Shown: positions 1-36,766 of the stretch, piece by piece
Layout: each line of letters begins with the position of its first letter
Numbering within the stretch: the stretch's first letter is position 1
Source of the DNA: Actinomycetes bacterium
GTDB taxonomy: Bacteria; Actinomycetota; Thermoleophilia; Solirubrobacterales; Solirubrobacteraceae
DNA length: 36,766 nucleotides
NCBI GenBank assembly: GCA_021784895.1
Contig: JAJYHG010000080.1
Location: 1-36,766, forward strand
Reading direction: 5' to 3'
Notes under the pieces: generated by a model
What the model was told of the DNA's origin: nothing
Databases searched by the model: none
The model's input: only the letters and a program-made list of their open reading frames with translations
Made by a program: the position numbers and the translations under genes

Positions 1-221
1 GGACCAAACCGGGTTGTATTACATGCAGGCGCGCTACTACGACCCGCAGACCGCCCAGTTCTTGACCAGCGATCCGCTCACGCCGATCACCGGGCAGCCG
101 TACAGCTACGCGAACGACAATCCGAATACCTTCGCCGATCCGACCGGGTTGTGGCTCGGGATCTCATGGCTCCCCAGCCCAGGGCAGGCAGCCAGCTGGG
201 TTGGCAATGGCATCAGCAGCG
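1..221 (+). repeat. RHS core-end direct repeat, copy A (partner 2947-3167)
   Basis: Bases 1-221 match 2947-3167 at a constant offset of 2946 with only a handful of substitutions, for example around 55, 87-94 and 207. The match runs past the conserved DPTGL end into the first ~23 codons of the tip and then stops abruptly. It probably continues upstream of the window. Confidence 0.9.
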
Positions 222-664
222 CTGGTACTTGGGCCGTACAAAGCAGCTCCACGCTTGCGACTATCTCAGCCGCCGCGACCCTCGTTCCGGGAGCAGACCT
301 GGTTGCTGCGCCAGCAGCCATCGTGTTCGGCGGCATAGCCGCCGGCCAGGATTTGCAGTCAGGCAACTATGTTGGCGTAGGGTTTAACGTTGTCGGCATT
401 CTCAGCGGCGGTGCCGGGGCGCTGCTCAAGGAAAGCGCTGCGGGTTGGGATGCCACCGCAAGCGCGCTGTGGAACCGGGGTTTCATGCAAGACTGGGCGG
501 AATCCATGGCTGCACAGCGGCTTCTGCAGGCCCGCACGCTTTCGTTAGGGTCTTTTGCGTTTTCCGAACTGTTCAGTTGGCTTGCGGATCCGGCTGTGGC
601 TAACGGGGGCGTGCTGGCGCAGACGGTTTCGTCGAACCCATGTGTGTTGTGGCCGTCTGGGTAG
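2..664 (+). CDS. RHS repeat-associated core end with C-terminal tip 1 (5' end outside window)
   Basis: The reading frame is open from base 2, so the gene begins upstream. The first residues are the classic RHS core end (YYMQARYYDP, then FLTSDPL, then DPTGL at 137-151), the conserved block that closes the RHS beta-cocoon before a variable C-terminal tip. The tip (152-664, about 170 aa) is rich in Gly, Ala and Ser with hydrophobic stretches, and I recognise no catalytic motif. In known RHS proteins the tip is often a toxin, but that is inference here. The first 221 bases are nearly identical to 2947-3167, and the two proteins diverge only after the residues GNGISS. The last 25 bases overlap the next gene. 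Whether a full-length RHS gene lies upstream cannot be seen. Confidence 0.75.
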   Translation, partial: DQTGLYYMQARYYDPQTAQFLTSDPLTPITGQPYSYANDNPNTFADPTGLWLGISWLPSPGQAASWVGNGISSAGTWAVQSSSTLATISAAATLVPGADLVAAPAAIVFGGIAAGQDLQSGNYVGVGFNVVGILSGGAGALLKESAAGWDATASALWNRGFMQDWAESMAAQRLLQARTLSLGSFAFSELFSWLADPAVANGGVLAQTVSSNPCVLWPSG

Positions 665-1047
665 CTTCGGCGAGTTCGCCCCACGGCATGCCAGGGTGGG
701 TGGTGTTCGCTGCCTTGGGCGCCGCCTACTCGTTTGCCTGGTTGACTCGTCAACATACCCGCCGTGTGGTTCGTCGCCGTGTGCAGCGCATCACCGGCGC
801 TGATCCCGGGCCGATCTCGCTCGGCAGCCGGAGCGCCGGTAACGTGTCCGCCCAGAGGGGCGTAGGCGATTACTTTGACGCGATCCGATCAAAGAAACAC
901 GGCTGGCTACAGCTCGCTACGCTCGTTTCGTTTGCTGGCGGCGTCTGGGTAACAAAGGGACTTGTCAGCCTCGCGGTGGCGGCGGCCGCGGCGGCCGTGC
1001 TGGTCTTCCCGGTAGGCTTTTTCTGGTGGAGGCGATGGGGACCTTGA
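640..1047 (+). CDS. small membrane protein overlapping RHS tip 1, candidate immunity partner
   Basis: This 135-residue protein starts with ATG at 640, 25 bases inside the RHS tip gene. It has a hydrophobic segment at about residues 18-36, a basic cytosolic-looking stretch (TRQHTRRVVRRR), and one or two hydrophobic segments near the C-terminus (about 92-130). I recognise no family. The overlap with the tip and the same layout at the other two RHS modules (small gene directly after or overlapping the tip) suggest translational coupling and a paired role, as for immunity proteins of polymorphic toxins. Function is inference. Confidence 0.55.
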   Translation: MCVVAVWVASASSPHGMPGWVVFAALGAAYSFAWLTRQHTRRVVRRRVQRITGADPGPISLGSRSAGNVSAQRGVGDYFDAIRSKKHGWLQLATLVSFAGGVWVTKGLVSLAVAAAAAAVLVFPVGFFWWRRWGP

Positions 1048-1148
1048 CGGCGGCCGCCGGGCAGTTCCTCTGTGCGGCGGCAGCCCAGACTGGGCGTTTC
1101 TCAGGGTCGCCGGCGGCTGGGTGTGCGGCAAGACCTGCGCGACCCCGC

Positions 1149-1280
1149 TGCCAGGTGTCCGGGCTTTCTGGGGTGGTGGCGGTCGCCGCCGGCGCCGACC
1201 ACTGTCTCGCGCTGCGCTCTGACGGGAGCACCACTACATCGGCGGTGCCGGTGGCGCTCAGCGGCCTTTCTGGGGGTGCA
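1149..1280 (+). pseudogene. RCC1-repeat remnant
   Basis: In the frame beginning at 1026 the translation contains a repeat typical of RCC1 beta-propeller blades: a VSGLSGVVAVAAG stretch, then DHCLALRSDG, then VPVALSGLSG. Only about one blade survives, without a clear start. The frame changes into RHS sequence at about 1280. It is best read as a fragment of a foreign RCC1-repeat gene caught between the first small membrane gene and the second RHS copy. Confidence 0.55.
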
Positions 1281-1281
1281 A

Positions 1282-1596
1282 GCACTGGGTATCCAAAGCA
1301 GCTACAGCTATGACGGCAACGGGCTGCTTGCGAGCGCCACCACCGCCGGGCAGAGTGACCATTACGCGTGGGATCTGGCCGCGCCGGTGCCGCTGATGCT
1401 GACCGACGGCTCAACCAGTTTCATCTACGCCGATAACGGCCTTCCCGTGGAGCAGATCGGTGCGGGCGGGACCGTTTTCTACTACCACCACGGCCAGCTT
1501 GGCTCAACCCGGCTTCTGAGCACCAGCAGCGGCAGCGTCGCAGCGACGTTCAGCTACAGCCCTACGGGACCCTCGCCGCCCAGACCGGGTCGGTGA
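1282..1596 (+). pseudogene. RHS YD-repeat and core fragment, copy 2 upstream half (frame-broken)
   Basis: The frame reads a YD-repeat (YSYDGNGLL), then AWDLAAPVPLMLTDGS, GLPVEQI, YYHHGQLGSTRLLS and AATFSYSP, the normal order of an RHS core. It then leaves the RHS register at about 1560 and stops with TGA at 1594-1596. One extra base near 1560 would restore the expected SPYG sequence and join it to the downstream half, so this is a -1 frame break. The stop lies in a GTGA overlap with the next reading frame. There is no signal peptide or N-terminal RHS region, so it is an N-terminally truncated, displaced copy. Confidence 0.7.
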
Positions 1597-1736
1597 GCAC
1601 GCCGCTTCGGTGGGCGGGCCAGTATCAGGACCAAACCGGGTTGTATTACATGCAGGCGCGCTACTACGACCCGCAGACCGCCCAGTTTTTGACCAGCGAT
1701 CCGCTGGCGCCGCTGACCGGGCAGCCGTACAGCTAC
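1363..1736 (+). repeat. RHS core direct repeat, copy B (partner 2682-3055)
   Basis: Bases 1363-1736 match 2682-3055 at a constant offset of 1319 with few substitutions. The match includes the frame break near 1560/2879 and the GTGA overlap at 1593/2912. It ends where the tip-proximal sequences diverge (acgggcgcc versus gcgaacgac). Confidence 0.9.
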
Positions 1737-2267
1737 ACGGGCGCCAACCCCGTGAACTTCACCGACCCCTCGGGTCTTGATGAGACGATCCCGCCGTCAG
1801 TGGGCCCCTACAGCGGCCTGAGCGCCGCGACCGCCGGCGGGCTGTTTGCCGGCTACTGCCAGCAAAACCCGGCGGCGAGCGTCTGCGCTTTTGGTGGCAC
1901 GATCGGCTTGTGCTTGAACTTTGGTGGCGGGGCTGGTGTTATCGGTGCCGCAAGCGGCTGTGTAGCGCTTGTCGGCGGGTCTCCCACGCTAATCGGCACA
2001 CTCGGTTTTGGGGCGGGCAGCCCGACCGTCCAGGGTTCAGTCGGGCTGCTTGTCAGCAACGCGCAGAGCCCGTGTGAGCTTGATGGCTGGTTCGGTGGGG
2101 TAGACGGGTCGGTCGGCTTCTTTCCGAGTGTGGGAGACCAGTTTTCAGCTAACCGGACAAGCAGCGGACGGTTCATCTGGGAGAACCAGGTCACCATCGG
2201 TTACAACAACGGCCTCCCGGTTCCGTTTCAGCTACAAGGGATAGGCAGCTACACGTGGACGTCGTGA
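1593..2267 (+). CDS. RHS core end with C-terminal tip 2
   Basis: The frame opens with GTG at 1593 and continues the RHS core from the broken upstream half: LRWAGQYQDQTGLYYMQARY, SDPLAPLTG, and the terminal DPSGL at 1764-1778. The tip (1779-2267, about 162 aa) differs completely from tips 1 and 3. It is Gly-rich with six cysteines, followed by a region that looks beta-rich (GFGAGSPTVQ to QLQGIGSYTW). No catalytic motif is recognised. The start could serve reinitiation after the TGA of the upstream frame, or the two halves could be one gene broken by a fixed indel. Confidence 0.65.
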   Translation: MSTPLRWAGQYQDQTGLYYMQARYYDPQTAQFLTSDPLAPLTGQPYSYTGANPVNFTDPSGLDETIPPSVGPYSGLSAATAGGLFAGYCQQNPAASVCAFGGTIGLCLNFGGGAGVIGAASGCVALVGGSPTLIGTLGFGAGSPTVQGSVGLLVSNAQSPCELDGWFGGVDGSVGFFPSVGDQFSANRTSSGRFIWENQVTIGYNNGLPVPFQLQGIGSYTWTS

Positions 2268-2280
2268 CGGGTTGACTGCG

Positions 2281-2661
2281 ATGGCGCCGGTGGTCCGGAT
2301 GCGAGTCGGGGCGATATTTTCAACAGTACCCTTGAAAGTCACTGGGCCGTTAGCTGTGCTCGTGATCGACGAGGCCGGTATAAGCGTTGATGTCCAGCCC
2401 CGCTGGCTGATAAACCCGTTTCTGCGGCCCCTTATCTTCGGCGAGGGTTCTCGTGACGCGCCGCTCTGGAGTGCTGGCTGGTCCCAGCTGGCCCCGGTCG
2501 AGGTCGGCAAACGCACCGCGGTGCTTCGCACCGAAGGCACCCGCGGCTGCCGAGTAGGCTTTCTCTTCGATACCGGCTGTGAGAAGCTGGTTGAGCAGCT
2601 GACCGCACACCAGGTGCAGGTCAAGCGCGTGAAGACCACGTTCTGGTGGTACTTTCGCTAG
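2281..2661 (+). CDS. small PH-like protein following RHS tip 2, candidate immunity partner
   Basis: ATG at 2281 lies 13 bases after the tip 2 stop; a TTG at 2272 is an alternative. The 126-residue product has an alternating strand pattern with a central Trp motif (WSQLAPVEV), flanked by VIDEAGISV and TAVLRTEG, and a C-terminal amphipathic stretch (CEKLVEQLTAHQVQVK). This resembles small bacterial PH-like domains (one sheet, then a helix), a fold I assign only by eye. No signal peptide or membrane segment is clear. Its place after a unique RHS tip parallels the other two modules. Confidence 0.5.
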   Translation: MAPVVRMRVGAIFSTVPLKVTGPLAVLVIDEAGISVDVQPRWLINPFLRPLIFGEGSRDAPLWSAGWSQLAPVEVGKRTAVLRTEGTRGCRVGFLFDTGCEKLVEQLTAHQVQVKRVKTTFWWYFR

Positions 2662-2679
2662 CCAGGACGCTGACAGTGG

Positions 2680-2915
2680 GCTACGCGTGGGATCTGGCCG
2701 CGGCGGTGCCGCTGATGCTGACCGACGGCTCAACCAGTTTCATCTACGCCGATAACGGCCTGCCGGTCGAGCAGATCGCCGCGGACGGGACCGTTTACTA
2801 CTACCACCACGGCCAGCTTGGCTCAACCCGGCTTCTGAGCACCAGCAGCGGCAGCGTCGCAGCAACATTCAGCTACAGCCCTACGGGAACCTCACCGCCC
2901 AGACCGGGTCGGTGA
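2680..2915 (+). pseudogene. RHS core fragment, copy 3 upstream half (frame-broken)
   Basis: RHS homology begins abruptly at about 2682, some 20 bases after the preceding small gene ends. It reads YAWDLAAAVPLML, YADNGLPVEQIAADG, YYHHGQLGSTRLL and ATFSYSP. It leaves the RHS register at the same base as copy 2 and stops at 2913-2915 in a GTGA overlap. The open frame extends back to 2646 (GTG), but the first dozen codons are not RHS-like. There is no N-terminal region. Confidence 0.7.
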
Positions 2916-3167
2916 GCACGCCGCTGCGGTGGGCGGGCCAGTACCAGGACCAAACCGGGTTGTATTACATGCAGGCGCGCTACTACGACCCGCAGACCGC
3001 CCAGTTTTTGACCAGCGATCCGCTGGCGCCGCTGACCGGGCAGCCGTACAGCTACGCGAACGACAATCCGAATACCTTCGCCGATCCGACCGGGTTGTGG
3101 CTCGGGATCTCATGGCTCCCCAGCCCAGGGCAGGCAGCCAGCTGGGTTGGCAACGGCATCAGCAGCG
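2682..3167 (+). repeat. composite RHS repeat copy C
   Basis: This stretch contains the partners of both other repeats: 2682-3055 matches 1363-1736, and 2947-3167 matches 1-221. It shows that the three modules share one core that ends at two different tip junctions. Confidence 0.9.
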
Positions 3168-3559
3168 GGGCGACCTTGGTGGCCAACCATCCTGGTCAGG
3201 CTGCTGAGGCCCTTGCGGGGGGCGTGTGCATTGTCGCCAGCGACGGCGTTTGCGCATGGGCAGTTGCGGGTGCATTTGGGGCTTCTACGTTCGTCAACAC
3301 GCAGACCCCGGACTTCTGGGGCCATGAGGCGGTCACGGTTGGCGAAACCGGGCTGCTGGGCGGTGCTGGGCTTATCAAGACGGGGCTCGGTGCCGCGGGC
3401 GTATTTGAGACGACACTGGCCGACGGTACGACGATTTCGCCGGCTCTTCCCGAGTCGTTCCTCGGGAAGGCTGGCATAAATGCCGCCCTGACGTGGCCGA
3501 CGCTGGTCGGGATTGGACTGGAAGGACCGATCGACCAGGCGATCTTCGGTGGAGGCTAG
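2912..3559 (+). CDS. RHS core end with C-terminal tip 3
   Basis: GTG at 2912 opens the frame that completes the RHS core (LRWAGQYQDQ, YYMQARYYDP, and DPTGL at 3083-3097). The first ~23 tip codons equal those of tip 1. After GNGISS the tip is new: hydrophobic and Gly/Ala-rich, with a short TPDFWGHEAV segment and a C-terminal hydrophobic stretch. No enzyme motif is recognised. The stop at 3557-3559 lies inside the next gene. Tip 3 therefore looks like the tip 1 pre-tip segment joined to a different end. Confidence 0.65.
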   Translation: MSTPLRWAGQYQDQTGLYYMQARYYDPQTAQFLTSDPLAPLTGQPYSYANDNPNTFADPTGLWLGISWLPSPGQAASWVGNGISSGATLVANHPGQAAEALAGGVCIVASDGVCAWAVAGAFGASTFVNTQTPDFWGHEAVTVGETGLLGGAGLIKTGLGAAGVFETTLADGTTISPALPESFLGKAGINAALTWPTLVGIGLEGPIDQAIFGGG

Positions 3560-4094
3560 AACCGACACGCCGAACGTTAAGAGGGCCTACCGCACGCGAT
3601 CCCAAGCGGTCACGATCGGCTGTGTCCTTGTAATCGACGTTGCGCTCGGAGTTGGAGGAGCGATCCGGGGTAGCGCCCACTCGACGGTAGGCCTTGTTCT
3701 CGGTGCCGTCGTATTGCTGCTCATCGCTACCCCGATGGCTCGCGCGGCGTTCGCTGTATTGCTGGTCGACGATCACGGTGTGACTGCTCGTAATCCCTTC
3801 CGCACCGTCACGGTTGCATGGAGCGAGATCGCGACATTTGACCTCGGGCGCTACAAGGTGCTCGGGTGCGTCTGTCTGATCCAACTGCGCGCAGGCACGG
3901 TCGTGCCGGCATTCGCGATCCAGGGGATCACCGGCCAGCCAAGGCGGCGCACGAGCGCGTTAGCCAGACAAGCGGTGGATGAACTCAACCAGCGGCTTGC
4001 TCGCGTGAGCGCTGGCAGGGCCGCGGTCAAGCCGCCCGGGGCGGCTGGGTTTACTGGGCAGGGATCGGGCACGGAGTCGGGTGCGCGTGCCTAA
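3549..4094 (+). CDS. membrane-anchored PH-domain protein after RHS tip 3, candidate immunity partner
   Basis: GTG at 3549 overlaps the end of tip 3 by 11 bases; GTG/ATG-like codons upstream (3513) give a longer form. The product of about 181 aa has two hydrophobic segments (roughly residues 20-36 and 45-72), then a block VDDHGVTARNPF with VAWSEIATFDLG and CVCLIQLRAG. This is the pattern of a bacterial PH domain of the bPH_6 type, as in small mycobacterial membrane antigens. An Arg-rich region and a Gly/Ala/Pro-rich tail follow. The family resemblance is by eye; an immunity role is inference from position. Confidence 0.6.
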   Translation: MEARTDTPNVKRAYRTRSQAVTIGCVLVIDVALGVGGAIRGSAHSTVGLVLGAVVLLLIATPMARAAFAVLLVDDHGVTARNPFRTVTVAWSEIATFDLGRYKVLGCVCLIQLRAGTVVPAFAIQGITGQPRRRTSALARQAVDELNQRLARVSAGRAAVKPPGAAGFTGQGSGTESGARA

Positions 4095-4137
4095 CGGTGA
4101 CTTCGAGGCGACCTGGTATCCGGTGCTTGGAAGGTGC

Positions 4138-4186
4138 TGTCAACGATCACGAGAAATCCCCACTCTCGATCATGGAAATTCCCCAC
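4138..4186. mobile_element. IS21-like solo terminus
   Basis: The stretch starts with TGTCAACGATCACG and carries two imperfect direct repeats, 4145-4163 and 4168-4186, each of the form GATCA..GAAAT.CCCCAC (about 15 of 19 bases shared). Multiple short terminal repeats beginning TGTCAACGATCA are, from memory, typical of IS21-family ends in actinobacteria. No istA or istB gene follows, so only one end remains. The minus strand beside it has a short open frame that could be a transposase-gene end, but I cannot support that. Confidence 0.45.
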
Positions 4187-4289
4187 CCCGGGCCGGCTTC
4201 GTTGGCGAGCTGGTGGACGTTCGCGCGGCGGGCTTGCTCAGCGGTCCAGCCGGCCGTGGCGAGCGCGTCGGCGAGCTGCGCGAGGGCGG

Positions 4290-4468
4290 TGCCGGCCGCA
4301 GCGTGGCTGGCGGACCTGCTCGGAGGGCTGGAGGTGGATACTGCTCGTATGCGCAGCAACCTTGCACAGCTTGAAGCGGCGGGGGTCGCCGAGGCCGCCG
4401 ATCTCACAGCCAGCGTCGCGGCCGCCGCGGCCCTGGCCGAGCGTGCGCTGGGCGGCGAGCGGTGGTGA
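4290..4468 (+). pseudogene. pcaB: C-terminal stub of 3-carboxy-cis,cis-muconate cycloisomerase (pcaB-like)
   Basis: In the frame ending at TGA 4466-4468 the translation AAAWLADLLGGLEVD then TARMRSNLAQLE and a final ALAERALGG matches the C-terminal end of the fumarase/aspartase-superfamily cycloisomerase PcaB. The rest of the enzyme (over 350 residues, with the catalytic regions) is absent; the upstream sequence is unrelated and contains the IS-like terminus. The stop overlaps the next gene's start as GTGA, the usual tight pcaB-pcaD coupling, which supports the assignment. The exact left border is uncertain. Confidence 0.5.
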
Positions 4469-5235
4469 GCACGGTGGCCCTCAACCATGAGCTGCACGGG
4501 CCTGCGGACGCGCCGGTGCTGCTCCTGGGCGGCTCGCTGGGCACGAGCCTCGCGATGTGGCAGCCGCAGGTCGCGGCGCTGCGCGAACACTTCCGCGTGA
4601 TCGTCTTTGATCACCGTGGCCACGGCGGCTCGCCGGTACCGCCCGCGCCCTACGCGATCGCCGACCTGGGCGCGGACGTGCTAGAGCTGATGGACGGGCT
4701 CGGGATCGAGCGTGCCTCCTACGGCGGGCTTTCGATCGGCGGGATGGCCGGCATCTGGCTGGGCGCCAACGCACCCGGTCGGCTCGATCGCCTGGTTCTG
4801 ATGTGCACCTCCGCGCACGCGCCGCCAGCCTCTCGCTGGCTCGAGCGCGCCGCTGCCGTACGGGCGGCGGGCAGTACTGAGGTCGTTGCCGACGCCGTGG
4901 TGTCGCGCTGGTTCACCCCTGGGTGGGCAGCGGGCCACCCAGGGGTGGTTGCGGCCCATCGGGCGATGATCACCGCTACCGATCCGGAGGGCTATGCCGC
5001 CTGCTGCGAGGCGATCGCAGCCATGGACCTGCGGCCGGAGCTGACGCGCATTCCGGTGCCGACGCTGGTGATCAGCGCGACCGAGGACGAGGCGCTCCCG
5101 CCCGAGCACCAGCGCCTGATCGCCGAGCAGATCCCAGGGGCGCGCCTGGAGCTGATCGCCGGCGCCGCCCACATCGCCAGCACGCAGCAGCCGCAGGCCG
5201 TGAACGAGCTGATCCGCGCGCACCTGGAGGCGTGA
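4465..5235 (+). CDS. pcaD: 3-oxoadipate enol-lactonase (alpha/beta hydrolase)
   Basis: The product (about 256 aa) has the normal length and fold of PcaD, which opens 3-oxoadipate enol-lactone to 3-oxoadipate in the beta-ketoadipate pathway for protocatechuate/catechol breakdown. Visible are the oxyanion region GGSLGTSLAMW (about residues 23-33), DHRGHGGS, and the nucleophile elbow GLSIGG (Ser about 91). The acid loop ISATEDEALPPEH (Asp about 209) and the catalytic His in GAAHIAS (about 237) also fit. GTG 4465 overlaps the pcaB stub stop; GTG 4462 and 4474 are alternatives. With pcaB truncated and no other pca gene here, the protein may be orphaned or act in another hydrolysis. Other alpha/beta hydrolases of the family are possible. 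Confidence 0.75.
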   Translation: MSTVALNHELHGPADAPVLLLGGSLGTSLAMWQPQVAALREHFRVIVFDHRGHGGSPVPPAPYAIADLGADVLELMDGLGIERASYGGLSIGGMAGIWLGANAPGRLDRLVLMCTSAHAPPASRWLERAAAVRAAGSTEVVADAVVSRWFTPGWAAGHPGVVAAHRAMITATDPEGYAACCEAIAAMDLRPELTRIPVPTLVISATEDEALPPEHQRLIAEQIPGARLELIAGAAHIASTQQPQAVNELIRAHLEA

Positions 5236-5258
5236 GCGGCCCGGAGGCCGTAGACCTC

Positions 5259-5575
5259 ATGAGGCATATCCTCACCGCACGTACGACGCCGGTCAACTGC
5301 TGCGCGATGCGCGCCTGCGCAGCGGCCTCGATCAGGCCCAGCTTGCGCGCCGCTCCAGCACCACGCAGCCATATGTGAGCCGGGTTGAGCGCGGCGTGAC
5401 GGTACCTTCGCTGCCGACCCTGGAGCGGCTGCTCCGCGCGATGGGCTTGCGGCTGCGGCTCGAGGTCGAGCCGATCCCGACCGGCAACAGCACTCCCGAG
5501 GAGTTGCGGCGCGCGTACCTCAGCTCAACGCCAGAGCAGCGGATCGAGGAGGCCATGGCGCTGTCCCGTTCGTGA
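5259..5575 (+). pseudogene. XRE-type HTH regulator, frame-broken at the N-terminus
   Basis: The frame ending at 5575 reads a full XRE helix-turn-helix: LLRDARLRSGLDQAQLARR, then TTQPYVSRVERG and PSLPTLERLLRAMGLRL. It has no ATG, GTG or TTG before the HTH; the first GTG (5375) cuts the domain in half. The natural start (ATG 5259, or GTG 5232 overlapping the pcaD stop) lies in another frame, and the two join sensibly with a shift near 5279 (MRHILTAR to TYDAGQLL). So it is either a recent pseudogene or has a sequence error. It directly precedes a broken nucleotidyltransferase gene, a common toxin-antitoxin-like pairing. Confidence 0.6.
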
Positions 5576-5608
5576 CCGGGCTGACCGCGGATGCGGTCAG
5601 CGCCCGGG

Positions 5609-6022
5609 ATGACCGGCGTTGACGACCCCGGCAGCTCGGGCGGCCCGAGGGCGCTCAACCCGCGGGAGCTGCTCGACTGCCTGCTTCGCACGGGGTGGAG
5701 TTTGTTGTGACCGGAGGGTTCTCTGTTGCCGCGCACGGAGTCGTGCGGGCGACCAAGGACGTGGACATCTTTCCCAATCCCTCGCCGGAGAACCGGACCA
5801 GGCTCGTGGCCGCACTGCGTGACCTCGGCGCGGTCGTCGATCTCGGCGACCTGGCCGCAGACGAGCTGCCGATCCGAGCAGCTGATCGAGATGAAGAACG
5901 CCGTTGGCCGTGAGGAGGATGTGCTGGACATAGGCAAGCTTCGCGCGGCGCGTGGGGAGTGGGCGAGACGACCGTCCTGCGCCCTCCGTGGTTACCGTGG
6001 CGAGCGTGAGCGCACCGCGTGA
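5609..6022 (+). pseudogene. nucleotidyltransferase (AbiEii/MNT-like), multiply broken
   Basis: Three frame pieces make one degraded nucleotidyltransferase. ATG 5609 reads to LNPRELLDCLLRTG (about 5690). A one-base loss in a G run then shifts to VEFVVTGGFSVAAHG and RATKDVDIFP (5695-5880), the GG..S and TKDxDI signature of the NTase fold. Another shift with apparent loss of a middle segment gives LIEMKNAVGREEDVLDI (about 5885-5935), the usual C-terminal motif. The metal-binding acidic pair is visible, but the domain cannot be made intact. With the upstream HTH gene it looks like a decayed HTH-NTase or Abi-type module. Confidence 0.6.
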
Positions 6023-6102
6023 TGAGCGGACGTGAGCGACGAGCCTTACGAGCCGGGGCTGCGAGTGCGCCGGGAGGTGCTCGGTGACGCGCAGGTCGAA
6101 CC

Positions 6103-6789
6103 TCAGCTCGAGCTGACGCGCGCGAACAGCTCTCGCAGCGCGGCGAACGCGCTCGGCGTGACCGGCAGGTCGCTCTTCAGAAGCACGGGGCGTGTGCCGG
6201 TCACGGGCACTGACAGGTGCGCGTACCCCAGATGCTCATACAGCTGCAGCGGGCCCGGCAGCTCCGCGGTGGGGTGGACTTCGAGCTTCGGGTCCGCCTG
6301 CGCGAAGTCATCGACGGTCCACTCGGCGATCGAGTCAGCGAAGCGCTGTTCGTCCTCCACGAGGTCCAGGTTCGCATGCTCGATCCGGCCCGCCTTATAC
6401 ACCCAGTGCGCGACTGCTGCCGGCGGCAGCACCATGTGCAGCCCGGGGAGCGGGATGGCAGACATCGGCGCGTCGTCGGTGGGGCGGATCGCCAGGGCGT
6501 CGGCAAACAGGTAGAGGAGCGCCGGGACCTCGCGTGGCCCGTGCAGGTGGCTGGCCGGAAGGCTCAGGCGCATGCCGAGCACATGCCCGACCAGCACGCG
6601 CTCACCGCCCAGACCGGTCGTGACGACTTGTAGCGCCGTCGCCTGCGCCGCCTTCCCGAGCTCGGTCGCGGCCCTTTCGCCGGCACCGGCGCTGGCCACC
6701 ACTCCTTGCAGCAGGTCGCCAGCCACGCGCTGACGCAGGCTCCCGGCGTGCTCCTCCGGCGGTTCTTTGTGCTGCTCGTCGGTCATCAT
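6103..6789 (-). CDS. hypothetical protein, unknown family
   Basis: The gene encodes 228 aa with ATG ATG at 6789/6786 and AGGAG directly before the first ATG, so the second may be used. The protein has an acidic N-terminus, no signal peptide and no clear membrane segment. Short features are GMRLSLPASH, a proline- and leucine-rich PLPGLHMVLPPAAVAHW, and WTVDDFAQADPKLEVHP. I do not recognise the family. It lies downstream of lacI on the same strand with a gap of about 60 bases, so they could share transcription. The 80-base gap to the NTase remnant on the other side shows nothing notable. Confidence 0.6.
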   Translation of the reverse strand: MMTDEQHKEPPEEHAGSLRQRVAGDLLQGVVASAGAGERAATELGKAAQATALQVVTTGLGGERVLVGHVLGMRLSLPASHLHGPREVPALLYLFADALAIRPTDDAPMSAIPLPGLHMVLPPAAVAHWVYKAGRIEHANLDLVEDEQRFADSIAEWTVDDFAQADPKLEVHPTAELPGPLQLYEHLGYAHLSVPVTGTRPVLLKSDLPVTPSAFAALRELFARVSSS

Positions 6790-6851
6790 CTCCTGCTGGG
6801 TCCTGCGCTGCGCCGGTGCCAGCCCCGGGTGGGCTGGATCACACCAGCATC

Positions 6852-7898
6852 TCAGGTTCGCAGCGGGCCGGTCGAGTCGCGCTCCACGAGACGGGTGGCG
6901 AGCTCGACGTGCAGTGCCTCGATGCGCTGGTTCTGCAACAGCCGCACGAGCTGGGAGACGGCCATCCTGCCCATCTCCGCCAGCGGCTGGCGCACGGTCG
7001 TCAGGGCCGGATGCATGATCGAGGCCTCGTAAGTGTCGTCGAAGCCGACCACCGAGATGTCCTGTGGGATGCGCAGGCCGTGCTGGCGGATCGCCTGCAG
7101 GGCGCCGATCGCGAGCATGTCGTTGAAGGCGAAGATCGCCGTCGGCGGCTCGGGCAGGCTGAGCAGCTGCTGGGTGGCGAGCCGGCCGCCGTTATCGCGG
7201 AAGTTCGCGCCGATCTGCAGCTGCGGGTCGGGCGTGATCCCAGCCTCAGCGAGCGCGCCACGGTAGCCTCGCAGCCGCTCCTCGGTGGCAATCCAGTCGT
7301 GCGGGCCGGTGATGGCCGCGATCCGGCGGTGCCCGAGGCGCAGCAGGTGTTCGGTCGCCTCGCGTGCGCCCGAGAGGTGCGAGGCGGACACGGTCGGGAC
7401 GCGGTCGCCGGGCGTCATCCGCGGGTCGATGATCACGAACGGGTAACCCTGCTCCTGCAGCGCCGCCAGCTCGTCGTCATCCTCCTCGGGGAGGATCAGG
7501 AGCGCGCCGTCGGTGGTGCCGTGACGCAGCCGCTGCAGCAGCGTGACCTCACGGTCGTGCTCGTGCAGTGTCGGGCAGAGCACCATCGGGATCTCGTGCT
7601 CGTAGAACGCCTCGGCGATGCCGGCCAGGATCTCTGAGAAGTAGGAGTGATGGATCAGTGGCAGCGTGACGCCGACCAGGCCGCTGTGCATCCCTAGAAG
7701 CGGCGGGCGGGCGACCGTGTAGCCGTGCTCGGCGACCACGCGCAGCACGCGCTCGCGGACCGTATCGGAGACGTCGCTCCGGCTATTGATCACGCGCGAG
7801 ACGGTGGCGGGCGAAACTCCCGCCAGGCGTGCGATGTCGCGGACGGTGGGTCGTCTATGGCCGTTGCCGCCGCCGTTTGTTGTCGTGATACCGACCAC
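6852..7898 (-). CDS. LacI-family transcriptional regulator of the adjacent sugar operon
   Basis: The 348-residue protein has a LacI HTH (TVRDIARLAGVSPATVSRVI, residues 18-37), a hinge region to about 65, and a periplasmic-binding-protein-like effector domain. That domain shows VGVTLPLIHHSYFSEIL, RRIAAITGP, AIFAFNDMLAIGAL and ISVVGFDD. The start is GTG at 7898. It is divergent from a transporter and beta-glucosidase operon and faces a promoter region with a perfect CTGAAAC/GTTTCAG palindrome, so it most likely represses that operon until a sugar (perhaps cellobiose or another beta-glucoside) binds. The sugar is inference. Confidence 0.9.
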   Translation of the reverse strand: MVGITTTNGGGNGHRRPTVRDIARLAGVSPATVSRVINSRSDVSDTVRERVLRVVAEHGYTVARPPLLGMHSGLVGVTLPLIHHSYFSEILAGIAEAFYEHEIPMVLCPTLHEHDREVTLLQRLRHGTTDGALLILPEEDDDELAALQEQGYPFVIIDPRMTPGDRVPTVSASHLSGAREATEHLLRLGHRRIAAITGPHDWIATEERLRGYRGALAEAGITPDPQLQIGANFRDNGGRLATQQLLSLPEPPTAIFAFNDMLAIGALQAIRQHGLRIPQDISVVGFDDTYEASIMHPALTTVRQPLAEMGRMAVSQLVRLLQNQRIEALHVELATRLVERDSTGPLRT

Positions 7899-7918
7899 GC
7901 TCGCAATTCAAGCACATT

Positions 7919-7933
7919 CTGAAACAGTTTCAG
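7919..7933. promoter_or_regulatory. probable LacI-family operator, perfect palindrome
   Basis: CTGAAACAGTTTCAG is a perfect inverted repeat with 7-base arms around one central base. It lies in the divergent region 13 bases upstream of the -35-like hexamer of the transporter operon and 20 bases from the lacI start, so one bound regulator could control both directions. Confidence 0.75.
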
Positions 7934-7945
7934 AAAAATTTTCGC

Positions 7946-7975
7946 TTGACAGTGCAGAAATGTTTCAGCTAGCGT
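7946..7975 (+). promoter_or_regulatory. sigma70-like promoter of the transporter operon
   Basis: TTGACA at 7946-7951 is a full consensus -35. TAGCGT at 7970-7975, 18 bases on, is a passable -10. The local sequence is much more AT-rich than its surroundings. The permease start at 8005 lies about 30 bases downstream. Confidence 0.6.
7955..7968. promoter_or_regulatory. second, imperfect operator inside the promoter
   Basis: CAGAAATGTTTCAG has CAGAAA/TTTCAG arms with one mismatch and repeats the GTTTCAG half-site of the palindrome at 7919. It lies between the -35 and -10 elements, where a bound repressor would block RNA polymerase. Confidence 0.5.
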
Positions 7976-8004
7976 TTCTGCCAGAGAGGAGTCGGAGAGG
8001 TCGG

Positions 8005-8988
8005 ATGGCTTTCATCGCGAGACGATTTGGGTTCTACCTGGCCGCCGTATGGGCAGCGGTCTCGATCAACTTCATGATCCCGCGGCTGATGCCGGGCAAC
8101 GCGATCGACGCTGTGCTCGGCAAGTTTCAGAATCTCACGCCGGCCGTGGTCAAGTCGCTCGAGGCCGAGTTCGGCTTCCACCCCAAGGGCTCGATCTTCA
8201 GCCAGTACCTCCAGTACTGGAACGACGTGATTCACTTCAACCTCGGCGTCTCGACCAGTCAGTACCCGACCCACGTCTCGACCATAATCGGCCAGACGCT
8301 GCCCTGGACGCTCGCGCTGGTCGGCGTGGCGACCGTGCTCAGCTTCACTATCGGCACGTCTCTGGGCATCGTCGCCGGCTGGCGGCGCGGCGGCGTGCTT
8401 GACCGCGTGATGCCCGCGCTCACGCTGCTGCAGGCGATGCCCTACTTCTTCTTGGCGCTCTTGCTCATCTATCTGTTCGCAATCGTGCTCGGCTGGCTGC
8501 CTTACGGGCAGGGCTACGAGCTCGGCCTGACGCCGGGCTTGAACCTGCCCTTCATCGGCAGCGCGATCACCCACTCGATCCTGCCGGCGGTCACGATCAT
8601 CGCCACCTCGATCGGCGGCTGGATGCTGCAGATGCGAAACGTCATGCTGACCACGATCTCCGAGGACTACATCCTCGTCGCCCAGGCGAAGGGCCTCTCG
8701 ACCCGGCGCGTGATGTTCACCTACGGCGCCCGCAACGCGATCCTCCCCAACATCGCCGGCTTCGCGCTTTCGCTCGGCTTCGTGGTCGCCGGCGCGCTGG
8801 TGATGGAGATCGTCTTCTCCTACCCCGGCATCGGCCTGACGCTCTACAACGCCGTCACCTCCAGCGACTACCCGCTCACCCAGGGGATCTTCCTGGTGAT
8901 CTCGCTGGCGGTGCTGACCGCCTCGCTACTGGCCGACATCGCCTACGCGCTGGCCGACCCTCGCGCCCGCTCGCGGAGCGCCTTCTGA
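8005..8988 (+). CDS. ABC transporter permease, oligopeptide/DppB type
   Basis: ATG 8005 with a GGAGAGG site at about 7994-8000 gives 327 aa; longer versions run into the promoter and are rejected. The protein has an N-terminal membrane segment (RRFGFYLAAVW), an external loop and about five further membrane spans. The permease EAA loop is seen as DYILVAQAKGLSTRRVMF followed by ARNAILP. This is the first of two inner-membrane subunits that form the channel. The stop overlaps the next start by one base. Peptide-type permeases also import cello- and other oligosaccharides in many bacteria, which fits the GH1 gene downstream. Confidence 0.88.
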   Translation: MAFIARRFGFYLAAVWAAVSINFMIPRLMPGNAIDAVLGKFQNLTPAVVKSLEAEFGFHPKGSIFSQYLQYWNDVIHFNLGVSTSQYPTHVSTIIGQTLPWTLALVGVATVLSFTIGTSLGIVAGWRRGGVLDRVMPALTLLQAMPYFFLALLLIYLFAIVLGWLPYGQGYELGLTPGLNLPFIGSAITHSILPAVTIIATSIGGWMLQMRNVMLTTISEDYILVAQAKGLSTRRVMFTYGARNAILPNIAGFALSLGFVVAGALVMEIVFSYPGIGLTLYNAVTSSDYPLTQGIFLVISLAVLTASLLADIAYALADPRARSRSAF

Positions 8989-9977
8989 TGGGCCCCACTA
9001 GGTTCACCGCGCCCGCGCGTCTGGCCGCCAAGCCCGCGGCGGTCCTCGGCTCAGTCGCGTCCACCTGGCGCCGGCTGCCGTTGAAGGCCAAGGTCGGTGT
9101 CGTGATCCTCGCCGTCTTCATCGTGCTGGCGATCTTCGGACCGGCGCTGGCGCCATACAACGCGAGCGCCATCACCTCCCAGGCGACGCCCACGCCGCCG
9201 ACCATCCACCACCTCTTCGGCACCGACAACTCCGGCGGCGATGTCCTCTCCGAGATGCTCGTCGGCATCCGCTCGACGGTGGAGGTCGGGCTGTTCACGG
9301 GCGTGATCGCGACCTTCCTCTCGGTGCTGATCGGCACCGCCGCCGGCTACCTGGGCGGCTACGCCGATGAGGGCCTCTCGCTGTTCTCAAACGTCGTGTT
9401 GGTGCTTCCGGCGCTGCCACTGTTGATCGTGATCCTCGCCTACGAGCCACACGCGAGCACCTTTGCGACGATCCTGGCGCTGAGTGCGGTCGGCTGGCCG
9501 TGGGGTGCGCGCGTGATCCGCGCGCAGACGCTGTCGCTGCGCAACCGCGACTTCGTGCTCGCCGCCCGCGAGGTGGGCGAGCCCGCCTGGCGGATCATCG
9601 TCTTTGAGCTGATCCCGAACCAGATCGGACTGATCGCCGCGAGCTTCGTCGGCACCGTCCTGTACGCGATCCTCACCTCGGTGGCGCTCGCCTTCCTCGG
9701 GCTCACGAACCTGTCGGACTGGAGCCTCGGTGTGGTTCTCTACTGGGCCCAGAGCGGCAGCGCCGTGGAACTCGGTGCCTGGTGGTGGTACGTGTTCCCG
9801 GGCATGGCGGTGGCGATCCTCGGGATGAGCCTGGTGTTGATCAACTTCGGCCTCGACGAGCTCTCAAACCCGCGCCTGCGCTCCTCCGCCACCCTGCTCA
9901 GGGTCGGCCGCCGCAGCTGGCGTCCCACCGACCCGACCCCCGTGGTCCGCGATTACGCATCTGCGGTGAAGCCGTGA
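8988..9977 (+). CDS. ABC transporter permease, oligopeptide/DppC type
   Basis: ATG 8988 shares its A with the preceding TGA. The 329-residue protein starts with a cytosolic tail, then a membrane span ([20 protein letters not shown]) and the DppC-typical [15 protein letters not shown] motif. Five more spans follow, with the EAA loop [16 protein letters not shown] then IPNQI. It pairs with the DppB-type subunit. Its end overlaps the ATPase gene as GTGA, indicating translational coupling. Confidence 0.88.
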
Positions 9978-11977
9978 GCACCGCCAGCCAACCGCAGTGG
10001 ACGGCGCCCACGGACAGGCGGGATCGGCTGAGCACCGGTCCCGCTGGACCGGTGCTCGACATCCGCGGGTTGGACATCGCCTATCGCTCCGAGCTCGGCG
10101 ATGTGCGGGCGGTGCGGGGCGTCGACCTGGCGCTGCATCCGGGGCAGATCGTCGGACTCTGCGGGGAGAGCGGCTGCGGCAAGTCGACGCTCGCCTACGG
10201 CGCCGTCCGCCTGCTGCGCCCGCCGGCAGTCGTCACCGGCGGCAGCGTCGTCTACCGCGGCCAGCGGCTGGCCGAGGGTCACCCGGACGGCTTTGACGTG
10301 CTCGCCGCCAGCGACAAGGGGCTCAAAGCGCTGCGCTGGCGTGAGATCGCGATCGTCTTCCAGAGCGCGATGAACTCCCTGAACCCGGTGCTGCGGGTCG
10401 AGGACCAGATCATGGACGGCATCCGCGCGCACATGCGCATGGGCAACGAGCAGGTCCACGACCGTGCCCGTCAGCTGATCGAGATGGTCGGCATCAAGCC
10501 CGAGCGTCTGCGCGCCTACCCGCACGAGCTCTCCGGCGGCATGCGTCAGCGCGTGATGATCGCCATGGCGCTAGCGGTCGACCCTGAGGTCGTGATCATG
10601 GACGAGCCGACCACCGGGCTCGACGTGATCGTCCAGAAGGAGATCCTGCGCGAGGTCCTGGACCTCAAGGTGGCGCTGGGCTTCTCGGTGTTGTTCATCA
10701 CTCACGACCTGTCACTGCTGCTGGAGGTCGCAGACCAGGTGGTCGTGATGTACGCCGGGCAGGTGGTCGAGTCAGCGCCGACCACGGAGGTCCGGGATGG
10801 CGGCGTCCATCCCTACACCCGCGGACTGTTGGGCTCGTTCCCGCGCTTGCGCGGACCGCGGGTGCAGCTGACCGGCATCCCCGGCACGCCGCCGGACCTG
10901 CGCGCCACTTTTGCGGGCTGTCCCTTCCACTCCCGTTGCGCGTTTGCGGCAGGTGCGTGCCTTGAGATCGACATGGCGCTAGCGCAGGTGCCTGAGGCCG
11001 CGGCCGGCCATCTCAGCGCCTGTCCGTACGTCGCGCCGGGGGTGCCGCTGCCACCTTCGGCTGCCGCCATCGACCGCCGCATGGGCATCGACGCTGACCC
11101 GCGGCCGGCGCGGTCAGACCTGGTCCTGGCCGGCGTGGATCTGCGCAAGGATTACGGCGGCCGCGGCCGCGGCCGCGGTGGCGTGGTCGCCGCGGTCAAG
11201 GGCGTTTCGCTCGAGCTCCGCCGCGGCCGGGTGGTGGCGTTGGTCGGCGAGAGCGGCTCGGGCAAGAGCACCATCGCCAAACTCCTCTCCGGCCAGGAGC
11301 GCCGGACCGGCGGGCAGATCCTGCTCGACGGCAAGGAGATCGAGCCCTCTCGCCGCAGCGTCTTCCGCCGTTACAAGAGTGATGTGCAGATGGTCTTTCA
11401 GGACCCGTTCGCCTCGCTGAACCCGCTGCACACGGTCCGCTACCACCTGCAGCGGGCGCTGGCGGTGCACTCTGGGCGGACCGGCCGTGAGGCGTCGATC
11501 GAGGAGATCGACCGGCTTCTGGATCAGGTGAAGCTCAACCCGGTCGAGAAGTTCCGCGACGCCTACCCGCACGAGCTCTCCGGCGGCCAGCGCCAGCGCG
11601 TCTCGATCGCGCGCGCCCTGGCGGCCGAGCCGCGGGTGCTCTTGGCCGATGAGCCGGTGTCGATGCTGGACGTCTCGATCCGGCTCGAGATCCTTGACCT
11701 GATCGCCGAGCTGCGCTCGCGCTTTGAGCTCGCGATCCTCTACATCACCCATGACATCGCCTCGGCGCGGTACTTCGCCGACGAGATCCTGGTGATGAAC
11801 CGGGGGGAGATAGTCGAGCGCGGCCCGGCCGAGCAGCTCGTGCGCAACCCCACCCATCCCTACACCCAGCTTCTGATCGCTTCCTCGCCGGACCCGGACA
11901 CGTTCGCGCCGCCGGAACCGGCGCACGCAGCTGCGATCTCCACCAGCGGTCTGGGAAAGGAGGTCGCCTCGGAGTAG
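9974..11977 (+). CDS. fused double ABC ATPase (DppD-DppF type)
   Basis: GTG 9974 in a GTGA overlap is chosen; the frame is open further up but there it overlaps the permease. The 667-aa protein joins both ATPase subunits of a peptide-type importer. Domain 1 has Walker [10 protein letters not shown] (64-72), signature LSGGMRQRV (about 186) and Walker [13 protein letters not shown]. It is followed by the DppD-type cysteine-containing tail ([14 protein letters not shown], later CPYV). Domain 2 has Walker [10 protein letters not shown] (425-433), signature LSGGQRQRV (about 535) and [18 protein letters not shown]-repeat stretch at 11156-11177 encodes a short Gly/Arg run just ahead of domain 2's Walker A. 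The fusion fixes a 1:1 ATPase pair. Confidence 0.9.
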
Positions 11978-12105
11978 ATGAGGAGAGAGGAGTTGGCGCC
12001 CCAGCTCTGCGAGCAAGGGCGCCCGACCCCGCCAGTGCAGCAATCCGCGACGGCCCAAGAGACCCATGCCGCGGAAGTTCTTTGACCAGCAACTAACTAT
12101 GTATC

Positions 12106-12113
12106 AAAGGAGG
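12106..12113 (+). promoter_or_regulatory. strong Shine-Dalgarno of the binding-protein gene
   Basis: AAAGGAGG followed by more G residues lies 13 bases ahead of ATG 12127, a longer gap than usual but the strongest SD in the window. The preceding 120 bases after the ATPase gene show no gene. The strong site fits the need for excess binding protein. Confidence 0.55.
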
Positions 12114-12126
12114 GGGTGTCGCTTTC

Positions 12127-13824
12127 ATGAGGCGAATCCTCACGACAAGATCCCTGCAGGTGGCTAGCAGCGCGCTCGCGCTTGCTGGCGCGTCGGTGGC
12201 GGTGGCCGCGGCCAGTGCCGCGCCCGCTGTTGCCGCGGTTCACGGCAAGGCGGCGGCCAGCTCGGTGCTGACCGTCGAGTCCAGCCCGGTCGGGCAGGCC
12301 AACGGCTTCAACCCGTTTGTCTCCACATCGGCCTCGTCGATCGTCGGCGCGACGTCGCTGATCTACGAGCCGCTGTTCCAGGCCGACATCCTCAAGCCCG
12401 GCAAGTACTACCCGTTCCTGGGCACGAGCTACAAGTGGGGTCCGGGCGGCAAGTCGATCACCTTCACGATCCGCAAGGGTGTGAAGTGGTCAAACGGCAC
12501 CGCGTTCACGCCCGCTGACGTGGCGTTCACCTATAACCTGATCAAGAGCAACCCTGCCATCAACGGCAGCGGTCTGACGATCTCGGGCGTCTCGACCAGC
12601 GGTGACACGGTCACCCTGCACTTCCCGACGGCGCAGTACGCGAACTTCCAGAACATCGCGGGCGACGTCTACATCGTGCCGAAGTCGATCTGGCAGGGCG
12701 TCGGCAACCCCGCGACCTACACCGACACCAACCCGGTCGGCACGGGCCCCTACACGGTCCAGAGCGTGGGCGCGAGCGGTGTCGTGATGACGGCCAACCC
12801 CAACTACTGGGGTGGTCCCTTCGGTGGCCACGGAGCGCCGGCGGTCAAGACCGTCGAGTTCCCGACTCTGTCGAGCAACACCTCGGCACTCGCCGCGCTG
12901 GATACCGGCCAGGTCGACTGGGCTGGTAACTTCATCGCCGACCCCAAGCAGGCCTTCGCCGGCAAGCCGCTGACCTTCTGGTCACCGCCGCTGAACACCA
13001 ACACGCTCGAGCCGAACCTGAGCGAGTGGCCGACCGATCAGTTGGCGGTCCGGCAGGCGATCAGCCTGGCGATCAGTCGCAAGGCGATCAGCTCGCAGGG
13101 TGAGTCCAACACCGAGCCCGTGGCGACGAACGCGAGCGGCCTGACGCTGCCCGAGTTCAACCAGTTCCTCGCGCCGAGCGTGAAGGGCCCCGCCTACCAC
13201 CTCAGCCTCAACGCCAACGCCAGGGCCGCCGAGAAGGTGCTGGAGCAGGCCGGCTACAAGAAGGTCGGCAAGTGGTTCGCGCTGCACGGCAAGATCGTGA
13301 AGCTGAGCGTCACCGACCCGGCCGCCTACAGCGACTACGCGCACGACGACAGGGTCGTCGCCGCCGAGCTGCGAGCCGCGGGCATCGACGCCACCGCCGT
13401 GGGCCTGGCCGTCAACAGCTGGAACAGCGACATGGCCACTGGCAACTTCCAGCTGACCATGCACTGGTCGAACACCAGCGTCGCCCCCTACCAGCTGTAT
13501 GACGGCTGGCTGAACAGCGCGCTTGCGACCAAGACCAACCGCGCGGGCAACTTCGAGGGCCTGCACAACGCCGCGATCGACGCCGACCTCAAGAAGCTCG
13601 CGGCTGCCGGCACGGTTGCCGCGCAGGTCAAGTACCTGACCCCGATAGAGCAGTTCGTCGCCAAGTACCTCCCGGTAATACCGACCGTCTACGGGGTCTC
13701 CTGGGGTGAGTACAACACCGGCGCCTTCACCGGCTGGCCGACTCCCTCAAACGAGTACGAGACCGCCCAGCCTGCGACGCCGACCAATGAGGTTGTGATC
13801 CTGCACCTCAGGCCCAAGAGCTAG
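12127..13824 (+). CDS. family 5 extracellular solute-binding protein
   Basis: The 565-residue protein has a basic N-terminus, a hydrophobic Ala-rich signal segment and an AxA-type cleavage region (APAVAAVHG, about residue 38). It then shows the features of peptide/nickel-type SBP family 5: GFNPFVSTSAS, SLIYEPLFQ, FTIRKGVKWSNGTAFTPADV and GTGPYTV. There is no lipobox cysteine, so it looks secreted or otherwise held, unlike most Gram-positive binding proteins. It captures the substrate for the upstream permeases. Co-occurrence with a GH1 enzyme suggests beta-linked oligosaccharides, but peptides cannot be ruled out. Confidence 0.88.
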   Translation: MRRILTTRSLQVASSALALAGASVAVAAASAAPAVAAVHGKAAASSVLTVESSPVGQANGFNPFVSTSASSIVGATSLIYEPLFQADILKPGKYYPFLGTSYKWGPGGKSITFTIRKGVKWSNGTAFTPADVAFTYNLIKSNPAINGSGLTISGVSTSGDTVTLHFPTAQYANFQNIAGDVYIVPKSIWQGVGNPATYTDTNPVGTGPYTVQSVGASGVVMTANPNYWGGPFGGHGAPAVKTVEFPTLSSNTSALAALDTGQVDWAGNFIADPKQAFAGKPLTFWSPPLNTNTLEPNLSEWPTDQLAVRQAISLAISRKAISSQGESNTEPVATNASGLTLPEFNQFLAPSVKGPAYHLSLNANARAAEKVLEQAGYKKVGKWFALHGKIVKLSVTDPAAYSDYAHDDRVVAAELRAAGIDATAVGLAVNSWNSDMATGNFQLTMHWSNTSVAPYQLYDGWLNSALATKTNRAGNFEGLHNAAIDADLKKLAAAGTVAAQVKYLTPIEQFVAKYLPVIPTVYGVSWGEYNTGAFTGWPTPSNEYETAQPATPTNEVVILHLRPKS

Positions 13825-13863
13825 CCGAGAGCTGGAAGACAAGCCCTCCTCTGGGTGAAATGG

Positions 13864-13892
13864 CCCGGTGCCCGCGCAAAGCGGGCACCGGG
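13864..13892 (+). terminator. hairpin between binding protein and beta-glucosidase genes
   Basis: CCCGGTGCCCGC (13864-13875) and GCGGGCACCGGG (13881-13892) form a perfect 12-bp stem with a 5-base loop. There is no T run after it, so it may act as a partial terminator or as a 3' stabiliser of the binding-protein mRNA, reducing expression of the following enzyme gene. Confidence 0.7.
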
Positions 13893-13940
13893 TGACCCTG
13901 AGCTGGCGTCGAGCAACCCAAACACTCTCAGGAGATGCAG

Positions 13941-15395
13941 ATGAACAGCCTCAAGCACGGAGGCTCCGACGACGCGCGCCGGTTCCCGGAGGGCTTCGTC
14001 TGGGGGGTCGGCACGTCCTCGTATCAGATCGAGGGTGCTGCCGCCACGGATGGACGCGCCCCATCCATCTGGGACACCTTCGCCCACACGCCCGGCAAGG
14101 TGAATCGCGGTGACACCGGGGACATCGCGTGCAACTCATACCACCGGCTGGATGACGACGTCCAGCTGCTGACGGAACTTGGCGTTGGCGCCTACCGCTT
14201 CTCGGTTTCCTGGCCGCGGGTGCTGCCCAACGGCAGCGGCGCCGTCAACGTGCTTGGCCTCGATTACTATCGCCGGCTGATCGACCGGCTCTGCGAGCGG
14301 GACATCAAGCCGGTGCTCACGATCTACCACTGGGACCTGCCACAGACGCTCGAGGACCGCGGTGGCTGGGCCAATCGTGACGCTGCCCTTGCGCTTGGAG
14401 AACTCGCCGCCGTCCTCGCCGAGGCTCTCGGCGAGCAGGTCGCGATGTGGATCACGATCAACGAGCCACTGCAGACCGTCCAGCAGGGGTACCTCAACGG
14501 CAGCCATGCGCCCGGGCGCCGCGACCCAGCGCTGGCGGCAGCCGCCCTGCACCACATCCTCCTGGGTCACGGATACGCGCTTCAGGCGCTGCGCTCGCGC
14601 CTGCCCGACGCGGCCGCGGGCCCGTCCATGGACCCACAGCCGTTCCTCGCACTGGACCAAGGGTCGCGTGCGGCCGCCGAAGCTCTGGATGCCGAATACA
14701 ACCGCGCCTACCTGGATCCGGTGTTGCGCGGCAGCTACCCGGCCGCCCTGCGCGCCGACCTGATGCCCCCAGGTGAGCTGATTCAGGACGGCGACCTGGC
14801 GCTGATCTCGGCGCCGATCGACTTCTTCGGCCTCAACTACTACCGGCCGCATTACCTCCGCCGTGGTGATCGCTTCGACCTGCGCGTGGGAGAGTCGGCC
14901 ATCCCCGGCTGGCGGGGCACGGTCCGCTACATGGCCCCCGACCTGCCGCGGACCGTGATGGGCTGGCCGATAGTGCCCGCGGCGATGCGTGACCTCCTGA
15001 TCCGCCTGCACGAAGAGACCGGCGGCCTGCCGCTCTACGTAACCGAGAACGGCTGCGCGGCGGATGACTACCTGACGCCGGAGGGCAGAGTCGACGACCA
15101 CGAGCGGATCGCCTACATCCACGGTCACCTCGGGGCGGTGCTCGAGGCGATCGCCGCCGGGGTGAACGTCGCTGGCTACTTCCACTGGTCGCTGATGGAC
15201 AACTTCGAGTGGGCGGAGGGTTACCGCCGGCGTTTCGGCCTGCACTACGTCGAGTTCGAGTCGGGGCGTCGCGTGCGCAAGCGCAGCGCCTACTTCTACC
15301 GGCAGGTGGCGATCAGCAACGAGCTGCCGCCGGCCCCCGAACCGGTTCTGGCGGACGCACCGCTACCGGCCGCCACCGGAGCACGGTCCCAGTAG
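13941..15395 (+). CDS. GH1 beta-glucosidase
   Basis: The protein is about 484-486 aa, the normal length for glycoside hydrolase family 1. It opens with FPEGFVWGVGTSSYQIEG and has SVSWPRVLP. The acid/base Glu is in TINEP (about 177, counted from ATG 13935), and the nucleophile Glu is in YVTENG (about 371). The C-terminal aglycone-side motif HWSLMDNFEWAEGY is also present. AGGAG at 13930-13934 touches ATG 13935, so ATG 13941 with a 6-base gap is preferred. No signal peptide is seen: it should cleave imported beta-glucosides in the cytosol, downstream of the importer. Confidence 0.93.
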   Translation: MNSLKHGGSDDARRFPEGFVWGVGTSSYQIEGAAATDGRAPSIWDTFAHTPGKVNRGDTGDIACNSYHRLDDDVQLLTELGVGAYRFSVSWPRVLPNGSGAVNVLGLDYYRRLIDRLCERDIKPVLTIYHWDLPQTLEDRGGWANRDAALALGELAAVLAEALGEQVAMWITINEPLQTVQQGYLNGSHAPGRRDPALAAAALHHILLGHGYALQALRSRLPDAAAGPSMDPQPFLALDQGSRAAAEALDAEYNRAYLDPVLRGSYPAALRADLMPPGELIQDGDLALISAPIDFFGLNYYRPHYLRRGDRFDLRVGESAIPGWRGTVRYMAPDLPRTVMGWPIVPAAMRDLLIRLHEETGGLPLYVTENGCAADDYLTPEGRVDDHERIAYIHGHLGAVLEAIAAGVNVAGYFHWSLMDNFEWAEGYRRRFGLHYVEFESGRRVRKRSAYFYRQVAISNELPPAPEPVLADAPLPAATGARSQ

Positions 15396-15411
15396 GCGCG
15401 ATAATCCGAGG

Positions 15412-15897
15412 ATGGCCGACGCCGCAGCGGACCCTTACGCCGTGCTTGGGGTGCCGCCCGCAGCCTCCGACGAGGACCTTCGCCGCGCCTACCGAGAGCT
15501 GGTGAAGCGCCACCACCCAGACCACAACGGGGGCTCCCCCGAGTCCGCTTCCCGGTTTGAGCGCATTCAGAGCGCCTACGCGCTGATCACCCAGCGCCGC
15601 GCGCACGACGGCGGCGCCGCAGCCGATATCGACGACCGCCTGGCAGCGATCGAGCGCGAGCTAGCCGCCCAGCGCGCGGCTGCGTCGGCTGGTGTCGGGG
15701 CGGACCCGAAGCGAGGCCCGCAATCGGCCGCGCCCCGACGCCCCACACCCGAGGAGCTTGGTCACTACACGACCGATGACAGCCTCGCGAAGATCATCGA
15801 CGACGCTGCCGATCAGCTGGCCGCCCGGCTGCGCGCCGGCGGGGCCAGCGGCCGGGCCGCGCGCCGGCTTTCAGACTTTCTCGGGCGCAGGGAGTAG
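15412..15897 (+). CDS. small J-domain protein
   Basis: ATG 15412 follows a GAGG site and a GATAAT element at about 15399. The 161-aa product has an N-terminal J domain (DPYAVLGVPP, DEDLRRAYRELVKRHHPD, with HPD at 35-37), which stimulates Hsp70/DnaK ATPase. There is no Gly/Phe region or zinc finger, so it is not a full DnaJ. The rest is a charged helical linker (DIDDRLAAIERELAAQRAA) and a C-terminal helix with DDAADQLAARL. The client is unknown. It converges with the MFS gene, with 25 bases between. Confidence 0.88.
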   Translation: MADAAADPYAVLGVPPAASDEDLRRAYRELVKRHHPDHNGGSPESASRFERIQSAYALITQRRAHDGGAAADIDDRLAAIERELAAQRAAASAGVGADPKRGPQSAAPRRPTPEELGHYTTDDSLAKIIDDAADQLAARLRAGGASGRAARRLSDFLGRRE

Positions 15898-15922
15898 AAG
15901 TCGGCCTGGAGGGCTAGCAGCC

Positions 15923-17173
15923 TCAGGCAGGTGAGCGCTTGGCGGCGGGGACCCGGATGTAGGGCGCGGTAGCTGCCCAGGTCACGAGCGCGAGCAGCGA
16001 GACGGCGGCCCCAAACACGCACACCGCGGACCAGCCGTCGGCGGCGTAGAGCGCCCCGGTTACGGCAGAGCAGATGATCCCGCCCATGAAGTAGGCAGAC
16101 ATGTAGGCGGTGGTGACACGGCTGCGTGCATCCGCGTCGAGCCGGTAGATCGCGCTCTGGTTGCCGATGTGGGTTCCCTGGACGCCCAGGTCGAGCACCA
16201 TGATCCCCACGATCAGGACCACCAGTGATCTTGCCCCCACGGCGAGCAGCAGCCAGCTCGCGAACATCAACACCAGCGTCGTGGTCGTTGCCAGCCCGCC
16301 GCGCTCGCGGTCGGCGAGCCGGCCCACAACCTGGGCGGCGCTGGCTCCGGCGACCCCGGCGAGTCCGAACAGGCCGATCACCGCGTTGCTGTAGTGATAG
16401 TGGCTGCCGTGGACACCGGAGAGCAGGAACGCGAGCGATGTCCACAGGATGCTGAAAGCGCCAAAGGCGCAGGCGCCAAGCGCCATCCGCTGGCGGAGCA
16501 ATGGCTCGGCCGTGACGAGTCCCACCACCGAACGCAGCGCCGCTCTGTACGGCAGCTCCGAGGTCGGCTCGACGCGCGGCAGCGCGCGGCGCAGCACCAG
16601 CGCGAGCAACACCATCGCCACGGCCGCAGCGCCGAACACCACGCGCCAGCCGAACAGCGCCGCGACGATGCCGCTCACCGTGCGCGAGACGAGGATGCCG
16701 ATCAGCAGGCCGCTCATCACCGCGCCCACAACGCGACCGCGCTCGTGTTCGGCCGCCAGGTGCGATGACATCGGGACGATCACCTGGGCGACAAAGATCG
16801 CCACTCCGACCCAGAGGTCAGCGGCCGCAAAGACAGCCAGATCCGGGGCCGCGGCAGCCACACCCTGGCCGATTGCAAGCGCGATCACGCCGCTCACGAT
16901 CAGCTGTCGCCGCTCCAACAGGTCGCCGAGCGGCACCAGAAGCGCCAGGCCGAGCACGAAGCCGACTTGGCTCAAGGTCACCAGCAGGCCGGTGGTGGCA
17001 GTTCCGACGCCAAATGCCTGGCCCAGCGTGTGCAGCAGCGGTTGGGCGTAGTAGATGTTGGCCACGACCGCCCCGGTGGTGAAGGCAAGCAGGAGCACCA
17101 TGCCGCCGCCGAGGCCAGCATCGGCGCGGCTGCTGACCGGCGCTGACCGTACGCTGCCCGATGCAGCGCTCAT
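15923..17173 (-). CDS. MFS transporter (DHA1-type efflux)
   Basis: The 416-residue protein has about 12 membrane spans. The first contains VVANIYYAQPLL, typical of a widespread group of MFS exporters, and the loop after span 2 has LVPLGDLLERRQL, the MFS motif A pattern. ATG 17173 overlaps the TGA of the ferredoxin reductase gene as ATGA, so the two are translationally coupled. The substrate is unknown; sugar, nucleoside or drug efflux are possible from family membership. Confidence 0.85.
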   Translation of the reverse strand: MSAASGSVRSAPVSSRADAGLGGGMVLLLAFTTGAVVANIYYAQPLLHTLGQAFGVGTATTGLLVTLSQVGFVLGLALLVPLGDLLERRQLIVSGVIALAIGQGVAAAAPDLAVFAAADLWVGVAIFVAQVIVPMSSHLAAEHERGRVVGAVMSGLLIGILVSRTVSGIVAALFGWRVVFGAAAVAMVLLALVLRRALPRVEPTSELPYRAALRSVVGLVTAEPLLRQRMALGACAFGAFSILWTSLAFLLSGVHGSHYHYSNAVIGLFGLAGVAGASAAQVVGRLADRERGGLATTTTLVLMFASWLLLAVGARSLVVLIVGIMVLDLGVQGTHIGNQSAIYRLDADARSRVTTAYMSAYFMGGIICSAVTGALYAADGWSAVCVFGAAVSLLALVTWAATAPYIRVPAAKRSPA

Positions 17174-18567
17174 GCCCCTGCGCTGGCCCGCTCGAGCTGT
17201 TCGTCGCGACGCACGAGCTTCACGCGTGGCCTGCCTGCGAGCTCACCGAGACCCCGCTCGTGGGCGTCGATCCGCTCCCAGCCCGCGTAGTCGATGATCT
17301 TCACGCCGGCCGCCCGGATCCGGTCAAGCAGCGCCTCCGGATTGCCGGGCGGCTCTGGCAACAGCCCTGCCCGGAAGTCATCGATCAGCCGGCTGGTGGT
17401 CTCCTGCGCGCAGCGCTTGTTGGTGCCGATCACTCCTGACGGGCCGCGCTTGATCCAGCCGGCGGCGTAGAGGCCCGGGATCGGCCGCCCGCTGAGCGGG
17501 TCGAGCACGCGGCCAGAGTCGTTGAGGACGGTGGTGCGGCACTCGTCGTAGGGGACGCCGGCGAGCGGCCGGCCAACGTAGCCTACGGCCCGCAGCACCA
17601 GGCCGGTCTCGAGTCGCTCGGTGACCCCAGTGGGCCGCGCCCGCAGCGATCCGTCATCGCCGATAACCAGCTCGTTGCGCGCAACCACTATCGCCTCCAC
17701 GCGCCCGTTGCCCTCGATCGCCACCGGCGAGGCGAGAAAGCGCAGGATCACGCGGCGTGGCCGCCCGCGAGTGCTCGCCGTGGCGTAAGCCCTCAGGGTC
17801 TCAACGTTGCGCTGGACAGTCTGCTCAGCCATCTCGAGCGCCGCCGCGCTCGTGGCGTCGAGCTCGAGCTCGGCGGGGTCGACGATCACGTCGGCGAGTT
17901 CCAGCTCGGCCAGCTCGCGCAGCTCAGGGTTCGTGAACGCCGCCTGCACGGGGCCGCGCCGCCCAAGGATCACGATCTCCTCCACCTTCGAGTTGCGCAG
18001 CGCCTCGATCGCGTGGTCGGCCGTGTCGGTGACCTCCAGCTCCGCTTCCGAGAGCGTGAGCATCCGGGCGACGTCGAGTGCGACGTTGCCGTTGCCGACC
18101 ACGACCGCGCGCCTGCTCGAGAGGTCAAAGCTGCGGTCGGCGTAGTCGGGGTGGCCGTTGTACCAGGCGACGAAGTCGGTCGCCGACTCGCTGCCCGCCA
18201 ACTCCTCGCCGGGGATGCCGAGCCGCCTGTCGTGCGGCGTTCCGGTGGCGTACAGGACGGCGTGGTAGGCGCCGGCGAGCTCGCCGTGGCTGACGTCCAC
18301 GCCGACCTCCACGTTGCCGTGGAAGCGGAAACCAGGCAGGCGCGCCGTGCGTTCGAAGACACGCGTGACCGACTTGATCTTGGGGTGGTCTGGAGCGACT
18401 CCGAATCGCACGAGTCCCCAAGGCGTCATCAGCCGGTCGTAAACATCGACGCGGCAGACCGGGTCCTCGCTCGCGAGCAGCTGCCCGGCAGCGTAAAGCC
18501 CGGCGGGGCCCGAGCCGACGATCGCGATGCGCAGTGGCGCGGCGGCGGTTCCAATTACGACATCCAT
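17170..18567 (-). CDS. ferredoxin/adrenodoxin-type NADP+ reductase (FprA-like)
   Basis: ATG 18567 (MDVVIGTAAAPLRIAIVGSG) is chosen; the frame extends to 18636 but without similarity. It has the FAD-binding GSGPAGLYAAGQLL near residue 18, then TPWGLVRFGVAPDHPKIKSV. An NADP-binding GNGNVALDVARML and the C-terminal GWIKRGPSGVIGTN motif follow, all diagnostic of the FprA/adrenodoxin reductase family. It moves electrons between NADPH and ferredoxin, for example for P450s. Length (465 aa) is normal. It is followed by an MFS gene in a 4-base overlap. Confidence 0.9.
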   Translation of the reverse strand: MDVVIGTAAAPLRIAIVGSGPAGLYAAGQLLASEDPVCRVDVYDRLMTPWGLVRFGVAPDHPKIKSVTRVFERTARLPGFRFHGNVEVGVDVSHGELAGAYHAVLYATGTPHDRRLGIPGEELAGSESATDFVAWYNGHPDYADRSFDLSSRRAVVVGNGNVALDVARMLTLSEAELEVTDTADHAIEALRNSKVEEIVILGRRGPVQAAFTNPELRELAELELADVIVDPAELELDATSAAALEMAEQTVQRNVETLRAYATASTRGRPRRVILRFLASPVAIEGNGRVEAIVVARNELVIGDDGSLRARPTGVTERLETGLVLRAVGYVGRPLAGVPYDECRTTVLNDSGRVLDPLSGRPIPGLYAAGWIKRGPSGVIGTNKRCAQETTSRLIDDFRAGLLPEPPGNPEALLDRIRAAGVKIIDYAGWERIDAHERGLGELAGRPRVKLVRRDEQLERASAGA

Positions 18568-18714
18568 AGAACCGAGGGTACAGACGTGTCTCGCCAGGTC
18601 CGCTCGCGGGGAGTCCCAGCGCTGCGGCTGTGTCACCCGCGCGCATCGCTCGCTAACGGCCGTCTGCGAGGCTCAACATATACTTCTGCGCGACCCCGAA
18701 GAGGAGCCCGGCGC

Positions 18715-19200
18715 GTGCAGGAGATGGTGATCTACGGCGTGAGCTTCGACATGGTCGGCAAACAGCCGATCGTGCTGCTGAAGACGGTCCAGAGCAACAA
18801 GTTCCTGCCGATCTGGATCGGCCACCCCGAGGCGGCGGCGATTCTGATGAAGCTGCAGGGTGCCTCGAGCCCGCGGCCGATGACCCACGACCTGCTCTCC
18901 GACCTGCTCGGCGAGCTGGACGTCGAGTGCACGCGCGTGTCGGTCACAGAGCTGCGGGACAACACGTTCTATGCCTCGATCAGCCTGCGCGCGAACGGGC
19001 GCGAGCTAGAGATCGACTCGCGCCCGAGTGACGCGCTCGCGCTGGCGGTCCGCTCCGGCGCCCCGATCTTCGCCGCCGACGAGGTGATCGCCGAGTCGGC
19101 GATCGAGTTCGAGCACGAGGTCGAGGACACCGAGGAGGTCGTGGAGAAGTTCAAAAGCTTCCTCGACACCGTCAAGCCCGACGACTTCCTGGGCGAGTAG
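18715..19200 (+). CDS. bifunctional nuclease family protein (DUF151)
   Basis: GTG 18715, 8 bases after GAGGAG, gives 161 aa; ATG 18724 is an alternative. The frame is open far upstream, but that part overlaps the reductase gene on the other strand. Family signatures are the VYGVSFD-like start (VIYGVSFDMVGKQPIVLL), LPIWIGHPEAAAI, RPMTHDLL and IDSRPSDALALAVRSGAPIF. Plant and bacterial members have RNase and DNase activity in vitro; the in vivo role is unclear. The acidic C-terminal helix (EHEVEDTEEVVEKF) is also typical. TATACT at 18679-18684 could be a -10 element. Confidence 0.9.
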   Translation: MQEMVIYGVSFDMVGKQPIVLLKTVQSNKFLPIWIGHPEAAAILMKLQGASSPRPMTHDLLSDLLGELDVECTRVSVTELRDNTFYASISLRANGRELEIDSRPSDALALAVRSGAPIFAADEVIAESAIEFEHEVEDTEEVVEKFKSFLDTVKPDDFLGE

Positions 19201-19203
19201 GGT

Positions 19204-19252
19204 GAACTTTGTGCGTATAGAACGCAGGATGAACACTAAACGCACAAAGTTC
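19204..19252. repeat. 13-bp inverted repeat between convergent genes
   Basis: GAACTTTGTGCGT (19204-19216) and ACGCACAAAGTTC (19240-19252) are perfect inverse copies with 23 bases between. An inner competing hairpin TGCGT/ACGCA (19212-19216 and 19222-19226) is also possible. It starts 4 bases after the nuclease stop. A weaker GGTCCGC/GCGGACC pair follows at 19262-19296. It could be a two-way terminator, though it lacks T runs. Confidence 0.8.
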
Positions 19253-19307
19253 GCGACGGCGGGTCCGCGCGAGGCCCGTGCGCACGCCGGCGGACCGTTG
19301 ACGCTGC

Positions 19308-20246
19308 CTACCCCGCCGCCGCGAGGATCCGTCCGATCAGCTCGTCAAAGCTGATCCCGGCGGCATCGGCCGCCTGCGGTAACAGCGAGGTCTCTGTCAG
19401 CCCCGGAATCGGGTTCACCTCGAGCACATAGGGCTCGAGCGTGGCCGCGTCGAGCATCAAGTCCACGCGGGCAAAGACCGCGCAGCCAAGCAGTGCAAAC
19501 GCGTCGATCGCCAGCTTCGCCACGCTGTCGGCGACCGCCGGATCGATCGCGGCCGGACAGATGAAGCGCGCCCGCCCGATCTCGTAACGCGACTCGAAGT
19601 CATAGAACGAGTCCGCCTCCGGTATTGCCTCCACGATCGGGAGTGCCCGTGGCGCGCCGCCGTCCGCCAGCACCGAGACGGCGAGCTCACGCCCCGCCAC
19701 ATAGCGCTCGAGCAGCACCTTTTGGTCGTAGGAGAAGGCGGCCACCAGCGCTGCCGGAAGCTCATCCTCGGTGCGGGCGAACTTGATCCCGAGCGCCGAC
19801 CCCTGCCGGGCTGGCTTGACTACCAGCGGAAAGCCCAGACGGGCGCTGATCGCGGGCAGGGCCCGTGCGGCTCCCAGCGCCCGGAATGCCGTCTCCTGCA
19901 AGGTAAAGAAGTCGGGCGTGGGGATGCCGGCGTCGCGCAGCGCGAGCTTGGCGAGCACCTTGTCTGAGGCGCGAACACACGCCGCCACACGCGAGCCGGT
20001 GTATGGGATGCCGAGCGCCTCGAGCAGGCCCTGCACGGCACCGTCTTCGCCGTCGCGCCCGTGCAGGGCGATGAACGCCACCTCTGGCCGCTCGCGCGCG
20101 AGCCGCTCGACGAGGTCGGGACCGACATCGAGCTCGACCACCTCGTGCCCGAGACGGCGCAGCGCGCTCTCCACTCGCGCGCCTGAGTGCAGCGACACCT
20201 GACGCTCGAGCGACCGGCCTCCCTTCAGCACCGCGACGCGGGTCAT
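19308..20246 (-). CDS. ddl: D-alanine--D-alanine ligase
   Basis: The 312-aa protein shows the ATP-grasp ligase pattern: VLKGGRSLERQVSLHSG, FIALHGRDGEDGAVQGLLE and IPYTGS. The ATP-binding VVKPARQGSALGI and the metal-binding, substrate-closing EVNPIPGLTETSLLP are also present. It joins two D-Ala for peptidoglycan precursors. It is slightly short but complete. ATG 20246 overlaps the stop of the aminotransferase gene as ATGA, so the pair is coupled. The unusual NPIPG in place of the common NTLPG or NTMPG is a small deviation. A related D-Ala/D-X ligase activity cannot be excluded. Confidence 0.88.
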   Translation of the reverse strand: MTRVAVLKGGRSLERQVSLHSGARVESALRRLGHEVVELDVGPDLVERLARERPEVAFIALHGRDGEDGAVQGLLEALGIPYTGSRVAACVRASDKVLAKLALRDAGIPTPDFFTLQETAFRALGAARALPAISARLGFPLVVKPARQGSALGIKFARTEDELPAALVAAFSYDQKVLLERYVAGRELAVSVLADGGAPRALPIVEAIPEADSFYDFESRYEIGRARFICPAAIDPAVADSVAKLAIDAFALLGCAVFARVDLMLDAATLEPYVLEVNPIPGLTETSLLPQAADAAGISFDELIGRILAAAG

Positions 20247-21619
20247 CCGGCGCGCTTGCGCTTCAGGGGGCGCACGTTGTCAGGCTGCCCGCGAGCGGGG
20301 TCGGCCACCGGCGCTGTCGCCCCGGACTCCGTGCCCGTGGGCGCGTGCCGCTCGCGTCCGGTGAGCGTGCTGTAGAGCGCCACCTGCTCCCGGATCACAT
20401 CCCCCAGCCGCCGCATCCCCTCACGGATGTCCTCCTCACCCACGCCGGAGAAGTTGAGCCGCATCGACGAGCCGCCACGGCCGTCCACATAGGCGGCCCG
20501 CCCAGGCACGAACGCGACCTGCTGGTCGATGGCGAGCGCCAGCAGGTCGGTCGTGTCGATGTAGTCGGGCAGCGTCGCCCACACAAACAGCCCGCCCTGC
20601 GGGTGCGTCCAGCTCGCCTCGCGCGGAAAGTGCTCGGCCATCGCGTCGAGCATCACGTCGCGACGCCGGCGGTAGAGCTCGGCCAGCGAGCGGACATAGT
20701 CAAGCCAGGGGCCGGAGCGGAAGTATTCGGCGATGAAGTACTGGGAGATCGACGAGGAGCAGAGGTCAGCCGAGCCCTTGCCGAGGATCAGCTGCTTGAG
20801 CACCGCGGGCGGCGCCGCCAGCCAGCCGATCCGCACCCCCGGCGACAGGATCTTCGAAAAGGTCCCTGCATAGATCACAAAGTCGCGGTCAAGCGAGTAG
20901 AGCGGTGCAAGCGGATCGCCCTCGTAGCGCAGCAGCCCGTAGGGGTTATCCTCCAGGACCAGCAGCTCGCGCTCGCCTGCGATCTCCAGCAGCTCGCGGC
21001 GCCGCCCGGCCGACATCGTGATCCCGGCAGGGTTGTGGAAGTTCGGGATCGTGTAGATGAACTTCGGCCGCCGGCCGCCGCGGTCCAGCTGGGCGAGCGC
21101 ATCCCGCAACAGATCGATCCGCATCCCATCGCGGTCCATCGGGATCTGGATTACGTCGGCCTCGTAGGAGCAGAAGGTCGGCACCGCGCCCGGGTAGGTG
21201 GGGGCCTCGGCGATGATCACGTCGCCGGGGTCGATCAGCACCTTGCAGACCAGGTCGAGCGCCTGCTGCCCGCCGCTGGTCGGCAGGATCCCGTCCGGAT
21301 CGACCCGCATGCCCTCGGCCTCCATCACCGAGGCAATCACCTCGCGCACGGCGAGCAGGCCCTCGGTCGGCCCGTACTGCAGCGCCCGCGCGGCCGAGCT
21401 GGCCGCGACCCGCCCCATCAGCTCGGTCATGAACCCGGGCGCGAAGGTGGAGGTGTCGGGCAGCCCGCCTGAGAACGAGATCACGTCCTCGCGCGCGGTC
21501 AGCGCCATCAGGTCGCGCATCGCCGAAGACTTCATGACGCGGGTGCGACGGGCGAACAGGGCGCCGTAGCGTTCGATCTCGTGGGCTGCCGTCCGGTGGC
21601 GCCGCGGCTCGTCGTTCAT
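20243..21619 (-). CDS. PLP-dependent class I/II aminotransferase (LysN/MocR-core type)
   Basis: ATG 21619 (MNDEPRRHRT) gives 458 aa; the longer open frame upstream lacks family similarity and crosses the divergent gene. It has ISFSGGLPDTSTF, YGPTEGLLAVREVI and TSGGQQALDLVCKVLIDPGD. IPNFHNPAG, the PLP region LVLEDNPYG and the Schiff-base Lys in AGTFSKILSPGVRIGW complete the set. This set matches 2-aminoadipate/aromatic-type transaminases of fold type I. It has no GntR domain. The substrate is not determined. It is coupled to ddl downstream and divergent from the DUF4126-like gene, with about 60 bases for two promoters. Confidence 0.88.
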   Translation of the reverse strand: MNDEPRRHRTAAHEIERYGALFARRTRVMKSSAMRDLMALTAREDVISFSGGLPDTSTFAPGFMTELMGRVAASSAARALQYGPTEGLLAVREVIASVMEAEGMRVDPDGILPTSGGQQALDLVCKVLIDPGDVIIAEAPTYPGAVPTFCSYEADVIQIPMDRDGMRIDLLRDALAQLDRGGRRPKFIYTIPNFHNPAGITMSAGRRRELLEIAGERELLVLEDNPYGLLRYEGDPLAPLYSLDRDFVIYAGTFSKILSPGVRIGWLAAPPAVLKQLILGKGSADLCSSSISQYFIAEYFRSGPWLDYVRSLAELYRRRRDVMLDAMAEHFPREASWTHPQGGLFVWATLPDYIDTTDLLALAIDQQVAFVPGRAAYVDGRGGSSMRLNFSGVGEEDIREGMRRLGDVIREQVALYSTLTGRERHAPTGTESGATAPVADPARGQPDNVRPLKRKRAG

Positions 21620-21681
21620 CTGCCCACACCCCCGGTTCGCGACGGCTCGTCTATCGTCACGCTCGACCACGGTAGCGCACG

Positions 21682-22275
21682 GTGCATCTAGCCTTCGACA
21701 TATTCCAGGGCATCGGGATCGCGGCGGCGATTGGCATCCGGCCGTTTGTGCCGAGCGTCGCAGCCGGGCTGCTCGCGGCCGGCGGTGTGGAGCTGAACTT
21801 TGACCACACCGCCTACGGTTTCCTGCAGGCGGCTCCGTTCCTGCTGGCGATGGTGGTTGGTGCGGCGCTGCTGGTGGTGCTCGACCGGGGTGTGTGGGCG
21901 GATCGCCTGCACAGCGGCCCGCTGGCCGCTGTGCAGGGTGTGATCTCGCTCGGGCTCGGCGCTCTGTTCTTCGCCGGCGCGCTCGCCAGCAGCCACGACG
22001 CCGCATGGCCGGGCCTGATCGCTGGCGTGATCTGCGCTGCAGTCGGGATCGCCGCCGCAACACCGTTCCTCGCGCGCTTGCGCGCGCGACTCGACGAGGG
22101 CGCCGCGGCCGTTGGCGTCCCCCTGGTCGGTGACGGCGTCGCCCTCGTCACGTGCGTGCTAACGGTGCTCGCCCCGCCGGTCGGGCTGCTCGCGCTCGCC
22201 TGGCTGGTCTGGCTACTGATCGCCGGCCGCGGCCGCGCGCAGGCCAAGTACGCGGGCCTGCGGATCCTGCGTTGA
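21682..22275 (+). CDS. DUF4126-like integral membrane protein
   Basis: GTG 21682 begins MHLAFDIFQGIGIAAAIGIRP, which resembles the start of DUF4126 membrane proteins. The 197 residues include about five hydrophobic segments (near 5-32, 46-66, 80-100, 108-126 and 146-178) with a short charged loop RLRARLDEG. Function is unknown. It is 34 bases upstream of a phosphodiesterase-type gene on the same strand, so they may be co-transcribed. Confidence 0.7.
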   Translation: MHLAFDIFQGIGIAAAIGIRPFVPSVAAGLLAAGGVELNFDHTAYGFLQAAPFLLAMVVGAALLVVLDRGVWADRLHSGPLAAVQGVISLGLGALFFAGALASSHDAAWPGLIAGVICAAVGIAAATPFLARLRARLDEGAAAVGVPLVGDGVALVTCVLTVLAPPVGLLALAWLVWLLIAGRGRAQAKYAGLRILR

Positions 22276-22309
22276 AGCGAGTGCTCACGCGGGCGGGGCG
22301 GCGACGGGC

Positions 22310-23791
22310 ATGAAGAAGCTCGTGCTCGTCGTGATCGACGCGATGAAGCCGGAGATGCTCGAGCGCACGATCGCGGCGGGCCGTGCCCCGGCGCTCCAAC
22401 GGATCGCGCGCGAGGGCGTCTATGTCAACGACGTGGTCGCCGCCTTCCCGTCGGTCACGCCGGTGTGCGCCGCCACGATCACCACCGGCACGGGACCCGA
22501 GCAGCACCGGATTCCCAGTATGAACTGGTACCACCGCGAAGAGCAGCGCTACGTCGAATATGGCTCGAGCTTCTCCGCCACCCGGCAGTTCGGTCTGCTG
22601 CGCTCGCTGACCGACACCGTCTACCGCATGAACGCCGAACACCTGTCGGCCGACACGCCGACCGTGTTTGAGTCCCTGGACGACGCTGGCGTGCGGACTG
22701 CCGGCACGACCTACCTGATCTACCGTGGCCGCCACGAGCACGAGGTGGCGCAGGAGTCGGCGCTCGCGCGGTTGGCCACCGCAACCCTGTTTCGCCGCAC
22801 GATCCTCGGCCCTCAGGAGCTGTTCTATGCGGACCTCTATGCCAGCCGCCGCACCGGCTGCCGCGGCCAGCTGGGGCTGCCGGGCGCGCGCGACCAGCAC
22901 ACAGGCTGCGTCGGCTCCTACCTGGTCGAGCGCGACCTGTTCGACTTCATGCTCTTCTCGCTGCCCGACAACGACTCCAACTCGCACCGCAACGGGCCGC
23001 ACGCCCAGGTCGGGTCGATCGCCGCCGCCGACCGCCAGCTCGAACGGCTGATGCACGCCGGTGGTGGCCCTGACCGGTTTCTGGCCGACCACGCGGTGCT
23101 GGTCACCTCCGACCATTCGCAGGCACTGGTCGAGGCGCGTATCCGCCTCGACCTGGCGCTCTCGCAGTTCACCGTTGCACGGCCCAGCGCCGCCGCTTCC
23201 CCGGCCGAGCCTGAGCTGGCGCTTAGCCCGTCGCAGCGCGCGGCGATGGTCTACGTGCTGCACCGGGAGCGCCGCACGGAGCTCATCCAGGGAGTGCTGG
23301 CGGCGGTCGGCGAGCTGGAGGGTGTCGACCTCGCGATGTGGCTGCGCGAGGAGCGTGGCGGGAGCGAGGCGGTGATCCACGCCCCCGGCGGCGGCGAGCT
23401 GCGCTTTGCTCCTGGCTCTGCGGTCATTGATCTGCGCGGCGAGCGCTGGGACATCGACGGTGATCTCAGCGTGCTGGCGGCGCGGATCGAGGACGGGCGG
23501 CTGATCGCGCCAGACTATCCGGACGCGCTGGCGCGGGTCTGGTCGGCACTGCGCTGCGAAACTGCCGGTGACCTGTTGCTCTCGGCCGCGCCGGGCTATG
23601 AGTTCGTCGACTGGGGCGGCACCGATCACGTGGGCGGCGGCAGCCACGGATCGCTGCACCGCAGCGACTCTCTGGGGGCGCTAATGTGGTGCGGCACCGG
23701 CCCGGATTCGCGCGGCGCGCGCGAGCAGTGGTCGTTGCGAGACGTGACGCCGATGATCCTCACCCACTTCGGCGAATGGCAGAACCGCTGA
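22310..23791 (+). CDS. type I phosphodiesterase/nucleotide pyrophosphatase family protein
   Basis: The 493-aa product belongs to the alkaline phosphatase superfamily. Metal and nucleophile motifs are in order: VVIDAMKPEM (Asp about 10), PSVTPVCAATI (nucleophile Thr region about 47), GPEQHRIPSMNWY and SLPDNDSNSHRNG. VTSDHSQ and a late GSHGSLHRSDSLGALM follow. The middle is unusual in its long variable insert (about residues 265-400). No signal peptide or membrane anchor is present, so it should be cytosolic. The substrate is unknown; nucleotides, phosphodiesters or phosphonates are all possible. It is followed by a 115-base gap without genes, then gtrA. Confidence 0.8.
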   Translation: MKKLVLVVIDAMKPEMLERTIAAGRAPALQRIAREGVYVNDVVAAFPSVTPVCAATITTGTGPEQHRIPSMNWYHREEQRYVEYGSSFSATRQFGLLRSLTDTVYRMNAEHLSADTPTVFESLDDAGVRTAGTTYLIYRGRHEHEVAQESALARLATATLFRRTILGPQELFYADLYASRRTGCRGQLGLPGARDQHTGCVGSYLVERDLFDFMLFSLPDNDSNSHRNGPHAQVGSIAAADRQLERLMHAGGGPDRFLADHAVLVTSDHSQALVEARIRLDLALSQFTVARPSAAASPAEPELALSPSQRAAMVYVLHRERRTELIQGVLAAVGELEGVDLAMWLREERGGSEAVIHAPGGGELRFAPGSAVIDLRGERWDIDGDLSVLAARIEDGRLIAPDYPDALARVWSALRCETAGDLLLSAAPGYEFVDWGGTDHVGGGSHGSLHRSDSLGALMWCGTGPDSRGAREQWSLRDVTPMILTHFGEWQNR

Positions 23792-23906
23792 GCGCTGAAC
23801 CGCGGCCGGGTGGATCGGCGCCTGATCTGCACTTATCAAGAATTTCGCAAGCTCGCACACAATTACCTCCAGCCAAGCACGCACCCTGCCGATAGGATTG
23901 ACAACA

Positions 23907-24389
23907 GTGGCCGATGAACTGATCCCCACGCTCGAGCTGCCCGCGTCCGCGCGCGCAGCCAGCAGGTTCCGCAGCGCCTACCGGCGCTTCTCCTATGAGG
24001 CTCGCCACCCCGAGAACCACAGGCAGCTCGTGCGCTTCCTCTGCGTGGGCGCTTCCGGCTACGTGGTCAACACACTGTCGTTCTGGATCTTCATCCACCC
24101 GATCGCCCTGGACTACAGGCTCTCATTTGTCGCCGCCTTCCTCTGCGGCAGCGCCAACAACTTCGTCTGGAACCGGCACTGGACCTTCAAGGCCAACCAT
24201 GAGGGTGCCGCCCGCCAGGCGGTCCGGTTCATCCTCGTGCAGACAACCGTCGCGGCCTGCGCCTACGGGGTGATGCTCGGCCTGGTCGCGAGCACCAACA
24301 TCTGGAAGGTCCCGGCTGATGCGCTCGCGTGGATAATCGTCACGCCCGTCTCCTTCCTGGTTCAGAAGCTCTGGAGCTTCAAGGCCTGA
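23907..24389 (+). CDS. GtrA-family membrane protein
   Basis: GTG 23907 (or TTG 23898) gives about 160 aa. It has four membrane spans, starting QLVRFLCVGASGYVVNTLSFW, and the typical SANNFVWNRHWTFKA segment. It ends in PVSFLVQKLWSFKA. GtrA proteins are thought to flip polyprenyl-linked sugars or help glycosylate surface polymers. The stop TGA at 24387-24389 lies in a CTGA overlap with the next gene, a membrane glycosyltransferase-like protein, which fits a shared role in cell-surface glycan assembly. Confidence 0.88.
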   Translation: MADELIPTLELPASARAASRFRSAYRRFSYEARHPENHRQLVRFLCVGASGYVVNTLSFWIFIHPIALDYRLSFVAAFLCGSANNFVWNRHWTFKANHEGAARQAVRFILVQTTVAACAYGVMLGLVASTNIWKVPADALAWIIVTPVSFLVQKLWSFKA

Positions 24390-26245
24390 GTCCCGGCCGC
24401 CCGCGCGGCGTCCGGCTGACGGCCAGCACGGTCGCCAGCGGCCGGCGCGCTCTAGCCGCAGCCGGCCTCTGGCTCACGCTGGCGCTGGCCGGGCTGGCGG
24501 CGCTGGCCGGGCTGGCACCCGCGGCGGCACTGGCGGCCGGCAATCCGCCGGGCCAGCCCCCGCCGGTCTCCGCGCCGCCGGGGACGCCGGTGCTCGTGGC
24601 CGGGCCCTTTCACGGGCCCGGGCCCCACCAGCTGAGCGCGATGACAAGCCCGCCCGCGGGCTTTCACCTGGACGGCAACCAGGTCCTGGCGCTCGCCTAC
24701 CGCAACAGCGTTGTGCAGCGCGAGCTGCGCCGCTATCCGCACCTGGCCGCCTACGTCTACACGCGCGGGTTTGGCTTCTGGCAGGTGAGCCTGTTCACGC
24801 CGCCACCGCCCGCCGGTCCCGCGCACCAGATCGAGATGCTCCAGCTCTACGTCTCCGACCCGGCCGCCGCGGTCACGCAGGTCTGGACGCAGTATCAGGT
24901 CGCCTGGACGATGGCGCGCGGCTACCCGGGCGCGTTTGGGCGCGTGATCAACAAGCCCTACATCTGGCTCGGGCTCTGCGCCGCCTTTCTGCTGCCGTTC
25001 ATCCCCTGGCGTCGCCGGCCGACCCTGTGGCACCTGGACCTGCTGATGCTGCTCGGCTTTTCGATCTCGCTGGACGCGTTCAACAACGCCAGCCTGAGCC
25101 TGTCGGTGCCGCTGGTGTACCCGTTCCTGCTCTACCTGTTCGGCCGCATGCTGTTCTTGGCGGCCGGCCGCGGACGGCCCCGTGAGCCGCTGCGGAGCTG
25201 GCTGCCGACGCCCTGGCTGGCGGTCGCGCTGATCTTCCTGATCGGCTTCCGGATCGGCCTCGATGTGGTCGACTCCAACGTGATCGACGTCGGTTTTGCG
25301 GGCGTGATCGGCGCCGACAAGCTCGTCCACGGCGTGGCGCTGTACGGGCACTGGCCCGCCGACAACCCCGCCGGCGACACCTATGGCCCGATCAACTACC
25401 TCGCCTACGTGCCGTTCCGGCTGATCTTTGGCTGGAGCGGCCAGTGGGACAGCCTGCCCGCTGCGCACGCCGCCGCGATCGCCTTTGACCTGCTGACCAT
25501 GGCGGGGCTGTTCGTGCTCGGCAAGAGCGCTCGCAGCGTGCGCACGGGCGTGATGCTCGCCTACCTCTGGGCGTCCTACCCGTTCACCGCCTACGTGCTG
25601 ATGTCCAACTCCAACGACACGCTGGTGGCGCTGATGATCGTCGCCTCGCTGGTGATGGTCCGCCTGGCGACGATGCGCGGCCTGCTCGGCGCGATGGCCG
25701 GCCTGACGAAGTTTGCGCCGCTCGGGCTGGCGCCGCTACTGTGGCGCGGGGTCGGCCCGCGGCTGCCTTCGCGCCGGGCGACGTTCAGGTTCACGACCGT
25801 CTATCTGCTGACCGTGCTGGTGGCGATGATGCCCGTCTTCCTCACCCATGACTGGTACTGGTTCTGGCATGACACGGTCGTCTACCAGGCCACCCGGCCG
25901 GCGCCGTTCTCGATCTGGGGTCTCTGGGGTGGCTTCTACCAGACGCTGGCGCTGCCCGAGCACACGGTGCTCGGCCTGGCGGTGGTGCTCGGCCTGGCGG
26001 CGCCGTTCTGGCCCCGCGGTGATCGCACGCTCGTGGAGGTGGCCGCGCTGGGGGCGGCGATCATCATCTGCATGCAGATGGGGATTACATACTGGTTCTA
26101 CCTCTACATCGCCTGGTTCTTCCCGCTGGTGATAATCGCGCTGGTGCTCGCGCACCCCGAGCCCGCGGGCCGTGCGCGTGATCAGATGGAGCTCCCCGGT
26201 CAGATCCGGGCCGGCCTCCTGCCCGCCGCCGTTACTCGACCGTGA
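24386..26245 (+). CDS. multi-pass membrane protein, GT-C glycosyltransferase-like
   Basis: From the putative CTG start at 24386 the product has about 619 aa; the only usual start upstream is GTG 24329, 61 bases inside gtrA. It has an N-terminal signal or anchor (LAAAGLWLTLALAGLAALAG) and an extracytoplasmic domain of about 150 residues (GFHLDGNQVLALAYRN, YTRGFGFWQVSLF). About ten membrane spans follow. The loop HGVALYGHWP with TYGPINYLAYVPF is the kind seen in GT-C/GT87-type mannosyltransferases that use lipid-linked sugars. Donor and acceptor are unknown. Its 3' end overlaps glmS, convergent, by 14 bases. Confidence 0.7.
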   Translation: MSPGRPRGVRLTASTVASGRRALAAAGLWLTLALAGLAALAGLAPAAALAAGNPPGQPPPVSAPPGTPVLVAGPFHGPGPHQLSAMTSPPAGFHLDGNQVLALAYRNSVVQRELRRYPHLAAYVYTRGFGFWQVSLFTPPPPAGPAHQIEMLQLYVSDPAAAVTQVWTQYQVAWTMARGYPGAFGRVINKPYIWLGLCAAFLLPFIPWRRRPTLWHLDLLMLLGFSISLDAFNNASLSLSVPLVYPFLLYLFGRMLFLAAGRGRPREPLRSWLPTPWLAVALIFLIGFRIGLDVVDSNVIDVGFAGVIGADKLVHGVALYGHWPADNPAGDTYGPINYLAYVPFRLIFGWSGQWDSLPAAHAAAIAFDLLTMAGLFVLGKSARSVRTGVMLAYLWASYPFTAYVLMSNSNDTLVALMIVASLVMVRLATMRGLLGAMAGLTKFAPLGLAPLLWRGVGPRLPSRRATFRFTTVYLLTVLVAMMPVFLTHDWYWFWHDTVVYQATRPAPFSIWGLWGGFYQTLALPEHTVLGLAVVLGLAAPFWPRGDRTLVEVAALGAAIIICMQMGITYWFYLYIAWFFPLVIIALVLAHPEPAGRARDQMELPGQIRAGLLPAAVTRP

Positions 26246-28046
26246 CGCTCTTGGCGAGGTTGCGGGGCTGGTCGATGTCGCGCCCGAGTGCGACCGCGGC
26301 GTGGTAGGCCAGCAGCTGCAGCGGCAGCCCCAGCAGGATCGGGTCGAGCTCCGGCTCGCTCTTTGGCACCAGCACCAGCTGGTCGGCCAGGGCGCCCAGG
26401 GGACGGTGCGCGACCGCCAGCACCTGCCCGCTGCGTGAGTGGATCTGCTCGAGCGAGGCGAGGTTCTTGTCGATCAGCTCGTCGTCGGGCACGATCGCGA
26501 CGGTCGGCAGCTCCGGCGAGATCAGTGCCAGCGGGCCGTGCTTGAGCTCGGCTGCCGGGTAGGCTTCGGCGTGCACGTAGGAGACCTCCTTGAGCTTCTG
26601 GGCGCCCTCGAGCGCAACTGGGTAGCCGCGCACCCGGCCGATGAAGAAGGCGCTCTGCGCGGTGCTGATCCAGGCGGCCAGCCGCTCGATCTCGGCGCCG
26701 GCCTGGAGCAGCTCGGCTGCTTTATCGGGCAGTTTGGCGAGTGCGCTCAGCAGCCGCTGACCGTCCGCGGGGCCGAGGTCGCGCAACCGTCCGAGGTGGA
26801 GTGCGAGCAGCGCGAACGCGACCGCCATGGAGGTGAACGCCTTGGTCGAGGCGACCGACAGCTCGGGGCCCGCGTGCAGGTAGATACCGCCGTCCACGGC
26901 CCGCGAGATGCTCGAGCCGGGAACGTTGACAACGCCCAGCACGCGCCCGCCCTTACGCCGGATCTCCTCGACCGCGGCGAGCGTGTCGGCGGTCTCACCG
27001 GACTGGCTCACGGCCACATACAGCGTCTCGGGCTCGATCACCGCGTTGCGGTAACGGAACTCCGCGGCCGATTCGGCAGCGGCTGGCAGCCGGGCGAGCG
27101 ATTCGAGCATCCCGGCGCCAACCATGCCGGCGTAGAGCGCCGACCCGCAGGCGATCACGTGCACACGCCGGAAGGCGCGCAGCTCGCGTGCCGAGAGGTT
27201 CAGGCCGCCGAGCCGCGCGGTTGCAAAGCGCCCGTCGAGCCGGCCGCGCAGGGTCGCGTCGATCGCCTGCGGCTGTTCCGAGATCTCTTTGAGCATGAAG
27301 TGCTCGAAGCCACCGCGCTCGTAGTCTGCGGCCGCTGACTCGAGGCTGGTGGCGGTCTTGACGGTGGGGCGGGCGTCGAGGGTCGTGGTCGAGAACGAGT
27401 CGGCGGTGACGGTCGCCATCTCACCGTCCTCGAGGTGCACCACCTGCTGGGCGTGGCGGACCAGCGCCGCCATGTCCGAGGCACACAGCATCTGCCGCTC
27501 GCCGACGCCGATCAGGACCGGGCTGCCGTTGCGCGCGAGCACGATCCGGTCTGGCTGACGCGCGTCCAGGACCGCGATGCCGTAGGCGCCGTGGACCCGG
27601 CGCAGCGCGCGCCGCACCGCCTCCTCCAGGTCGTCTGCGTCCTCGCGGGCGATCAGGTGGGCCAGCACCTCGGTGTCGGTCTCGCTCGAGAACTTCACCC
27701 CGTCCGCCTGCAGCCGCGTGCGCAGCAGCGCCGCGTCCTCGATCATGCCGTTGTGGACGACGGCGATGCGGCCCTCCATGTCGACGTGAGGGTGGGCGTT
27801 TGAGTCGCTGGGCGGACCGTGCGTGGCCCAGCGCGTGTGCGCGATCCCGACCTGCCCGCTGAGGCGCTTGGGCACGTTGGCAGCCAGGTCTCTCACCTTG
27901 CCGGCCTGCTTGTGCACGCGCAGCGAGCCGTTTCGCACGACCGCGATCCCGGCTGAGTCGTAGCCGCGGTATTCGAGCCGTGCGAGCCCTTCCAGCAGTA
28001 CCGGCACCGCGTCCTGGCGGCCGACATAGCCGACGATTCCACACAT
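26232..28046 (-). CDS. glmS: glutamine--fructose-6-phosphate aminotransferase
   Basis: The 604-residue enzyme makes glucosamine-6-phosphate from fructose-6-phosphate and glutamine, the first step to UDP-GlcNAc for peptidoglycan. The N-terminal Cys nucleophile follows the start (MCGIVGYVG), with RWATHGPPSDSNAHPH and LHN-type residues (VVHNGMIED). The linker and two SIS domains follow, with CGSALYAG, AVSQSGETADTLAA and ELSVASTKAFTS. It ends in the conserved DQPRNLAKSVTVE. ATG 28046 has AGGAGAGG upstream. A small conserved gene ends 11 bases before it, so they form an operon. No glmS ribozyme was recognised. Confidence 0.96.
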   Translation of the reverse strand: MCGIVGYVGRQDAVPVLLEGLARLEYRGYDSAGIAVVRNGSLRVHKQAGKVRDLAANVPKRLSGQVGIAHTRWATHGPPSDSNAHPHVDMEGRIAVVHNGMIEDAALLRTRLQADGVKFSSETDTEVLAHLIAREDADDLEEAVRRALRRVHGAYGIAVLDARQPDRIVLARNGSPVLIGVGERQMLCASDMAALVRHAQQVVHLEDGEMATVTADSFSTTTLDARPTVKTATSLESAAADYERGGFEHFMLKEISEQPQAIDATLRGRLDGRFATARLGGLNLSARELRAFRRVHVIACGSALYAGMVGAGMLESLARLPAAAESAAEFRYRNAVIEPETLYVAVSQSGETADTLAAVEEIRRKGGRVLGVVNVPGSSISRAVDGGIYLHAGPELSVASTKAFTSMAVAFALLALHLGRLRDLGPADGQRLLSALAKLPDKAAELLQAGAEIERLAAWISTAQSAFFIGRVRGYPVALEGAQKLKEVSYVHAEAYPAAELKHGPLALISPELPTVAIVPDDELIDKNLASLEQIHSRSGQVLAVAHRPLGALADQLVLVPKSEPELDPILLGLPLQLLAYHAAVALGRDIDQPRNLAKSVTVE

Positions 28047-28057
28047 CTGGACCTCTC

Positions 28058-28324
28058 CTATCCGTAGATCAAGCGCCTGACCTGGCGCTCTGACAGGGCT
28101 GGTCCCGCGACCCGCCGCTGCACCAGTTCCTGAGCGATCAGGGCCAGGCTGCGCGAGTTGGTGACGCCCGCCCGCTGCAGCTCCCGGTGGCGGCGGCGGA
28201 CAAACTCCTCGGCCGTCTCTGAGAAGTAGGCCATGACCTCCTCAACGACCCTGGCAGCTACTCCGCGGGTGATCCCAGACTGTTCCAGGTGATCGAGCAG
28301 TGGGCTGAGCTCGTCGGCCAGCAT
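28058..28324 (-). CDS. small conserved helical protein upstream of glmS
   Basis: ATG 28324 (MLADELSPLLDHLEQSG) gives 88 residues; the open frame runs further up but there it contains a terminator-like hairpin. The protein seems all-helical and charged: VARVVEEVMAYFSE-like, FVRRRHRELQRAG and a conserved-looking end LSERQVRRLIYG. I recall similar short proteins with this C-terminal motif in other phyla, but know no function. It ends 11 bases from glmS and covers the glmS ribosome site, so the two are likely co-expressed. Confidence 0.65.
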   Translation of the reverse strand: MLADELSPLLDHLEQSGITRGVAARVVEEVMAYFSETAEEFVRRRHRELQRAGVTNSRSLALIAQELVQRRVAGPALSERQVRRLIYG

Positions 28325-28355
28325 CGGCCATATTGTGTCAGTTACAGCGCATTTG
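28325..28355 (-). promoter_or_regulatory. possible promoter for the small gene and glmS
   Basis: On the minus strand TTGGCA, then 18 bases, then CAATAT lies about ten bases ahead of ATG 28324, so the mRNA would be nearly leaderless. The -10 match is only partial. The region is AT-richer than its surroundings. Confidence 0.3.
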
Positions 28356-28362
28356 CCAACAA

Positions 28363-28384
28363 ATCTGCCCGTTTTCGGGCAGAT
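28363..28384 (-). terminator. hairpin terminator after the ymdB-like gene
   Basis: ATCTGCCCG (28363-28371) and CGGGCAGAT (28376-28384) form a perfect 9-bp stem with a 4-base loop. On the minus strand the stem is followed by TTGTTGG, a short T-rich run. It lies about 40 bases after the stop of the ymdB-like gene and ahead of the small glmS-linked gene, so it separates the two units. Confidence 0.7.
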
Positions 28385-28422
28385 CAACGCAGTATGGCGG
28401 CGATACGAGCCGAGCTGGACCC

Positions 28423-29235
28423 TTACAGGGGCTCCTGAACTCCGTCGATCGACAGTGCCCGCATCGGCTCGTCCGAGCACTGGATCAGCACCCCCTGCAG
28501 CCAGGGGTCGTCATCTGAGGACTCGAAGCGGACCGGCATGCGGTTGCGCAGCGCGTCGAGTGCCTGCTCGCGCTTGACCCCGAGCACGCCGCCGCGGGCG
28601 CCGGTCATGCCGGCGTCGGTGATGTAGGCCGTGCCACCGGGAAGCACGCGCGCGTCGGCGGTCGGGACGTGCGTGTGGGTGCCGACCACGGCGCTGACGC
28701 GGCCGTCGAGGTACCAGCCGAGGCCGACCTTCTCGCTGGTGACCTCGGCGTGCATGTCGACGAGGATCTGGTCGGCGCGGCCGCGCAGGCTGTGCAGGGC
28801 CGCGTCGGCCTGCGCGAAGGCCGGCAGCGAGCTGTTCATGTAGAGGTTGCCCGAGAGCGAGACGACCCCCAGCCGCACGCCGCCGCCCGCACTCTCGACC
28901 ACGCAGGTGCCGTGGCCTGGCTGGCTGGGCAGAAAGTTGACGGGACGCAGGATCCGCGGTTCGGTGTCGAGGTAGGCGTAGACCTCGGCCTGGCGGTAGG
29001 CATGGTTGCCGAGTGTGATCACGTCCACGCCGCAGGCGAACATCTCGCGCGCGATCTTCGAGGTGATCCCGTGTCCGCCGGCGGCGTTCTCGCCGTTGAC
29101 GACCACAAAGTCGATCGGCGTGCGTGCGCGCAGCCGGGGCAGCACGGTTTGCAGGGTCCGCCGGCCGGCGCCGCCGACGACATCGCCGACAAAGAGGATT
29201 CTGGCTCCGTTGCTCACGGCTCCATACTCTCCCAT
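28423..29235 (-). CDS. YmdB-type metallophosphoesterase (TIGR00282-like)
   Basis: ATG 29235 gives 270 aa; GTG 29217 (VSNGARILFVGD) with GGGAGAG upstream is a good alternative. It shows the dimetal phosphoesterase motifs in order: FVGDVVGGAGR, VVNGENAAGGHGI, ITLGNHAY and LVDMHAEVTSEK. VVGTHTHVPTAD and DAGMTGARGGVLG follow. The Bacillus member cleaves 2',3'-cAMP-type phosphodiesters and alters RNA turnover and community behaviour. The third block has Ala-Tyr where the common form is GNHTWD. It is divergent from the AI-2E gene, with only 4 bases between ATG codons. Confidence 0.88.
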   Translation of the reverse strand: MGEYGAVSNGARILFVGDVVGGAGRRTLQTVLPRLRARTPIDFVVVNGENAAGGHGITSKIAREMFACGVDVITLGNHAYRQAEVYAYLDTEPRILRPVNFLPSQPGHGTCVVESAGGGVRLGVVSLSGNLYMNSSLPAFAQADAALHSLRGRADQILVDMHAEVTSEKVGLGWYLDGRVSAVVGTHTHVPTADARVLPGGTAYITDAGMTGARGGVLGVKREQALDALRNRMPVRFESSDDDPWLQGVLIQCSDEPMRALSIDGVQEPL

Positions 29236-29239
29236 GTAG

Positions 29240-30478
29240 ATGAGCGACACAGAGGTCAGACACAGCGAGACCGAGCCGGAGCTTGAGGCACCCGGGGCCA
29301 GCGGCGGCTCGTCCGAGCCGGCCGGAGCGCCGCGCGCCGGGTCTGCGAGCGCCCCCCGCGAGCAGCTCGGGTCGCAGCTGACCGGGCCTGCGATCGTGCC
29401 GCGATGGGTGCAGCTGGTGCTGCTGCCGCTGGCGCTGATCGGGCTGTGGGAGCTCGGCCGGGCGCTCGGCACGCTGATGGTCGTCCTCGTGGGCGCCGGC
29501 GTGATCGCCCTGATCCTCAACCCGCTGGCGCGGCGGATCGAGCGCCTGCTGCCGCGCCCGATCGCGATCGTGCTCTCCTACCTCACGATCCTGCTGGTCT
29601 TCGCCGGCATCGGCGTGCTGCTGTCGGCGCCGGTCACCGACCAGCTCGGCCACTTCGCCAGCCATCTGCCGCGCTTCATCAGGCGTGCCAACGCCGACGT
29701 CCAGGCGTTCCAGACCTTTCTGGATCGCCGCGGACTGCAGGTGCACATCGCCCAGCAGGGCCAGACCGCGCTGCAGACGCTGCAGAAGCAGGTGCTCAAG
29801 AGCTCGGGCTCGATCCTGTCCTTCTCGCGTGACGTGCTGGGTCAGCTCGTGACCATCTCCATCGACCTGATCCTGACCTTCGTGCTGTCGGTCTACATGC
29901 TCGTGTACGCGCGCGAGATCGGCGCGCTGGTGCGGCGGCTGATGCCCGCCGGTGACGGCACGCCCAGCGACGACTACCCGCTGCTGATCCAGCAGGCTGT
30001 CTCTGGGTACGTCCGCGGGCAGCTGCTCTTCTGCCTGATCATGGGCGCCAGCTCGGGCCTGCTGATGGAGCTGATGGGCCTGCTCGGCGTGTTCCGCGAC
30101 GGCGCTCATTACGCCGTCTTCTTCGGGCTCTTCTACGGCCTGATGGAGCTGATCCCCTACGTTGGCCCGATCATCGGAGCGGTCCCGCCAGTGGTGGTGG
30201 CCCTGGCGACCCAGCCGATCGCCGCCCTCTGGCTGTTGATCGTGTTCGTCGCGCTGCAACAGCTCGAGGGCCACCTGGTGGCCCCCCAGGTCTTCCGCAT
30301 CTCGCTGCGCATCAACCCGATCCTCGTGATCGTGGCGCTCCTGCTGGGCTACCAGCTCTACGGCGTGCCGGGCGCGCTGCTGGCGCTGCCGGTGGCGACG
30401 ATGGCGCGCGCGACCGTGCTCTACCTGCGCGGGCACCTGGTGTTCGAGCCATGGACGACCGGCCAGCCGCGGCTCTGA
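29240..30478 (+). CDS. AI-2E family membrane transporter
   Basis: ATG 29240 gives 412 aa. The first ~50 residues are a disordered-looking acidic/Pro/Ala tail. Membrane spans typical of PF01594 follow (VQLVLLPLALIGLWELGRAL, LMVVLVGAGVIALILNPLARRIER). There is a soluble middle with heptad-like TALQTLQKQVLK, and the conserved GLFYGLMELIPYVGPIIGAVPP then ALQQLEGHLVAPQVF. Members export small molecules or act in Na+/H+ exchange; the autoinducer name is historical. The 3' end overlaps the ABC ATPase gene by 28 bases. Confidence 0.87.
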   Translation: MSDTEVRHSETEPELEAPGASGGSSEPAGAPRAGSASAPREQLGSQLTGPAIVPRWVQLVLLPLALIGLWELGRALGTLMVVLVGAGVIALILNPLARRIERLLPRPIAIVLSYLTILLVFAGIGVLLSAPVTDQLGHFASHLPRFIRRANADVQAFQTFLDRRGLQVHIAQQGQTALQTLQKQVLKSSGSILSFSRDVLGQLVTISIDLILTFVLSVYMLVYAREIGALVRRLMPAGDGTPSDDYPLLIQQAVSGYVRGQLLFCLIMGASSGLLMELMGLLGVFRDGAHYAVFFGLFYGLMELIPYVGPIIGAVPPVVVALATQPIAALWLLIVFVALQQLEGHLVAPQVFRISLRINPILVIVALLLGYQLYGVPGALLALPVATMARATVLYLRGHLVFEPWTTGQPRL

Positions 30479-31110
30479 GCGCCCAGGGGCTCACGCACCG
30501 CTTCGGGGCGCGCATGGCGCTTGAGGACGTCAGCTTTGACGTCCACGCAGGTGAGCTGGTCGCGGTGATCGGGCCCAACGGAGCCGGGAAGACGACGCTG
30601 TTGTCCCTGCTGGCGGGCGTACTCTCGCCCAGCGGTGGCTCTGTGCGGCGGCCCGCTGGCCGCCGCAGCGTCGGCTGGGTGCCGCAGCAGCCTGCGCTCT
30701 ACTCCAGGCTGACGGTCACCGAGAACCTCGAGCTGTTCGCCCGGCTCGAGCGCCGGCCCGACCCGCGGCGGTCAGCGGCGGCGATGCTCGAGCAGGCGGG
30801 GCTCGCCGAGCGCGCGGACGAGCTCGTCAGCCGCCTGTCCGGCGGTAACCAGCAGCGCGTCAACATCGCCATCGGACTGCTGGGCGAGCCCGCCGTACTG
30901 CTGCTCGACGAGCCATCCTCCTCGCTTGACCCCCGTCAGCGCGAACGGCTGTGGGAGTTCATCGTCGCGCTCGCCGGCCGGGGTACGGGTGTCGTGTACT
31001 CCACCCACGACCTGCTCGAGGCGCGCCGCCACGCGGACCGCGTGGCGGCGCTTGACGCTGGGCGGCTGGTGTATTCGGGCCCGCCGGCGGGGATGGAGTG
31101 GGAGCTCTGA
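30451..31110 (+). CDS. ABC-2 exporter ATPase
   Basis: The 219-aa protein has one ABC domain: Walker A GPNGAGKTTLL (about 43-53), Q-loop VPQQPALYSRLTV, signature LSGGNQQRVNIA, Walker B VLLLDEPSSSLD and H-loop YSTHD. It pairs with the downstream membrane protein to form an exporter. The stop shares a base with the permease start (TGATG), so the two are coupled. ATG 30451 lies inside the AI-2E gene. No substrate is indicated. Confidence 0.9.
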   Translation: MDDRPAAALSAQGLTHRFGARMALEDVSFDVHAGELVAVIGPNGAGKTTLLSLLAGVLSPSGGSVRRPAGRRSVGWVPQQPALYSRLTVTENLELFARLERRPDPRRSAAAMLEQAGLAERADELVSRLSGGNQQRVNIAIGLLGEPAVLLLDEPSSSLDPRQRERLWEFIVALAGRGTGVVYSTHDLLEARRHADRVAALDAGRLVYSGPPAGMEWEL

Positions 31111-32468
31111 TGCGCTGGCTGCTGGCCAAGGACCTGCGGTTGCTCAGGCGCTCGCCGCTGCTGCTCGGAACGCTGGTCATCTACCCGCTCACGATCGCGC
31201 TGCTGATCGGCTTTGCCGTCTCGAGCCCGCCCGGCAAGCCGGCCGTTGCGGTCTACAGCGGCGTGCGCGCCGGGCAGGGGAAGATCGCCTTCGGCTCGCA
31301 GCGGATCAGCCTGGCGGGCTATGCCGATCAGCTGTTTAGCTCGATCGACCGGATCCCAGCGAGTTCGCCGCGGCAGGCGGTGGCCGACGTCCGTGACGGG
31401 CGGGCGCTGGCCGCGCTGATCATCCCTGCAGGCATCGACCACCAGATCCAGCAGCTGATCACCAATGGGCTCGGCAATCCAACCGTGCAGGTGGTGCTCA
31501 GCAGCCGCAACCCGCTCGAGCGCCAGCTCGCGCACGACGCGATTCAGACGCGCGTCGACGCCGTCCAGTATGCCGTCAGCAGGGAGCTGCTGAAGACGGT
31601 TGCGGCCGACCTGCGCAAGCTGCTGGACGGCGGCACGGTCAGCTTTCTCGGGCGCTCGATCCATTTGCTCGGACTGCGGGGGAGCGAGGCGATCGTGCGC
31701 CGCACGATCGCCTCGCTCCCCCGGGTGTCATCCCAGCGCCCAGCGCTCAAGCAGGTGATCAGCTTCGCTCAGGTGGCGATCGCCGGCCTCGCGATCGCCG
31801 GGCCGGGGATCGGCGGCGTGACGGCGCCGCTGACGGTCAGGCAGTCGGCGATCGACGCGAGCACGACCCCGACCGTCAACTATGCGGTGGCGATCGCCGC
31901 GGTGGTGCTGTTGATGTTCGTGGCGCTGCTGGTCGCGGCCGGCATGCTCGCGCTGGAGCGGGCCGAGCACGCCTACGAGCGGCTCGTGCGCGGACTGGTC
32001 AGCCGCGAGGCGCTGCTGGCCGAGAAGGTCGTCCTGGCGGCCGCCTGCGCACTGGTGATGACGCTCGCTGTGGTCGCCGCGATCGCGATCTTCGTCAGTC
32101 TCGACTGGGGCAGGTTCGAGCTCTGGGTGCTCGCCCTGGCGTTGGGGGCGGCGGCCTTTGCGGCCCTGGGCGTGGCCGTTGGGGCGATCGCACGCGATGT
32201 CAGCGTCGCCTCGCTGCTGGCGTTCCTGATCTCGCTGCCGGTGGCGTTCATCGCGCTGGTGCCGGCGCAGGCGGTCTCCTCGGGAGTGCGCACCGCCCTG
32301 GCGGTGATCTCGTTCCTGTTCCCCTTCCGGCCGGCGCTGACCGCCACCGCGGCCGCCTTCAGCCCGGGTCCGCTGGGCGTCGGCGGAGCGCTCCTGCACC
32401 TTGTCGCCCTGACCGCCGCCTACCTGCTGCTTGCGCGGGTCGCACTGACGCGCTTTGCTGAGCGCTGA
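31110..32468 (+). CDS. ABC-2 type permease
   Basis: ATG 31110 gives 452 aa. It has an N-terminal membrane span (LGTLVIYPLTIALLIGFAV) after RWLLAKDLRLLRRSP, a large extracytoplasmic domain of about 250 residues (SSIDRIPASSPRQAVADV, LQLITNGL-like) and a C-terminal set of five to six spans. This is the layout of ABC-2 permeases. Inside the external domain the codons at 31677-31723 form a perfect palindrome, encoding the same peptide RGSEAIVRRTIASLPR on both strands. The exported substrate is unknown. Confidence 0.85.
   Translation: MRWLLAKDLRLLRRSPLLLGTLVIYPLTIALLIGFAVSSPPGKPAVAVYSGVRAGQGKIAFGSQRISLAGYADQLFSSIDRIPASSPRQAVADVRDGRALAALIIPAGIDHQIQQLITNGLGNPTVQVVLSSRNPLERQLAHDAIQTRVDAVQYAVSRELLKTVAADLRKLLDGGTVSFLGRSIHLLGLRGSEAIVRRTIASLPRVSSQRPALKQVISFAQVAIAGLAIAGPGIGGVTAPLTVRQSAIDASTTPTVNYAVAIAAVVLLMFVALLVAAGMLALERAEHAYERLVRGLVSREALLAEKVVLAAACALVMTLAVVAAIAIFVSLDWGRFELWVLALALGAAAFAALGVAVGAIARDVSVASLLAFLISLPVAFIALVPAQAVSSGVRTALAVISFLFPFRPALTATAAAFSPGPLGVGGALLHLVALTAAYLLLARVALTRFAER
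31677..31723. repeat. perfect 47-base palindrome inside the permease gene
   Basis: CGGGGGAGCGAGGCGATCGT plus GCG (31677-31699) is followed by one base (31700) and then its exact inverse complement (31701-31723): 23-bp arms, no mismatch. Because it starts on a codon boundary, both strands translate to RGSEAIVRRTIASLPR. The arms end sharply (31676 and 31724 do not pair). Confidence 0.97.
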
Positions 32469-32477
32469 GCGCGCTCG

Positions 32478-33266
32478 TCAGGCGCTCGGCCTGACCCACA
32501 GCCAGACGGCCAGCCCGAGTCCGAGCAGCGCCACGGCCCAGCGGGTGATGACTCGCGGCAGCGCGCGCGTAAGCGCCGGGCCGATGACCGAGCCCGCCAG
32601 CGCGCCCGCACCTAGTGCCGCCGCGGCCACCCAGTGCACGGGGGCGAAACAGGCGAGCAGGATCCCAGCCGGCAGCGTGACCGAGCCGTTGATCATGTTC
32701 TTGACGGCGTTGGCCACCGGCAGGTCGCGTTCGACCATCACCAAGAGCAGGGCCAGGATCATCACCCCGGAGCCGGCCCCGAAGTAGCCGCCGTACACGG
32801 CCAGCAGCGCCAGCACCCCCGCCAGAAACGGCCGGCGCCGGCCGCTGGCGCCCGCCGGGCCCGGGCGCTGCGCGCTCCCGCTGCGGGCCTGGCGCAGGCC
32901 GCTCAGCCACGGCTCGGCGATCAGTGCCAGCGCCGCCGTCGCGATCAGGAACGGAACCACCCGTGCAAACGCGCCGGGCGGCGTGACGAGCAGCAGCAGC
33001 GCGCCCGTCGCCCCGCCCGCTGCGGTCAGCGGCAGCCAGCGCGCCAGCCAGCTGCCCCAGCCGGCGAGCTCGCGACGGGAGCCGATCGCGGAGCCCGGCC
33101 AGCAGGCGTTCAGCGCCACGAGGTTGGTGGCGTTGGCCGCAAACGGTGCCAGGCCGACAGCCAGCAGCGCCGGGTAGGAGACCAGCGAGGTGATGCCGCC
33201 GGCGGTGCCGATGATCCCGGCGATCACGCCCGCTATGACCAGGAAGCCTAGGTGCAGGACGCTCAG
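32478..33266 (-). CDS. TauE/SafE (TSUP) family permease
   Basis: From a putative CTG at 33266 the product has 262 aa: LSVLHLGFLVIAGVIAGIIGT-like start, then GGITSLVSYPALLAVG and NATNLVAL. A second half has VLALLAVYGGYFGAGSGVMILALL and NAVKNMINGSVTLPAGILLA. These paired halves with eight or so spans are typical of the TSUP family, which moves sulfite, sulfoacetate or related anions. No ATG, GTG or TTG fits ahead of the first span; CTG 33266 overlaps the stop of the upstream small gene as CTGA. The next GTG would remove part of span 1. Substrate unknown. Confidence 0.82.
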   Translation of the reverse strand: MSVLHLGFLVIAGVIAGIIGTAGGITSLVSYPALLAVGLAPFAANATNLVALNACWPGSAIGSRRELAGWGSWLARWLPLTAAGGATGALLLLVTPPGAFARVVPFLIATAALALIAEPWLSGLRQARSGSAQRPGPAGASGRRRPFLAGVLALLAVYGGYFGAGSGVMILALLLVMVERDLPVANAVKNMINGSVTLPAGILLACFAPVHWVAAAALGAGALAGSVIGPALTRALPRVITRWAVALLGLGLAVWLWVRPSA

Positions 33267-33481
33267 CGCTGACCTGTGACCTTCATGAAGCGCCAGGCGC
33301 TCAGGAGGCTGAGCAGGAGCAGGACGATCGGCAGCCCCAGGCCGATCACGCCCGCGATCGCCAGGACCAGGGTGACGACCCCAGCTACGCCGGTGCCGGC
33401 GCCCGCCAGCACGAGCCGGTAGGCCTGCTGCTCGCGCTGGCGCCGGGGGAGGTGATCGCCTCGCTTCTGGATCCCTGCCAT
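33263..33481 (-). CDS. small two-span membrane protein
   Basis: ATG 33481 (MAGIQKRGDHLPRRQREQQA) gives 72 aa with a basic N-terminus, two hydrophobic segments (about 23-44 and 45-61) and a short basic C-terminal tail ending MKVTGQR. I recognise no family. Its stop overlaps the TauE-like gene as CTGA. An upstream open frame exists but overlaps a gene on the other strand and is not credible. Confidence 0.6.
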   Translation of the reverse strand: MAGIQKRGDHLPRRQREQQAYRLVLAGAGTGVAGVVTLVLAIAGVIGLGLPIVLLLLSLLSAWRFMKVTGQR

Positions 33482-33532
33482 CACCCCAGAGCGTAGCGCC
33501 GCCCGGGGACCGCACGGAGTAGCGTCGTTGCG

Positions 33533-33814
33533 ATGACAGCAAGCGAATCGACCCACATCCTGTTCTACACCTACGTCGAGGACATGCTCGACCGCCGCGC
33601 ACCTCACCGGGAGGCGCACCTGCAGCGCATCCGGGCACAGCGGGCGGCCGGGCGGCTGATCGTCGCGGGCGCCTGGGGCGACCCGCCTCGCGGCGGCGTC
33701 ATCGGCTTCACGGGCCTCACCAGGGAGGAGGTCGAGGACTGGGCGGCTGCCGACCCATACGTCGCGGCTGGCCTGGTGCTCGAGCACCGCGTCGAACCGT
33801 GGCAGCTCGTCTGA
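33533..33814 (+). CDS. YCII-related protein
   Basis: ATG 33533 gives 93 aa. It has the YciI-like fold markers: HILFYTYVEDMLDRRAPHREAHLQR, then a GAWGDPPRGGVIGF-type segment and DWAAADPYVAAGLV before the last strand. The conserved His (HREAHL) and Asp (ADPY) of this family are present. YciI proteins are small ferredoxin-like-fold proteins with proposed enzyme activity; the substrate here is unknown. The hemB gene starts 23 bases later. Confidence 0.85.
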   Translation: MTASESTHILFYTYVEDMLDRRAPHREAHLQRIRAQRAAGRLIVAGAWGDPPRGGVIGFTGLTREEVEDWAAADPYVAAGLVLEHRVEPWQLV

Positions 33815-33837
33815 ACCGGCGTATCCTCGGTTTCAGC

Positions 33838-34809
33838 ATGGCGTTCCCCAAGACCCGCATGCGCAGGCTGCGCGCCACGCACCAGCTGCGCGGGCTGGTG
33901 CGCGAGACACAGCTGGCCGCGCAGGACCTGATCTACCCGCTGTTCGTCGCCGAGGGGATCTCAGGGCGCGAGCCGATCTGGACGATGCCGGGCATCGAGC
34001 GCCTGTCGATCACCGAGGCGGTCGCGGAGGCAGGCAGCGCGGTGGCTCTCGGGATCGGGGCGGTGATCCTGTTCGGGATCCCGGCCACGAAGGACCCCGA
34101 GGGCTCGGGTGCCTACGACGACGACGGCATCGTCCAGCTCGCGACGCGCGCGATCAAGGCGGCCCACCCCGACCTGATCGTCGTCACCGACGTGTGCCTG
34201 TGCGAGTACACCGACCACGGGCACTGCGGCGTGGTGCGCGGCTTAACCGTGGACAACGACGCCACGCTCGATCTGCTTGCCCGCACCGCGGTCTCACAGG
34301 CGCGCGCGGGCGCCGACATCGTCGCCCCCAGCGACATGATGGACGGGCGCATCGGCCACATCCGCGCGGCGCTCGACGAGGCTGACCTGACCCAGACACC
34401 GATCCTGGCCTACTCGTCCAAGTTCGCCTCCGCCTTCTACGGGCCGTTCCGGGCCGCTGCCGACTCGGCCCCCGCCTTCGGCGACCGCCGCGGCTACCAG
34501 CTCGACCCGGCCAACGGCACCGAGGCGGTGCGCGAATCGCTGCTCGACGTGGAGGAGGGCGCCGATCTGCTGATGGTCAAGCCTGCGCTGCCCTACCTCG
34601 ACATCATCCGCCGTGTCAAGGAGCTCACCCAGCTGCCGCTGGTGGCATACAACACGGGCGGGGAGTACTCGATGCTCAAGGCCGCTGCGGCGGCGGGCTA
34701 CATGGACGAGCGCCAGGCGGTGCTCGAGGCGCTGACCGGGATCAGGCGTGCAGGGGCCGACATCATCATCACCTACCACGCAAAGGATGCGGCGCTGTGG
34801 CTGACGTGA
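33838..34809 (+). CDS. hemB: porphobilinogen synthase (delta-aminolevulinate dehydratase)
   Basis: ATG 33838 (MAFPKTRMRRLRAT) gives 323 aa, the usual length. It joins two 5-aminolevulinate molecules to porphobilinogen. The zinc-type cysteines are in DVCLCEYTDHGHC (Cys 120, 122 and 130). The two active-site lysines are in YSSKFASAFYGPF (Lys 195) and LMVKPALPYLD (Lys 248, which forms the Schiff base). The frame is open upstream to 33799, but that overlaps the YCII gene. The stop overlaps the Ahb-like gene (start 34797 or 34806), so the hem genes form one tight operon. Confidence 0.96.
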   Translation: MAFPKTRMRRLRATHQLRGLVRETQLAAQDLIYPLFVAEGISGREPIWTMPGIERLSITEAVAEAGSAVALGIGAVILFGIPATKDPEGSGAYDDDGIVQLATRAIKAAHPDLIVVTDVCLCEYTDHGHCGVVRGLTVDNDATLDLLARTAVSQARAGADIVAPSDMMDGRIGHIRAALDEADLTQTPILAYSSKFASAFYGPFRAAADSAPAFGDRRGYQLDPANGTEAVRESLLDVEEGADLLMVKPALPYLDIIRRVKELTQLPLVAYNTGGEYSMLKAAAAAGYMDERQAVLEALTGIRRAGADIIITYHAKDAALWLT

Positions 34810-35891
34810 CGGAGACCAATTTCGGGCCGAAGCTGCGCTCGCGCAAAGAGGGCGCCGCCGTTGCGCTCGATGACACCGACAAGCGCCTGCTGAACCTCAT
34901 GCAGGGCAGCTTCCCGCTCGCGCCGCGCCCCTACCAGCACGTGGCCAGCGCTGCCGGCATCGGTGAGGACGAGGCGCTGGTGCGCGTGCGGCGCCTGCTG
35001 CGTGAGCGCATCATCCGGCAGGTGACGCCGATCTTTGACACGCGCGCGCTCGGCTACAGCTCGATGCTGGTGGCGGCCAAGGTCGACCCGGACAACCCCT
35101 GGAGGGCGGCCACGGTGATCAACGCGCACCCCGGCGTCTCCCACAACTACCTGCGCAACCACGAGTTCAACATCTGGTTCACGATCGCGACCGAGCCCGG
35201 TTCGAAGCTGGGCCTGGAGGGGACGCTCGAGCGCCTCGGCGAGCTCGCCGGCGCGCAGTCGATCCGGCAGCTGCCAACGCTGAAGCTGTTCAAGATCCGC
35301 ATGGACCTCGAGATGGAGAAGGGCACCGAGGCGCTCGCCGGCCAGGTGGCTGAGGCGGTGGCGCCGGCCGAGACCGACCCACAGCCCTACGACGAGTTTG
35401 ACCGTGCCGTGATCCGCGCGACCCAGGGTGATCTGCCGCTCGTGGCTGAGCCCTACGCGCCCGCCGCAGACGAGCTGGGCATCGCCCAGGCGCAGCTGTT
35501 AGATCACCTGCGGGGCATGCAGGAGCGCCGCCTGCTGCGCCGCGTCGCCGCGATCCTCTACCACCGCCGGGCCGGGTTCAGTGCCAACGGCATGGGTGTC
35601 TGGAAGGTGCCCGAGGAGCGCGTGCTCGAGGTCGGGATGGAGATGTCCAAGTTCCGCGGCATCTCGCACTGCTACCAGCGGCCGACCTACGCCGACTGGC
35701 CCTACTCCGTCTTCACCATGGCCCACGGCCGCTCCAAGCAGGAGTGCGACGCGATCCTCGACTCGATCGCGCAGCACACCGGCATCAGCGAGCGGGCGAC
35801 GCTCTACTCCTCGACCGAGTTCAAGAAGATCCGGCTCCTGTACTTCACCGATGAGCACCGCGACTGGGAACGCCAGAACGCCGGCGTCTAG
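34797..35891 (+). CDS. fused siroheme decarboxylase-like protein (AhbA/AhbB, Lrp/AsnC fold)
   Basis: GTG 34797 gives 364 aa; GTG 34806 in GTGA is possible. The protein has two tandem homologous halves. The first (about 20-180) has [21 protein letters not shown], then [18 protein letters not shown] and [17 protein letters not shown]. The second (about 195-355) has [40 protein letters not shown] and [19 protein letters not shown]. Each is an HTH plus AsnC-type ligand domain as in AhbA, AhbB and NirD/L/G/H. The HYNLRxH and HCYxR signatures fit the siroheme decarboxylase group that makes didecarboxysiroheme. Its place between hemB and hemL supports a tetrapyrrole role rather than amino-acid regulation, but a regulator function is not excluded. 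Confidence 0.82.
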
Positions 35892-36766
35892 CGCCCTCTA
35901 CGGGCGTGCGCGGCGGGCGATCCCGGGGGGTGTGAACTCGCCCGTACGGGCGATGGCGCAGATCGGGCGCGACCCGCTCTTCATCGCCTCGGGCTCGGGC
36001 GCCCGCGTCAAAGACGCCGACGGCAACGAATACATCGACTGGGTCTGCTCCTGGGGCCCGCTGATCCTCGGGCACGCCCACCCGGCGGTGCTGCAGGCGA
36101 TCACCCGCGCCGCCGCGCGCGGCTCGAGCTTCGGCGCGCCGACCGAGGGCGAGGTGCTCCTGGCCGAGCGGGTTGCCGAGCGCATGCCGGCGGTGGAGAT
36201 GCTGCGCATGACCTCATCCGGCACCGAGGCAGCCATGAGCGCGGTCCGCCTGGCCCGCGCGGTCACCGGGCGGGAGAAGCTGCTCAAGTTCGCGGGCGCC
36301 TACCACGGTCACTCCGACGGCCTGCTCGCGCAGGCCGGCTCGGGGCTCGCAACCCACGGCCTGCCCGGGAGCCCCGGTGTTCCCGCCGCCGTGGCCGCGG
36401 CCACGATCACGGTCCCGTGGAACGACCCGGAGGCGCTCGACGCCGCGCTGGCGGCGCACGAGTTTGCCGCGGTCCTGGTGGAGCTCGTGCCGGCCAACAT
36501 GGGGGTGGTCCCCGCCAATCCTGGCTACCTGGCCAGGATTGGCGCCGCAGCGCGGCGCCACGGCGCCCTGCTCGTGGCCGACGAGGTGATCACGGGCTTC
36601 CGCGTCACCCGTGGTGGCGCCCAGCAGCTCTACGGTCTCCAGCCCGACCTGACGGTCCTCGGCAAGATCCTCGGCGGCGGGCTGCCGGCCGCCGCCTACG
36701 GCGGGCGCGCCGAGCTCATGGTGAGGATCGCCCCGGCCGGTGACGTCTACCAGGCCGGCACGCTCT
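35851..36766 (+). CDS. hemL: glutamate-1-semialdehyde 2,1-aminomutase (3' end outside window)
   Basis: ATG 35851 lies 41 bases inside the Ahb-like gene; the frame stays open to the window end (305 codons). It turns glutamate-1-semialdehyde into 5-aminolevulinate. Visible are [36 protein letters not shown] and [55 protein letters not shown] and the PLP lysine in [10 protein letters not shown] (about residue 272) follow, then VYQAGTL at the end. About 110-120 residues should follow outside the window. It is the third gene of the overlapping hem operon. Confidence 0.94.

What the first reader, a model, noticed from the sequence alone, without database searches (positions are those of the whole stretch)
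32478..33266. Second CTG start in a CTGA overlap (TauE-like gene)
The TauE-like permease also lacks a usual start. CTG 33266 overlaps the stop of the 72-aa membrane gene as CTGA and yields the expected first span. Two such cases in one window suggest that this organism uses CTGA like ATGA/GTGA for coupled restart, and that standard gene callers misplace these starts.
Basis: partly seen in the sequence, partly recalled or inferred. Interest (0 to 1): 0.5.

Follow-up and report, generated by a model that had tools for sequence, protein, structure and literature searches.

The report
CTG start codon, conserved in relatives
A membrane-transporter gene in this actinobacterium appears to begin with CTG, a codon bacteria very rarely use to start a protein; close relatives keep it, and other genes of the same genome have CTG where relatives have the usual start codons, so it looks like a working start signal that ordinary gene finders would miss.

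Summary
In detail: CTGA at 33266-33263 (-) joins the stop of a 72-aa gene to a TauE/SafE permease, with no ATG/GTG/TTG nearer than 249 nt upstream or 39 nt downstream. The CTG is very likely a real start. Four same-genus orthologs have CTG at the same codon, and in three of them an in-frame stop 15-30 nt upstream excludes any earlier start. Other genes of this genome do the same. Riboflavin synthase begins CTG-TTC-ACC-GG where relatives have ATG, GTG or TTG; one exact junction occurs in 12 of 146 family genomes with C (4), G (6) or A (2) as first base of the start codon. UDP-GlcNAc 2-epimerase, a chorismate-binding (MenF-like) gene and DprA show the pattern too. CTGA overlaps occur, but CTG also starts genes 1 to 16 nt behind a stop. 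The excess of CTGA junctions lacking another start is weak and threshold-dependent in one sampled relative and absent in three. Best explanation: the ordinary initiator tRNA restarts at a weak NTG codon just behind a stop, probably at reduced yield. The start codon rests on comparison; coupling and yield are inferred.

The parts
32478..33266 (-). TauE/SafE-family permease gene, 262 codons, starting with CTG
   Evidence: PF01925, 92.2 bits, residues 10-255
33263..33266 (-). CTGA: start codon of the permease overlapping the TGA stop of the upstream gene
33263..33481 (-). 72-aa membrane-protein gene directly upstream (ATG start); its end (W-R-F-x-x-V-T-G-x-R-stop) is conserved before the four orthologous permeases; no Pfam match
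33267..33286 (-). stretch just upstream of the CTG with AGG at 33275-33273, Shine-Dalgarno-like; predicted pairing with the anti-SD core -6.3 kcal/mol, at the 9% mark of internal CTGs of relative G012

Best explanation
The TauE-like permease is translated from CTG 33266. Ribosomes finishing the 72-aa gene stop at the overlapping TGA. Ribosomes held there, helped by a short Shine-Dalgarno-like stretch, restart on CUG with the ordinary CAU-anticodon initiator tRNA, which makes two of three base pairs, probably at a lower yield than AUG or GUG would give. In the closely related genomes G000, G012, G020 and G024 (nearest named record Conexibacter sp. S30A1), with G013 and G008 sharing some cases, CTG has become an acceptable fourth NTG start for perhaps 1% of genes. 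Every case checked in detail lies at, or within 16 nt of, an upstream stop. Supported by comparison: CTG is the start codon. Inferred: coupling, lower yield, and use of the normal initiator tRNA.
For: TauE: orthologs L002 to L005 (73-80% identical) all have CTG at the same column. In-frame stops end 15, 15 and 30 nt upstream in L002, L003 and L004, with no ATG/GTG/TTG until +39, +54 and +27; in L005 the next one after the CTG is at +279. Of the 15 other loci read, 11 have ATG, GTG or TTG in that very column. RibE: LFTGL starts with CTG in G000, G012, G020 and G024; the other 7 of 11 congeners have GTG (3), TTG (2) or ATG (2) at that codon; in G000 the in-frame stop ends 27 nt upstream and the next usual start is at +42. 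The identical junction GAGTGGTGAG-NTG-TTCAC occurs in 12 of 146 family genomes with N = C in 4, G in 6, A in 2. 2-epimerase: of 15 loci read, CTG 5 (two with usual codons close by: G004 at -9 and +6, G000 at +18), ATG 5, TTG 3, GTG 2 in one column. MenF-like: no usual start near in G012, G000 and G008; 12 of 15 loci have one. Family scan: 5 of 5 homologs without a usual start have CTG there. Coupled setting. SD-like pairing stronger than the median internal CTG in 7 of 9 cases listed. Initiator-type anticodon loop with CAT found in all five genomes searched.
Against: No peptide, ribosome-profiling or reporter data. In TauE codons 2-13 the orthologs differ more by amino-acid changes than by silent ones (G000 against G012: 1 silent, 5 changing; codons 14-60: 12 and 3), so this stretch does not itself show protein-level constraint. 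SD-like pairing is weak for TauE in G013 and for DprA. The excess of CTGA junctions depends on the threshold. A start-column test on reciprocal best hits (G012 as target: 136 usable of 260 comparisons) gave only one clear CTG gene, RibE; the three other G012 genes without a nearby usual start held ATC, GCT or ACC in the column. In mycobacterial reporters CTG was not enriched as a leadered start (PMC4633059, passages), and neither wild-type nor variant initiator tRNA starts efficiently on CUG (PMC11497404, passages).
Confidence: 0.8

Rival explanations
1. The permease starts at a usual codon inside the first span (GTG 33227, +39), and the CTG is an untranslated or merely overlapping codon.
For: Codons 2-13 show no excess of silent changes among orthologs.
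Against: The first usual codon downstream is at +39, +39, +54, +27 and +279 in the five orthologs, so no shared site exists. Such starts would cut the first hydrophobic span. 11 of 15 other loci start at the CTG column. The codon-usage onset is at 33269.
Confidence: 0.06
2. The permease starts far upstream at GTG 33515 or beyond, overlapping the 72-aa gene along its whole length.
For: The frame in the window is open 432 nt upstream of the CTG.
Against: Three orthologs have an in-frame stop 15-30 nt upstream of the CTG. The conserved upstream gene occupies another frame there.
Confidence: 0.01
3. CTG initiation depends on the CTGA overlap: an organism-wide signal equivalent to ATGA/GTGA.
For: TauE in G000 and G013, the epimerase in G012, G000 and G013, MenF in G012 and G008, and DprA in G012, G000 and G013 sit in CTGA overlaps. 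There is a weak excess of unexplained CTGA junctions in G012 plus the window.
Against: RibE in four genomes, TauE in G012, G020 and G024, and MenF in G000 are CTG starts not overlapping the upstream gene's stop. TauE homologs of two mycobacteria and a Streptosporangiaceae MAG have CTG in the start column 9 and 15 nt after an in-frame TAA or TAG. No excess in the three other genomes sampled.
Confidence: 0.13

Closest known systems
Translational coupling by termination-reinitiation at -4 nt overlaps (ATGA and the like; Huber et al. 2019, PMC6728339, and the 2023 follow-up PMC10666635; passages read)
   Same: Stop and start codons share bases; short distance; Shine-Dalgarno-like stretch inside the upstream gene
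   Different: Start codon is CTG; 'CTGA' does not occur in the main text of PMC6728339. Coupling was not measured here.
Rare CTG/CUG starts of bacteria (CUG switches counted in PMC5622118: 2 of 61,358 ancestral AUG starts, 1 of 5,080 GUG, 1 of 2,468 UUG; passages)
   Same: CTG in place of ATG/GTG/TTG at an orthologous start
   Different: Here several genes of one small group carry it, one base alternates at an otherwise identical junction, and it is kept by up to five genomes (TauE)
TauE/SafE permease family (PF01925)
   Same: Nearly whole-length profile match well above the cutoff
   Different: Only the start codon was found unusual

Membership tests
TauE/SafE permease (PF01925) | Profile match above the curated cutoff over the domain | tested here: met
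   92.2 bits against 32.6; profile positions 2-236 of 237
TauE/SafE permease (PF01925) | Transport of sulfite or a related anion | not testable with these tools
   No assay
Termination-reinitiation gene pair | Stop and start codon overlap or lie very close on the same strand | tested here: met
   CTGA
Termination-reinitiation gene pair | Translation of the second gene depends on translation of the first | not testable with these tools
   Needs reporters
Termination-reinitiation gene pair | Start codon ATG, GTG or TTG | tested here: not met
   CTG in the window gene and in all four close orthologs
CTG-started bacterial genes | No usual start can serve, and homologs place a usual start at the same codon | tested here: met
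   TauE: frame closed in three orthologs, 11 of 15 other loci start in the same column; RibE and the 2-epimerase likewise
CTG-started bacterial genes | Protein N-terminus observed at the CTG | not testable with these tools
   No proteomics available

The most novel reading that the evidence does not exclude
In this branch of Solirubrobacterales the initiation machinery has loosened its check on the first codon base, so that CTG is a regular fourth NTG start: start codons of housekeeping genes drift among A, G, T and C, perhaps pushed in overlaps by the C-rich wobble position of the upstream gene's last codon. Around 1% of its proteins would then be mis-annotated at the N-terminus.
Probability: 0.25. 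Interest if true: 0.7.

Novelty: new variant of a known kind. Interest (0 to 1): 0.5.

Why it matters
CUG is regarded as a start that bacterial ribosomes largely refuse, and common gene finders leave it out (the latter recalled). Here is a small group of bacteria in which a strongly conserved protein N-terminus (riboflavin synthase) shows CTG where relatives have ATG, GTG or TTG, in part at one base of an otherwise identical junction. That gives a natural experiment on how strictly start codons are checked when the ribosome arrives from an upstream gene, and a simple correction for gene annotation in these high-GC genomes.

Tried and rejected
CTG as start of a ROK-like regulator in G012 (L031:13199): rejected. 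G013 and G000 have CTC there, and the frame upstream (IAEPASPGSV) is conserved, so its start lies earlier, perhaps at an ATC.

First gene call of G035 with self-training went wrong (110 of 224 genes without a usual start, probably antisense frames); replaced by seeding with the G012 codon model. The counts are not used.

Candidates not followed up: several of the 15 genes without a usual start (for example L033, L037, L041, L048, L053, L055, L060) and the CTGA junction at L026:834.

An initiator tRNA with a CAG anticodon: not seen in the pattern search. Among matches that look like an initiator anticodon loop, CAT occurs in all five genomes; the other recurrent matches (such as CGGGATTCGAACCCG) look like T-loops. 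One CGGGATCAGAACCCG match in G020 has a different loop and was not followed. The pattern would miss altered stems.

Start-column comparison of reciprocal best hits: too noisy for codon counts, because CTG is also a common leucine codon. It yielded RibE as the one clear CTG case in G012; a CTG row in G035 (L072) was rejected because ATGs lie upstream.

Papers: eight library searches, most with capped listings (for example 40 of 142). Nothing in the listings was about CTG starts in Solirubrobacterales (no paper with both terms). Five papers were read by passages only. Hecht et al. 2017 was seen only as cited in PMC10666635. Recalled, not from a call: the names RibD, RibE, MenF, WecB and ROK, the invariant MFTG start of riboflavin synthase, and what gene finders accept as starts.

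Full report
What is there. On the minus strand a 72-aa membrane-protein gene (ATG 33481, TGA 33265-33263) is followed in another frame by a 262-codon TauE/SafE permease whose first plausible codon is CTG 33266, so the junction reads CTGA. The permease frame has no ATG/GTG/TTG between GTG at -249 and GTG at +39. A codon-usage gene caller that knows nothing of start codons puts the onset of coding at 33269. Pfam assigns TauE over nearly its whole length.

Is the CTG the start? A search of 61 genomes (the window's own and 60 relatives) found matches in 29. The four closest orthologs (L002 in G020, L003 in G012, L004 in G024, L005 in G013; 73-80% identical) all carry CTG in the same column, and the upstream membrane gene is conserved. 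In L002, L003 and L004 the permease frame is closed by a stop ending 15, 15 and 30 nt before the CTG, and the first usual start codon comes at +39, +54 and +27, inside the first span. In L005 the frame is open upstream (nearest usual codon GTG at -312) and the first usual codon after the CTG is at +279. Of the 15 other loci read, 11 have ATG, GTG or TTG in the same column, and the other four have one within 9 nt. Of 80 named-record homologs, 69 could be read at this column; 64 have ATG (25), GTG (35) or TTG (4) within -24 to +12, and the other 5 all have CTG in the column itself. Two of the five are the G012 and G024 records, two are closely related mycobacteria (Mycolicibacterium llatzerense, Mycobacterium sp. 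ST-F2), one is a Streptosporangiaceae MAG.

Evidence against at the same site: in codons 2-13 the orthologs differ mostly by amino-acid changes (G000-G012: 1 silent, 5 changing), unlike codons 14-60 (12 silent, 3 changing). This stretch therefore gives no independent sign of protein-level constraint; the case rests on the closed frames, the column and the other genes.

Other genes. These counts include false positives from misplaced onsets, and not every candidate was followed. Individual checks: UDP-GlcNAc 2-epimerase: 15 loci read, start column CTG in G012, G020, G013, in G000 (with a GTG at +18) and in G004 (with GTG at -9 and +6); ATG in 5, TTG in 3, GTG in 2. Chorismate-binding, MenF-like gene: no usual start near in G012, G000 and G008, while 12 of 15 loci have one. 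DprA: CTGA at the junction in G012, G020, G000 and G013, though this N-terminus aligns less well, and the overlap with the upstream frame was checked in three of the four. Riboflavin synthase: CTG exactly at the MFTGL position in G012, G020, G024 and the window's own genome; GTG in 3, TTG in 2 and ATG in 2 of the other seven. A junction pattern search in 146 family genomes matched 12, with CTG in 4, GTG in 6 and ATG in 2 in the frame GAGTGGTGAG-NTG-TTCAC. The ROK-like candidate failed the check.

The CTGA idea. Verified CTG starts sit in CTGA overlaps in many cases, but RibE lies 1 nt after a stop, TauE in G012 and G020 15 nt and in G024 16 nt after the upstream gene's stop, and MenF in G000 3 or 6 nt after one. 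Among close gene pairs in G012 plus the window, CTGA-frame junctions lack another usual start within 45 nt in 6 of 25, against 6 of 106 controls (p=0.011). At +-30 nt p=0.225 and at +-60 nt p=0.043; with a stricter gene score p is 0.45, 0.021 and 0.081 at +-30, +-45 and +-60. G016 (0 of 15), G035 (1 of 14) and G053 (1 of 18) show nothing. Of the six G012-plus-window cases one is the window's own 24386 and one (L036:4328) is very likely its ortholog, so the six are not fully independent; one (L026:834) was not followed up; and the window's TauE junction is not among them, because its GTG at +39 counts as nearby. So CTGA is one place where a CTG start occurs, not a signal on a par with ATGA/GTGA.

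The other window case, CTG 24386, joins a gene ending QKLWSFKA-stop to a secreted-looking protein. A CTGA at this junction is seen in four orthologs (L152-L155) and a fifth, more distant one (L156), and translation from CTG leads into a signal-peptide-like stretch, but a GTG 57 nt upstream (window, L152, L153) or usual codons downstream (L154, L155, L156) remain possible.

How it probably works. A pattern search found the usual CAT initiator anticodon loop in all five genomes tried and no convincing CAG version. Predicted pairing to the anti-SD is stronger than that of most internal CTGs of G012 for TauE in G000, G012, G020 and G024, RibE, the epimerase and MenF, but not for TauE in G013 or DprA. 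I infer restart by ribosomes already on the message, with the normal initiator tRNA, on a weak codon. Published work fits a weak codon: CUG is not used as a common start in bacteria and neither initiator tRNA tested starts efficiently on it (PMC11497404, passages); CTG was not enriched in mycobacterial leadered reporters (PMC4633059, passages); switches to CUG were 2 of 61,358 for AUG ancestors (PMC5622118, passages, a count that may be low if it rests on annotated starts).

Verdict. Observation confirmed. The broader CTGA claim is only partly right. Frequency, from five checked genes (TauE, RibE, epimerase, MenF-like, DprA) in roughly 600 called, is of the order of 1% in G012; this is an estimate, not a census.

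Noticed in passing
window 24386-26245 (+): Second CTGA junction with a conserved upstream C-terminus (QKLWSFKA-stop) and a signal-peptide-like start; a GTG 57 nt upstream is the nearest usual alternative.
   Followed up: partly
L310 (window's own genome, G000:C10:3016-3603) and L044:3375-3971: Riboflavin synthase starts with CTG at the MFTGL position, 1 nt after the stop of the gene before it; relatives have ATG, GTG or TTG there.
   Followed up: yes
L031:13199-14338 and L166-L169: ROK-like regulator: three of four close orthologs have no usual start near the conserved N-terminus; an ATC is shared where the conserved frame begins, a possible ATC start.
   Followed up: partly
L240, L249, L272: TauE homologs of two mycobacteria and a Streptosporangiaceae MAG also have CTG in the start column, 9 nt (mycobacteria) and 15 nt after an in-frame TAA or TAG.
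   Followed up: partly
window 31098-32468 (+) and 32478-33266 (-): The permease gene converges with an ABC-2 transporter gene, with only 9 nt between the two stop codons.
   Followed up: no
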